From the NCBI GenBank assembly GCA_006218055.1, contig VBWD01000009.1, forward strand, positions 1-50,868: 50,868 nt of DNA, in the 5' to 3' direction. The notes beneath the pieces were generated by a model that ran no database searches, was not told where the DNA came from, and saw nothing but the letters and a program-made list of their open reading frames with translations. Source of the stretch: Gallionellaceae bacterium (GTDB lineage: Bacteria > Pseudomonadota > Gammaproteobacteria > Burkholderiales > Gallionellaceae). Position numbers and translations under genes: made by a program. Of this stretch, positions 1-50,868 are shown one piece after another (positions within the stretch are counted from its first letter, which is position 1; each line of letters opens with the position of its first letter).

Positions 1-120
1 AAGGAATTACCGCGTAACGGAGACTAACCAGACAACAACGACAGACTTGAGAATCGCGGGCCGCACTATGGACTGGTTCGGGGGTAATAGCAAATGAAAT
101 GTTTGGGGGGCGATAACGAA

Positions 121-152
121 CTGGCGAAGCAGCCGATGCGACGCTTCGCCAG
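121..152 (-). terminator. Stem-loop after the PfkB-family kinase gene
   Basis: A perfect 10-bp inverted repeat (CTGGCGAAGC / GCTTCGCCAG, 121-130 and 143-152) lies 10 bases past the stop codon of the minus-strand kinase gene. The position suits a terminator, but the downstream side has only scattered T residues and no clean U-run, so efficiency is uncertain. Confidence 0.4.
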
Positions 153-162
153 ATATCCATAT

Positions 163-1101
163 TTACAGCGTGATACGCGAACCGAAGTGTTCTTTGTACA
201 GCTCGGCCAATTCCATGCGGTTGTACTTGTGGTTCTGGCCGCCGCGATTGGCGATCTTGAGTGAGCCCATGAGTGAGGCGAGGCGTCCTATCATCTCCCA
301 ATCCCAACCCTTTTGGATGCCGTGCAGCAAACCTGCGCGATAGGCGTCACCACATCCGGTAGGGTCGACGATGGCCTTGGGTTTCGGCGTAGGGATGGCG
401 ATCCGTTTGCCGTCGGCGTAGATGAGCGAACCATCCGGGCCGAGCGTGACGATGAGCGCCTTCACGCGCTTAGCGATCTCTTCCAACGTCTTGCCTGTCT
501 TGTCCTGCAACATCTTGGCTTCATAGTCGTTCACGGTGACGTAAGTGGCTTGTTCGATGAAGCGCAGCAACTCCGCACCGGAGAACATGGGCATGCCTTG
601 ACCGGGGTCGAACACGAAAGGGATGTCTTGCTCAACGAATTCGACTGCGTGCTGCATCATGCCTTCGCGTCCATCCGGCGATACGATGCCGAGGGTGACT
701 TCATGTGCCATCGACACGCTGTTGAGATGTGAATGTCCCATCGCGCCAGGATGGAAGGCGGTGATCTGGTTGTCGTCGAGGTCGGTGGTGATGAAGGCTT
801 GGCCTGTGAAGCTGTCCGGGATGTGGCGGATGTGGGTCTGTGGCAAGCCTAGGTTCTTCAGGCGGTTGGCGTAAGGTTCGAAGTCATCACCTACCGTCGC
901 CATGATGAGCGGATGGCCGCCCAGCATCTGCAGGTTGTAGGCGATGTTGCCGGCACAGCCACCATACTCGCGACGCATCTCGGGCACGAGGAAGGCGACG
1001 TTGAGGATGTGGATCTGTTCGGGAAGGATGTGATTCTTGAACTTGTCTTTGAACACCATGATGGTGTCGTAGGCCATGGAACCGCAGATGAGAGTTTTCA
1101 T
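163..1101 (-). CDS. PfkB-family carbohydrate/nucleoside kinase
   Basis: A 312-residue cytoplasmic sugar or nucleoside kinase of the PfkB/ribokinase family, which transfers the ATP gamma-phosphate to a hydroxymethyl group. The N-terminal signature GGCAGNIAYNLQMLGG lies near residue 50. The C-terminal PfkB signature DPTGCGDAYRAG lies near residue 250 and supplies the catalytic Asp and the anion hole. Length matches ribokinase (about 310). The start is the ATG at 1099-1101, preceded by a short leader with a TATAAT box. It is the last gene of the minus-strand block and has a stem-loop behind it. Substrate cannot be read from sequence: adenosine, ribose or fructose-type sugars are all possible. 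Family certain, specificity unknown. Confidence 0.9.
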   Translation of the reverse strand: MKTLICGSMAYDTIMVFKDKFKNHILPEQIHILNVAFLVPEMRREYGGCAGNIAYNLQMLGGHPLIMATVGDDFEPYANRLKNLGLPQTHIRHIPDSFTGQAFITTDLDDNQITAFHPGAMGHSHLNSVSMAHEVTLGIVSPDGREGMMQHAVEFVEQDIPFVFDPGQGMPMFSGAELLRFIEQATYVTVNDYEAKMLQDKTGKTLEEIAKRVKALIVTLGPDGSLIYADGKRIAIPTPKPKAIVDPTGCGDAYRAGLLHGIQKGWDWEMIGRLASLMGSLKIANRGGQNHKYNRMELAELYKEHFGSRITL

Positions 1102-1131
1102 GTTGATTCGGTAAATGGGTGATAGGCGTGG

Positions 1132-1137
1132 ATTATA
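1132..1137 (-). promoter_or_regulatory. Candidate -10 box for the PfkB kinase gene
   Basis: A perfect TATAAT on the minus strand, 30 bases upstream of the kinase ATG and in the short gap after the PilZ gene. No good -35 hexamer is visible at 16-18 bases, so this is only a -10 match. Confidence 0.35.
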
Positions 1138-1148
1138 AAGGGGCGGGT

Positions 1149-1874
1149 CTATTTCTTATCCATATTCTGAATGAAGAGTGCGATGAGCTGGGAGATTTCG
1201 CCCGGTGTTTGGATGAAGCGAAAGCCAGCGCGATTCGCTGTCGTGCCATCAGGAAGCTGTGCCGTGCTGATGTGGCGCAATTCCAGGTCTGCTGTCACCG
1301 CTTCGCCCTTGGGTGTGATGATACGGCTGCCTTTTAAGATCGCACCCTGTTCGAGATTGATGCCGAGGTCATAGATGAGCATACCTAGGCCATCGTGGCT
1401 CACATCGGTGACATGAGACTCGAAGGGCATGAAACCTTCGGCATCAGCCACGCAACGCAAAGACAGTTCGTTGGTCGTGGGGATGCGCTTGTGCTCGCGC
1501 CGATTGTGCAGCAGGAGCGACTTCGGCAGATTGAAATGGATGGCGGGTTGTCCGTCGATCTGCGTCTCTTCGGGGGAAGATGCCTCGAACGAATAGAGCA
1601 GCCCTTGTGAATCCGATGCGGTGAATTCGACAGAATCGGGGAAGGCCAGTAACGCGCCGTTCGCTTCTTTGTTGGAAGAGAAAGTGGTGGTGAAGCGGCC
1701 ATGCGGCAGATCGAGTGCGAGTATGAAGGCCTTGAATGAAAGGTGTTCGCCGATCTCGGCCACGATGTGGCAGCGCTCGTGCGCCAGCATCTGCAAGATA
1801 CGACAGATCTCGATATGCGAGTGGAATAACAGGTTGTCGGGCCTAGCCTTCTTGTTTTCGGAAGGTGCACTCAT
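1149..1874 (-). CDS. PilZ-domain protein, YcgR-like flagellar brake type
   Basis: A 241-residue protein with an N-terminal YcgR-like beta domain (about 20-110) and a C-terminal PilZ domain (about 115-235). Both parts of the c-di-GMP binding signature are present: the RxxxR motif in RREHKR and the DxSxxG motif in DVSHDG. YcgR-type proteins bind c-di-GMP and act on the flagellar motor or on other surface machinery. The start is the ATG at 1872-1874 (MSAPSENKK); the open frame runs further upstream but overlaps dgkA and reads as low-quality Arg-rich sequence. Its partner is not identified, since no flagellar genes lie in the window, although pilT/pilU do. Confidence 0.85.
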   Translation of the reverse strand: MSAPSENKKARPDNLLFHSHIEICRILQMLAHERCHIVAEIGEHLSFKAFILALDLPHGRFTTTFSSNKEANGALLAFPDSVEFTASDSQGLLYSFEASSPEETQIDGQPAIHFNLPKSLLLHNRREHKRIPTTNELSLRCVADAEGFMPFESHVTDVSHDGLGMLIYDLGINLEQGAILKGSRIITPKGEAVTADLELRHISTAQLPDGTTANRAGFRFIQTPGEISQLIALFIQNMDKK

Positions 1875-1879
1875 GCTAC

Positions 1880-2248
1880 TTAAGCGAACAGCACCATACC
1901 CCAAACGAACAGCATATTGCCCATGCTCAACAGGACGGCCGCACCGGCGATGTCTTTGGCGCGCTTGGCGAAGGGATGCTGGTCGAGCGAGGTGTGGTCG
2001 ACTGCGGCTTCGATGGCGGAATTGACGAGTTCGAGGATGAGCACCAGCAAGGTGCTGGCGACCATGAGGATCTTCCCGACCGTACCGACATCGCACAGTA
2101 ATGCAAACGGGATGGCGATCGCGGCGACGAACAATTCTTGGCGGAACGCGTCTTCGTATCTCCATGCTTCGCGGAAGCCGTTCAGCGCAGCCTTTAACGC
2201 ATGAAAGACATGCAAAGGACCGGGCTCGAATTTGTTCGGGCTTTCCAT
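1880..2248 (-). CDS. dgkA: Diacylglycerol kinase
   Basis: A 122-residue integral membrane diacylglycerol kinase, the size of E. coli DgkA. It recycles diacylglycerol released during membrane-derived oligosaccharide or lipopolysaccharide modification into phosphatidic acid. The N-terminal amphipathic segment contains AWRYEDAFRQE, matching the family pattern before the first helix. The active-site helix carries ELVNSAIEAAVD, with the conserved Glu and Asn. Three transmembrane helices are visible. The ATG at 2246-2248 begins MESPNKFEPGP; the longer open frame upstream overlaps the next gene and is not used. It sits one base from the small membrane protein gene upstream, so the two are probably co-transcribed. 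Confidence 0.92.
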   Translation of the reverse strand: MESPNKFEPGPLHVFHALKAALNGFREAWRYEDAFRQELFVAAIAIPFALLCDVGTVGKILMVASTLLVLILELVNSAIEAAVDHTSLDQHPFAKRAKDIAGAAVLLSMGNMLFVWGMVLFA

Positions 2249-2249
2249 T

Positions 2250-2561
2250 TTATTTTTCCTCGCTATCGCTCCGCGCCATTTGCATAGAGCGGAAGAAATA
2301 CCAAAGGTAATAGATTCCAATCACGGTGCCAACGGGGAAGGTGAGCAAAGAGAGCAGTGCGCAGGGGTGGCACACCCAAGAGAGCTTGCGTAGGTTCGCC
2401 AGTAACACGAAGCCACCGGCAATGAACAGCAAGCCCGCCAGCACACCGCCGATGACAGTAGCGCTACTCGCGCTATCCAGCTTGAACACCAACAAAGAAA
2501 AGATCAGCGCACCCAGCACGAGCCAGCTGATGCCGATGATCTGTCTGTGTAGCTTGTTCAT
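2250..2561 (-). CDS. Small three-helix membrane protein, unknown function
   Basis: A 103-residue protein I do not recognise. It has three hydrophobic segments (about 8-27, 35-55 and 70-92), a WVCHPCALLSLLTFP stretch with two Cys and a His between the second and third helices, and a charged C-terminus (MARSDSEEK). It resembles the many short uncharacterised inner-membrane proteins of proteobacteria. It lies between tpx and dgkA, ending one base before dgkA starts, which suggests translational coupling with dgkA. The Cys-x-x-Cys-like pair (C-H-P-C) could bind metal or form a disulfide, but this is speculation. Confidence 0.75.
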   Translation of the reverse strand: MNKLHRQIIGISWLVLGALIFSLLVFKLDSASSATVIGGVLAGLLFIAGGFVLLANLRKLSWVCHPCALLSLLTFPVGTVIGIYYLWYFFRSMQMARSDSEEK

Positions 2562-2567
2562 TAGCCT

Positions 2568-3089
2568 TTAGCTCAAGGAGGCCAACGCCGCTTCGTAGTT
2601 CGGCTCGTGCGTGATGTCGTCCACCAACTCGGCGTGGATGATCTGGTCTTTTTCATCCAGCACCAGCACGGCACGTGCGGTCACGCCTGACAACGCGGTG
2701 TCGGCAATCTTCACGCCGTAGTTGCGCATGAAGTCGCGGCCGCGCATCAGCGACAGGGTGACGACATTCTCCAAGCCCTCAGCTACGCAGAAACGGCTCA
2801 TGGCGAACGGAAGGTCGGCAGAGATTACCAGCACCACGGTGTTGTTCAGTTTGCTCGCTGCTTCGTTGAATTTGCGCGTGGAAGTGGCGCATACGGCGGT
2901 GTCCAGGCTGGGCACGATATTCAACACTTTGCGTTTGCCCGCGAAGGATTGCAGCGGGACATCCTTCAGGTCTTTGTCTACAAGTGTGAACGCAGGGGCG
3001 GTTTGGCCGACGTCGGGGAACTTGCCGAACAGGGTGACAGGCGCGCCGCCAAGCGTGGTTCCGGTTTTATTTTTAACGTCTTTGGTCAT
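2568..3089 (-). CDS. tpx: Thiol peroxidase (Tpx-type peroxiredoxin)
   Basis: A 173-residue atypical two-cysteine peroxiredoxin that reduces hydroperoxides, preferring lipid hydroperoxides, using thioredoxin. The peroxidatic Cys is C67 in [11 protein letters not shown] and the resolving Cys is C101 in MSRFC. The spacing of 34 matches E. coli Tpx (C61/C95). The sequence [20 protein letters not shown] is the usual N-terminal thioredoxin-fold entry. The start at 3087-3089 has a GGAG ribosome-binding site about 7 bases upstream. The upstream gap of 122 bases contains a dispersed palindromic repeat and separates it from gcvP. Confidence 0.95.
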
Positions 3090-3136
3090 GCTGGGTCTCC
3101 TTATTACTGAATCAATGATTTCGCATGTTCCGAAGC

Positions 3137-3186
3137 TCTCTCACCCTCAATCCCTCTCCCAGAGGAAGAAGGTTAGGGATGAGGGC
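3137..3186. repeat. Dispersed CCCTCTCCC-type palindromic repeat
   Basis: The gap between gcvP and tpx holds a C-rich then G-rich element: CTCACCCTCAATCCCTCTCC followed by AGGTTAGGGATGAGGG. Related copies lie at 25601-25648 and, as a doubled form, inside polA at 27627-27719. Elements of this look are common as intergenic repeats in beta- and gammaproteobacteria. It may also act as a stem-loop after gcvP. Confidence 0.6.
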
Positions 3187-3211
3187 GCATTTGGCGAAGC
3201 GCTTAAAAACT

Positions 3212-6070
3212 TTATTTTGTGTAACTCGCAATCGGAGGGCAAGAACAGATAAGGTTCTTGTCGCCGTACACATTATCCACTCTCGCCACGCTGGGCCAGA
3301 ACTTATTCTCACGCACGTAGGGCAATGGGAAAGCGGCCTGTTCGCGGCTGTAAGGACGCGACCAATCGCTAGACACAACGGCCTTCGAGGTGTGCGGTGC
3401 GTGTTTAAGGATGTTGTCTTTCTTGTCTACCTTGCTGGTGAGGACTTGGTCGATTTCGCCACGGATGGCGATCATCGCGTCGCAGAACCGATCTAACTCC
3501 GCCTTCGATTCGCTCTCGGTCGGTTCCACCATCAGCGTATCCACCACCGGGAAGGAGGTGGTCGGCGCGTGGAAGCCAAAGTCCATCAGGCGTTTGGCGA
3601 TGTCGGCCACTTCCACGCCGTCTTTCTTCCAGTCGCGGCAGTCGAGGATCATCTCGTGCGCGCATCGGCCGTTGCTGCCGCTGTACAAGGTGGCGTAGCT
3701 GTCTTTCAGCGATTCCTTGATGTAGTTGGCGTTGAGGATCGCCATCTTGGTCGCTTCGGTGAGCCCCTTGCCGCCCATCATCTTGATGTAGCCGTAGGAG
3801 ATCAGCAGGATCAGTGCGCTGCCGTAGGGCGCGGCGGAAACCGCGTGGATGCCCTGCGCACCGCCGACTTTCACCACGGGGTGTGACGGCAGGAACGGCG
3901 TGAGATGTTCCGCCACGCCGATGGGGCCTGCGCCCGGTCCGCCGCCGCCGTGCGGGATGGCGAAGGTCTTGTGCAGGTTGAGGTGGCACACGTCTGCGCC
4001 GATGTTGCCGGGGCTGGTGAGGCCGACCTGCGCATTCATGTTGGCGCCGTCCATGTACACCTGGCCGCCGTTGGCATGGATGATAGAGGTGATGTCCTTG
4101 ATGCTTTCCTCGTACACGCCGTGTGTGCTGGGGTAGGTCACCATCAGGCACGACAGGTCGGCCTTGTGTTCTTCCGCTTTCGCGCGCAGGTCGTCCACAT
4201 CGATGTTGCCCTTGCTGTCGCACTTCACCACCACGATGTGCATGCCGCACATCGCTGCACTGGCGGGGTTGGTGCCGTGAGCGGAGGAAGGGATGAGCAC
4301 CACGTTGCGCTGACCTTCACCGCGCGAACGGTGATACGCCTGAATGACCAGCAAGCCCGCGTATTCGCCGGACGCGCCACTATTCGGCTGGAAGCTCATC
4401 TGTGCGAAGCCGGTGATCTCGGATAGCGCGGCATCCAGACCTGCGATAAGGGCTTGGTAACCCTCGACCTGTTCCATTGGCACGAAGGGGTGCAGATTGG
4501 CGAACTCTGGCCAAGTCAGACCTAGCATCTCGGATGCTGCGTTGAGTTTCATGGTGCAAGAGCCGAGCGAGATCATCGAGTGGGTGAGCGACAGATCTTT
4601 ATTTTCGAGACGCTTGATGTAACGCATCATCTCCGTCTCGGAGTGATAGGTATTGAACACTGGATGGCTCAGGATGGCCGATTGGCGCGGCTTGAAGAGC
4701 AGTGCTTGCGCTGCCACTTGTGCGTTTGTGACGGCCGGTGCGGTCTTGCCTGCGGCTTGTGCGAACACGGCGAGGATAGCGTTGAGGTCGTCCACCGAAG
4801 TGGTCTGGTCTAGTGCGATGCCAATGCCTTCGGTGCTGTAACGGAAGTTGATGTGCGCGGCTTCGGCCAGCGCGTGGATCTTCACGTTGTCGGTATGGCT
4901 GAGTTTCAGTGTGTCGAAGAAGGAGTCGTAAGCCACGGTGTATCCGAGCTTCTTCAGTTCGTTCGCCAGCAGTGCGGCGGAGCGATGCACTTGTGCCGCG
5001 ATACCGCGCAGACCTTCTGCACCGTGATACACCGCGTACATCGAAGCCATGATGGCGAGCAGTGCCTGAGCGGTACAGATGTTGGACGTGGCCTTCTCGC
5101 GGCGGATATGTTGCTCGCGCGTTTGCAATGCCATGCGCAACGCGGGGTTGCCATCGGCATCCACCGACACGCCGATGATGCGACCCGGCATGGAGCGCTT
5201 GTGCGCATCGCGGCAAGCGAAGAACGCGGCGTGCGGGCCGCCGTAGCCCATCGGCACGCCGAAGCGTTGCGTCGAACCCAGCACCACATCCGCCCCCCAC
5301 TCGCCCGGCGGTGTGAGCAACACCAAGCTCAAAATGTCAGCCGCGACGGCGATGGTCATGTCATTCGCTTTGGCGCGCGCGACGAAATCCGCGTAGTCAT
5401 GCACCACGCCGTTGGCAGCAGGATATTGCAACAGTGCACCGTACAGTTTGTCGTTCAGTGTGACGGTCCGGAAATCGCCGATGACCAAGTCGATGCCGAG
5501 TGGCTTGGCGCGCGTCTTCAGCAACTCGATGGTCTGCGGGAAACATTCGTGCGACACGAAAAAACTATTCTTACCCGCCGCCACGTCATCGCGCGAGCGC
5601 AGGCCGTGTAACATCGTCATCGCTTCCGCGGCCGCAGTGGCTTCATCCAGCAAAGATGCGTTGGCGATCTCCATGCCAGTGAGGTCGCACACCATGGTTT
5701 GAAAATTCAGCAACGCTTCCAAGCGTCCTTGTGCGATCTCGGCTTGATAAGGCGTGTAAGCCGTGTACCAACCGGGATTCTCCAGCACGTTGCGCTGGAT
5801 GACGGGCGGCACGATGGTGTCGTAATAACCCAGCCCGATGTAACTCTTGAACAACTTGTTCTTCGCCGCGATATCACGCAGATGTTGCAAGAACGCGTAC
5901 TCGCTCATGCCGTCAGGCAGGTTCAACGGCTTCTGCAAACGGATGGCGGCGGGCACGGTCTGATCGATTAGCGCATCCAAGCTGGGCGCATTGATCTTGT
6001 TCAGCATGGCTTGCACATCTGCTGCGTTCGGGCCGTTGTGGCGATTGACGAATTGGTCGGTGTTGTTCAT
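3212..6070 (-). CDS. gcvP: Glycine dehydrogenase (decarboxylating), P protein
   Basis: A 952-residue P protein of the glycine cleavage system. It decarboxylates glycine on pyridoxal phosphate and passes the aminomethyl group to lipoyl-GcvH. It is the single-chain type, with a degenerate N-terminal half and a catalytic C-terminal half. The PLP lysine lies in [16 protein letters not shown], preceded by [13 protein letters not shown] and [14 protein letters not shown]. The start is the ATG at 6068-6070 ([14 protein letters not shown]), two codons after an in-frame TTG. It is third in the gcvT-gcvH-gcvP operon, 44 bases after gcvH, and is expected to be under the glycine riboswitch upstream of gcvT. 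The C-terminus [10 protein letters not shown] is typical. Confidence 0.97.
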
Positions 6071-6114
6071 GGTCAATTTCAGATGAGTTGATGCAGGGGG
6101 AGGGGACGGGTAGG

Positions 6115-6504
6115 TTAGTGCGCTTCGCTATCGACGACGGCCTGATATGCGGCGGCATCCAGCAGCGCAGCCACATCGGCTGCATTGTCAGGCTTCATCT
6201 TGAAGATCCAAGCGCCGTACGGATCGTTGTTGATGTTCTCTGGTGAGCTATCCAAGTCGCTATTGGTGGCCGTCACTTCACCCGACACGGGAGCGTACAC
6301 ATCGGCAGCAGCTTTTACGGATTCAACGACTGCGCACTCTTCCTTGGCTTTCAGTTTGCGGCCGGCAGTCGGCGCTTCGACAAACACCATGTCGCCCAAC
6401 AACTCTTGCGCATGCTGTGTGATACCGATGGTGACTGTGCCGTCGGCTTCGCTTCTGACCCACTCGTGGGAGGCGGTGTATTTCAGGTTGCTTGGATTGC
6501 TCAT
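6115..6504 (-). CDS. gcvH: Glycine cleavage system H protein
   Basis: A 129-residue lipoyl carrier that shuttles the aminomethyl group from GcvP to GcvT and the reduced lipoyl arm to dihydrolipoamide dehydrogenase. The lipoylated lysine is in [17 protein letters not shown]. Two ATGs in frame, at 6508-6510 and 6502-6504, could start it. The GAGG ribosome-binding site is 2 bases from the first and 8 from the second, so the second ([15 protein letters not shown]) is chosen. This gives exactly the E. coli GcvH length. It is the middle gene of gcvT-gcvH-gcvP, 20 bases after gcvT. Confidence 0.96.
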
Positions 6505-6524
6505 GGTCATGTCCTCAAGAAAGA

Positions 6525-7610
6525 TTAAATCAAACCTTTGCCGTTGCGGGCGAATGGATACTTCACTACTTTTGCGTTCAATAATTTGTCGCGTATTTCA
6601 ACCTGCACTGTGTCGCCGATAGCGACGACGTTCGGTACGCGCGCTAGGGCGATGGATTTCTCCAGCGTCGGCGAGAAGCTGCCGCTGGTGATCTCACCTT
6701 CGCCATGCGGCGTCTTCACTTTTTGGTGTCCACGCAGCACGCCGCGATCTAGCAACACCAAGCCAACGAGTTTGTTGCTGGGCGGGTTCGCCAACAATGC
6801 CGCCTTGCCGATGAAGTCGCGTTCACTTTGCAGATCGACCGTCCAAGCCAGGCCGGATTCCAAGGGACCGACGCTCTCGTCCATGTCTTGTCCATACAGG
6901 TTCATGCCCGCTTCCAGACGCAATGTGTCGCGCGCACCGAGACCAATGGGCTTGACGCCCGCTTTGTTCAGGTCATACCAGAATGCTTCGACCTTCTCTT
7001 TCGGTAACATCACTTCGAAACCATCTTCGCCGGTGTAGCCGGTGCGTGCCACGTAGTACTCGCCACAATCAGCGGCCTGGAAATTCTTCAATCCTTCAGT
7101 CGCGGCTTGGGTCTGTGGCAATACTTGCCAGACTTTGGCGCGGGCATGCGGACCTTGGATGGCGACCATCGCGAGGTCATCGCGCGAGGTGATGGTGAGC
7201 TGCGGGGCGACTTTCGCGGCTTGTTCTTTCATCCACGCGATGTCTTTGTCGGCCGTGCCTGCGTTGACCACGATGCGGAACCATTGCTCGGTCATGAAGT
7301 AGATGATGAGGTCGTCGATCACATGGCCATCGGGACGCAGCATGGCGGAGTAGAGTGCCCTGCCGGGCATGTGCAATTTGTCCGCGTTATTCGCCAACAG
7401 GTAGCGCAGGAAGGCGCGCACACCATCGCCTTTAACATCCACCACGCGCATGTGGCATACGTCGAACATGCCACAATCGTTGCGTACTTGATGGTGTTCG
7501 TCGATCTGCGAGCCGTAGTTGACCGGCATATCCCAGCCGCCGAAATCCACCATCTTTGCGCCCATCGCACGGTGTGCGGCGTTGAGGGGAGTTACCTTGA
7601 GAGTCGTCAT
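6525..7610 (-). CDS. gcvT: Glycine cleavage system aminomethyltransferase, T protein
   Basis: A 361-residue tetrahydrofolate-dependent aminomethyltransferase. It releases ammonia from the aminomethyl-lipoyl GcvH and makes 5,10-methylene-THF. Visible family features are [12 protein letters not shown] near the N-terminus, [16 protein letters not shown] mid-protein (folate site), [18 protein letters not shown], and a C-terminal barrel domain with [18 protein letters not shown]. The start is the ATG at 7608-7610 ([17 protein letters not shown]), with GAAAG upstream. An 18-codon upstream extension runs into the terminator hairpin and is rejected. It is the first gene of the operon behind the glycine riboswitch. 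Confidence 0.97.
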
Positions 7611-7625
7611 ATGCGCTTTCGTAAG

Positions 7626-7662
7626 AATAAAAAAGGCGCGGCACGAATCCGTGCCGCGCCCC
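7626..7662 (-). terminator. Riboswitch-linked intrinsic terminator
   Basis: A perfect 10-bp GC-rich stem (GGCGCGGCAC / GTGCCGCGCC at 7635-7644 and 7651-7660, loop of 6) is followed on the minus strand by six U residues. It lies between the second glycine aptamer and the gcvT start codon, so it is the expression platform. For an activating glycine riboswitch, glycine binding should favour read-through into gcvT-gcvH-gcvP. Confidence 0.85.
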
Positions 7663-7830
7663 ATCTGTCCTTGTTACCTGAGAGATTACAACTTGCGTCG
7701 TGTGCCCCTTCGGTGGTCAGCCTAGCTGACGCTCTCCAGATTTGCCTGTTCCGATTGGTTCTTGAGCCTGAGCGGTTACGGGTGTTGCGCCTTCGGCGGT
7801 GCCAACTTTCAGCACGCTCTCCCAGTCGGT
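7661..7830 (-). promoter_or_regulatory. Tandem glycine riboswitch
   Basis: Two glycine aptamers lie in series in the gcvT leader. The first begins near 7825 with GGGAGAGC, continues through GCCGAAGGCGCAA and ends with the CTCAGGC/AACAGGCAAA segment near 7742. The second begins at 7740 with TCTGGAGAGCG, contains CCACCGAAGGGGCA and closes with CTCAGGTAACAAGGACAGA near 7664. The short linker between them is typical of cooperative tandem forms. It directly precedes a strong terminator and the gcv operon, which fits control by free glycine. Confidence 0.93.
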
Positions 7831-7845
7831 TTTAACGGCGGGAGA

Positions 7846-7851
7846 ATTATA
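7846..7851 (-). promoter_or_regulatory. -10 box of the gcv operon promoter
   Basis: A perfect TATAAT on the minus strand, about 20 bases before the first glycine aptamer, which is where the riboswitch transcript should start. A clear -35 hexamer is not seen; it would fall at the end of the DUF3426 gene. Confidence 0.6.
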
Positions 7852-7862
7852 GCGGAAGGGGA

Positions 7863-8720
7863 TTACTGCGGGTAAAACAGAAACAGCCGATAGCCGGCAG
7901 GTCTCAGGTCGGAGGTGTCTATACGCAAGGCGAGCGCTAGCTCACGATTGGCAGCAAGCCCCTTCTGCATTTCGTCGCCAGTTTTCAGGTAATCCGCAGG
8001 TTGGAATACGCGACGGGCGATGGCGGCATCTTGCGTGTCAGTCAGGGTCAGCTCCAAGTTGGGGTAGGCCTGAGCGTAGGGTGCGCGGTTATGTAGGAGC
8101 GCATGCAAGGTGACTAGATTGTTCTGCACTCGGTCCGATTCCAGCTCAGAGGACTCGATAGACATCGATTCTGCTTGGCGTGGCAGGTCGACGGTGCAAT
8201 CTAGCAAGCCGCAGTATTGGGTGAGTAGGGGCTTGAGGCCAGGGAGGTGGGCGGCAAGTTCGACGCGGTAGAAATAGGCGGCTTGGGCGACGAGGGTGAG
8301 CGCTAACAACACGGCGACTACAACGCCAACCCATCCATGCTTGCGAGGGGCGGGTGCTTGGACTTCTTCTGTAAGTTCTTCGACGACCTCGACTTGCTGA
8401 GCCAGCGTAAAGGGGGGCTCCTCCAGTCCCTCAACATCAGGGATGGGCGAGAGGTCTGTCTCTGTGGCCTCTAGCGCTTCCTCTGCCGTTTTGATAAGGG
8501 CGGGTGAGGTATCTTCGGGAGTGGGGTTCTCTTCGATGGGTTGCTGCACTTCTATAGGGAGAGATAGCTGCGGGCTAGGCTCATCGTCTTGCATGTGTTC
8601 GCGTGCATTGAACACTTCGTGGCAACGACCGCAGCGTACCAATCCATCGTGGGCGGTGAGTTGTTCCTCGCTCACCCTGAAGCGTGTCGTACATTCGGGA
8701 CATTGTGTGACGTCACTCAT
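7863..8720 (-). CDS. DUF3426 protein with N-terminal zinc ribbon and one membrane helix
   Basis: A 285-residue protein. Residues 1-40 form an MJ0042-type zinc ribbon with two CxxC pairs (CPECTTRF and CGRCHEVF). An acidic, Pro-rich linker follows (about 45-140), then one transmembrane helix (GVVVAVLLALTLVAQAAYFY), then a DUF3426 domain predicted outside the cytoplasm (about 175-285). The family is common next to prmA in betaproteobacteria and its function is not known. The start is the ATG at 8718-8720 (MSDVTQCPEC), overlapping the prmA stop by 4 bases, so translation is coupled. The longer upstream frame would overlap prmA. Confidence 0.88.
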   Translation of the reverse strand: MSDVTQCPECTTRFRVSEEQLTAHDGLVRCGRCHEVFNAREHMQDDEPSPQLSLPIEVQQPIEENPTPEDTSPALIKTAEEALEATETDLSPIPDVEGLEEPPFTLAQQVEVVEELTEEVQAPAPRKHGWVGVVVAVLLALTLVAQAAYFYRVELAAHLPGLKPLLTQYCGLLDCTVDLPRQAESMSIESSELESDRVQNNLVTLHALLHNRAPYAQAYPNLELTLTDTQDAAIARRVFQPADYLKTGDEMQKGLAANRELALALRIDTSDLRPAGYRLFLFYPQ

Positions 8721-9607
8721 CGTTTCGTTCCCGACAAGCAACACCAGCCGTCTTCGATCACGGGCGAGGCTAGGTCGAACCATTGAGCATAGATGCGCAT
8801 CACTTCTTCTGCCTGTTCGGCAAGAATGCCCGAGAGAACGATACGTCCGCCAGTGCGGGTCGCTCCAGCCAACAACGGAGCCAGCGCGCGCAGCGGGTTG
8901 GTCAGGATGTTGGCAACGACCACGTCATATTGTTCGAGCGCTACACCATCCGGTAGATAGAAATCGGCCACGACGTGGTTGGCGATCGCATTGTCGCGAC
9001 TGGCTTGAACCGCTTGAGCATCCACATCCACGCCGATGGCGCTGCCCGCGCCGAGCTTCATCGCGGCAATTGCTAGGATGCCGGAGCCGCAACCGTAATC
9101 AAGGACAGTTGCGCCGGCTTGGGTGTTCTTATCCAGCCAACGCAGACACAAACGGGTGGTGGGGTGGCTGCCTGTGCCGAATGCGAGACCGGGGTCGAGC
9201 GCGATATTGATGGCAGATGCGTCGGTCGGGGTGTGCCAAGTCGGCACGATCCACAGGCGGTCGCTGATGCGGATGGGGTCGAACTGCGCTTGGGTGAGAC
9301 GTACCCAGTCGCTTTCTTCCAGCGTCTCAATGCGATGTTCGGGGAGCGTGGTGATGCCGAGTTCGGCGCAGCTTTCACTAAGGATGTCGGCGACAGCGGC
9401 ATCACTTTCAAACAGCGCGTTGACGAGATTGTGCTGCCACACAGCAGAAGTGGGTTCGCCCGGTTCGCCGAAGATAGCTTGCTCATCGGGAGTATCCGCA
9501 TCGGCATCCAGCATATCCACTGATAAGGCGCCCCGTGCAAGCAGCGCCTCACTCAATGCTTCGGCGTAGTCGGCCTCGGCACGCACCGACAGGTTGAGCC
9601 AGGACAC
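8717..9607 (-). CDS. prmA: Ribosomal protein L11 methyltransferase
   Basis: A 296-residue SAM-dependent methyltransferase that trimethylates ribosomal protein L11. The N-terminal substrate-binding domain (1-about 100) is followed by the catalytic domain, with the family hallmark GLAFGTGSHPTTRLCLRWL. The SAM-binding loop is VLDYGCGSGILAIAA and the catalytic-site motif VANILTNPL is also present. The start is a GTG at 9605-9607 (MSWLNLSVRA). It follows accC by 3 bases and overlaps the next gene by 4, so accB-accC-prmA-DUF3426 read as one transcript. Confidence 0.95.
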   Translation of the reverse strand: MSWLNLSVRAEADYAEALSEALLARGALSVDMLDADADTPDEQAIFGEPGEPTSAVWQHNLVNALFESDAAVADILSESCAELGITTLPEHRIETLEESDWVRLTQAQFDPIRISDRLWIVPTWHTPTDASAINIALDPGLAFGTGSHPTTRLCLRWLDKNTQAGATVLDYGCGSGILAIAAMKLGAGSAIGVDVDAQAVQASRDNAIANHVVADFYLPDGVALEQYDVVVANILTNPLRALAPLLAGATRTGGRIVLSGILAEQAEEVMRIYAQWFDLASPVIEDGWCCLSGTKR

Positions 9608-9610
9608 GGC

Positions 9611-10966
9611 TTATTTACCTTTGGTGCGTTCCGCCAGCTTGTGTTCCAGATAGTGGATGCTGGTGCCGCCTTGAACGAATGCGGCATCGCTCATCAATTC
9701 CTGATGTAACGGAATGTTGGTGTTGATGCCCTCAACCACCATCTCTGACAGCGCCGTACGCATACGAGCGATCGCTTGGTCGCGAGTGTCGCCATAGGCG
9801 ATCACTTTGCCGATCATGGAATCGTAATGCGGCGGGATGAAGTAGTTGTTATAGACGTGCGAATCGACACGGATGCCAGGACCGCCGGGTACGTGCCAGT
9901 TGGTGATACGACCTGGCGATGGCACGAACGTGTAAGGATGCTCGGCGTTGATACGGCACTCGATAGCATGCCCACGGAACTGGATGTCTTTTTGGCGGAA
10001 CGGCAACTTCTCACCCGCAGCGATGCGAATCTGTTGTTGCACGATGTCGATGCCAGTGATCATCTCGGATACGGGGTGCTCGACTTGTACACGGGTGTTC
10101 ATCTCGATGAAATAGAACTCGCCGTTCTCATACAAGAACTCGAACGTACCTGCACCGCGATAGCCAATCTTGCGGCAAGCCTCAGCACAGCGCTCGCCGA
10201 TCTTGTCGCGCAGTTTTGGATTCAGGTGATAGGCAGGCGCTTCTTCGATGATCTTCTGGTGACGACGTTGCATAGAGCAATCGCGCTCGCCCAAGTACAC
10301 GGCATTGCCGTGTTGGTCGGCCAAGATCTGGATCTCGATGTGACGCGGGTTCTCCAGGAACTTCTCCATGTACACCATGGGATTGTTGAAGGCGGCTTGA
10401 GCCTCTGTCTTGGTCATGGTCACCGCATTGAGCAATGCGGCTTCGGTATGCACAACGCGCATACCGCGTCCGCCGCCGCCGCCGGAGGCTTTAATGATGA
10501 CTGGATAGCCGATGAAGCGCGCAGTCTTGATGATCTCGGCCGGATCGTCCGGCAAAGCACCTTCGACGCCGGGCACACAGGGCACGCCCGCTTTTTTCAT
10601 GGCGCTCTTGGCGGAGACTTTGTCGCCCATCAGGCGAATCGTCTCGGCACGCGGGCCGATGAAGACGAAACCGGATTTTTCTACGCGCTCGGAGAAGTCC
10701 GCGTTCTCGGACAAGAAGCCATAGCCGGGGTGAATGGCTTGTGCATCAGTCACTTCAGCCGCGCTGATGATGGCGGGGACATTGAGGTAGCTCAGGCTGG
10801 AACTTGCGGGCCCGATACAGACGGATTCGTCCGCTAATTTTACATACTTGGCATCGGCATCCGCTTCCGAGTGAACGGCGACAGTCTTGATGCCCATTTC
10901 GCGGCAGGCGCGCTGGATACGTAGCGCAATCTCGCCGCGATTGGCGATAAGAATCTTTTCAAACAT
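9611..10966 (-). CDS. accC: Biotin carboxylase subunit of acetyl-CoA carboxylase
   Basis: A 451-residue ATP-grasp biotin carboxylase that carboxylates biotin on AccB, the first step of malonyl-CoA synthesis for fatty acids. Visible features are the N-terminal [17 protein letters not shown], the glycine-rich ATP loop [13 protein letters not shown], the catalytic segment [17 protein letters not shown], and a C-terminal domain around [11 protein letters not shown]. The start is the ATG at 10964-10966, which has a GGAG 9 bases upstream. An earlier in-frame ATG (11018-11020) would add a Pro-rich tail not typical of the family. It follows accB in the same operon. Confidence 0.96.
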
Positions 10967-11026
10967 GATCGGGGTCTCCGGCGGGGCGGGCGTTTTGGGT
11001 TTACGTTCGAAGACGGCCATGATGCA

Positions 11027-11476
11027 TCAACCGATGATGAACAGCGGTTGGCCGAATTCGACGGCTTGCCCGTTCTCGACCAGGATGGCTTTGATCACGC
11101 CAGCCTTGTCCGCTTCGATCTCATTCAACAGCTTCATCGCTTCGATGATGCAGATGGTGTCGCCCGCGTTCACGGTCGAACCAACGTCTACGAACGATTT
11201 GGCTCCAGGAGATGCTGCGCGGTAGAAGCTGCCCACCATGGGCGATTTGACGATGTGACCTTCAGGTGCGGCCGGCGCAGCAGGTGCGGCGGCAACAGCG
11301 GGCGCGGCAGCCGCAGGGGCGGCTGCTGGAGCGGCGGCGTAGTGCTGCATCATGGGGGCGGAAACGGAACTCATGCGTGAGATACGCACATGCTCTTCAC
11401 CTTCTGTCAGTTCCAATTCGGCGATACCCGAATTTTCGACCAGTTCGATCAGTGTCTTCAGTTTGCGTAGATCCAT
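11027..11476 (-). CDS. accB: Biotin carboxyl carrier protein
   Basis: A 149-residue BCCP. The N-terminal part (1-45) is the usual dimerisation/AccC-contact segment ([18 protein letters not shown]). A long Ala/Pro linker spans about residues 45-75. The C-terminal biotinyl domain carries the biotin lysine in [14 protein letters not shown] and the loop [15 protein letters not shown]. It is 2 bases downstream of aroQ and 60 bases upstream of accC, the standard proteobacterial aroQ-accB-accC order. Confidence 0.96.
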
Positions 11477-11478
11477 TT

Positions 11479-11922
11479 TTATCTCCTCACAGAATGTTGT
11501 AGTGCGAATTGCAGGGCAAGCTCGTAGCCTGTTGCGCCCAAACCACTGATGACGCCAACGGCGATATCAGAAAAATACGACTCTTTGCGGAACGCCTCGC
11601 GGGCGAACACGTTCGACAGATGCACCTCGACGAACGGAATGCTCACCGCCGCCAAAGCATCACGGATAGACACGCTGGTGTGCGTGAATGCTGCCGGGTT
11701 GATGATGATGAAATCGGTGCCGTCCGTTCTGGCTTGTTGGATACGATCTACCAGCGTACCTTCAGTGTTGCTTTGGAAGTGAGCCAGCTTTGCACCGTTT
11801 GCTTGGGCTTGTGCGGTCAACTTGACGTTAATTTCGTCCAACGTGACGCGGCCATACACATCTGGTTCGCGAGTTCCGAGCAGATTCAGGTTGGGGCCGT
11901 GGAGGACTAATAGGTTCTTCAT
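11479..11922 (-). CDS. aroQ: 3-dehydroquinate dehydratase, type II
   Basis: A 147-residue type II dehydroquinase of the shikimate pathway, converting 3-dehydroquinate to 3-dehydroshikimate. The N-terminal [20 protein letters not shown] includes the loop with the catalytic Arg. A flexible lid follows, then [16 protein letters not shown] and [17 protein letters not shown], which hold the active-site Asn and His residues. The ATG at 11920-11922 is preferred over an upstream in-frame start that adds six residues. It is the first gene of aroQ-accB-accC. Confidence 0.96.
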
Positions 11923-11988
11923 GGGCGCAGTTTGCCGCAAAATGGGCTTGTTTGTCTATCCATTAAAAGAAGTTGTGAAAAATCAGGC

Positions 11989-13785
11989 CTATAGACCCAC
12001 GTCATTCAAGGAATTTGTGAATTGACTGGCGTCTTGATACCCCGTGACGCGGAAATCAGCCATTTCCTTGCCTTGCTTGTTAAAGAACAGTGTGGCGGGA
12101 GGGCCGAACAGTTGGAAGCGTTGCAGCAGTGCTTTGTCGTCCGCGTTGTTGGCGGTGACATCGGCTTGTAGCAGGAGGGTGTCCTTCAACTTGGCTTGTA
12201 CATCCGCGTCGCTGAAGGTGAAGCGCTCCATCTCTTTGCAGGACACGCACCAGTCGGCATAAAAATCCAACATTACGGTCTTGCCTGCGGCTTGAGCGAT
12301 CTTTGCATCCAGTTCGGCGCTCGACTTTACTCTTTCGAACACTAGGCTGTGATCTGCCTCGGCAGTCGCACGCCCAAGGTTGCCAAGCGGACGCAGGATG
12401 TCGCGTGCGCCAGATAGTGCGCCGATCAGATAGGCTACACCCAGAAGCAGGGCAAGGATGCCGACACCCTTGCTGAGTTTTTGCCAGCCGCGTTCCGTAT
12501 GGGGAAGCGGATCGAGTGCGTGCAGATAGATGGCAGTGAAGATCAGCAACGCGGCCCACAGTCCCATCTGTACGGAGAGCGGGATGACGGGTGAGACGAT
12601 CCAGATGGCCAGGGCCAGCATCATCACGCCGAAGAAGCGCTTCACCGATTCCATCCACGCCCCCGCTTTGGGCAACAAGGTGCCCGCCGAGGTGCCGATG
12701 ATGAGCAGCGGTACGCCCATGCCCAGCGCCAAGACGAATAGTGCCGTTCCGCCTAGGACAGCATCATGGGTCTGGCTTATATATAGGAGCGCACCCGCAA
12801 GGGGGGCGGCGACACACGGGCCCATGATGATGGCGGAAAGTGCGCCCATGCCGAACACACCGGAGAGATGTCCGCCGTGCAGTTTGTTGCTAGTGTCGGT
12901 GAGTTTGCTTTGAAGAGCGGAAGGCAGTTGCAATTCATAGAAGCCAAACATGGATAGCGATAGCACCACGAACAATGCGGCAAAACTGCCTAGCACCCAC
13001 GGGGTCTGTAACGCGTTGGAGATGAGGTTGCCGGAATAACCTGCTGCCACCCCTGCGATGGCATAGGTGACCGCCATGCCCAACACATAAGCCAGCGACA
13101 AAATGAAGGCATGCATATGGGTGATCTTGTGACCGCGTCCGACGATGATGCCCGACAGGATGGGAATCATCGGGAACACACACGGTGTCAGTGAGAGAAG
13201 CAAGCCAGCGCCGAAGAAGAAAGAGACGATGAGCCAGAAGCTGCCGCTTTGGAACACCTTGGCAATCTGGGTGTTCTCATTCTCAGGGGCGGCTTTGTCT
13301 GCTACGGGAGGCGCAGTCATGGTGGGTGGAGCCGCCGCAGTGATGGATTGCATCAATTCGATATTGAAAGCCTTGTCGATTGGCGGGTAGCACAAGCCGT
13401 TATCGCTACAACCTTGATAGCTGGCGTTCAGTATCAGTGTCTTTTTTACATCGACTTTGGGCAGCTTGATCTCAGCTTGGAAGGATTGGTGATACACCTC
13501 GATGAGACCGAAGTTGGGGTCGTCTTTTTTCTCGCCCTTGGGTAAGGTCAGTTGTGTCGGCTTGCCATCCGCCAAAGTGAAATGGATCTTGTCGCGGTAC
13601 AGATAGTAGCCGGGCGTGATCTTGAAGCTGGCGATGAGCGTCTTTTGATCTACGGCATGCACACTCAAGGAAAATGCTTGGTCGGCGGGTAGGAAGCTGG
13701 GCTTCTTGCTGCCAAAGGAAAGCATGTCCGCTTGTGCTAGCGGCACGATGAACAATAAGACGATCAGCAACAAACGACGAATCAT
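11989..13785 (-). CDS. dsbD: Thiol:disulfide interchange protein DsbD
   Basis: A 598-residue inner-membrane electron conduit that carries reducing power from cytoplasmic thioredoxin to periplasmic DsbC/CcmG-type partners. It begins with a signal peptide (MIRRLLLIVLLFIVPLAQA). The alpha domain has the Cys pair in CSDNGLCYPP. The central eight-helix domain has its two Cys in LTPCVFPMIPIL and MGPCVAAPLAGALLY. The C-terminal thioredoxin-like domain has DWCVSCKEME. All six redox cysteines are present. It overlaps the cutA stop by 4 bases, the widespread cutA-dsbD pairing. Confidence 0.96.
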   Translation of the reverse strand: MIRRLLLIVLLFIVPLAQADMLSFGSKKPSFLPADQAFSLSVHAVDQKTLIASFKITPGYYLYRDKIHFTLADGKPTQLTLPKGEKKDDPNFGLIEVYHQSFQAEIKLPKVDVKKTLILNASYQGCSDNGLCYPPIDKAFNIELMQSITAAAPPTMTAPPVADKAAPENENTQIAKVFQSGSFWLIVSFFFGAGLLLSLTPCVFPMIPILSGIIVGRGHKITHMHAFILSLAYVLGMAVTYAIAGVAAGYSGNLISNALQTPWVLGSFAALFVVLSLSMFGFYELQLPSALQSKLTDTSNKLHGGHLSGVFGMGALSAIIMGPCVAAPLAGALLYISQTHDAVLGGTALFVLALGMGVPLLIIGTSAGTLLPKAGAWMESVKRFFGVMMLALAIWIVSPVIPLSVQMGLWAALLIFTAIYLHALDPLPHTERGWQKLSKGVGILALLLGVAYLIGALSGARDILRPLGNLGRATAEADHSLVFERVKSSAELDAKIAQAAGKTVMLDFYADWCVSCKEMERFTFSDADVQAKLKDTLLLQADVTANNADDKALLQRFQLFGPPATLFFNKQGKEMADFRVTGYQDASQFTNSLNDVGL

Positions 13786-14108
13786 GTGGTCTTCCTAGTC
13801 TCTGACTGCACCCAATCCAAATAGGCGGGCAGTCCCGCGGTCACGGGGATCGCGATGATCTCTGGTACTTCGTAGGGGTGCAGTTTACGCAATTCTGCTT
13901 CTAATCGTGGGTAGGCCTCAGTAGTAGTCTTGATGAGCAAAGGGACTTCAGTCGCTTGCTCGACCTTGCCTTCCCAGCGATAGATCGAGGCGCATTCTGC
14001 CAATATATTCACGCAAGCCGCGACATCTGCTGCGACTAATGCGTCAGCGATACGTTCCGCCGTGGCACGGTCAGGCGCGTTGCTGATGACCAGCAACACT
14101 TCGCTCAT
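13782..14108 (-). CDS. cutA: Divalent-cation tolerance protein CutA
   Basis: A 108-residue trimeric PII-like fold protein linked by genetics to copper tolerance; its molecular role remains unclear. Visible features are the NAPDRATAERIADALV opening, the loop ACVNILAECASIYRWEGKVE, and the C-terminal LRKLHPYEVPEIIAIPV. The ATG at 14106-14108 overlaps the holA stop by 4 bases, and its own stop overlaps dsbD by 4, so holA-cutA-dsbD are translationally coupled. The longer upstream frame is a holA shadow. Confidence 0.94.
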   Translation of the reverse strand: MSEVLLVISNAPDRATAERIADALVAADVAACVNILAECASIYRWEGKVEQATEVPLLIKTTTEAYPRLEAELRKLHPYEVPEIIAIPVTAGLPAYLDWVQSETRKTT

Positions 14109-15105
14109 CTTGCACCTGCGCGGGCGCAACGTACGCCGAGTTGAAGTAACTCGTCCCACACATCTCCCTGGCGCAGACCTTTGATGAGTCGGTCGATCAG
14201 CGCGGCTTGGCGTAGCGCACGTTCGGCGAAGGTAGGGGTGAAGCGCCGTACTGCGCGTTCTATCAATTTTTGTTTCGCACCCCACACGCGAGCATCGCGC
14301 AACGCAGTTGCGAGGTTGCTGCTTTGCTGCATGGCGCGCGAGACCTTCGCCAGTGCGCGAATGTCTTCAGCGATCGCCCACAGGATAAGTACGGTAGCGG
14401 TTCCCTCTGCACGTAAGCCATCAAGGATGCGTGCATAACGTTCAGCATCGCCCGCGAGCATCGCTTCGGACAGTTTGAACACGTCATAGCGCGCCACGTC
14501 CATCACCGAGTCTTTGACTTGGTCGAAAGTCAGAACACCTTCGGGAAACAGTAGCGCCAGTTTTTGTATCTCTTGATAGGCCGCCAGTAGATTGCCTTCT
14601 ACCTTGTCCGCAAGAAATTTCAGCGTGTCAGCGTCGGTGGATTGGCCTTGGCGTCTCAGTCTGCCGGCGATGCGGTGAGGGAGACCTCGTCCGCGCTGAT
14701 GACCGTGCCGTGTTGTTCCAGCGCGGCGAACCACTTGCTCTTGAAAGCGGTGCCTTCGAGTTTCGGTAGCGAGATGAGGGTGAGGGTATCGGGATCGAGG
14801 TTCTCGCAATGGTCTTGCAGCGCCTGCGCACCTTCCACGCCGGGCTTGCCGGAGGGGATGCGTAGGTCGATCACTTTGCGCGAGGAGAACAGCGACATGC
14901 TCTGTGCGCTGTTACGCAGTTCGCCCCATTTGAAATATTGCTCCGCGATGATGGTCTCGCGTTCGGTATAGCCTGCTTCGCGTGCGGCGTTGCGGATGGC
15001 ATCGGCGGCTTCGATGGCGAGCAGCAAAGCTTCACCGTGGATGACGTACAACGACCCGAGTCCCCGTTTCAGATGCTGCGGCAGGTCTTCGGTCGAGATT
15101 CTCAT
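14105..15105 (-). pseudogene. holA: DNA polymerase III delta subunit, frameshifted
   Basis: The clamp-loader delta subunit, which opens the beta clamp, is present in two frames. The 5' part (15105 down to a TGA at 14656) runs from MRISTEDLPQHLKRGLGSLY to VISADEVSLTASPAD. The 3' part resumes one frame over at about 14683 (LPHRIAGRLRRQGQ) and runs to 14105, covering domains II and III (VEGNLLAAYQEIQKLALLFP). One extra base at about 14681-14685 would give a continuous protein of 333 residues, the normal length. No classical -1 slippery heptamer is visible at the site. Since the protein is essential for replication, a missing base in the assembly is the simplest explanation; a true frameshift or recoding remains possible. 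Identity is certain; intactness is not. Confidence 0.9.
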
Positions 15106-15111
15106 GGGGCT

Positions 15112-15614
15112 TTACAGTTGTGGCTTGGCTCGATTCAAGCGGCGTATGGCTTGACCCACTGCATCGGTGCGCATGTCTCGGTAGAGCTGCGCCTCTTCTT
15201 GTTCTTTAGCCAGGATCTGCGCATCGTCATACGCCAAAATGCGTGTGAGCATGATCTCTTCGGGCGGTAGCCAGTCATTCTGTTTGTTGTCATAGGCGCG
15301 TAACGAGACGCGGTAGATGAGTTGATATTCTTGCACGCGACCGCTACCCGAGAGGGACAGGATGTTCTTGTTGGTTTGCTCGGATACGACTTCGAGGACC
15401 AGTTCGGCAGCATCGGCGGTAGAAGTCAGCGCCACTTTGTTGGCATTCAGCGCAGTACGCAGGTCGCTGACGAATAGCGTCTCAGCAGGCGCTTTGAGGT
15501 AGAGAGACTTGAATGCGAATGCCATATCTTGCAATTGACTGCCGCGCAGATGGAAGCCGCACGCGGTCAGCGCCAAAGCCGCCAATAATATGAATGTCCG
15601 CATCGAGCTCTTCA

Positions 15615-15615
<1 letters not shown>
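15112..15615 (-). CDS. lptE: LPS-assembly lipoprotein LptE
   Basis: A 167-residue outer-membrane lipoprotein that plugs the LptD barrel for lipopolysaccharide export. The signal peptide ends in the lipobox LTAC (ILLAALALTACGFHLRG), and GFHLRG just after the lipidated Cys is the LptE family hallmark. The rest is the expected alpha/beta domain with VQEYQLIYRVSLRAYD. The ATG at 15613-15615 overlaps the leuS stop (TGATG). An alternative start four codons in (MRTFILL) gives a more typical signal peptide. It lies between leuS and holA, a conserved order. Confidence 0.94.
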
Positions 15616-19166
<3,551 letters not shown>

Positions 19167-19316
19167 CTATATAGTCGCGCAGAGGCGGAGCGGCTTGCGA
19201 CCCAACTCAAGGGCAACTTGGGCGCGGAAAACCCGAGCGCCTCGCGCTAGCCAGCCAAACTGGGTTAGAATCGCCGTCCAAAATTAATTATCCATAATCG
19301 TTCAGGAGAGATCGTT

Positions 19317-20213
19317 ATGTCCAGCAAGTACCCCGTCATCGCAGTTACCGGCTCATCCGGTGCAGGCACCACCACCGTCAAACGCGCCTTTGAGAACATC
19401 TTCCGCCGTGAGAGCATCAAAGCCGCCGTCGTTGAAGGCGATAGCTTGCACAGCCTAGATCGTATGGCATTTCGCGCTGCCGCAGCAGAAGCCGCCAAGA
19501 ACGGTCACAACACATTCAGCCACTTCGGCCCGGAGGCCAACCACTTCGACAAGATCGAAGGCATGTTCAAACAGTACGGCGATACAGGCATGTGCCAACG
19601 TCGTTACTACGTGCATAGCGAAGCAGAGGCTGTAGAGCACAACAAGCACTTCAACCTGACTAACCTGACACCTGGCGTGTTCACGCCTTGGGAGAACATC
19701 GAAGAAGGTTCCGACCTGTTGTTCTACGAAGGTCTGCATGGTTTGGCAAAAGACGAAAAACAAGGCATTGATGCGCGCCGCTACGTTGACTTGGGTATTG
19801 GCGTGGTGCCAGTGGTCAACCTCGAGTGGATCCAAAAGATCCATCGCGACAAGGCGGAACGTGGCTATTCCGCAGAAGCAACCGTCGATACGATCATGCG
19901 TCGTATGCCTGACTACATCAAATACATCACGCCGCAGTTCACCCACACCGACATCAACTTCCAACGTGTGGCGACCGTGGATACATCGAACCCGTTCATC
20001 GCACGCGACATCCCGACCCCGGATGAGAGCTTCGTGGTGATCCGCTTCCGCAATCCAAAGGGTGTCGATTTCCCTTACTTCCTGAGCATGATCCCTAACT
20101 CGTTCATGTCTCGCGCCAACACCATGGTGGTGCCAGGCGGGAAGATGAGCCATGCGATGGAGATCATCCTGTCGCCGATCATGCACGACATGATCCAGAA
20201 CAAAAAGAAGTAA
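19317..20213 (+). CDS. prk: Phosphoribulokinase
   Basis: A 298-residue ATP-dependent kinase making ribulose-1,5-bisphosphate from ribulose-5-phosphate, the acceptor step of the Calvin-Benson cycle. The P-loop is GSSGAGTTTVKR. Further family landmarks are VEGDSLH, FGPEANHFDKIEG, LFYEGLHG, VVPVVNLEWIQKIHRD, and TPQFTHTDINFQRV followed by TVDTSNPF. Length matches the proteobacterial octameric type. E. coli PrkB is a close homologue without a Calvin cycle, so autotrophy is inferred rather than proven: no RuBisCO gene lies in the window. The start has AGGAGAG upstream. A TAGAAT at 19266-19271 could be a -10 box. A strong terminator follows. Confidence 0.93.
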   Translation: MSSKYPVIAVTGSSGAGTTTVKRAFENIFRRESIKAAVVEGDSLHSLDRMAFRAAAAEAAKNGHNTFSHFGPEANHFDKIEGMFKQYGDTGMCQRRYYVHSEAEAVEHNKHFNLTNLTPGVFTPWENIEEGSDLLFYEGLHGLAKDEKQGIDARRYVDLGIGVVPVVNLEWIQKIHRDKAERGYSAEATVDTIMRRMPDYIKYITPQFTHTDINFQRVATVDTSNPFIARDIPTPDESFVVIRFRNPKGVDFPYFLSMIPNSFMSRANTMVVPGGKMSHAMEIILSPIMHDMIQNKKK

Positions 20214-20232
20214 GACTTAACGCAATGACAGG

Positions 20233-20270
20233 ACGGGGAATCAGGCTTGGCTTGATTCCCCGTTTCTTTT
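20233..20270 (+). terminator. Intrinsic terminator after phosphoribulokinase
   Basis: A stem of 11 bp (ACGGGGAATCA pairing with TGATTCCCCGT, loop GGCTTGGCT region) is followed by TTCTTTT. It begins 20 bases after the prk stop and ends 10 bases before the UvrD start codon, so prk is transcribed as a single gene. Confidence 0.85.
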
Positions 20271-20280
20271 GGAACTCACG

Positions 20281-22446
20281 ATGAAACTGCTGCAAGGCCT
20301 CAATCCCGAACAACGTGCCGCCGTCGAACTGCCCGCCCGATCCGCGCTTATTTTGGCGGGGGCAGGGAGCGGTAAGACGCGCGTGCTGACCACGCGTATC
20401 GCTTATCTCATCAGCACTGGGCAAACCAATCCACACAGTATCTTGGCGGTGACCTTTACCAACAAGGCGGCGAAGGAGATGAAGACGCGTTTGTCGAGCA
20501 TGCTGCCTGTAAACATCAACAGCATGTGGATAGGCACATTTCACGGTCTGTGCAATCGTCTGCTGCGCGCGCATTTTCGCGAGGCGAATCTGCCGCAGAC
20601 GTTTCAGATACTCGATTCCGGTGACCAGCTTTCCGCCATCAAGCGTGTGATGAAGGCGCAGAATCTTGACCCGGAGAAGTTCATCCCGCGTGACATCCAG
20701 AACTTCATTAGCGGCAACAAAGAGCAAGGATTGCGCGCGCATGAAGTCGAGGCCTACGATCAATTCACGCAACGCAAGGTGGAAGTGTTCGCCGAATACG
20801 ATGTGCAATGTCAGCGCGAAGGTGTGGTGGATTTTTCCGAGTTGTTGCTACGTTGCTATGAGTTGCTGTCGCGCAATCAGGCACTGCGCGAGCATTATCA
20901 AGAGCGCTTCAAACACATCTTGGTGGATGAGTTCCAAGACACCAACCCCTTGCAATATCGCTGGTTGAAGTTGCTGGCGGGAAAGAACAACTCGCTATTC
21001 GCGGTGGGAGACGACGACCAGTCCATCTACGCCTTCCGAGGTGCGAACGTGGGCAACATGCAGGAGCTGCTGAGTGACTTCCACGTGGAGAACGTCATCA
21101 AGCTGGAGCAGAACTACCGCTCGCACGGCAACATCCTCGATGCTGCCAATGCCCTTATCAGCAATAACAAGAACCGCCTTGGCAAGAATCTGTGGACGTC
21201 GGAAAACGGCGGTGAGCAGTTGCGTGTGTATGAAGCCGAGACGGATGTGGATGAGGCGCGCTTCATCGTTGAAGAGATTCAGGAGTTGAAACGCGAAGGG
21301 GTGAATCTTACCGAGATGGCGCTGCTGTATCGCTCCAATGCGCAGTCGCGTGTGTTGGAACACGCGCTGGTGTCGGCGGGCTTGTCCTACCGTGTGTATG
21401 GCGGATTGCGCTTCTTCGAGCGGCAAGAGATCAAGCACACGCTGGCTTATCTGCGCCTGATGGAGAACACCGACGATGACAACGCGCTGCTGCGCATCAT
21501 CAACTTTCCTACGCGCGGCATCGGTGCGCGCAGTATCGAGCAGTTGCAAGAAGCGGCGCGCATCAACAATACGACGCTATGGGATGCCGCCGCGCGGGCA
21601 GGCGGCAAGGTGACTGCATTCGTCGGGCTCATCGAATCCTTGCGCAGTGGCATAGTCGGTTTGCCGCTGCCGGAGATCATGGAACATGTTCTGCACCACA
21701 GCGGTTTGGTCGCGCATTACGAGAGCGAAAAAGCGGTCGCCTCCAAACGCCGGGAAGCAGAAGAGCGTTTGGAGAACATGAACGAACTCATCAACTCTGC
21801 CACCTTGTTCGTGCATGAAAATGAAGACGATAGCCTCACCGCATTCCTAACTCACGCCTCGCTGGAGTCGGGGGAGCATCAGGCGGGAGATGGCGATGAC
21901 GCGCTGCATCTGATGACGGTGCATGCGGCCAAAGGATTGGAGTTCCATACTGTGTTCATCACGGGCTTGGAAGAGAGTTTGTTCCCGCACCAGAACAGTA
22001 TCGACAATAACGACCTCGATGAAGAGCGGCGCCTGATGTACGTGGCCATCACCCGTGCGCGTCGGCGTTTGTATCTCACTTTCGCACAGCGCCGGATGTT
22101 GCATGGACAAACTCACTACAGCCGTGTGTCCAGCTTCATGCGGGAGTTGCCGGAAGAGTTGCTGCATTGGATCACTCCACGCGTCAGCATCAGCAGATCG
22201 TTCCAGGCCGGTAGCTACGAGACGAACAGCTACGCCAAAGCGTTCAATGCTGTGCCGATGGAGAAGGCGCCGCCTGCACCGAGTGCGATGTGGCGCATCG
22301 GACAGCGCGTGTTCCACCAGAAATTCGGTGAGGGCGTGGTGACAGGGAGCGAAGGCAGCGGCACCGAAGGTCGCGTCCAAGTGAATTTCAAACGCGCTGG
22401 CAGCAAATGGCTGGCACTCGAATATGCCAAGCTCGAAGCCCTCTGA
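20281..22446 (+). CDS. uvrD: UvrD/Rep-family DNA helicase (helicase II)
   Basis: A 721-residue superfamily 1A 3'-5' helicase acting in nucleotide excision and mismatch repair. Motif Ia/I: LNPEQRAAVE and LAGAGSGKTRVLTTR. Motif II: LVDEFQDTNPLQYRW. Motif III: VGDDDQSIYAFRGA. Motif IV: LEQNYRS. Motif V: MTVHAAKGLEFHTVFITGLEE. Motif VI: YVAITRARRRLYL. The C-terminal segment ends with the Tudor-like domain (WRIGQRVFHQKFGEGVVTG) that contacts RNA polymerase in UvrD/PcrA proteins, which favours UvrD over Rep. The ATG at 20281 follows the prk terminator by 10 bases. Its end overlaps the MEKHLA gene by 23 bases. Confidence 0.93.
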   Translation: MKLLQGLNPEQRAAVELPARSALILAGAGSGKTRVLTTRIAYLISTGQTNPHSILAVTFTNKAAKEMKTRLSSMLPVNINSMWIGTFHGLCNRLLRAHFREANLPQTFQILDSGDQLSAIKRVMKAQNLDPEKFIPRDIQNFISGNKEQGLRAHEVEAYDQFTQRKVEVFAEYDVQCQREGVVDFSELLLRCYELLSRNQALREHYQERFKHILVDEFQDTNPLQYRWLKLLAGKNNSLFAVGDDDQSIYAFRGANVGNMQELLSDFHVENVIKLEQNYRSHGNILDAANALISNNKNRLGKNLWTSENGGEQLRVYEAETDVDEARFIVEEIQELKREGVNLTEMALLYRSNAQSRVLEHALVSAGLSYRVYGGLRFFERQEIKHTLAYLRLMENTDDDNALLRIINFPTRGIGARSIEQLQEAARINNTTLWDAAARAGGKVTAFVGLIESLRSGIVGLPLPEIMEHVLHHSGLVAHYESEKAVASKRREAEERLENMNELINSATLFVHENEDDSLTAFLTHASLESGEHQAGDGDDALHLMTVHAAKGLEFHTVFITGLEESLFPHQNSIDNNDLDEERRLMYVAITRARRRLYLTFAQRRMLHGQTHYSRVSSFMRELPEELLHWITPRVSISRSFQAGSYETNSYAKAFNAVPMEKAPPAPSAMWRIGQRVFHQKFGEGVVTGSEGSGTEGRVQVNFKRAGSKWLALEYAKLEAL

Positions 22447-22876
22447 TGCCACGCTGCGGCTGATCGTCGAGAGTTACCTGCGCCTCACGGGTAAGCCACT
22501 TATTTCCAATGTTCCTTGCGATGAGGATGAGCTACGCGAAGCGCTCTGGACTGCTCCGCGCGCCATCGTGGCACACGGTACAGAAGCCGACCCCATCTTC
22601 TTCTACGGCAATCGCTGGGCGCTCGAATTATTCGAAATGAGCGAGGAAGAGTTCGCCCGACTTCCCTCGCGTTTGTCTGCGGAGCCGCTGGCACAGGAAG
22701 CACGCCTGAAGTTGCTAGAGCAGGTGTCGCAACAAGGCTACGTCGATGGCTACTCTGGCATGCGCATCGCAAAGAGCGGCAAGCGCTTCATGATCACTGA
22801 GGCCACGGTGTGGGATCTGCTAGATGAGGCCGGTGGGTTTCACGGTCAAGCTGCGGTGTTTATTGCGGGTGCTTGA
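22424..22876 (+). CDS. MEKHLA-domain (PAS-like) protein
   Basis: A 150-residue stand-alone MEKHLA domain, a PAS-related sensor fold first described at the C-terminus of plant HD-ZIP III transcription factors and found alone in bacteria. Visible landmarks are RAIVAHGTEADPIFFYGNRWALELFEMSEEEF (in parts) and the GYSGMRIAKSGKRFMITEATVWDL segment (in parts), which match the domain well. It has no signal peptide or output domain, so it may act as a small-molecule sensor or partner protein. The start ATG at 22424 lies inside the UvrD gene (23-base overlap), implying coupling. A perfect stem-loop begins at its stop codon. Function unknown. Confidence 0.82.
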   Translation: MPSSKPSDATLRLIVESYLRLTGKPLISNVPCDEDELREALWTAPRAIVAHGTEADPIFFYGNRWALELFEMSEEEFARLPSRLSAEPLAQEARLKLLEQVSQQGYVDGYSGMRIAKSGKRFMITEATVWDLLDEAGGFHGQAAVFIAGA

Positions 22877-22908
22877 TTTGCATATTAGCAAAGCCTAATA
22901 TGCAAATC
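22875..22908. terminator. Perfect 13-bp AT-rich inverted repeat
   Basis: GATTTGCATATTA (22875-22887) and TAATATGCAAATC (22896-22908) form a perfect palindrome with an 8-base spacer, followed by TTCTTT. It could be a terminator for uvrD-MEKHLA. It is unusually AT-rich for one, and the symmetric TTTGCATATTA arms could instead be an operator for the AhpD-like gene 26 bases downstream. Confidence 0.6.
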
Positions 22909-22933
22909 TTCTTTACCTCTCCAGGAGCACCCC

Positions 22934-23281
22934 ATGAGCAATTCGTATAAAGAACTGATTCAGCACCTGAACCCAGCATTGGGTACGTTCCGCAAAGAAT
23001 CCGCTGAGGTGATGACAGGTTTCGACGCGATGTCGAAGGCCGCGATGACAGCGGGTGTGATCTCTGCTTTGGATAAGGAGCTGATCGCTACGGCCATCGC
23101 TGTCTCCACGCGTTGTGCGGGATGCATCGCCTATCACGTCAGAGCGTTGGTGCGCTTGGGGGCAACCCGCGAGCAGGTCAATGAGATGTTGTCAGTGGCC
23201 GTCTATATGGGCGGTGGCCCATCGTTGATGTATGCGGGTGAGGTGCTATTCGCTTTCGACGAATTCAGCACAAAAGCTTAA
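22934..23281 (+). CDS. AhpD-like carboxymuconolactone decarboxylase family protein
   Basis: A 115-residue all-alpha protein of the CMD/AhpD superfamily. The redox CxxC motif is present in STRCAGCIAYHVRALVRLG with the downstream His, the AhpD-type arrangement, so a thiol peroxidase or disulfide-reductase activity is more likely than lactone decarboxylation. Length is typical for the single-domain family. AGGAGC lies 6-8 bases before the ATG. It is preceded by a palindrome and followed by a convergent gene. Physiological substrate unknown. Confidence 0.88.
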   Translation: MSNSYKELIQHLNPALGTFRKESAEVMTGFDAMSKAAMTAGVISALDKELIATAIAVSTRCAGCIAYHVRALVRLGATREQVNEMLSVAVYMGGGPSLMYAGEVLFAFDEFSTKA

Positions 23282-23314
23282 AAATCCTAGTCCGCGAAGC
23301 GGGGTAATGATTTT
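23281..23314. terminator. Candidate bidirectional terminator between convergent genes
   Basis: Between the convergent AhpD-like (+) and membrane protein (-) genes lie arms AAAATC (23281) and GATTTT (23309-23314) around a CCGC-GAA-GCGG hairpin (23292-23302). The A-run and T-run flank the stem on either side, as in bidirectional terminators. The middle of the stem is mismatched, so support is modest. Confidence 0.35.
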
Positions 23315-23319
23315 GTAAA

Positions 23320-23820
23320 TCAAGGAATCAAACCTGCGGGTGGCGGATACTTTACCGCCAACTTGTCTGGCACTTCCCCATTGGCGGCTTGAGCGATCGA
23401 GCTTGCTTCCAGCACCGAGGTAAATAGCACGAAGATCAAGGTGGGCATCAGGGCGACGCGCGTGAGCGCCGTCCATACGATGCTTGCCATGTGCGGGTCG
23501 CCGGAGATCGTGCTGAGCAACCACGCCACCAACACCAAAAATGCGGAGATCGAATAGCCCAGTAGCAACAGGCGGCTACGCTTCCAGGTCAAACGCCAGT
23601 GCATGTCCACAAACCAGCTCGTCTCTTTGCAGGAGCGCGTGTAAATGTAGGCCAGCAATCCTCCCGAGCAAACCAGCGGAATGAGCAGGCCAATCATGCC
23701 AATCTTCAAACCCAATACCGCAGGAGTCATCAAAAGGTCGAATGCGAACACGCCTGCAACGAAGAGATTGTGCGGATTTTGCGCTTGTTTGCGTTCGCTC
23801 GCGATCGCTAGAGTCTTCAT
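23320..23820 (-). CDS. Membrane protein of unknown function
   Basis: A 166-residue protein I do not recognise. It has four predicted hydrophobic segments: about 20-38 (LFVAGVFAFDLLMTPAVLGL), 40-58 (MIGLLIPLVCSGGLLAYIY), 84-103 (LLLLGYSISAFLVLVAWLL) and 113-133 (VWTALTRVALMPTLIFVLF). The C-terminal tail (NGEVPDKLAVKYPPPAGLIP) is Pro-rich. It overlaps the stop of the BPSS1780-family gene upstream by 4 bases (ATGA), so the two are co-translated and may work together. Function unknown. Confidence 0.78.
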   Translation of the reverse strand: MKTLAIASERKQAQNPHNLFVAGVFAFDLLMTPAVLGLKIGMIGLLIPLVCSGGLLAYIYTRSCKETSWFVDMHWRLTWKRSRLLLLGYSISAFLVLVAWLLSTISGDPHMASIVWTALTRVALMPTLIFVLFTSVLEASSIAQAANGEVPDKLAVKYPPPAGLIP

Positions 23821-24593
23821 TGGGGTGTTCCAGCATCCGCTTTAGCAGCAACTACGACGGGTGTATCCAGCCATGGGAAGATGTTGCGATAGCTCACATA
23901 GAGAGAGGTCAAGCCAAGCGGCAGAAGAAGGATCATGCCGATGCCATACGGCATGATGCCCAGCAACAGTGCGACTAGTTGCATGATGAGGCTGTACACG
24001 GTGTAGGGCACGATGTTGCGTAGGGTGCCGACGAAGCTGTCGCGCAGAGCGATGAAAGGGGGCACATCGCTGAAGAAAACCAACATGGGGGCATATTGCC
24101 ACGCCACGATGAGCATCAACACCAAGGTGAATCCCAGCAATACGGCCAGAGCCACTCCACTACCAGCTGTATTGATGGCATCCATCAGCACTTGCGGGTT
24201 GTCTGTTGCGCGTACTTCTTCCATCAAGGTGGTGAGTTGATCGCCGCCGATGAACACCATCACGGCCGAGGCCAACAACATACCCATCATCAGGAACGCG
24301 CCCAACGAGACGAGTGCGGGGGTGTTCTTTTTGAAACCTGCGAGTAAGTGCGTCAGTTCCACTTCCTCGTGTTCTTCCAGCGCGCGGCAGACGCGCATGT
24401 AGCCGGTCAGCATGATGGGCATGAGGATGATGGCGAGTAGCGGTCCGATGAGCGGAACCATCATCGCGAGGAAGACTGCCAGCGCACCGATCAGCGCGGT
24501 GGCGATGGCGAGGATAGGACTGATCATGATGAGCTGGTAGCCTTGCTTGAACCAGGTCCAGCCACGGGCTGCGTTGAATTTCTTGATTTCCAT
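23817..24593 (-). CDS. BPSS1780-family membrane protein
   Basis: A 258-residue multi-pass membrane protein that matches the BPSS1780 family of betaproteobacteria. The characteristic N-terminus is present (NAARGWTWFKQGYQLI), followed by about six hydrophobic helices and the conserved MLTGYMRVCRALEEHEEVEL loop. The function of the family is not established. The start at 24591-24593 lies 11 bases after thrB. It overlaps the next membrane protein gene by 4 bases, so thrB and the two membrane proteins appear to be one transcription unit. Confidence 0.85.
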   Translation of the reverse strand: MEIKKFNAARGWTWFKQGYQLIMISPILAIATALIGALAVFLAMMVPLIGPLLAIILMPIMLTGYMRVCRALEEHEEVELTHLLAGFKKNTPALVSLGAFLMMGMLLASAVMVFIGGDQLTTLMEEVRATDNPQVLMDAINTAGSGVALAVLLGFTLVLMLIVAWQYAPMLVFFSDVPPFIALRDSFVGTLRNIVPYTVYSLIMQLVALLLGIMPYGIGMILLLPLGLTSLYVSYRNIFPWLDTPVVVAAKADAGTPQ

Positions 24594-24603
24594 GTGAACT
24601 CTC

Positions 24604-25560
24604 TTAGAGCAAAACAGGTTGAACAGACGCGATGTGATTTTGCAAAATACGTTTGAAGTGATCGGGATCGTGCGGGGTCACCATCTCGCCATCGCGCGGC
24701 AGATGCAGGTCGTATAAGCGCGAGATCCAGAAACGCAGCGCAGCGACGCGCAACGTCCTTGGCCAGATATCGACTTCGGCAGGTGTGAGTGGGCGCACCG
24801 TTTGGTAGGCTTTCAGCATGGCGTGCGCACGCTCCTCATCGAGACTTGAGCCTGTCGAAGAACCTTCAGCCGCCATGCACCAATCGTTGAGGGTGATGGC
24901 CAGGTCATAGACGAAGGCATCGTTACAAGCGAAATAAAAATCGATCAAGCCGCCGACGCGTTCACCATCCATCAATACATTGTCGCGGAACAGATCGCCA
25001 TGAATGACGCCGCGCGGTAATTTGTCACTTGGGAAGTTTGCATGCAGAACTACTTCGCTCTCCAGTAGAGCGGCATCTTCGGCTGATAGGAAGCGTTTCA
25101 CTTGTTGTGAGGTACTGGCGCGCCAAATTGCTCCGCGCGCATTCTCCATCGTGCTACCGAAGCTCAGGCTGGCGTTGTGCATCTGGCCCAGCATCGCGCC
25201 GACGGCAGCGCAGTTCGCCACGCTGGGCTGTGTCACCGATTTGCCGTTCAGGCGACTGACGATACAGGCGGGCTTGCCATTCAGTTCGCCGAGGAAATGG
25301 TTCTTGCCGTTCGCCACAGGTGCTGGGCAGGGAATGCCGTGACGCGCCAAGTGCGACATCAGGTTGAGATAGAACGGGAGTTCATCCGCTTTCAACACTT
25401 CGAACAGCGTCAGCACGAAACGTCCGTTGCTGGTGGTGACGAAGTAGTTGGTGTTCTCGATGCCGGCAGGGATGCCCTGTAATTCGAGTAGCGAACCTAA
25501 GGAATAATCAGATAGCCAAGCGGAGATATCTTGCTCGGTGATGCGCGTAAAAACAGCCAT
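24604..25560 (-). CDS. thrB: Homoserine kinase, choline-kinase-like type
   Basis: A 318-residue homoserine kinase of the ThrB2/APH fold, phosphorylating homoserine in threonine synthesis. Family landmarks are MAVFTRITEQDISAWL, GIPAGIENTNYFVTT, the catalytic loop GVIHGDLFRDNVLMDGE, and the metal-binding segment GLIDFYFACNDAFVYDLAI. Unusual: the stretch AAEGSSTGSSLDEERAH (bases 24841-24864) contains a short dispersed repeat read in frame, adding about six small polar residues where relatives have a tight loop. The start at 25558-25560 follows a 133-base gap carrying another repeat. Confidence 0.94.
   Translation of the reverse strand: MAVFTRITEQDISAWLSDYSLGSLLELQGIPAGIENTNYFVTTSNGRFVLTLFEVLKADELPFYLNLMSHLARHGIPCPAPVANGKNHFLGELNGKPACIVSRLNGKSVTQPSVANCAAVGAMLGQMHNASLSFGSTMENARGAIWRASTSQQVKRFLSAEDAALLESEVVLHANFPSDKLPRGVIHGDLFRDNVLMDGERVGGLIDFYFACNDAFVYDLAITLNDWCMAAEGSSTGSSLDEERAHAMLKAYQTVRPLTPAEVDIWPRTLRVAALRFWISRLYDLHLPRDGEMVTPHDPDHFKRILQNHIASVQPVLL
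24841..24864. repeat. Short dispersed repeat in frame in thrB
   Basis: The sequence TTGAGCCTGTCGAAGAACC (24846-24864) resembles the TTCGACAGGCTCA-type repeat commonly scattered between genes in proteobacteria. Here it is read in frame and encodes GSSTGSS in the homoserine kinase. Only one copy is seen in this window, so repeat status rests on general knowledge of such elements. Confidence 0.4.
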
Positions 25561-25600
25561 GCAGCGACCTTTGCTAAATTTAAAATCTGCGTAGCAGTGC

Positions 25601-25648
25601 GTTCGCCTCCTCGCCCGCTTGCGGGAGAGGATTGAGGTGAGGGAACGG
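25601..25648. repeat. Dispersed CCCTCTCCC-type palindromic repeat
   Basis: An intergenic copy between thrB and the DUF2782 gene: CCTCCTCGCCCGCTTGCGGGAGAGG forms the palindromic core (TCGCCCGC / GCGGGAGA around TT), followed by ATTGAGGTGAGGG. It belongs with the copies at 3137-3186 and 27627-27719. The rest of this 133-base gap shows nothing else I can name. Confidence 0.6.
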
Positions 25649-25693
25649 GCATCGCAGCTTCATGTTGAGGAATGGGTAAATTGAATCTGCCCG

Positions 25694-26002
25694 TCAGAAA
25701 CGGAAGATGACCCAACGCGGTACGCGCAGGCCTGAATCTAGGCTCTCTTGGCGCGCGAACTTGCCGTCGCCGCGATCATCCACCAAGTAGTAAGGTACGC
25801 CGTGCTTGGGCGTAATCTTGATCATGTAGAGCTTGCCGTTGGCGCGATATTCTTCCACGGTCTGTTCGGCTTGCTTGGAGATGGTCACTTGGGGTTCATC
25901 CACCGCCTCATCTTGGATGGGCGTGGCAGAAGCAGGGATCGGCTCGGATGCAAAGAGGCTCAAGCTCAGTAGCGAAAGGAAAAACAAAGTAAGTAGGCGC
26001 AT
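25694..26002 (-). CDS. DUF2782 exported protein
   Basis: A 102-residue small secreted protein. A signal peptide (MRLLTLFFLSLLSLSLFA) precedes a short acidic/Pro segment and a compact C-terminal domain with EQTVEEYRANGKLYMIKITP and GVPYYLVDDRGDGKF, the DUF2782 pattern. This family commonly sits beside polA or thrB in betaproteobacteria. Function unknown. The ATG at 26000-26002 gives a normal signal peptide; the longer upstream frame is rejected. It lies 36 bases after the LOG-family gene, suggesting co-transcription. Confidence 0.87.
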   Translation of the reverse strand: MRLLTLFFLSLLSLSLFASEPIPASATPIQDEAVDEPQVTISKQAEQTVEEYRANGKLYMIKITPKHGVPYYLVDDRGDGKFARQESLDSGLRVPRWVIFRF

Positions 26003-26038
26003 GATATTGGTGACCAAGGTGATATGTGGATTTTACCC

Positions 26039-26755
26039 TTAAAGATTCAGTTGCAACTCGCGCTCTGCGGCTGAAGGCTCGAAGCCGCGTGTCTCATAGT
26101 GCTTGAAGATGGCTGCCACGACTTGTTCGGGATCATCAATGACCTGGATCAGATCCACGTCACCCGGGCTGATCATCTTTTCTGCCAATAGGCTGGTCTT
26201 GATCCAGTCCATCAGGCCGCCCCAGAACTGACTTCCGACGAGAATGACGGGCATGCGCCGGGTCTTTCCGGTCTGCACAAGCGTGAGCGCTTCCATCAAT
26301 TCATCCAGCGTGCCGAAACCGCCGGGCATCACCACATAGGCACTGGCGAATTTCACGAACATCACCTTGCGCGTGAAGAAGTGTTGGAACGACTGGCTGA
26401 TATTCTGGTAGGGATTGTTGTGTTGTTCGTGCGGCAGTTGGATGTTGAGACCCACGCTGGCGGATTTGCCGTAGAACGCGCCTTTGTTGGCTGCTTCCAT
26501 GATGCCGGGACCGCCTCCGGAGATGACGGTGAACCCGGCATCCGAAAGCAAACGCGCGATCTCTTCGGTCAGTTGGTAATAAGGGTGGTCGTGCGGCGTG
26601 CGTGCACTGCCGAAGATGCTGACGGCGGGATGGATGTCGCGTAGGCGCTCAGTGGCTGAGACGAATTCTGACATAATGCCGAACACGCGCCACGACTCCT
26701 TCGATTGCATCAATTCGGGGGCTTGAGCGGCGGGCAATTTCAAATCGTTGTTCAT
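26039..26755 (-). CDS. LOG-family protein (TIGR00730, lysine-decarboxylase-like fold)
   Basis: A 238-residue Rossmann-fold protein with both family motifs, GGGPGIMEAANKGA and MPGGFGTLDELMEAL. LOG-type enzymes release free cytokinin-like bases from nucleotide 5'-monophosphates, and bacterial members act as nucleotide 5'-monophosphate nucleosidases. The historical name 'lysine decarboxylase' is not supported. The start is the ATG at 26753-26755 (MNNDLKLPAAQAPEL). It is divergent from polA with only 16 bases between the two start codons, so each promoter must lie within or across the neighbouring gene. Confidence 0.92.
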   Translation of the reverse strand: MNNDLKLPAAQAPELMQSKESWRVFGIMSEFVSATERLRDIHPAVSIFGSARTPHDHPYYQLTEEIARLLSDAGFTVISGGGPGIMEAANKGAFYGKSASVGLNIQLPHEQHNNPYQNISQSFQHFFTRKVMFVKFASAYVVMPGGFGTLDELMEALTLVQTGKTRRMPVILVGSQFWGGLMDWIKTSLLAEKMISPGDVDLIQVIDDPEQVVAAIFKHYETRGFEPSAAERELQLNL

Positions 26756-26771
26756 CTCGGACTCCAAAAAT

Positions 26772-29603
26772 ATGAAGACATTGTTGCTGGTGGATGGCTC
26801 GTCCTATCTGTATCGTGCTTTCCACGCCATGCCTGACTTGCGCAGTCCGCAAGGCGAGCCGACGGGTGCTATCCAAGGCGTGCTCAACATGCTGAAAAAA
26901 TTACGCAGCGACTTTCCGGCGGATTATAGCGCCTGTGTGTTCGACGCGAAGGGCAAGACGTTTCGTGACGACTGGTATCCCGAGTACAAAGCCAATCGTC
27001 CCTCCATGCCGGACGACCTGCGTGCGCAGATCCAACCGCTGCATGAGCTGGTCGCCGCAGCAGGCTGGAACATCCTCATGGTGGATGGCGTGGAAGCGGA
27101 TGACGTCATCGGCACGCTGGCACAGCAGGCGTCGAACAATGGCGCGCGCTGCATCGTTTCTACCGGCGACAAAGACCTCACGCAACTGGTGAATACCAAC
27201 GTCACTTTAGTTAACACCATGAGTAACGAGATCATGGATGAGGCGGGTGTACTGGCGAAGTTTGGTGTGCCGCCCAATCGTATCGTGGATTACCTCACAC
27301 TGGTGGGGGATGCCGTGGACAACGTGCCGGGCGTGAACAAGTGCGGCCCCAAGACGGCGGTGAAATGGCTCACCCAATACGATTCGCTGGATGGAGTGAT
27401 CGCCAATGCAAAAGACGTCGGCGGTGCGGTGGGTGAGAACCTGCGCGCCGCCTTGGATTGGTTGCCGCAGGGGCGCAAGTTGGTCACCGTGAAATGTGAC
27501 GTGGCGTTGGATAAACGCTATGACGAATTGACAGCGCCTGAGGAAGACAAAGTTAAATTGAAAGCGATGTTCGAGCGCTATGGTTTCCGCACCATGTTGC
27601 GCGAACTTTCAAATTCCACTGTTTCGCTCCCTCTCCCATCGGGGGAGGGCTGGGGTGGGGGGACACTCTTTCAACAAAGCGCTGAAGTCAAAAGCCCCCT
27701 CCCCCGTGGGGCGAGGGAGTTAGATCAGCGCCAATTCGAACAAGCCGAACTCCCTTCAACCACCAACGACACCTCGCACTACGAATCCATCCGCACCGAA
27801 GCGCAATTAGATGAGTGGTTAGAAAAGCTGATGTCAGCATCGCTGGTGAGCTTGGACACCGAGACCACCGGCCTCGATCCGATGGCTTCTCAGTTGGTGG
27901 GTATCTCCTTCAGCATAGAGGCACATCAGGCTGCCTATCTGCCTTTGGCGCATCACTACCCGGGCGCCCCTGACCAAGTGAAGCTTGAACATGCGCTACA
28001 GAAACTCAAGCCATGGTTGGAAAGTGCGGCGCACAAGAAGCTGGGGCAGAATCTCAAATACGACCAGCACATCTTCGCCAATCATGGCATCGCACTCCGC
28101 GGTATTGCCGAAGACACTTTGTTGCAATCCTATGTGCTGGAGTCGCATAAACCGCATGAGATGGGCAACCTTGCCTTGCGTCACTTGGGGCTGGCGACGG
28201 TGAGCTACACCGATGTGGTGGGCAAAGGCGCGAAGCAGATCGGTTTCGACCAGGTCGATCTTGACACCGCCACCCGCTACGCCGCAGAAGATGCCGACAT
28301 AACACTGCAACTGTACCAGACCTTGTCGCCACAACTGGAAGGGCGCTTGACCGAGGTGTACCGTGACATCGAGATGCCGGTGCGCGAAGTGCTGTTCAAG
28401 ATGGAACGCAACGGCGTACTCATCGACAGCGTGAAGCTATCGCGCCAGAGCCACGAGCTGGGAGAGAAGCTGATGTCCATCGAAGCACAAGCGTTCGAGA
28501 TGGCGGGCCAACCGTTCAACCTTGCTTCGCCCAAGCAACTGCAAGAGATCCTGTTCGACAAGCTTGGCATCCCCTCCAAGAAGAAGACCGCCACAGGTTC
28601 GCGCTCTACCGATGAAGAGGTGCTGCAAGAACTGGCTTTGGACTACCCGCTGCCGAAGCTGCTGCTTGAGCATCGCGGCATGGCTAAGCTCAAATCCACT
28701 TATACCGACAAGTTACCTTTGATGGTGAATCAAAAGACAGGCCGTGTGCACACCAGTTACTCGCAGGCCGTCGCGGTGACCGGGCGCTTGGCCTCTACCG
28801 ACCCTAACTTGCAGAACATTCCCGTGCGTACCGCCGAAGGTCGCCGCATCCGAGAAGCGTTCATCGCACCGGCCGGTTCGCGCATCGTCTCTGCCGACTA
28901 TTCGCAGATCGAGCTGCGCATCATGGCGCACCTGTCGGGTGATGAAGGTCTGCTCAAGGCTTTCGCCAATGGTGAAGACATCCACCGTGCCACCGCCGCC
29001 GAAGTGTTCGGCGTGGCGCTGGATGCAGTCAGCAGCGAACAGCGCCGCTATGCCAAGGTCATCAATTTCGGCCTCATCTACGGTATGTCGGCTTATGGTT
29101 TGGCCTCGCAACTCAACATTGAGAACAGCGCCGCCAAGCAATACATCGACCTCTACTTCGCGCGTTACCCCGGCGTGAAGCGCTATATGGATAGCACGCG
29201 CGAACAAGCCAAAGCGCATGGTTACGTCGAGACATGGTTCGGCCGCCGCCTATGGCTACCCGAGATCAACGGTGCCAACGGAATGAGAAGACAAGCCGCC
29301 GAACGCGCTGCCATCAACGCGCCGATGCAAGGCACGGCCGCCGACCTCATCAAACTCGCGATGATCGCCGTGCAAGATTGGTTGGAAAACGAGCCATCGG
29401 CGAGTTTCGAGGGACGGCCAAAAGAAAAGCTACAAACCAAACTCATCATGCAAGTACACGATGAATTGATACTCGAAGTGCCTGAAGCTGAATTGGCTTT
29501 AGTGAAAGAGAAGCTGCGCGAATTGATGTGCAATGTGGCGCAGTTGAAAGTGCCGCTAGAAGTGGGGCTGGGAGAGGGAGCGAATTGGGATGAGGCGCAT
29601 TGA
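26772..29603 (+). CDS. polA: DNA polymerase I, with an in-frame repeat in a linker
   Basis: A 943-residue family A polymerase for Okazaki fragment processing and repair. Domain order: 5'-3' exonuclease (1-about 285; VDGSSYLYRAFHA, GVEADDVIGTLA), 3'-5' exonuclease (about 335-530; SLDTETTGLDP with the catalytic Asp and Glu, YAAEDADITLQL), polymerase (about 530-943; motif A VSADYSQIELRIMAHLSGD, motif B RRYAKVINFGLIYGMSAYG, motif C MQVHDELILEVPE). Proofreading residues look intact. Odd: residues 286-316 are encoded by a palindromic repeat inserted exactly in the linker between the two exonuclease domains. The ATG at 26772 (MKTLLLVDGSSYL) is chosen over an upstream in-frame start. Confidence 0.97.
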   Translation: MKTLLLVDGSSYLYRAFHAMPDLRSPQGEPTGAIQGVLNMLKKLRSDFPADYSACVFDAKGKTFRDDWYPEYKANRPSMPDDLRAQIQPLHELVAAAGWNILMVDGVEADDVIGTLAQQASNNGARCIVSTGDKDLTQLVNTNVTLVNTMSNEIMDEAGVLAKFGVPPNRIVDYLTLVGDAVDNVPGVNKCGPKTAVKWLTQYDSLDGVIANAKDVGGAVGENLRAALDWLPQGRKLVTVKCDVALDKRYDELTAPEEDKVKLKAMFERYGFRTMLRELSNSTVSLPLPSGEGWGGGTLFQQSAEVKSPLPRGARELDQRQFEQAELPSTTNDTSHYESIRTEAQLDEWLEKLMSASLVSLDTETTGLDPMASQLVGISFSIEAHQAAYLPLAHHYPGAPDQVKLEHALQKLKPWLESAAHKKLGQNLKYDQHIFANHGIALRGIAEDTLLQSYVLESHKPHEMGNLALRHLGLATVSYTDVVGKGAKQIGFDQVDLDTATRYAAEDADITLQLYQTLSPQLEGRLTEVYRDIEMPVREVLFKMERNGVLIDSVKLSRQSHELGEKLMSIEAQAFEMAGQPFNLASPKQLQEILFDKLGIPSKKKTATGSRSTDEEVLQELALDYPLPKLLLEHRGMAKLKSTYTDKLPLMVNQKTGRVHTSYSQAVAVTGRLASTDPNLQNIPVRTAEGRRIREAFIAPAGSRIVSADYSQIELRIMAHLSGDEGLLKAFANGEDIHRATAAEVFGVALDAVSSEQRRYAKVINFGLIYGMSAYGLASQLNIENSAAKQYIDLYFARYPGVKRYMDSTREQAKAHGYVETWFGRRLWLPEINGANGMRRQAAERAAINAPMQGTAADLIKLAMIAVQDWLENEPSASFEGRPKEKLQTKLIMQVHDELILEVPEAELALVKEKLRELMCNVAQLKVPLEVGLGEGANWDEAH
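27627..27719. repeat. Inverted-repeat element in frame within polA
   Basis: Two near-identical inverted arms, 27627-27653 (CTCCCTCTCCCATCGGGGGA...) and 27693-27719 (GCCCCCTCCCCCGTGGGGCG...), flank a loop of about 39 bases. The element is 93 bases, a multiple of three, with no stop codon in the polA frame. It encodes 31 residues of Ser/Pro/Gly-rich linker. Single-arm relatives lie between genes at 3137-3186 and 25601-25648. Confidence 0.8.
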
Positions 29604-29655
29604 TACTGTCCGCAGCGAATACAATGCAGCCCCTTTTATCTAACCATGCCTCCTT

Positions 29656-30372
29656 ATGACTGAACCCATCCGTCTCGCCAAGCGCCTCGTTGAGTTAAAG
29701 CAATGCTCTCGTCGTGAGGCGGAGTTGTACATTACGGGCGGCTGGGTGAGTGTGGACGGGGTGGTGGTGGAAGAGCCGCAGTTCATGGTGTCTGAACAGA
29801 CGGTGGAGTTGCACCCTGATGCCAAGCTCACACCGCTCCCCCCTGTGTCGATACTGTTCCACCAACCCCCTGGTGTGGAGATGACTGCCGACTACCTTCG
29901 GCAGCTGATCTGCGCCGATACGCGTTCATCCGAAGATCATTCGGGTATCCGTTCGCTCAAACAGCATTTGCTGCATCTGACTCATTGTTTGCCGTTGCAA
30001 GCAGGGGCGAGCGGCTTGGCGGTGCTGACACAGGATTTTCGTGTGTCACGCAAATTGACTGACGATGCAAACACCATCGAGCAAGAATACGTGGTAGAGG
30101 TGTCGGGAGAGTTGTCACCTGAAGGCCTTCAATCGCTGAATCACGGACTCAGTTACAACGGCAAGCCGCTAGCACCGGCAAAGGTGAGCTGGCAGAACGA
30201 GACGCGTTTGCGTTTTGCTTTGAAGGGCGTGCAGCCCGGCCAGATCATGCACATGTGTCGCAGCGTGGACTTGGAGGTGAAACTGATGAAGCGATTGCGC
30301 ATCGGACGTGTATCGATGTCGAAACTGGCGCAGGGGCAGTGGCGCTACATGGCGGGGTATGAAAGGTTCTGA
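29656..30372 (+). CDS. S4-domain pseudouridine-synthase-like protein, catalytic Asp absent
   Basis: A 238-residue protein with the layout of RsuA/RluB-family rRNA pseudouridine synthases. It has an N-terminal S4 RNA-binding domain (about 4-55, IRLAKRLVELKQCSRREAEL and GGWVSVDGVVV), then a synthase-like domain with ILFHQPPGVEM (compare the usual NKPxG) and EYVVEVSGELSPE. The catalytic motif GRLDxxTSGL is replaced by LPLQAGASGLAVLTQD, with Q115 where the essential Asp should be. It may therefore bind RNA without modifying it, or use another residue. The C-terminal GQIMHMCRSVDLEVKLMKRLRIG is otherwise normal for the family. It follows polA by 52 bases; TACAAT at 29619-29624 could serve as a -10 box. 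Confidence 0.82.
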   Translation: MTEPIRLAKRLVELKQCSRREAELYITGGWVSVDGVVVEEPQFMVSEQTVELHPDAKLTPLPPVSILFHQPPGVEMTADYLRQLICADTRSSEDHSGIRSLKQHLLHLTHCLPLQAGASGLAVLTQDFRVSRKLTDDANTIEQEYVVEVSGELSPEGLQSLNHGLSYNGKPLAPAKVSWQNETRLRFALKGVQPGQIMHMCRSVDLEVKLMKRLRIGRVSMSKLAQGQWRYMAGYERF

Positions 30373-30381
30373 CGGATGTTC

Positions 30382-30834
30382 TTATCTAAACAGTCGCTTC
30401 AATGAACTGAACCATCCACGTCCTTCTTTTTGTCCGCTACGTTGCGATTGGCGCACGTAGATGGCGTAGTCGGCGTCCTCCCCTTTTATATGGCTCACCA
30501 AGGTCGCTCTAAGGAAGGGAACAGCTTCTTTGACGACGTACTCACCATTTTCAGCGCGTTGATGTAAAACCAAGCATTGGTTGATGATAAGTTCGTGCGA
30601 GAGCTTGTGCATCTTGTACAGGGGGAAGCCGGATTGTTTCAGCAGGTCTTCTTCGTGCGCGCAGTGGAACACCTTGAATTCGATCAGCTCCGTTAGTAGC
30701 TTGTTTGCGACGTTTATCTCGCCGTGTATGTGTGCGTCATTCAGCTCATTGAAAAGGCTGACGATGTGACGATGCTGTTCGTCGATAGATTCGATACCGA
30801 TGTTCAGGTCGTCGGTCCAGTTGATGTTTGACAT
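30382..30834 (-). CDS. Bacteriohemerythrin, first of two
   Basis: A 150-residue hemerythrin-fold protein with a di-iron, oxygen-binding four-helix bundle. All ligands are recognisable: H21 (DEQH), H57 and E61 (HCAHEE), H76 and H80 (KMHKLSHE), H115 and D120 (SHIKGEDADY). Such proteins bind or deliver O2, or sense it in microaerophiles. The C-terminal tail GWFSSLKRLFR is amphipathic and basic, and a very similar tail ends the neighbouring paralogue, perhaps a membrane or partner contact. The start is the ATG at 30832-30834 (MSNINWTDDLNIGIE). It is the second of two tandem genes, 198 bases downstream of its paralogue, with a stem-loop between them. Confidence 0.92.
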   Translation of the reverse strand: MSNINWTDDLNIGIESIDEQHRHIVSLFNELNDAHIHGEINVANKLLTELIEFKVFHCAHEEDLLKQSGFPLYKMHKLSHELIINQCLVLHQRAENGEYVVKEAVPFLRATLVSHIKGEDADYAIYVRQSQRSGQKEGRGWFSSLKRLFR

Positions 30835-31001
30835 GCGCGTTCCCCTACGTGCGTGATTTGCGGCAACGACGCACATAACATGCGAGCGTCACCCGCTTGA
30901 ATTCAGCAATGTCTATGCCAGCGCTGCCACCCGCAGGGATGGGTGTTTCAAAGATTAGAGGGTGTGCGGCTGTCGAAGATGTGCCAATCGTCGACGAATA
31001 T

Positions 31002-31027
31002 CAGACGGGCGAGAGTGCGCCCGTCTG
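31002..31027 (-). terminator. Stem-loop after the upstream bacteriohemerythrin gene
   Basis: A perfect 10-bp GC-rich stem (CAGACGGGCG / CGCCCGTCTG, loop AGAGTG) begins 5 bases past the stop codon of the 31033-31497 gene. The trailing minus-strand sequence has only a weak T content (ATATTCG). It probably separates the two hemerythrin transcripts. Confidence 0.6.
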
Positions 31028-31032
31028 TAGGT

Positions 31033-31497
31033 TCAACCAAAGAACTTTTTGAGTGCACTACCCAGCCAGCCACCGGTTGGTTCCTCGGCTTTGGCCTCAA
31101 TCCCCAAATTTTTGACGACATATTCAACGTAATCCGCGTCATCGCCTTTGATGTGGTTGATGAGCCAGATCTTTAGCATGGAGAGGATCTCAGGTGCGAC
31201 ATCCTCGCCTTTTTCCGCGCGTTGTAGGAATTCACCAACACGCTTGGTGAAGATCTCATGCACGCGCTTGTGCGCTTTGAAGAAGGGATAGCCTGATTTC
31301 TCAATCAATTCTTCCTCGAAGCTGAAATGTGAAAGTGTGTAATCGATAAGTTCGTCCAAGACGTGTTTCACGCCTTTTTGATCACCCTCAGCAATTGCGG
31401 TGTTCAGCTCGTTGAGGTATTCAACGAGGCGACGGTGTTGTTTGTCGATGACCTCAATGCCCGTGTTCAGGTCATTAGACCAGTGCAGGTATGCCAT
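31033..31497 (-). CDS. Bacteriohemerythrin, second of two
   Basis: A 154-residue paralogue of the neighbouring hemerythrin, with the same ligand set: DKQH, HFSFEEEL, KAHKRVHE and NHIKGDDADY. The N-terminal YLHWSNDLNTGIEVID and the C-terminal GWLGSALKKFFG (amphipathic, basic) match the pattern of the pair. The ATG at 31495-31497 has a strong GGAGGGG ribosome-binding site. It is divergent from the VanZ-type gene. Expression is probably independent of the downstream copy because of the intervening hairpin. Oxygen storage, delivery or sensing are all plausible. Confidence 0.92.
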   Translation of the reverse strand: MAYLHWSNDLNTGIEVIDKQHRRLVEYLNELNTAIAEGDQKGVKHVLDELIDYTLSHFSFEEELIEKSGYPFFKAHKRVHEIFTKRVGEFLQRAEKGEDVAPEILSMLKIWLINHIKGDDADYVEYVVKNLGIEAKAEEPTGGWLGSALKKFFG

Positions 31498-31609
31498 AAT
31501 CCCCTCCAAAGTAAATCTAGTTTTTATATGCGACTAAGGGCGCATTCTTTCTTACCCTTACCGAGTCGTCAATCGAAATGAGTCCTACTGTTCCATTAAG
31601 GTTTGAGTT

Positions 31610-32686
31610 GTGAGCGAACTCCAAGCCACTATTCGCCGTTCCCTCTTGCGCCGCTATCTGTTGGTGGGATATGTGCTGATGATTGTTTATGCAAGCCTTT
31701 CTCCATTTTCGGGCTGGCAAGAGCAAGGGCTCGACTTCCTCGAGGTACTCTCATCCCCTATCGGGCAGACCTACACTGCGTTCGATGCCATCACCAATTG
31801 CTTGGCCTATCTGCCGCTCGGCATGTTGCTGGCGTTGACCTTGCGTACTTATGTCGCTGGATGGCGCAGTTTGTTCATCACCGTCATCGGGGCGATGTTG
31901 CTGTCCTTGCTGCTGGAATATCTGCAGATGTATTTGCCCAGTCGTATCAGTTCGAATGCAGATGTCCTGACCAATACCTTCGGCGCGCTGGTGGGCGGCA
32001 TGTTGGCGTTGGTGATCGCCCCGGCGCAATGGTTCGTACGAGCCACCCAATGGCGCATCGAACTTTTCCAACGCGGGCATGGCGTGGATTTTGGTTTAGC
32101 CTTGCTCATGTTGTGGATGTTCGCGCAAATCAATCCGACCCTGCCGATGCTGGGTAATGTGTTCATCACCGAGGCCGCGCACCGCATCTTCGTGGCTATG
32201 CCCGAAGAGCCTTTCAATCCTTGGTCGAGTGTCGCGGTCGCTCTCAATCTGTTGATGATCGGACTGCTTCTGCAGACCCTGTTGCGAGTGCGTCGTGATG
32301 CGGCCATCGCCTTGATGATCGTGTTGTGCGTGATCGCATTGGCGAAATTCATCGCCGCTGCTGTGCTGCTCAAATCGTGGGCGCTCATGTTGTGGCTGAA
32401 CAGCGAAGCGATGCTGGGCATCGTTTTGGGCATGTTGGCCTTGTGGGCGATGCACTCACTCCCCAGAGTTGCGCTTTTGTGGGGCACCGCGCTGGCGGCG
32501 CTGGTCTACCTCATGCTCGCACTGTGGGTACTCGATAGCGGCACCCCCTCTGCAGCGATGCGCCTGTATCATTGGCGTTACGGGCATCTGCTCAATTACA
32601 ACGGCATGTCGCAGATCGTATCCAGCATGTTCCCGCTATTGCTGATGGGCTATCTGTGGCGTGCGAGCAGACGGCGAACCAAGTGA
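31610..32686 (+). CDS. VanZ-family membrane protein
   Basis: A 358-residue polytopic membrane protein. The N-terminal VanZ domain (about 15-130) has FDAITNCLAYLPLGMLLAL and LLLEYLQMYLPSRISSNADVLTNT (in parts), with the polar residues conserved in the family. About five further hydrophobic helices (150-350) follow. VanZ was named for teicoplanin resistance, but most homologues are of unknown role, and resistance should not be inferred here. The start is a GTG at 31610 (MSELQATIRRSLL) with a TTGAG upstream. It leads a plus-strand run with the ferredoxin, hydrolase and ABC genes; the gap to the ferredoxin is 23 bases. Confidence 0.85.
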   Translation: MSELQATIRRSLLRRYLLVGYVLMIVYASLSPFSGWQEQGLDFLEVLSSPIGQTYTAFDAITNCLAYLPLGMLLALTLRTYVAGWRSLFITVIGAMLLSLLLEYLQMYLPSRISSNADVLTNTFGALVGGMLALVIAPAQWFVRATQWRIELFQRGHGVDFGLALLMLWMFAQINPTLPMLGNVFITEAAHRIFVAMPEEPFNPWSSVAVALNLLMIGLLLQTLLRVRRDAAIALMIVLCVIALAKFIAAAVLLKSWALMLWLNSEAMLGIVLGMLALWAMHSLPRVALLWGTALAALVYLMLALWVLDSGTPSAAMRLYHWRYGHLLNYNGMSQIVSSMFPLLLMGYLWRASRRRTK

Positions 32687-32709
32687 CCTTAAATAGCAAG
32701 GAATTAACG

Positions 32710-33021
32710 ATGAACTATTTTGATAAGCATGTGTTCTTCTGCACCAACCAGCGCGAGGATGGTGGCGACTGTTGCAATAATCACGGTGCGCAGAAAGCAC
32801 GCGACTATGTGAAGAACAAAGTCAAAGAGATGGGCCTCTCCAGTCGCCAGAACAAGATACGCATCAATTCGGCGGGGTGCATGGATCGTTGCGACGACGG
32901 TCCGGTGTTGGTGGTCTATCCCGAAGGCACTTGGTACACCTTCGTGGACGAGAGCGATCTGGACGAGATCATCGAATCGCATTTGAAGAACGGACAGGTC
33001 GTAGAGCGCCTGAAGATCTGA
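32710..33021 (+). CDS. Thioredoxin-like [2Fe-2S] ferredoxin
   Basis: A 103-residue thioredoxin-like [2Fe-2S] ferredoxin of the NuoE/Fdx4 type. Cysteines lie in HVFFCTNQREDGGDCC and in NSAGCMDRCDDGPVLVVYPEG; the pattern of two N-terminal and two C-terminal Cys supports one 2Fe-2S cluster. It is a soluble electron carrier of unknown partner. It has a good ribosome-binding site (AAGGAATTA). Its TGA overlaps the ATG of the alpha/beta hydrolase (TGATG), so the two are coupled. Confidence 0.9.
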   Translation: MNYFDKHVFFCTNQREDGGDCCNNHGAQKARDYVKNKVKEMGLSSRQNKIRINSAGCMDRCDDGPVLVVYPEGTWYTFVDESDLDEIIESHLKNGQVVERLKI

Positions 33022-33641
33022 TGGCCGCTGCACTGCAAAAGTTTTCGGTCGCGGGTGCTGCAGGACATCTTGAGGGTATCGTGCATGTGCCGGACGATAT
33101 TCCTTGCGCTATCGCCGTGGTGGCTCACCCCCTGCCAACCATGGGCGGTACCATGGAAAACAAGGTGGCGGTCATTCTGGCCAAGACCTTTGCCGAATTG
33201 GGATGCGCTACGTTGCGTTTCAATTTCCGAGGGGTGGGTGCGAGCGAGGGTGAGTTCACTGGCGGCGATGGCGAGGAGCAAGACCTCATCGCCGTCGCGC
33301 GCTACGCGCAAGAACAGTTCGGTGAAGAGCTACCGCTGATACTCTCTGGCTTCTCCTTCGGCGGTTACATTGCCGCGCGTGCGGCGCAGACGCTCAAACC
33401 GCAGCACCTTATTTTGGCGGGGCCGGCAGTGGGGCGCTTCGCCATGCCTGCGGTGTCGCCTGACACGCTGGTCATCCACGGTGAGCATGACGATGTTGTG
33501 CCCTTGGCGGATGCCTTCGAATGGGCACGTCCACAGCATCTTGCTATCGTGGTATTGCCGCAGGCCGACCATTACTTCCACGGACGCCTTACACAACTGC
33601 GTGACATCGTGCGCAAGCACTTCACTGGTGTGGTGTTGTGA
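33021..33641 (+). CDS. Alpha/beta hydrolase
   Basis: A 206-residue serine hydrolase fold. The nucleophile elbow is [11 protein letters not shown], the acid is in [16 protein letters not shown], and the catalytic His is in [12 protein letters not shown]. The N-terminal [19 protein letters not shown] and [14 protein letters not shown] match the short dienelactone-hydrolase-like family often annotated as 'alpha/beta hydrolase' in proteobacteria. The substrate is unknown. It overlaps both the ferredoxin gene upstream (1 base) and the ABC ATPase gene downstream (4 bases), so it sits in a tight operon. Confidence 0.9.
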
Positions 33642-34552
33642 ATCCCGTCATCCAAGCCATCGGCCTGCAAAAATCCTACGGCGGCCACCGCGTGGTGGAT
33701 GGTCTTGATCTTTCTATCCGCAAGGGAGAATGCTTTGGTCTGCTCGGACCCAATGGCGCGGGCAAGACCACGACTCTGCGTATGTTGCTCGGCCTGATTG
33801 CACCCGATGCAGGACGTGCCATGTTGCTCGACCTGCCTGTTCCGCAAGCTGCACGCGAAGCACGCATCCGCGTCGGCGTCGTGCCGCAGATGGACAACCT
33901 CGATCCCGATTTCACGGTGGCGGAGAACCTGCTCGTGTATGGCCGCTACTTCGGCATGAAAGACAGCGAAGTCGAAGCGCGCATTCCCTCGTTGTTGGAA
34001 TTCGCCAGCCTCACCAGCAAGCGCGATGCGAAAGTGCCGACGCTCTCGGGCGGTATGAAGCGTCGCCTCACCTTGGCGCGTGCACTGGTGAACGACCCCG
34101 ATGTCATCTTTCTCGATGAACCCACCACAGGTCTTGATCCACAAGCCCGTCACCTCATCTGGCAACGTCTGCGTGCGCTCACGCAACAGGGCAAGACCTT
34201 GTTGCTCACCACGCACTTCATGGATGAGGCCGAGCGTTTGTGTCATCGTCTTGCGGTGATGGATAACGGCAAGCTCATCAGCCAAGGTTCGCCGCGCGAA
34301 CTGATCGAGCAGAACATCGAGCCGCAGGTGGTGGAGGTGTTCGGCGAGACATCGGGGCAATGGGCGAGCGAACATGCGGCGCACTATGCGCAGCGTTTCG
34401 AGGTGAGTGGTGAATCGGTGTTCTGTTATGTGCGTGATGCACAGCCGCTGGTCGCTCATCTGCAAGCGCAAACCGCGCTTCGATATCTGCATCGCCCTGC
34501 GAACTTGGAAGATGTGTTCCTGAAATTGACAGGAAGAGAGATGAGGGAATGA
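33638..34552 (+). CDS. ABC transporter ATP-binding protein, NodI-like
   Basis: A 304-residue ABC-2 type exporter ATPase. Walker A is [12 protein letters not shown], the signature is [13 protein letters not shown], Walker B is [13 protein letters not shown], and the H-loop is [10 protein letters not shown]. The extended C-terminal part (about 225-304) matches NodI-like proteins. It pairs with the NodJ-like permease two genes on. Named homologues export lipo-oligosaccharides in rhizobia, but general betaproteobacterial members have no known cargo. The start is a GTG at 33638 overlapping the hydrolase stop. Confidence 0.92.
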
Positions 34553-35016
34553 ATCTGATATTCCGCATGCTGTGGGTGATCATCATATCCAAGTTTCGCA
34601 GCCGCTTGGAAGTGGACAACTTCGTGAGTGTGTTGAATCTGCACGTGTTGCCCAACGACATCGACATCAACTTCCACATGAACAACGGGCGTTATCTGAC
34701 CATCTGCGATCTGAATCGTATCGATGTGTTCGCGCGCAGCGGGCTGCTGAAAGCCATGTTCAAACGCAATTGGATTCCCGTCATCGCCGAGCACACCATG
34801 ACGTACAAAAAACCCCTGAACATATTCGAGCGTTATGAAGTGAAGTTGGAAGTGATGAAGTGGGATGAGAAGTTCTTCTACATGCTGCATACATTCAAGG
34901 TGGGTGAGCGCATCGTGGCGGAAGGCACATCGAAGGGGTGTGTGTATGCGCGAGGAAAAGGGGTGGTCAGTCCCGCCGATGCCATCGCTGCTGTTGAGCA
35001 GGATAGAGCGAGATGA
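34549..35016 (+). CDS. Hot-dog fold acyl-CoA thioesterase-like protein
   Basis: A 155-residue hot-dog fold protein of the 4HBT/THEM6-like type. The core is [25 protein letters not shown], whose HMNNGRY is the family signature, followed by [25 protein letters not shown]. It probably hydrolyses an acyl-thioester. It overlaps the ATPase gene by 4 bases and the permease gene by 4 bases, so it lies physically between the two halves of an ABC exporter. That placement suggests a lipid- or acyl-linked cargo, but this is inference from position only. Confidence 0.88.
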
Positions 35017-35792
35017 GTATCTTTGCGTTCCCCCAATTGAGCTTGCGTTTCTTGCCCATCTGGCGCAGGCATTGGCTGGTGTGGAAGAAGATCGCCGCGC
35101 CATCCATCCTCGGACACTTGGCAGACCCTGTGATCTACATGTTGGGTCTGGGTTACGGCTTGGGTAGTTTGCTTCCCGAAATGGGGGGCATGTCGTACAT
35201 GGCATTCTTGGCGGCGGGCACGGTGTGTTACAGCACCATGAACAGCGCCAGCTTCGAGGCGTTGTATTCCGGTTTTGCGCGTATGCATGAGCAACGCACG
35301 TGGGAAGCGATATTGAACACGCCCGTTGGATTGGATGATGTGGTGCTGTCCGAGATCCTGTGGGCGGCGACCAAGAGTTTGATGTCGGGCACAGCGGTGT
35401 TGGTCGTCATCTGGGTGCTCGGCCTGTCGCATTCGCTGATGTCGTTGTGGATGATCCCGCTGGCGCTGCTCATCGGTCTGGCCTTCGCTTCCATCGGTCT
35501 CATCATGACCGCGCTGGCGCCAGCCTATGACTTTTTCATGTACTACTTCACGCTGATCATCACACCGATGATGCTACTATGCGGCGTCTTTTTTCCGGTC
35601 ACCCAATTACCGGAAAGCATGCAAGTAGTGGCCAGTCTGTTGCCCTTGACCCATGCCATCGATCTGGCGCGGCCCTTGATGAATGGGGATATCCCGCCGC
35701 AGACTTTGCTGCATATTGGTGTACTGCTGGCCTACACCTTGGTTGCATTCTATGTGTCGTTGGTTTTGTTCCGTCGTCGTCTATCTCGTTAA
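35013..35792 (+). CDS. ABC-2 type permease, NodJ-like
   Basis: A 259-residue integral membrane permease with six predicted helices of the ABC-2 class. NodJ-type landmarks are DPVIYMLGLGYGLG, MSYMAFLAAGTVCYSTMNSA, RTWEAILNTPVGLDDVVLSE, FYFTLIITPMMLLCGVFFPV-like (MYYFTLIITPMMLLCGVFFP) and PLTHAIDLARPLMNG. It is the partner of the NodI-like ATPase encoded upstream, overlapping the thioesterase by 4 bases. Export substrate unknown. Confidence 0.92.
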   Translation: MSIFAFPQLSLRFLPIWRRHWLVWKKIAAPSILGHLADPVIYMLGLGYGLGSLLPEMGGMSYMAFLAAGTVCYSTMNSASFEALYSGFARMHEQRTWEAILNTPVGLDDVVLSEILWAATKSLMSGTAVLVVIWVLGLSHSLMSLWMIPLALLIGLAFASIGLIMTALAPAYDFFMYYFTLIITPMMLLCGVFFPVTQLPESMQVVASLLPLTHAIDLARPLMNGDIPPQTLLHIGVLLAYTLVAFYVSLVLFRRRLSR

Positions 35793-35838
35793 ATATTCCT
35801 GCATTGGCGGGGATAAGGTTTGAGTAAGGAGTTGAATC

Positions 35839-36255
35839 ATGTTGTGGTTGAAAGCGTTTCATATCATCTTGGTCGTGAGCTGGTTCGCAGGCTTGTTCTA
35901 TCTGCCGCGCATCTTCGTCAATCATGCGATGGCAAAAGAGCAAGTCGAGAAAGACAGGCTCGCCTTGATGGAGGGTAAGCTGTATCGCTTCGTCACACCT
36001 ATCGGCGCGCTTGCTGTCGTCACTGGCTTGTGGTTGTGGATCGCCTACAGCGACATCTTCACCGGTGGCTGGCTGCATGTGAAGACTGCGCTGGTCGCAG
36101 GTTTGGTCGGCTACCATCTTTACTGCGGCCATCTGGTGAAAGAGTTTGCCGCCGGCCGTAACACGCGCAGCCATGTGTGGTTCCGCTTCTTTAACGAAGT
36201 GCCTGTGCTCGTGTTGTTGGCCGTTGTGATTCTTGTTGTCGTAAAACCGTTTTAG
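35839..36255 (+). CDS. hemJ: Protoporphyrinogen oxidase HemJ (CopD-like)
   Basis: A 138-residue four-helix membrane protein of the HemJ family, which oxidises protoporphyrinogen IX to protoporphyrin IX in haem synthesis in many Gram-negatives. Landmarks are LWLKAFHIILVVSWFAGLFYLPRIFV (in parts, with the conserved His), the MEGKLYRFVTPIG segment and KTALVAGLVGYHLYCG. NEVPVLVLLAVVILVVVKPF ends the protein. It is 46 bases after the permease; the gap carries a short GC-rich inverted sequence (CCTGCATTGGCGGGG) and AAGGAG before the ATG. A CACAGAG-type repeat follows the stop. Confidence 0.9.
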   Translation: MLWLKAFHIILVVSWFAGLFYLPRIFVNHAMAKEQVEKDRLALMEGKLYRFVTPIGALAVVTGLWLWIAYSDIFTGGWLHVKTALVAGLVGYHLYCGHLVKEFAAGRNTRSHVWFRFFNEVPVLVLLAVVILVVVKPF

Positions 36256-36327
36256 CCACAGAGACCACAGGGCGCACAGAGTTGAAACAGTGGTTTTCTC
36301 TGTGGCCTCTGTGTACTCTGTGGCAAA
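36252..36327. repeat. CACAGAG-type dispersed inverted repeat
   Basis: GCCACAGAG (36255-36263) has two perfect inverted copies, CTCTGTGGC at 36298-36306 and 36316-36324, plus further partial CACAGAG units. The block fills most of the 95-base gap between hemJ and the RNA methyltransferase gene. Repeats of this 'CCACAGAGxxCACAGAG' look are widespread between genes in many bacteria. It may also form a terminator-like hairpin. Confidence 0.6.
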
Positions 36328-36350
36328 TAGATTTTTCTTGGATTATCTAA

Positions 36351-37496
36351 ATGCCTGATTTCTTCGCCACCTGTCCTCGCGGACTCGAAAGACTACTCGC
36401 CGATGAGCTGTCCAGCTTCGGCGCAGAAGACGTGCGGACCACCGATGGCGGCGTCGGCTTTGCGGGAGATTGGGCGCTGAACTACCGCGCCAATCTGCAA
36501 AGCCGTTTGGCATCACGCATCCTGTGGCGTGTCAAAGAGCCGACGCGCTTCCGCACCGAGGACGATGTGTACCAAGCGGCCTATGCCTTGCCGTGGACGA
36601 AATGGTTCGATGTGAGTTGCACCATCCTAGTCAAAGTCACCGCCATCAAATGCCCGCTCAAGAGTTTGGAATTCATCACGCTCAAGATCAAAGATGCGGT
36701 GTGCGACAAATTCCGTATGGAAAAAGATGTGCGTCCCAGTGTCGCCAAACTCGATCCCGATATGCGCATCCACGCCTTCTTCGAGGGCGAGCAATTCACC
36801 TTGTATCTGGATACCTCGGGTGACGCACTCTACAAACGCGGCGTACGCATCCATACCAATATCGCTCCGCTGCGCGAGAACCTCGCCGCAGGCATTTTGA
36901 AGATGACAGGTTGGAAGCCAGGTATTCCTCTGTTCGATCCTATGTGCGGTAGTGGCACCTTCCTCATCGAAGCCGCGCAGATATCACTCAACATCCAACC
37001 GGGCATAGACCGTAATTTCGCGTTTGAAAAGTTGAAGAACTTCGACACCAAACTTTGGAACTCGATGCGCGAAGCCGCCATCGCCGCACAGCTGCCGGTG
37101 AGCGAGTTGCCGCTGTATGGCAGCGACCTTTACGGCGATGCACTCAAAGCTGCGCATCAAAATCTGGAAGATGCAGGCATCCGCGAGACGGTCGATCTCA
37201 AACAGTGCAACGCATTGGAAGCCTCTCCGCCTGAAGCAGAAGGCATCCTCGTGGCGAACTTACCGTACGGTGAGCGCATGGGTGATGAAGACGAATTAGC
37301 CGAGCTGTATCCGCAACTGGGTAACGTGCTGAAACAAAAGTTCGGTGGTTGGAACGTCTACCTGTTCACCGCTGACCTGCGCATCACCAAACTGATGCGC
37401 CTCTCTCCCTCTAAACGCACGCCGCTGTACAACGGTGCTATCGAGTGTCGCTTGTTCGAATACAAGATCGTGGCGGGAAGCAATCGTCCGAAGTAA
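36351..37496 (+). CDS. THUMP-domain class I SAM-dependent RNA methyltransferase
   Basis: A 381-residue RNA methyltransferase. The N-terminal ferredoxin-like/THUMP part (1-165) starts MPDFFATCPRGLERLLADEL. The catalytic UPF0020/Trm-G10-type domain (about 170-370) has FDPMCGSGTFLIEAAQIS (SAM site) and the catalytic NLPYGERMG. It matches the N-terminal half of RlmL, which makes m2G2445 in 23S rRNA, and stand-alone YpsC-like enzymes. It lacks the RlmK half fused in E. coli RlmKL. The exact target base is not certain. Confidence 0.9.
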   Translation: MPDFFATCPRGLERLLADELSSFGAEDVRTTDGGVGFAGDWALNYRANLQSRLASRILWRVKEPTRFRTEDDVYQAAYALPWTKWFDVSCTILVKVTAIKCPLKSLEFITLKIKDAVCDKFRMEKDVRPSVAKLDPDMRIHAFFEGEQFTLYLDTSGDALYKRGVRIHTNIAPLRENLAAGILKMTGWKPGIPLFDPMCGSGTFLIEAAQISLNIQPGIDRNFAFEKLKNFDTKLWNSMREAAIAAQLPVSELPLYGSDLYGDALKAAHQNLEDAGIRETVDLKQCNALEASPPEAEGILVANLPYGERMGDEDELAELYPQLGNVLKQKFGGWNVYLFTADLRITKLMRLSPSKRTPLYNGAIECRLFEYKIVAGSNRPK

Positions 37497-37516
37497 AAAC
37501 GTTTCTAGGAGGAATC

Positions 37517-38083
37517 ATGTCGATCAGAAACAAGTTTCTACTGAATCCCGCCCGTGCCGCATTGGTCGTCATCGACGTGCAAGAAAGACTCTGTGCAGCG
37601 ATGGATCAGAGCGTGCTGGCTCAACTCACCAAGAACGCCGGCATCCTGTTGGAAAGTGCTGTCGAACTAGGCGTGCCGGTGATCTTCACCGAGCAGTATG
37701 TCAAAGGGCTGGGGCCAACCTTGAGTGAGCTGCGCGGCCGCGTACCAACCGCATCTGCAATCGAAAAGATGACCTTCAGTTGTTGCGGCAACGAGGCTTT
37801 CATCAAGCAACTCAAAGACAGTGGCCGGACGCAGATCATCATCAGCGGTATGGAGACGCATGTGTGCGTGTTGCAAACCGTCATCGATCTGCTCGCGGAA
37901 GGATTTGATGTGCATGTCGTCAAAGATGCCGTGATGAGCCGCAGCAACGACAACAGACAGATTGCGATGGAAGCCATGACCTTGGCTGGCGCTGTGCCTG
38001 CCAGCACTGAGTCCGTCGTGTTTCAGTTATTGAAAGTCGCAGGGACGGACTCGTTCAAGAAGTTATCTAAGTTGGTCAAGTGA
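37517..38083 (+). CDS. Isochorismatase-family hydrolase (YcaC-like)
   Basis: A 188-residue cysteine hydrolase of the isochorismatase-like superfamily. The catalytic Asp is in ALVVIDVQERL, the Lys in SAIEKMTFSCCG, and the Cys in SGMETHVCVLQTVIDL. Length and motifs fit the YcaC/MT nicotinamidase-like group; the substrate is unknown. The ATG at 37517 is chosen for its strong AGGAGG ribosome-binding site about 7 bases upstream. The longer frame overlaps the preceding methyltransferase gene. A perfect bidirectional hairpin lies after the stop. Confidence 0.92.
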   Translation: MSIRNKFLLNPARAALVVIDVQERLCAAMDQSVLAQLTKNAGILLESAVELGVPVIFTEQYVKGLGPTLSELRGRVPTASAIEKMTFSCCGNEAFIKQLKDSGRTQIIISGMETHVCVLQTVIDLLAEGFDVHVVKDAVMSRSNDNRQIAMEAMTLAGAVPASTESVVFQLLKVAGTDSFKKLSKLVK

Positions 38084-38120
38084 GGCGGAAAGCTCGTTGG
38101 CTCGTGATGTCTCAAAGTCG

Positions 38121-38146
38121 GCCTTATGTGAATCTTCACATAAGGC
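38121..38146. terminator. Perfect inverted repeat between convergent genes
   Basis: GCCTTATGTGAA and TTCACATAAGGC (12 bp each, 2-base loop TC) lie in the 87-base gap between the convergent isochorismatase-family gene and pilU. This is the usual place for a shared terminator. No strong U-run follows on either strand, so it could also be a simple palindromic repeat. Confidence 0.6.
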
Positions 38147-38170
38147 TGAGCGACAGTGGCAATAACAATA

Positions 38171-39307
38171 TCAAGTCATCTTCAGGTGATCCAAACCACC
38201 CATCACATCTCTGTCTTTGGTGGCTTGCCCTTCCAGCTTGATCTTCAAGCGCAGATCGTTGACGGAGTCGGCATTCTTCAATGCTTCTTCGTAGCTGATC
38301 ATGCCTGCCTCGTGCAGGTCGAACAGAGCTTGGTCGAAGGTCTGCATGCCGAGCTCACGCGACTTGCCCATCACGGTCTTGATCTCATGCACATCGCCCT
38401 TGAAGATGAGGTCGGCGATGAGGGGCGAGTTGAGCAGGATCTCGATGGCGGCGGAACGTCCCTTGCCATCACGTTTGGGGATCAAGCGTTGCGAAACGAG
38501 CGCTTTGATGTTGAGTGACAAGTCCATCAGCAGTTGTTCACGCCGCTCTTCGGGGAAGAAGTTGATGATGCGGTCAAGCGCCTGGTTGGCGCTATTGGCG
38601 TGCAGGGTCGCCATACACAGGTGGCCAGTCTCGGCGAAGGCGACGGCGTATTCCATGGTCTCGCGGTCGCGTATCTCACCGATGAGGATGACGTCAGGCG
38701 CTTGGCGCAGGGTGTTCTTCAGTGCGTTGTGCCAGTTGTCGGTATCCACACCCACTTCGCGATGCGTGATGATGCTCTTTCCATGTTCATGCACATATTC
38801 CACCGGGTCTTCGATGGTGATGATGTGGCCGTAGCTGTTCTGGTTGCGGTGGCCAAGCATAGCCGCCATGGTGGTGGACTTGCCAGAGCCTGTGCCGCCC
38901 ACCAAGATCACCAATCCGCGTTTGGTCATCACCACGTCTTTCAATATGGGTGGCAAGCCCATCTCTTCAAAACCCGGGATCTTGGTAGTGATGGTGCGCA
39001 ACACCATGCCGACACGTTGCTGTTGCATGAACACGTTCACGCGGAAGCGACCGATGCCGGAGGGGCTGATGGCGAAGTTGCATTCATGTGTGGATTCGAA
39101 CTCGGCCGCTTGGCGGTCATTCATGATGCTGCGCGCCAGTTCTTGCGTATGCTGCGGTGACAGCGCTTGGTTCGATACCGGTGTCATCTTGCCGTCGATC
39201 TTGAACGCAGGCGGGAAGCCTGCGGTGACGAAAAGATCGGATGCCTTTTGCGAGATCATCCCGCGCAATAAATTGTGGACTAGTTCGGTGGCCTGGTCGC
39301 GTTCCAT
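38171..39307 (-). CDS. pilU: Type IV pilus retraction ATPase PilU
   Basis: A 378-residue accessory retraction ATPase of type IV pili, a hexameric PilT paralogue at the inner-membrane base of the machine. Walker A is GGTGSGKSTTMAAM, the Asp box is IITIEDPVEYVHEHG, Walker B is VILIGEIRDRETMEYA, and the His box is AETGHLCMATLHANSANQALDR. The PilU-type C-terminal extension after GMQTFDQALFDL is present (KLEGQATKDRDVMGGLDHLKMT, in parts). It lies 21 bases after pilT on the same strand and appears intact, unlike pilT. PilU normally depends on PilT for function. Confidence 0.95.
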   Translation of the reverse strand: MERDQATELVHNLLRGMISQKASDLFVTAGFPPAFKIDGKMTPVSNQALSPQHTQELARSIMNDRQAAEFESTHECNFAISPSGIGRFRVNVFMQQQRVGMVLRTITTKIPGFEEMGLPPILKDVVMTKRGLVILVGGTGSGKSTTMAAMLGHRNQNSYGHIITIEDPVEYVHEHGKSIITHREVGVDTDNWHNALKNTLRQAPDVILIGEIRDRETMEYAVAFAETGHLCMATLHANSANQALDRIINFFPEERREQLLMDLSLNIKALVSQRLIPKRDGKGRSAAIEILLNSPLIADLIFKGDVHEIKTVMGKSRELGMQTFDQALFDLHEAGMISYEEALKNADSVNDLRLKIKLEGQATKDRDVMGGLDHLKMT

Positions 39308-39328
39308 GGTGAACTCCTGATCTTGTGA

Positions 39329-40317
39329 TTAGCCGGGGAACAAGTCTTTATTCGCAGCCTTGGTGCGTGCTTCGGCAGAGGAGACGATGTTGCGTTTGAC
39401 GAGATCGGTCAGACATTGATCCAGTGTCTGCATACCGATAGCACCGCCGGTTTGGATGGCGGAGTACATCTGCGGCACTTTTGCTTCGCGGATCAGGTTG
39501 CGGATAGCTGGTGTACAGATCATGATCTCGTGCGCGGCGGCGCGGCCTGCGCCATCCTTGGTCTTGAGCAGCGTCTGCGAGATGGGAACACGTCGATGAT
39601 ACGGTCAATGGTTTTTGCGGCAGAGCTGGTGTGCAGCGTGCCGAACACCAAGTGGCCGGTTTCCGCAGCGGACATCGCCAAGCGGATGGTCTCCAAGTCG
39701 CGCATCTCACCCACGAGGATGACGTCCGGGTCTTCACGCAATGCTGAGCGCAAGGCGTTGTTGAAGGACAGTGTGTGCGGACCGACTTCGCGCTGGTTGA
39801 TCAGGCATTTCTTGGATTCATGCACGAATTCGATGGGGTCTTCCACTGTCAGGATATGTCCCTGTTCAGTCTCGTTCTTGTGATTCACCATCGCCGCCAG
39901 GGTCGTTGATTTGCCGGAGCCTGTCGGGCCGGTGACTAGCACCATGCCACGCGGGTAATCAGCGATAGTTTCGAAGATTTTGGGTGCTTTGAGGTCTTCC
40001 AGTGACAATATCTTGGAAGGAATGGTACGCATGACTGCTGCTGCGCCACGATTTTGGATGAACGCGTTGACACGGAAACGCGCCAGATTCGGCACTTCGA
40101 ACGAGAAGTCGATCTCTTTATTCTCTTCGTAATGTTTGCGCTGCCCGTCGTTCATGATGTCGTACACCATGGCATGCACATCCTTATGCTCCATCGCAGG
40201 CAGGTTGATACGGCGCATGTCACCGTGTACGCGGATCATGGGAGGCAAACCGGAAGAGAGGTGCAAGTCGGATGCTTTGTTCTTCACGCCGAAGGCGAGC
40301 AGTTCGGTGATATCCAT
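39329..40317 (-). pseudogene. pilT: Type IV pilus retraction ATPase PilT, internal deletion and frameshift
   Basis: The main retraction ATPase of type IV pili. The 5' part (40317 to about 39584) is normal: MDITELLAFGVKNKASDLHL, Walker A GPTGSGKSTTLAAM, Asp box ILTVEDPIEFVHESKK, Walker B VILVGEMRDLETIRLA, His box AETGHLVFGTLHTSSAA, then IIDVFP. At 39583/39584 the family's next 18 residues or so (the xxxEKxxVRxMLSESLxxV helix) are missing and the frame shifts. The correct frame resumes as ISQTLLKTKDGAGRAAAHEI and continues MICTPAIRNLIREAKV... to 39329. Adding back 55 bases would give 347 residues, the normal PilT length. As read, translation ends at 39520 after 265 residues, with a foreign tail. 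It could be real loss of twitching retraction or an assembly deletion. Confidence 0.9.
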
Positions 40318-40369
40318 ATATAATCCCTGAGCTATATAACTGCGTTGAAAAGCGACTGCCTGGGCGATT

Positions 40370-40919
40370 ATGACTGCAATCCTCTCTAACTTGCAAGCAA
40401 CCCGCGAGGCCGTTGCCAGCGCTACTGAATGACTTGCCGCTGGAGTGGCATTTCATCGGGCCGATCCAAAGCAACAAGACACGTCCCATCGCGGAGAATT
40501 TCGCTTGGGTGCATGGAGTGGATAGGTTGAAGGTGGCGCAGCGTCTTTCCGAGCAGCGTCCAGCAAATCTGCCGCCGCTGAATATCTGTTTGCAGGTGAA
40601 TGTGAGTGGCGAGGAGAGCAAGAGCGGCGTGGCAATCGATGAGGCTGCGCAGCTTGCTCAAGAGATATCGCGGTTGCCGCACCTCAAGTTGCGCGGATTG
40701 ATGTCGATACCTGCTCCGGCAGCGGGAGAAACCGAGCAGCGGGCGGCGTTCGCAAGGATGCGTTTGCTTCTTGAAGAATTGAATGAACAGGGATTGTCGT
40801 TGGATACCTTGTCCATGGGTATGTCACATGATTTTCCAGCGGCGATAAAAGAAGGTGCGACCATCGTGCGGATTGGAACAGCGATCTTTGGTGTCAGGAA
40901 ATACGGGGAGAAAACATGA
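40370..40919 (+). pseudogene. yggS: YggS/PLPBP pyridoxal-phosphate homeostasis protein, internal deletion
   Basis: A PLP-binding homeostasis protein that affects amino-acid and vitamin B6 balance, normally about 230 residues. The 5' end (ATG at 40370) reads MTAILSNLQATREAVASA, a normal start, then hits a TGA at 40430-40432. In another frame from about 40414 the rest of the protein is intact: PALLNDLPLEWHFIGPIQSN through GMSHDFPAAIKEGATIVRIG to the stop at 40919. Roughly 47 residues (about 140 bases) between these parts are missing, including the strand with the PLP lysine (LLAVSK in relatives). A CCAGCG at the junction may be microhomology. The remaining C-terminal open frame could be translated but could not bind PLP covalently. 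It precedes proC with a 4-base overlap. Confidence 0.88.
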
Positions 40920-41728
40920 ACATTTGTTTTATAGGCGGCGGCAATATGGCGAAGGCGTTGATCGGCGGCTTGGTCAAGCGCGGTTATGCGCCCTCCAAGA
41001 TGCACGTTGTAGAAGTGAGCAAAGACCTGTGCGCGGAGTTGCATGATGAATTCGGGGTCAGAGCCAGTACCGATCTGGCACCTTCCGTGGCGCACGGCGA
41101 AACAGTGATCCTCGCGGTCAAGCCGCAGCATTTGCAGGAGGTCGCTCTGCAGCTTGCACCGATCATAGACGGACGGCTAGTCATCTCCATCGCTGCAGGT
41201 ATCCGCACCCAGGATATGGCGCGCTGGATGGGTACACAGAATATCGTGCGCTGTATGCCCAATACGCCGGCACTCATCCGTAGCGGCGTCACCGCTTTGT
41301 ATGCCATGCCTGAGGTCAAGCCGGAAGAATGCCGGTCTGCCGAGGCGATTCTCGGGGCGGTGGGTAGCACCTTGTGGGTCGCGGACGAAGATATGCTGGA
41401 TGCGGTAACGGCGATCTCCGGCAGCGGCCCGGCCTATGTGTTCTATTTCATCGAAGCCATGCAGCAAGCTGCCCACGAGCTGGGCATCGACGCAGAGCAA
41501 GCGCGGCAACTGGTGCTGGACACATTTCTCGGTGCCAGCAAACTGGCCGACAGCAGCAAAGAGGAAGTCGCCGTCCTGCGCACGCGCGTGACTTCCAGGA
41601 ACGGTACTACCGAGCGCGCGCTGCAAACCATGGATGCTCTGCGGGTGAAGCAGGACATCGTTGATGCAATCTATGCGGCGGCGGCGCGTTCCAGGGAGAT
41701 GGGCGATGAACTGGGGAAGGATGCTTGA
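40916..41728 (+). CDS. proC: Pyrroline-5-carboxylate reductase
   Basis: A 270-residue NADPH-dependent enzyme for the last step of proline synthesis. The N-terminal Rossmann motif is ICFIGGGNMAKALIGGL. The catalytic domain includes VRCMPNTPALIRSGVTALY and AVTAISGSGPAYVFYFIEAM, with LDTFLGASKLADSS and RVTSRNGTTERALQTM before the C-terminus. The ATG overlaps the end of the yggS frame by 4 bases, the conserved yggS-proC-yggT order. It is followed by a 228-base gap holding structured repeats. Confidence 0.95.
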   Translation: MNICFIGGGNMAKALIGGLVKRGYAPSKMHVVEVSKDLCAELHDEFGVRASTDLAPSVAHGETVILAVKPQHLQEVALQLAPIIDGRLVISIAAGIRTQDMARWMGTQNIVRCMPNTPALIRSGVTALYAMPEVKPEECRSAEAILGAVGSTLWVADEDMLDAVTAISGSGPAYVFYFIEAMQQAAHELGIDAEQARQLVLDTFLGASKLADSSKEEVAVLRTRVTSRNGTTERALQTMDALRVKQDIVDAIYAAAARSREMGDELGKDA

Positions 41729-41754
41729 TGGCCGCCACTCAAAATCCAAACTTT

Positions 41755-41926
41755 AGTTGCGACCTAACCTTAAGGTTAGTCTTCACTGAAACTTCGTTTA
41801 GTCGCAATACTGCGTTACTCACAAAAAATCACTCCTTACATACTCAGATGTATGCCGCGTCGCGATTTTTTGTTCGCGCCTTGTCTTGCTTATAACCAGC
41901 CACTTGCCAGCTTGCTGGCTTAGTGG
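41755..41926. repeat. Nested inverted-repeat block between proC and yggT
   Basis: This gap of 228 bases holds several palindromes. TTGCGAC (41757) and GTCGCAA (41801) flank CTAACCTTAAGGTTAG (41764-41779), a perfect 16-bp palindrome. ACAAAAAATC (41821) and GATTTTTTGT (41864-41873) flank CATAC...GTATG. CCACT-GCCAGC-TT-GCTGGC-AGTGG forms a hairpin at 41900-41926. The middle unit resembles dispersed AAAAATC...CTTACATAC elements known between proteobacterial genes. No ORF or RNA gene that I recognise lies here. Confidence 0.6.
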
Positions 41927-41956
41927 ATTGAGAATTTTGAATTTTTAGAGGTGACC

Positions 41957-42523
41957 ATGTTTGGTGAAGCACTGTCGTTCTTGATTGATGCATTGGTGCA
42001 GCCTTTCGCTGCCGTGCTGTTGTTCCGTTTCCATGCCGTTTGGTTGAAAGCGCCGATGCGTAATCCTATCGGCGAGTTCATCATGGCGCTCACCGATTTC
42101 GTCGTGCTCAAAGCGCGCCGTTATGTACCGTCGGTGTTCGGTCTGGATACGGCCACACTGGCGTTGGCCTTCGCGATCGAGTTTATCTACCTCGTGCTCT
42201 TCCTGTTCGTGCAGAGTTATCCCTTTGATACTTTCCCATTGGTGGGGCTGTTGGCATGGACGGCGGTCAAACTGTTGAAGATCAGCGTCTATCTCTTGGT
42301 GGCGACTTTGTTGGCGGAAGCCATCATGTCGTGGGTGAATCCCCACACGCCGCTTGCCCCCATGCTCAGTACCTTCAACCAACCCTTCTTGCAGCCCCTG
42401 CGTAGCGTGATTCCGCTGGTCGGACGTGTGGATCTGTCGGTGTTGGTGTTGTTCATCATCTGCCAGCTCATCCTCATCGTGCCTATTGGTGGCATGGAAC
42501 AATTCGTGCAGAGACTGTTGTGA
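41957..42523 (+). CDS. yggT: YggT-family membrane protein
   Basis: A 188-residue inner-membrane protein with two YGGT repeats (about 1-85 and 95-188), four main helices in all. The second repeat has LVATLLAEAIMSWVNP and FNQPFLQPLRSVIPLVGRVD, the family hallmark. YggT proteins have been linked to osmotic tolerance and, in some bacteria, to cell division; the role here is not known. The ATG at 41957 is preceded by AGAGGTGA. It is followed by the DUF167 gene after 3 bases, the usual yggT-yggU order. Confidence 0.93.
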   Translation: MFGEALSFLIDALVQPFAAVLLFRFHAVWLKAPMRNPIGEFIMALTDFVVLKARRYVPSVFGLDTATLALAFAIEFIYLVLFLFVQSYPFDTFPLVGLLAWTAVKLLKISVYLLVATLLAEAIMSWVNPHTPLAPMLSTFNQPFLQPLRSVIPLVGRVDLSVLVLFIICQLILIVPIGGMEQFVQRLL

Positions 42524-42526
42524 CGA

Positions 42527-42820
42527 GTGCCCGTGAGTGACTGGTATCGTCGTGATGGAGACACGTTGTCGCTGACCTTGCATGTGCAGCCGGGGGCGAA
42601 ACGTACCGAGATATCGGGACTGCATGGTGAGGCACTGAAGATACGCCTTGCCGCACCGCCCATTGAAGGGCGCGCTAACGAGGCACTGTTGCGATTCATC
42701 GCCGATACGTTCGATGTTCCGTTGCGACAAGTCGAACTCAAGCAGGGCGGACAATCGAGACACAAAGTGGTGGTGGTGACAGGCAGTAAGATTGCCCCCG
42801 AGAGCTTGCTGATTGAGTGA
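42527..42820 (+). CDS. yggU: DUF167 (YggU) family protein
   Basis: A 97-residue small alpha/beta protein of unknown role. Family motifs are LHVQPGAKRTEISGLHGEAL, KIRLAAPPIEGRANEALLRF and QGGQSRHKVVVV. The start is a GTG at 42527, three bases after yggT; an alternative GTG two codons later (MSDWYRR) is equally possible. It belongs to the yggS-proC-yggT-yggU unit. Confidence 0.92.
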   Translation: MPVSDWYRRDGDTLSLTLHVQPGAKRTEISGLHGEALKIRLAAPPIEGRANEALLRFIADTFDVPLRQVELKQGGQSRHKVVVVTGSKIAPESLLIE

Positions 42821-42827
42821 AAAAGAT

Positions 42828-43058
42828 ATGAGCGAATTGCTAAACCGACCTGCATTAGAAGGTGTCACCCTCGAGATGATCGTCACGCATCTTTCCGAAA
42901 GCATCGGCTGGGAAGAGATGGCTGTCGCCATCCCCGTGCGTTGTTTCACGCACGACCCCAGCATCAAATCCAGTTTGAAATTCCTACGCAGAACACCGTG
43001 GGCGCGCCAAAAGGTCGAACAGCTTTACCTGCAGAGCCAGACTGGGCGGAAACGTTAG
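42828..43058 (+). CDS. VF530-family (DUF2132) small DNA-binding protein
   Basis: A 76-residue protein whose pattern matches the VF530/DUF2132 family: LEGVTLEMIVTHLSESIGW, RCFTHDPSIKSSLKFLRRTP and WARQKVEQLYL. Homologues have been described as DNA-binding, but no cellular role is established. The ATG at 42828 is preferred over an earlier TTG. It is the last gene of the plus-strand unit and ends 2 bases before the convergent carbonic anhydrase stop. Confidence 0.88.
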   Translation: MSELLNRPALEGVTLEMIVTHLSESIGWEEMAVAIPVRCFTHDPSIKSSLKFLRRTPWARQKVEQLYLQSQTGRKR

Positions 43059-43060
43059 AC

Positions 43061-43897
43061 CTAGTGGTGAGCGGGTGCGTGTTCGGCCGGTGCGGCGTGA
43101 TCATCATGCGCATCTGGTTTAGTGTGCGCGGCTTCACCTGAAGCGGGTTTGTCGTGTGGCTCCGCTTTTTTCTCCACTTTTGCGGCGACAGGTTTCGCTT
43201 TGCTCTTGGCGATCAATGCGGATACGTTCACTAACTTGTCCGGATCTTTCTCGCCATTGATGTTGATCACGTGCAGCTTGCCTGCGCCCTGATGCACATC
43301 ATCGGCAAAGTCCATCACCGCGCCGATCACGGTCAGATGCCCGTCGCTCACCTCTTCAGAGAACTTGATCATCGCCAGGCTCACCTGATTGTGCACATTG
43401 GCTGTCACTCCTTCCAGATTGCCGATATCTTTGGGGATGCCGATGGTGTCCAGTTCTTTCTTGATGGCGGCGGATTCTTTCGAGTAGTTCCCCCCCACGG
43501 CCGCGATAGCGCCACAACGTGAATGTCCGATGAACATCAGGATAGGTGTGTGTAAGTGGTGCACGCCGTATTCCACCGAACCTTCTGCCGTAGCGAGTTG
43601 GTTGCCGATGTTGCGGATGGTGAACAGATCGCCTTCGGGTGCGCGGTCGAACATGTTCGCCTGCACGCGGGAGTCGGAGCAAGTGACGATGGTCGCCTTC
43701 GGTGTCTGTCCCTTCGCCAATCCGGCAAAGAACTCGATCTTGTGGGTGACCATGTACACGCTGTTGTCGGACTTAAGATCGCTCAGGAACTTGGAGACTT
43801 CTGCACTTTGGTCTTTGCTCCCGTGTGCATCGAGTGCATGCGCTGGCACCGCTGATGCCAGCAAGAAGATGCATAAGAGTTTGAGGAGACGGTCCAT
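43061..43897 (-). CDS. Secreted beta-carbonic anhydrase with His-rich tail
   Basis: A 278-residue beta-class carbonic anhydrase (CO2 to bicarbonate) with a signal peptide (MDRLLKLLCIFLLASAVPAHA), so it is predicted periplasmic. Zinc ligands and the Asp-Arg dyad are in TCSDSRVQANMFDR and GHSRCGAIAAVGG. NVHNQV and TVIGAVMDFADD are also typical. The C-terminus is a low-complexity Lys/Ala/His tail (AAPAEHAPAHH at the end) absent from the core fold, possibly a metal-binding tether. The ATG at 43895-43897 (MDRLL) is chosen because it starts a clean signal peptide. It is a paralogue of the gene just upstream, separated by a terminator. Confidence 0.92.
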   Translation of the reverse strand: MDRLLKLLCIFLLASAVPAHALDAHGSKDQSAEVSKFLSDLKSDNSVYMVTHKIEFFAGLAKGQTPKATIVTCSDSRVQANMFDRAPEGDLFTIRNIGNQLATAEGSVEYGVHHLHTPILMFIGHSRCGAIAAVGGNYSKESAAIKKELDTIGIPKDIGNLEGVTANVHNQVSLAMIKFSEEVSDGHLTVIGAVMDFADDVHQGAGKLHVININGEKDPDKLVNVSALIAKSKAKPVAAKVEKKAEPHDKPASGEAAHTKPDAHDDHAAPAEHAPAHH

Positions 43898-44006
43898 GTC
43901 GTGCCTTTCAGAGATTTGGGGATGCTTCAGCATAAACATCCTTGCTTTGAAGCAATCGCCGAAAAGAACCACAAAACCTAGCTATTTCGATCTGATACGC
44001 AGAAAG

Positions 44007-44034
44007 CAAAAGAGCGGCAATCGCCGCTCTTTTG
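44007..44034 (-). terminator. Intrinsic terminator between the two carbonic anhydrase genes
   Basis: A stem of 12 bp (CAAAAGAGCGGC / GCCGCTCTTTTG, loop AATC) lies 20 bases past the stop codon of the upstream carbonic anhydrase. On the minus strand it ends in TTTTGCTTTCT. It should end that transcript before the second carbonic anhydrase gene. Confidence 0.8.
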
Positions 44035-44053
44035 TTTGCGAACCTAATGATTA

Positions 44054-44773
44054 TTAATGGTGTGCGTGGCTGTCGTGACCGCCAGAAGCCGTTTTGGCAT
44101 TCAATGCGGCAGTAATCTTCGCTGCATCTGTATCACCGTTGATGTTGATGATGTTGAGTTTGCCGGCACCTTGCTTCATGTCATCGGCAAAGTCATACAC
44201 TGCACCAACCACCAATAGCTGTCCGCTCTTTACCTTATCGGCGAATTCTTTGGACGCAGCAGCGACTTGGTTGTTTACGTTGGCTTTCACGCCGTCGATG
44301 TTGGCGCCGCCCTTGGTGATGCTGATGGTATCGAGTTCTTTCTTGATGTCAGCCTCGATGCCGGTGTAATCACCGCCGGCTGCCTTGATCGCGCCACAGG
44401 ATGAGTGGCCGACGAATATCAGCAAGGAAGAGCCCAGATGGTTCACACCGTATTGCACCGACCCTTTGGCTGTTGCCAACTGGTTGCCGATGTTGCGTAC
44501 CATGAACAAATCGCCTTCCGGTGTTCTGTCCAGCATATTGGTATGAACGCGTGAATCGGAGCAGGTCACCACAGTAGCGCGCGGTGTTTGGCCTTTGGCT
44601 AGGGTGCTGAAGAACTCGGCATTGTGGGCGGCGATGTAAGCGCTGTCATCGGCTTGTATCTCTTTGATGATGGCGCGTGCGACATTGGCATCGCCATGAG
44701 CATGGTCGCCTGCAAAAGCTGGGGTTGTAACGAGAAGTGCGGCCAGCGCGGCCACGAGGTGTTTCTTCAACAT
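44054..44773 (-). CDS. Secreted beta-carbonic anhydrase
   Basis: A 239-residue periplasmic beta-carbonic anhydrase, paralogue of its downstream neighbour. The signal peptide is MLKKHLVAALAALLVTTPAFA. Zinc-site motifs are TCSDSRVHTNMLDR and GHSSCGAIKAAGG. Just after cleavage a His-rich GDHAHGD occurs, and the protein ends GGHDSHAHH. The shorter tail is the main difference from its neighbour. Upstream (44774-44876) lie a small hairpin and a TACAAT (44841-44846) that may belong to its promoter. With phosphoribulokinase elsewhere in the window, a role in inorganic carbon supply is plausible. Confidence 0.93.
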   Translation of the reverse strand: MLKKHLVAALAALLVTTPAFAGDHAHGDANVARAIIKEIQADDSAYIAAHNAEFFSTLAKGQTPRATVVTCSDSRVHTNMLDRTPEGDLFMVRNIGNQLATAKGSVQYGVNHLGSSLLIFVGHSSCGAIKAAGGDYTGIEADIKKELDTISITKGGANIDGVKANVNNQVAAASKEFADKVKSGQLLVVGAVYDFADDMKQGAGKLNIININGDTDAAKITAALNAKTASGGHDSHAHH

Positions 44774-44876
44774 GGTGATTCTCCCTAAGCGAATTTAAAT
44801 TGTGGTTTTGAAGCCACCGGTCGTGGCCGGTGCGAACCGGATTGTATCCGACTCGGCTCAGGTCAACGCGCTACCC

Positions 44877-46331
44877 CTACATCAGGATGACATCGTATTG
44901 CTCTTGGTTGTAGAGCGTCTCGACCTGCAGGGAAACCGGTTTGGCGATGAAGTCTGAAAGTTGTGCAAGGGCTTGGGATTCTTCGTCCAAGAACAGGTCG
45001 ATGACCTGTTGTGAGGCGAGGATGCGGAACTCACGGGCATTGAATTGGCGGGCTTCGCGTACGATCTCGCGCAGGATCTGGTAGCACACGCTCTGGGCGG
45101 TCTTGACTTGGCCGCGGCCTTGGCAGGTAGGGCATTGCTCACACAGCACGTGGGCCAGACTTTCCCGAGTGCGCTTACGGGTCATTTCGACCAAGCCTAA
45201 TGCCGAGAAGCCGTTGACGCTGATGCGGGTACGGTCGTGTGCCAGCATCTTCTTGAATTCTTCCAACACGGCATCGCGGTGCTCCAGTGTGTCCATATCG
45301 ATGAAGTCGCAGATGATGATGCCACCCAGGTTGCGCAGGCGCAGCTGGCGGGCGATGACCTGTGCTGCTTCCAGATTGGTCTTGTAAATGGTGTCATCGA
45401 AGTTGCGCCCGCCGACGAAGCCTCCCGTGTTGACGTCGATGGTGGTGAGCGCTTCGGTCTGGTCAATGATGAGATAGCCACCCGATTTGAGATCGACCCG
45501 CTTGGATAGCGCATGCTCGATCTCTTCCTCGATTCCGTACAGATCGAATAGCGGGCGACTGCCAATATAGTGGTCCACCATACTGACGGCGGCACTGATG
45601 TAATCGGTCGCGAACGATTTCATGCGGTTATGCGTCTCGCGCGAGTCCACCAAGATACGTGTCACGCCATCATTCACGAAATCGCGCAGTACGCGCAGGC
45701 TGATGTCCAACTCCTTGTAGAGTAGGGAGGGCGCTCCCAGCCTTTGCGATTGTTGCTGCAAGTTGCCCCACAGCTTGTTCAAGTAAGCGATGTCGGAACG
45801 AAGTTCATCGTCTGTCGCGCCTTCCGCCATGGTGCGGATGATGTAGCCACCTTTGAAATCGGTAGGCAGCACCTGCGTCAATTTGGCGCGCAGTGCTTCA
45901 CGTTCCTCCTCGCTTTCGATGCGTTGCGAGACGCCGATGTGTGATTCCTGTGGCAGGAACACCAGCAGACGCCCTGCGAAACTCAGTTGTGTGGAAAGAC
46001 GAGCGCCTTTGGTGCCGATGGGGTCCTTGATGACCTGCACCAGCACGCTCTGTCCTTCGAACAACACTTTCTCAATGGGCTTGGCGGCATCGCCGTTGAT
46101 GCGGTTCTCCCAGATATCGGCCACATGCAGGAAGGCGGAACGCTCCAAGCCGATGTCGATGAATGCCGATTGCATCCCGGGTAATACGCGCTTCACCTTG
46201 CCCACGTACACATTGCTCACGAGGCCGCGCTGACTGCCGCGCTCGATATGCAGTTCTTGCACCACGCCCTGTTGCATCACGGCGACGCGTGTTTCCTGCG
46301 GGGTGACGTTGATGAGAATCTCTTCGTTCAT
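44877..46331 (-). CDS. rng: Ribonuclease G
   Basis: A 484-residue RNase E/G-family endonuclease that trims 5' 16S rRNA and degrades mRNAs. The N-terminal S1 domain includes VYVGKVKRVLPGMQSAFIDI. The catalytic core has GGYLIIDQTEALTTIDVNTG and GGIIICDFIDMD, which supply the metal-binding Asp pair. The Zn-link is in CEQCPTCQGRGQ. Length matches RNase G and lacks the long C-terminal scaffold of RNase E. It overlaps the maf gene stop by 4 bases. Confidence 0.96.
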   Translation of the reverse strand: MNEEILINVTPQETRVAVMQQGVVQELHIERGSQRGLVSNVYVGKVKRVLPGMQSAFIDIGLERSAFLHVADIWENRINGDAAKPIEKVLFEGQSVLVQVIKDPIGTKGARLSTQLSFAGRLLVFLPQESHIGVSQRIESEEEREALRAKLTQVLPTDFKGGYIIRTMAEGATDDELRSDIAYLNKLWGNLQQQSQRLGAPSLLYKELDISLRVLRDFVNDGVTRILVDSRETHNRMKSFATDYISAAVSMVDHYIGSRPLFDLYGIEEEIEHALSKRVDLKSGGYLIIDQTEALTTIDVNTGGFVGGRNFDDTIYKTNLEAAQVIARQLRLRNLGGIIICDFIDMDTLEHRDAVLEEFKKMLAHDRTRISVNGFSALGLVEMTRKRTRESLAHVLCEQCPTCQGRGQVKTAQSVCYQILREIVREARQFNAREFRILASQQVIDLFLDEESQALAQLSDFIAKPVSLQVETLYNQEQYDVILM

Positions 46332-46948
46332 GCTGTGGTGATACCGAATGATTTGAGCAATTCTACCGTCTCGAACAAAGGCAGGCCCACAACACCGGTG
46401 TAGCTTCCTTCGAGTCGTTCCACGAAAGCGCCCGCATGACCTTGGATACCGTAAGAGCCCGCTTTGCCGTGTGCCTCACCGGTTTGCAGATAACGATGGA
46501 TAGTCTCCTCATTCAAGGTGGCGAAAGTGATGGTGGAGCTTGAGATACGACACTCGATGCGATCAGCCAAGACGACGGCAATCGCAGTCATGACCTGATG
46601 CTGTTTGCCCGATAGGCTGCGCAACATCTCGGCAGCGTGTTTGTCATCACTGGGTTTACCAAGGATGTTGCCGTCTATGGTCACGATGGTGTCGGCGGTC
46701 AATATGGGCGCGGGGCGTAGATTGCGCAACGTGATGGCCTGTATGGCAGCGGCCGCCTTTTCGCGGCAGACACGCTCGACATATGCCTCGGGTAGTTCGC
46801 CGTGCAACGGTATCTCATCCACATCGATGCCTCGGCGCGGATCATTGCGCAACAACAGTGGTTCGAAATGGATGCCGATCTGCTTGAGCAATTCACGCCG
46901 GCGCGGGCTTTGCGAAGCGAGGTAGAGTCGGGGTTTATTGATCGCCAT
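46328..46948 (-). CDS. maf: Maf-like nucleoside triphosphate pyrophosphatase
   Basis: A 206-residue Maf protein that hydrolyses noncanonical or excess nucleoside triphosphates (dTTP/UTP type in the YhdE group). Motifs are YLASQSPRRRELLKQI, VERVCREKA, LTADTIVTIDGNILGKP and GKAGSYGIQGHAGAFVERLEG, the last being the YhdE-type pattern. It lies between rlmH and rng, the usual proteobacterial order, starting 11 bases after the rlmH stop. Confidence 0.94.
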   Translation of the reverse strand: MAINKPRLYLASQSPRRRELLKQIGIHFEPLLLRNDPRRGIDVDEIPLHGELPEAYVERVCREKAAAAIQAITLRNLRPAPILTADTIVTIDGNILGKPSDDKHAAEMLRSLSGKQHQVMTAIAVVLADRIECRISSSTITFATLNEETIHRYLQTGEAHGKAGSYGIQGHAGAFVERLEGSYTGVVGLPLFETVELLKSFGITTA

Positions 46949-46959
46949 GAGAGGTGTCG

Positions 46960-47430
46960 TTATTCGCGGTGATACGGGTGATTGTGCATCAAGCTGTGTG
47001 CTCGGTACAGCTGTTCAGCCAATATCACACGCACCATGCCGTGCGGCAAAGTGAATGCGGAGAGTGCCATCAGATGTTGCGCCTGATGTTTGATGGATTC
47101 GTGCAATCCATCCGCACCGCCGATGACGAAAGCGACATCGCGGCCCTGCTGCATCCAATCTTTCATCTGCTGGGTGAGTTGTTTGGTGGTAGGAGTGGCG
47201 CCGTGTTCGTCGAGTGCGATGCAGAAGGCACCGGAAGGCAAGGCGGCGCGGATGCGCGCGGCTTCGGCTTCCATGATCTGTGCCGCTGTCTTGCCGCTAT
47301 TGCGTGCTTCGGGTTTGATCTCGATGAGGGAGATGCTTGCCTCGCGCGGCATGCGCTTGGCGTATTCGTTGAAGCCCTCGGTAATCCACGACGGCATCTT
47401 ATTGCCCACCGCGAGGATCAGAAGTTTCAT
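46960..47430 (-). CDS. rlmH: 23S rRNA pseudouridine1915 N3-methyltransferase
   Basis: A 156-residue SPOUT-class methyltransferase that methylates pseudouridine 1915 in helix 69 of 23S rRNA. The N-terminal [20 protein letters not shown] and the knot region [15 protein letters not shown] and [19 protein letters not shown] are characteristic. The C-terminus NHPYHRE is the conserved end that completes the active site. It overlaps rsfS by 4 bases. Confidence 0.96.
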
Positions 47431-47780
47431 TTTGCCGCTGGGATGCGCGCCTTAGGTTGTACGCCCCACAACTCTTCGAGGTTGTAATAGGCACGTACCG
47501 GCGGCTGCATGATGTGGACGAGCACTTCGCCGAAATCGACCAATATCCATTCGCCGCTGCCTTCACCTTCAGTACTGAGCGCTTCTTCGCCCAAGGCTTT
47601 GAGCTTCTTCTCGACGTTGTCGGAAAGTGCTTTGGTCTGGCGTGTCGATTGCGCGCTGGCAATGATCATGCATTCGAACAGCGGACTTTTTTTGCTGGTA
47701 TCGATGATCTCGATGTCCACTGCTTTGATATCTTCCAAAGCATCTTTGATGGCGGCGATCTTTTGTGCGGTAGTTAGCAT
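47427..47780 (-). CDS. rsfS: Ribosomal silencing factor RsfS
   Basis: A 117-residue protein that binds ribosomal protein L14 and blocks subunit joining when nutrients run low. The core is [20 protein letters not shown] and [19 protein letters not shown], with [29 protein letters not shown] (in parts) at the C-terminus. The ATG at 47778-47780 ([15 protein letters not shown]) is chosen; the longer frame is a nadD shadow. It overlaps nadD by 7 bases and rlmH by 4. Confidence 0.95.
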
Positions 47781-48439
47781 GTTGTATAGGTCTGTTGAGA
47801 TTGAATGTAATGAACGACGCCATCTGGGGTGAGGTAGCGGATATTCTTGTGTTCTGCGCAACGGCGGCGGATGTCGGTGGCGGAGATGTCGAGCAAGGGC
47901 ATGTCCAGTGCGACGATCGCACCGCTGGCCGATTCGTGCAAACGGCGCGGCGCGGGCGCAAGGCGCGCACGATACTCTTCTTTTAGCTCGGCATCGGCAG
48001 TTTCCATCGCATTGCCGAGCGGGCGACCGGGGCGTTGCATCACCACGATGTGCGCCAATTCGAACAGGCGGCGCCATTCGTGCCAGGTGTGCAGATTCAG
48101 GAAAGCATCGCTACCCAGCAACAAGCATAGCGGCTGTTCGCTGCCGAACTCTGCACGCAGGCTAGTCAATGTGTCGACGCTGTAGCACGGGTCGGTGCGA
48201 TATACCTCGCGCACGTCAACGCTGAATTCATGATGGCCGTGCAATGCGGTGCGCACCATATCCATGCGCGCCTCGGCGGAGGCGACAGGTGGCGTGCGAT
48301 GCGGCGGTGTGCCGTTGGGGATGAATCGCACCTGCTGCATGCGGCATTGTTCCAACGCTTCCTGCGCCAAGCGCAGGTGACCGTTATGGATGGGGTCGAA
48401 TGTGCCCCCAAGGATGCCGATAGGTGCGATGCCAGCCAC
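47774..48439 (-). CDS. nadD: Nicotinate-nucleotide adenylyltransferase
   Basis: A 221-residue enzyme making nicotinate adenine dinucleotide in NAD synthesis. The nucleotidyltransferase signature is ILGGTFDPIHNGHLRLAQEA with the HxGH motif. FIPNGTPPHR and the C-terminal LDISATDIRRRC (ISSTxIR-type) complete the active site. The start is a GTG at 48437-48439, immediately after the aceF stop. It is first in nadD-rsfS-rlmH-maf-rng. Confidence 0.95.
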   Translation of the reverse strand: MAGIAPIGILGGTFDPIHNGHLRLAQEALEQCRMQQVRFIPNGTPPHRTPPVASAEARMDMVRTALHGHHEFSVDVREVYRTDPCYSVDTLTSLRAEFGSEQPLCLLLGSDAFLNLHTWHEWRRLFELAHIVVMQRPGRPLGNAMETADAELKEEYRARLAPAPRRLHESASGAIVALDMPLLDISATDIRRRCAEHKNIRYLTPDGVVHYIQSQQTYTTC

Positions 48440-49723
48440 TTACAGTGCCAAACGGCGCATGTCGGACAGCACATGCGCGAGATAGGTGGTGAAGCGAGCG
48501 GCAGCTGCGCCGTCAACCACGCGGTGATCGTAAGACAAGGACAGCGGCAACATCAAACGTGGCACGAACTCGCCGTCTTTCCACACAGGCTTCATGCTGG
48601 AGCGCGATACGCCCAAGATGGCAACTTCCGGTGCGTTGATGATGGGCGTGAACGCCGTACCGCCGATACCGCCCAAGCTGGAGATGGAGAAACAGCCGCC
48701 TTGCATGTCCGCAGCGGTGATCTTCAGATCACGCGCCTTGACGCTGACTTCGCCCAGCTCTTTTGCCAGTTGCACGATGCCTTTTTGATCTACGTCGCGA
48801 ATCACCGGCACCATCAAACCATTCGGTGTATCGACTGCAACGCCGATGTGGATGTATTTCTTCAGCACCAGATTTTCGCCGCTCGCATCGAGTGAGGCGT
48901 TGAAATCGGGGAAGTGTTTGAGCGTGATCGCCACGGCCTTGAGCATGAATGCCAGCGGCGTGATCTTAATGTTTTGCTTGGCATATTCCGCGCCCAGCTC
49001 TTTGCGGAAGGCTTCCATCTCGCTGATGTCGGCTTCTTCGAACTGCGTTACGTGCGGGATCATCACCCAGTTGCGATGCAGGTTCGCGCCGGAGATCTTC
49101 TTGATGCGTGACAGCGGTTTGGTTTCGATTTCACCGAAGCGCGCGAAGTCCACATCCGGCCAAGGCAACAGTCCAGGTAAAGCACCGCCACCTGTTGCGC
49201 CTTGCGGTTGAGCCAGCGATTGCTTGACGAAGTTCTGCACGTCTTCTTTGGTGACACGGCCTTTTTCACCGCTACCGCCCACCTTGGTTAGGTTCACGCC
49301 GAGTTCGCGTGCGAAGCGACGGATGGAGGGGCTGGCGTGAGCGCTGCCGCCGGTTGGGGCAGCAACGACAGGCGCTGCTGCAACAGGAGCCACTGGCGCG
49401 ACAACAGGTGCAGGTTTCGGCGCAGCTACCGCAGGCGCGGCTTGTGGCGCAGCAACGGGTGCAGCCGCTTTCGCTACGGCAGCGCCCCCTTCGATGAGCG
49501 CGATCAAATCACCTTCCGACACTTTGTCGCCTACCTTGATCTTTATTTCCTTGACCACGCCCGCGAAGGGCGCAGGCACATCCATGGTCGCCTTGTCCGT
49601 TTCAACGGTGATGAGGGTTTGTTCAGCCTCGACCGTGTCGCCAGCTTTGACAGCCACTTCGATGACGGTCACGCCCTTGAATCCACCGATATCCGGAACT
49701 TGTACTTTATTGATCTCTGCCAC
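48440..49723 (-). CDS. aceF: Dihydrolipoamide acetyltransferase (E2) of pyruvate dehydrogenase
   Basis: A 427-residue E2 core protein transferring the acetyl group from lipoyl-lysine to CoA. One lipoyl domain (1-75) has the modified lysine in [17 protein letters not shown] long Ala/Pro linker spans about 80-125. The E1/E3-binding domain is [16 protein letters not shown]. The catalytic domain (about 195-427) ends with [16 protein letters not shown], containing the active-site His and Asp. A single lipoyl domain is at the short end of the range for proteobacterial AceF. It follows aceE by 14 bases. Confidence 0.96.
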
Positions 49724-49737
49724 GTCGTTCTCCTTGA

Positions 49738-50868
49738 TTACACCGTGGTGGGGTTGGGTTTGTCCGCATTGATCTTGTACAGCTTGATCGCACGCGTGAC
49801 TTCCTTCGCATCCACTTTGCCTTCATCTGCCAAGGCTTTCAATGCTGCAACCGCGACGTAGAATCGATCCACTTCGAAGAAGCTGCGCAGTTTTTTACGT
49901 GAGTCGGAGCGGCCGAAACCATCCGTGCCCAGCGTCTTGTATTGCGCTTTAACGAAGGGGCGGATTTGTTCTGAATAGCTGCGGATGTAGTCCGTTGCCG
50001 CGATGACGGGGATGCTCGCATCCAGACATTGTTCGGTATAGCTGATACGCGGCTTGGCTTCGGGGTGCAGGGTGTTCCAGCGTTCGCAATCCACGCCATC
50101 ACGGCGCAGTTCGTTGAAGCTAGTCACGCTGAAGATGTCGGAAGCGATGCCGAAATCTTTTTCCAGCAATTCCGCTGCCGCGATGACTTCACGCAAGATC
50201 GTACCGCTACCCAACAACTGTACCTTGTTCTTTGCTTTGGTTTTGCTTGCGCTGAACTTGTACATACCCTTGATGATGCCCTCTTCCGCGCCCTTGGGCA
50301 TGGCAGGGTGGGTGTAGTTTTCATTCATCACCGTGAGGTAATAGAACACATCCTCTTGCTTCTTGTACATGCGCTCCATGCCGTTTTGCACGATGACGGC
50401 CAGTTCGTAAGCGAACGTGGGGTCATAGGAAATGCAGTTAGGAATGGTGGCCGCCATCAAGTGGCTGTGACCATCCTGATGTTGCAAGCCTTCACCGTTC
50501 AGGGTGGTGCGTCCGGCAGTGCCGCCGACCATGAAGCCGCGCGCACGCAAATCGCCTGCCGCCCACGCCAAGTCACCGATACGCTGGAAGCCGAACATCG
50601 AGTAATAGATGTAGAACGGGATCATCGCCACGCCATGGTTGGCATAAGCCGTGGCCGCCGCGATCCAGTCGGCCATGCCGCCCGCTTCGTTGATGCCTTC
50701 CTGCAACACTTGTCCGGTTTCGGATTCTTTGTAGAACATCAACTGGTCGGCATCTTGCGGGGTGTACAACTGACCCACCTGCGAGAAGATGCCGAGCTGA
50801 CGGAACATCCCTTCCATACCAAAGGTGCGCGATTCATCCGGCACGATAGGCACGATCTGTTTGCCGAT
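49738..50868 (-). CDS. aceE: Pyruvate dehydrogenase E1 component, C-terminal part
   Basis: The last 376 residues of the homodimeric E1 (about 890 in full), which decarboxylates pyruvate with thiamine diphosphate. The gene runs off the right edge of the window, so the start and the ThDP-binding domain are not visible. Landmarks are [57 protein letters not shown] and the C-terminal transketolase-like part with [20 protein letters not shown] (in parts). It is the first gene of aceE-aceF on the minus strand. Confidence 0.95.

Follow-up and report, generated by a model that had tools for sequence, protein, structure and literature searches.

The closest described relatives of the repeat reported here are the TM_ECO elements, potential intrastrand triplexes earlier named PIT (Holder et al. 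2015, PMC4666352). Their consensus joins a pyrimidine stem, a purine stem, and a purine third strand, and inverted pairs occur. The accessible text of that report counts 3610 TM_ECO/PIT elements in 262 proteobacterial genomes and assigns them no specific function. It associates them with local instability and describes the copies of E. coli MG1655 as always intergenic, in five cases arranged as inverted pairs, and untied to mobile elements. Triplex formation is documented there in vitro, for E. coli copies only, and stable triplexes in vivo are considered unsupported by data.

GTAG/CGTC REPs (Di Nocera et al. 2013, PMC3733652) are palindromic doublets of 20–30 codons that lie in frame in repair genes. 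The available part of that paper records REPs inside DNA polymerase I, UvrA, RecBCD, and DnaE2 across a range of species, so that palindromes in frame in polA were known before as a kind; the in-frame copies found here agree with that record. According to the same text, two Xanthomonas species have recB copies at roughly corresponding positions; it names RAYTs for the GTAG repeats and no dedicated enzyme for the CGTC repeats. Rickettsia palindromic elements (RPE) are in-frame palindromes found in solvent-exposed protein parts and at the same locus in orthologues; the accessible parts of their descriptions mention no nuclease gene (PMC3767692, PMC10969869). The ShiLan domain is an endonuclease-bearing insertion that is open in frame with its host methylase gene and has no splicing domains, according to the portion of its description at hand (PMC11855218).

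In Pfam, DUF559 still goes by the name of a protein whose function is unknown. In the available text of two papers, YcjD was classed as PD-(D/E)XK, with a profile that detects Vsr (PMC1189080), and VsrA of Caulobacter is a DUF559 protein that causes an SOS response when a cytosine methyltransferase is missing (PMC12907096). A link between DUF559 and the repeats was found in none of the open-access titles and listings searched, a scope outside which most subscription papers fall.

Here, we describe a repeat of the TM_ECO/PIT type in polA of a Gallionellaceae bacterium; the window is the whole stretch of 50,868 nt that was analysed. The main new result is that the same repeats bracket DUF559 genes, mostly facing inward as they do in polA. 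Whereas TM_ECO in MG1655 is intergenic and without a link to mobile elements in the accessible description (PMC4666352), the copies studied here lie in frame in genes and bracket DUF559. The host units carry no GTAG/CGTC tag and belong to a different family from the REPs, and the family-wide recurrence at one polA site seen here is absent from the available description of those REPs (PMC3733652). The ShiLan domain differs in having an HNH nuclease in another frame and in belonging to phages, and the accessible text mentions no triplex-type terminal repeats (PMC11855218).

Results

A Palindromic Repeat in Frame in polA

The window is one contig (C79) of a 1.66-Mb, Sideroxydans-like MAG (100 contigs, 71% complete), and the nearest named polA relatives of this host are Sideroxydans MAGs (Gallionellaceae). 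The polA reading frame (26772-29603, + strand) encodes a DNA polymerase I of 943 aa including the insert, with the Pfam domains 5_3_exonuc_N, 5_3_exonuc, DNA_pol_A_exo1, and DNA_pol_A. Positions 27627-27719 (+ strand) form a 93-base inverted repeat of 31 codons without a stop in the polA frame (residues 286-316; translation LPLPSGEGWGGGTLFQQSAEVKSPLPRGARE). As RNA, the 106 nt from 27620 to 27725 were predicted to fold at -55.7 kcal/mol (z -3.35), with 1 of 200 dinucleotide shuffles equally good. The insert falls between 5_3_exonuc (residues 166-259) and DNA_pol_A_exo1 (337-523), which is the linker between the 5'-nuclease and the 3'-5' exonuclease. In an AlphaFold2 model of PolA computed from 40 input sequences, residues 283-328 were the longest of three segments with pLDDT <50. 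The insert is thus a repeat-derived palindrome lying in frame in the polA linker. An earlier note on this DNA had claimed as much for a betaproteobacterial polA, and sequence, fold, and repeat profile bear out the palindrome, as Pfam and the low pLDDT bear out its location.

Two inverted units make up the palindrome. The first (27623-27672, + strand), matched by nhmmer with a profile built without polA (43.7 bits, E 7e-13), points its tail, GGGGTGGGGGGACACTC, toward the loop. It includes the TM_ECO core CCCTCTCCC-ATC-GGGGGAGGG-CTG-GGGTGGGGG at 27629-27661 (+ strand), one mismatch away from the published consensus (PMC4666352). The second unit (27696-27724, - strand; 15.2 bits, E 6.5e-4) consists of the hairpin only, without the third (tail) strand. 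Together they form a long hairpin of a kind repeated as a unit in the genome, which is the architecture of a REPIN. Our test pattern for TM_ECO/PIT was CCCTCNCCC N3-6 GGGNGAGGG N3 GGGNGAGGG with at most one mismatch, and 27629-27661 is the only match at that level within the window. An Rfam search returned no match near a gathering score.

By sequence, the insert is a TM_ECO/PIT triplex-type repeat. Its intragenic position is unlike the intergenic habit reported for MG1655, which is a matter of habit and not of sequence definition. A Rickettsia-type element, to which the palindrome had been likened, was set aside on the TM_ECO match; the likeness in behaviour stands, RPE having been compared by description and not letter by letter.

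Copies of the Repeat in the Host Genome

A 116-nt query against the whole host genome gave 37 matches at E <= 10, the insert itself included, and 25 at E <= 0.01. The 29 host loci read (L002-L030) held 47 units of the family, often as inverted doublets, with a consensus of roughly (C/T)TAG-CTCCCTCTCCC-nnn-GGGAGAGGG-CT-GGGGTGAGGG-AACACTC. The repeat profile used throughout was built from these 47 units, polA left out; at least one of them flanks the host's own hrpA-DUF559 copy. Both intergenic copies in the window that the earlier note had reported as single arms were found by this profile. The one at 25603-25646 (+ strand, nhmmer E 0.0056) is indeed a single unit, and the one at 3140-3194 consists of two overlapping units, - at 3140-3172 and + at 3149-3194 (E 1.5e-4 and 3.8e-6). 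Each matches TM_ECO with three mismatches.

The 29 host loci contain 30 repeat clusters, or 31 with polA, and the genome holds further copies beyond the clusters read (other exact motifs). By our own reading, 15 of the 31 clusters lie in frame in 11 conserved genes. They are found in hrpA (four), a UvrD/RecB-type helicase (two), a DinG-type helicase, mfd, mutM, cysS, mtnA, polA, an ABC permease, a solute-binding protein, and a TgpA-type protein. Pfam names ten of the 11 interrupted frames; in the ABC permease, the domain match is confined to one side of the insert. The identity of the hrpA frame is supported by relatives. In mutM, the N-terminal and H2TH domains flank the insert; in cysS, the catalytic and DALR domains do so. 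The remaining 16 clusters lie between genes, in frames that are doubtful, or in possible N-terminal extensions.

Repair and helicase genes are frequent among the in-frame copies of this host. The available text of PMC3733652 had previously made the same observation for REPs in general.

Recurrence at the polA Linker

A polA match was obtained in 149 of 158 family genomes. We read 70 of these loci together with 80 named ones, and the resulting 150 came to 122 distinct polA after duplicate removal (two, L064 and L065, are cut in the linker). The profile built without polA matched the linker in 36 of the 122 at E <= 0.01 and in 39 at E <= 1; outside the linker, no repeat match was found across all 122 (345,852 nt). 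All 39 come from the group of 82 closest sequences, defined by >68.2% identity and including L147, which bears the label Sulfuricella, so that 39/82 carry a linker repeat at E <= 1 and 36/82 at E <= 0.01. With the same profile, none of the 40 more distant polA (0/40) had one. The strict TM_ECO motif (<=1 mismatch) was present in 30 of the 122, in linkers only. Units were arranged as '+-' in 24 of the 39 linkers, '-+' in two, and '++' in one; a single unit was detected in the other 12.

The three genomes nearest by whole-protein identity (G153, G132, and G130; L032-L034; 94-95% aa) are without the insert. G148, nested among these three in the tree, has a linker repeat of a different subtype. 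In a quick tree of 86 polA sequences, built after the linker columns had been taken out, presence or absence of the linker repeat changed at least 20 times; this tree has 22 open forks, and the count cannot separate gain from loss. In various genomes the same site holds different repeat subtypes, in different reading frames and in both orientations, which suggests that repeats arrived, or replaced one another, more than once. Compared by eye with empty relatives, the insert stands in place of about 12-15 of their linker codons. Absence from close relatives had been anticipated in the earlier note and is seen in the three nearest genomes, but its picture of a lone insertion gives way to repeats in 39 of 82 linkers, and that of a clean addition to a replacement. 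None of the 150 polA loci read contains a DUF559 gene, the longest linker measuring 83 aa.

Repeats around DUF559 Genes

Downstream of the first hrpA cluster of the host, the same frame encodes a DUF559 domain, whose closest solved structure is 3hrl, 'Endonuclease-Like Protein' (E 2.3e-22). DUF559 is present in 23 of the 34 genomes of the genus. We read 32 of the 43 genus matches listed, and 29 class-level loci that are the best-scoring ones from other families of the class and not a random sample. A DUF559 gene was regarded as bracketed where repeat units (profile E <= 0.05) lay within 250 nt on both sides. This was so for 23 of the genus loci (one side in five, neither in four) and for 15 of the class loci (one side in five, neither in nine). 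The nearest units faced inward (+,-) in 16/23 bracketed genus loci and 11/15 bracketed class loci. The '+-' arrangement in polA has the same terminal units and inward orientation as these DUF559-bearing copies and has a 39-base loop where they have the gene. Among the four unit-free genus loci, L211 and L233 are bracketed by another palindrome family, L218 has none nearby, and L209 borders a contig end whose sequence looks like a fragment of a repeat. None of eight Y1_Tnp control loci was bracketed by repeat units.

A profile-free test, in which the upstream flank was aligned with the reverse-complemented downstream flank, gave an inverted-terminus score >=40 in 22/30 genus and 15/29 class DUF559 loci, versus 0/1000 random windows; none of seven scorable Y1_Tnp controls reached that score. 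Left and right termini of one locus fitted each other better than termini taken from other loci, clearly so for the 27 class loci (p 5e-4) and weakly for the 25 genus loci (p 0.063), after prior exclusion of L209, L211, L215, L218, L232, L233, and L239 (genus) and of two short class loci. Some DUF559 genes lie between whole doublets rather than single units, and no target-site duplication was recognised at the loci read; both points count against the mobile-element reading discussed below.

At one hrpA site (after ...ERFAKHF), examined in 28 loci, repeat plus DUF559 was present in 10 genomes and the site was empty in 16. L302 has a single unit only, and L312 (genome G136) an unrelated GTAG-type doublet, in frame. 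In all ten filled alleles (10/10), one open frame starts at the hrpA N-terminus, passes through DUF559, and continues into the downstream part of hrpA. Filled and empty alleles thus coexist at one site among relatives, as in a homing-type element. Pfam placed DUF559, accompanied by repeats, inside the frames of HrpA, HsdS (two), HsdM, Mod, MmeI, a DUF1156-type methylase, and BioF; 11 long class-level DUF559 frames (L270-L280) had been fetched, and the filter returned six, not including L272 and L276-L279.

Co-Occurrence across Genomes

The exact TM_ECO pattern was found in 80 of 369 class genomes and the reversed pattern in none (0/369). Counting a DUF559 match as strong at E <= 1e-15, the class genomes other than the host comprised 40 with both, 39 with TM_ECO only, 37 with DUF559 only, and 252 with neither, numbers uncorrected for relatedness. 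With one genome per family (n = 158), a partial correction for relatedness, 19 had both, 14 the motif only, 13 DUF559 only, and 112 neither (p 4.6e-8). Against a role for DUF559, 14 of the 33 motif-bearing families had no strong DUF559 match, and neither had the motif-rich genomes G204 (43 motifs) and G430 (59).

The link was also tested as a prediction in E. coli K-12 MG1655, in which annotation identifies ycjD as a DUF559 gene, though a PF04480 search of the E. coli control genome gave no match. A perfect TM_ECO lies about 170 nt beyond the ycjD 3' end, and a degenerate copy overlaps the ycjD stop; no TM_ECO was found on the other side. We calculated by hand, from the 23 published copies, a chance of about 0.004 for a TM_ECO this close to ycjD. 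A clean empty ycjD site was not found; the two strains without ycjD that were examined hold an efflux operon there (see also the available text of PMC12817139).

Discussion

In our view, the polA insert is probably a MITE-like copy of a DUF559 element that lacks the gene and is tolerated in the linker. The link between polA and DUF559 is suggested by repeat type and orientation, the polA loci themselves having no DUF559 gene. On this reading, two TM_ECO/PIT-type units with their tails inward would have entered the linker between two independent domains of Pol I, where the insert may be translated simply as a disordered spacer. The units would serve as terminal inverted repeats for a small mobile element that, at full length, has a single gene encoding a DUF559 nuclease (Vsr-like, PD-(D/E)XK), and the polA copy would retain these termini and their inward orientation, with the 39-base loop instead of the gene. 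We infer that DUF559 mobilises complete and gene-less copies by cutting hairpin or target DNA. Copies in genes would persist only if they are in frame and a loop or linker can tolerate them, and one and the same site would therefore be hit, lost, and hit again across the family. Pol I presumably still works with the insert, and selection may keep only in-frame, linker-borne copies.

The main alternative, which we regard as rather unlikely, does without a dedicated mobiliser: slippage, template switching, or recombination would spread the repeats, DUF559 would accumulate at unstable repeat loci or be attracted to them, and the polA and hrpA linkers would be tolerant sites. It draws on the tie of TM_ECO to local instability and the lack of mobile elements with it in E. 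coli (in the accessible text of PMC4666352), on the motif-rich genomes without DUF559, and on the one-sided TM_ECO at ycjD. The unrelated GTAG-type doublet in G136 at the identical hrpA site also indicates that this site tolerates several elements. Such processes, however, fit poorly with inverted, inward-facing units close on both sides of DUF559, with an inverted-terminus score that none of the 1000 random windows reached, and with the family-level co-occurrence of TM_ECO and DUF559.

It appears improbable that the insert is a REPIN, for which a RAYT (Y1 tyrosine transposase) would have moved a REP doublet. The doublet architecture would suit it, 122 of the 158 family genomes have Y1_Tnp genes, and the (C/T)TAG before the stem in many units resembles a GTAG tag; in the unit alignment, however, the tag is neither GTAG nor CGTC. 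A RAYT was set aside as mobiliser, given that the host genome (71% complete) has no Y1_Tnp match and that no Y1_Tnp locus in relatives was bracketed. The latter rests on 28 stretches, reduced to 25 distinct loci by two overlapping pairs and by L204, which is not at a listed Y1_Tnp match; a unit was in range on one side in two of the 25 (L103 and L195).

Slightly less probable still is that the insert is kept for a function, be it a pause in replication or translation that a hairpin or triplex in polA DNA or mRNA imposes at the domain boundary, or the tuning of Pol I by the linker. The strong fold would agree with this, as would the prominence of repair and helicase genes among in-frame copies, which REPs share generally (available text of PMC3733652). 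Such a function is hard to reconcile with absence from the nearest relatives and many changes on the tree, with subtypes, frames, and even orientation that differ at the same site, and with repeat-free linkers in the 40 more distant polA. An assembly or binning error, conceivable in a MAG of 100 contigs and 71% completeness, has a negligible probability because comparable inserts occupy the same polA site in many genomes, including the single-contig G154 and G124.

Extending the DUF559 reading beyond polA, we put forward, with a confidence somewhat below even, that TM_ECO/PIT repeats across Proteobacteria, E. coli included, may be the termini and MITEs of an unrecognised mobile element. Its enzyme would be DUF559 (YcjD-type, Vsr-like), its hairpin or triplex ends would allow in-frame entry without splicing, and Pol I, HrpA, and restriction-modification proteins, among others, would carry the element as translated protein. 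Linking TM_ECO/PIT with DUF559 makes of two puzzles a single question open to test, and E. coli K-12, in which both occur, can contribute to the answer. The longer relatives of the polA insert, with their nuclease gene, hint at how these common and unexplained repeats spread. If this is true, mobile DNA would repeatedly add protein segments to repair enzymes at the same linkers.

Other repeats and palindromes

In hrpA of a relative (G136:C9, locus L312), we observed an in-frame GTAG-type REP doublet (NVGASLLANDGVEKIASKLAP) that is unrelated to the window's repeat and lies at the exact hrpA site occupied by DUF559 elements in relatives. The hrpA of the host MAG itself (G000:C90; loci L024, L007, and L290) is a single frame, open over 1564 aa, that includes a DUF559 domain and four repeat clusters.

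More peptides common to different species (TSDLAGVLSQPSRISKSSIRGD, GDLSPSGLRTFGEAVGNH) were detected in the polA linkers of loci L097/L130, L135, L091, L094, and L128. These peptides were dissimilar in appearance to the window's repeat and are possibly other in-frame elements. In the window itself, a 55-nt direct repeat (38655–38709 and 39686–39740, 80% identity between the copies) presumably represents two PilT/PilU-like ATPase paralogues, as judged by eye.

Upstream of ycjD, the DUF559 gene of E. coli MG1655, a long palindrome (CACCTCATTCTGAC..GTCAGAATGAGGTG; L320, about 3260–3305) is located on the side of the gene that lacks TM_ECO. At two DUF559 loci of the genus, L211 and L233, a different palindrome family is present on both sides of the DUF559 gene (DUF559 at 1501), with the sequences CTCAAATCCCTCC..CCTCCCTTT..AAAGGGAGG and CCCCCTTT..AAAGGGGG. 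Because another family brackets the gene at these loci, the association of DUF559 with palindromes may be wider than TM_ECO alone.
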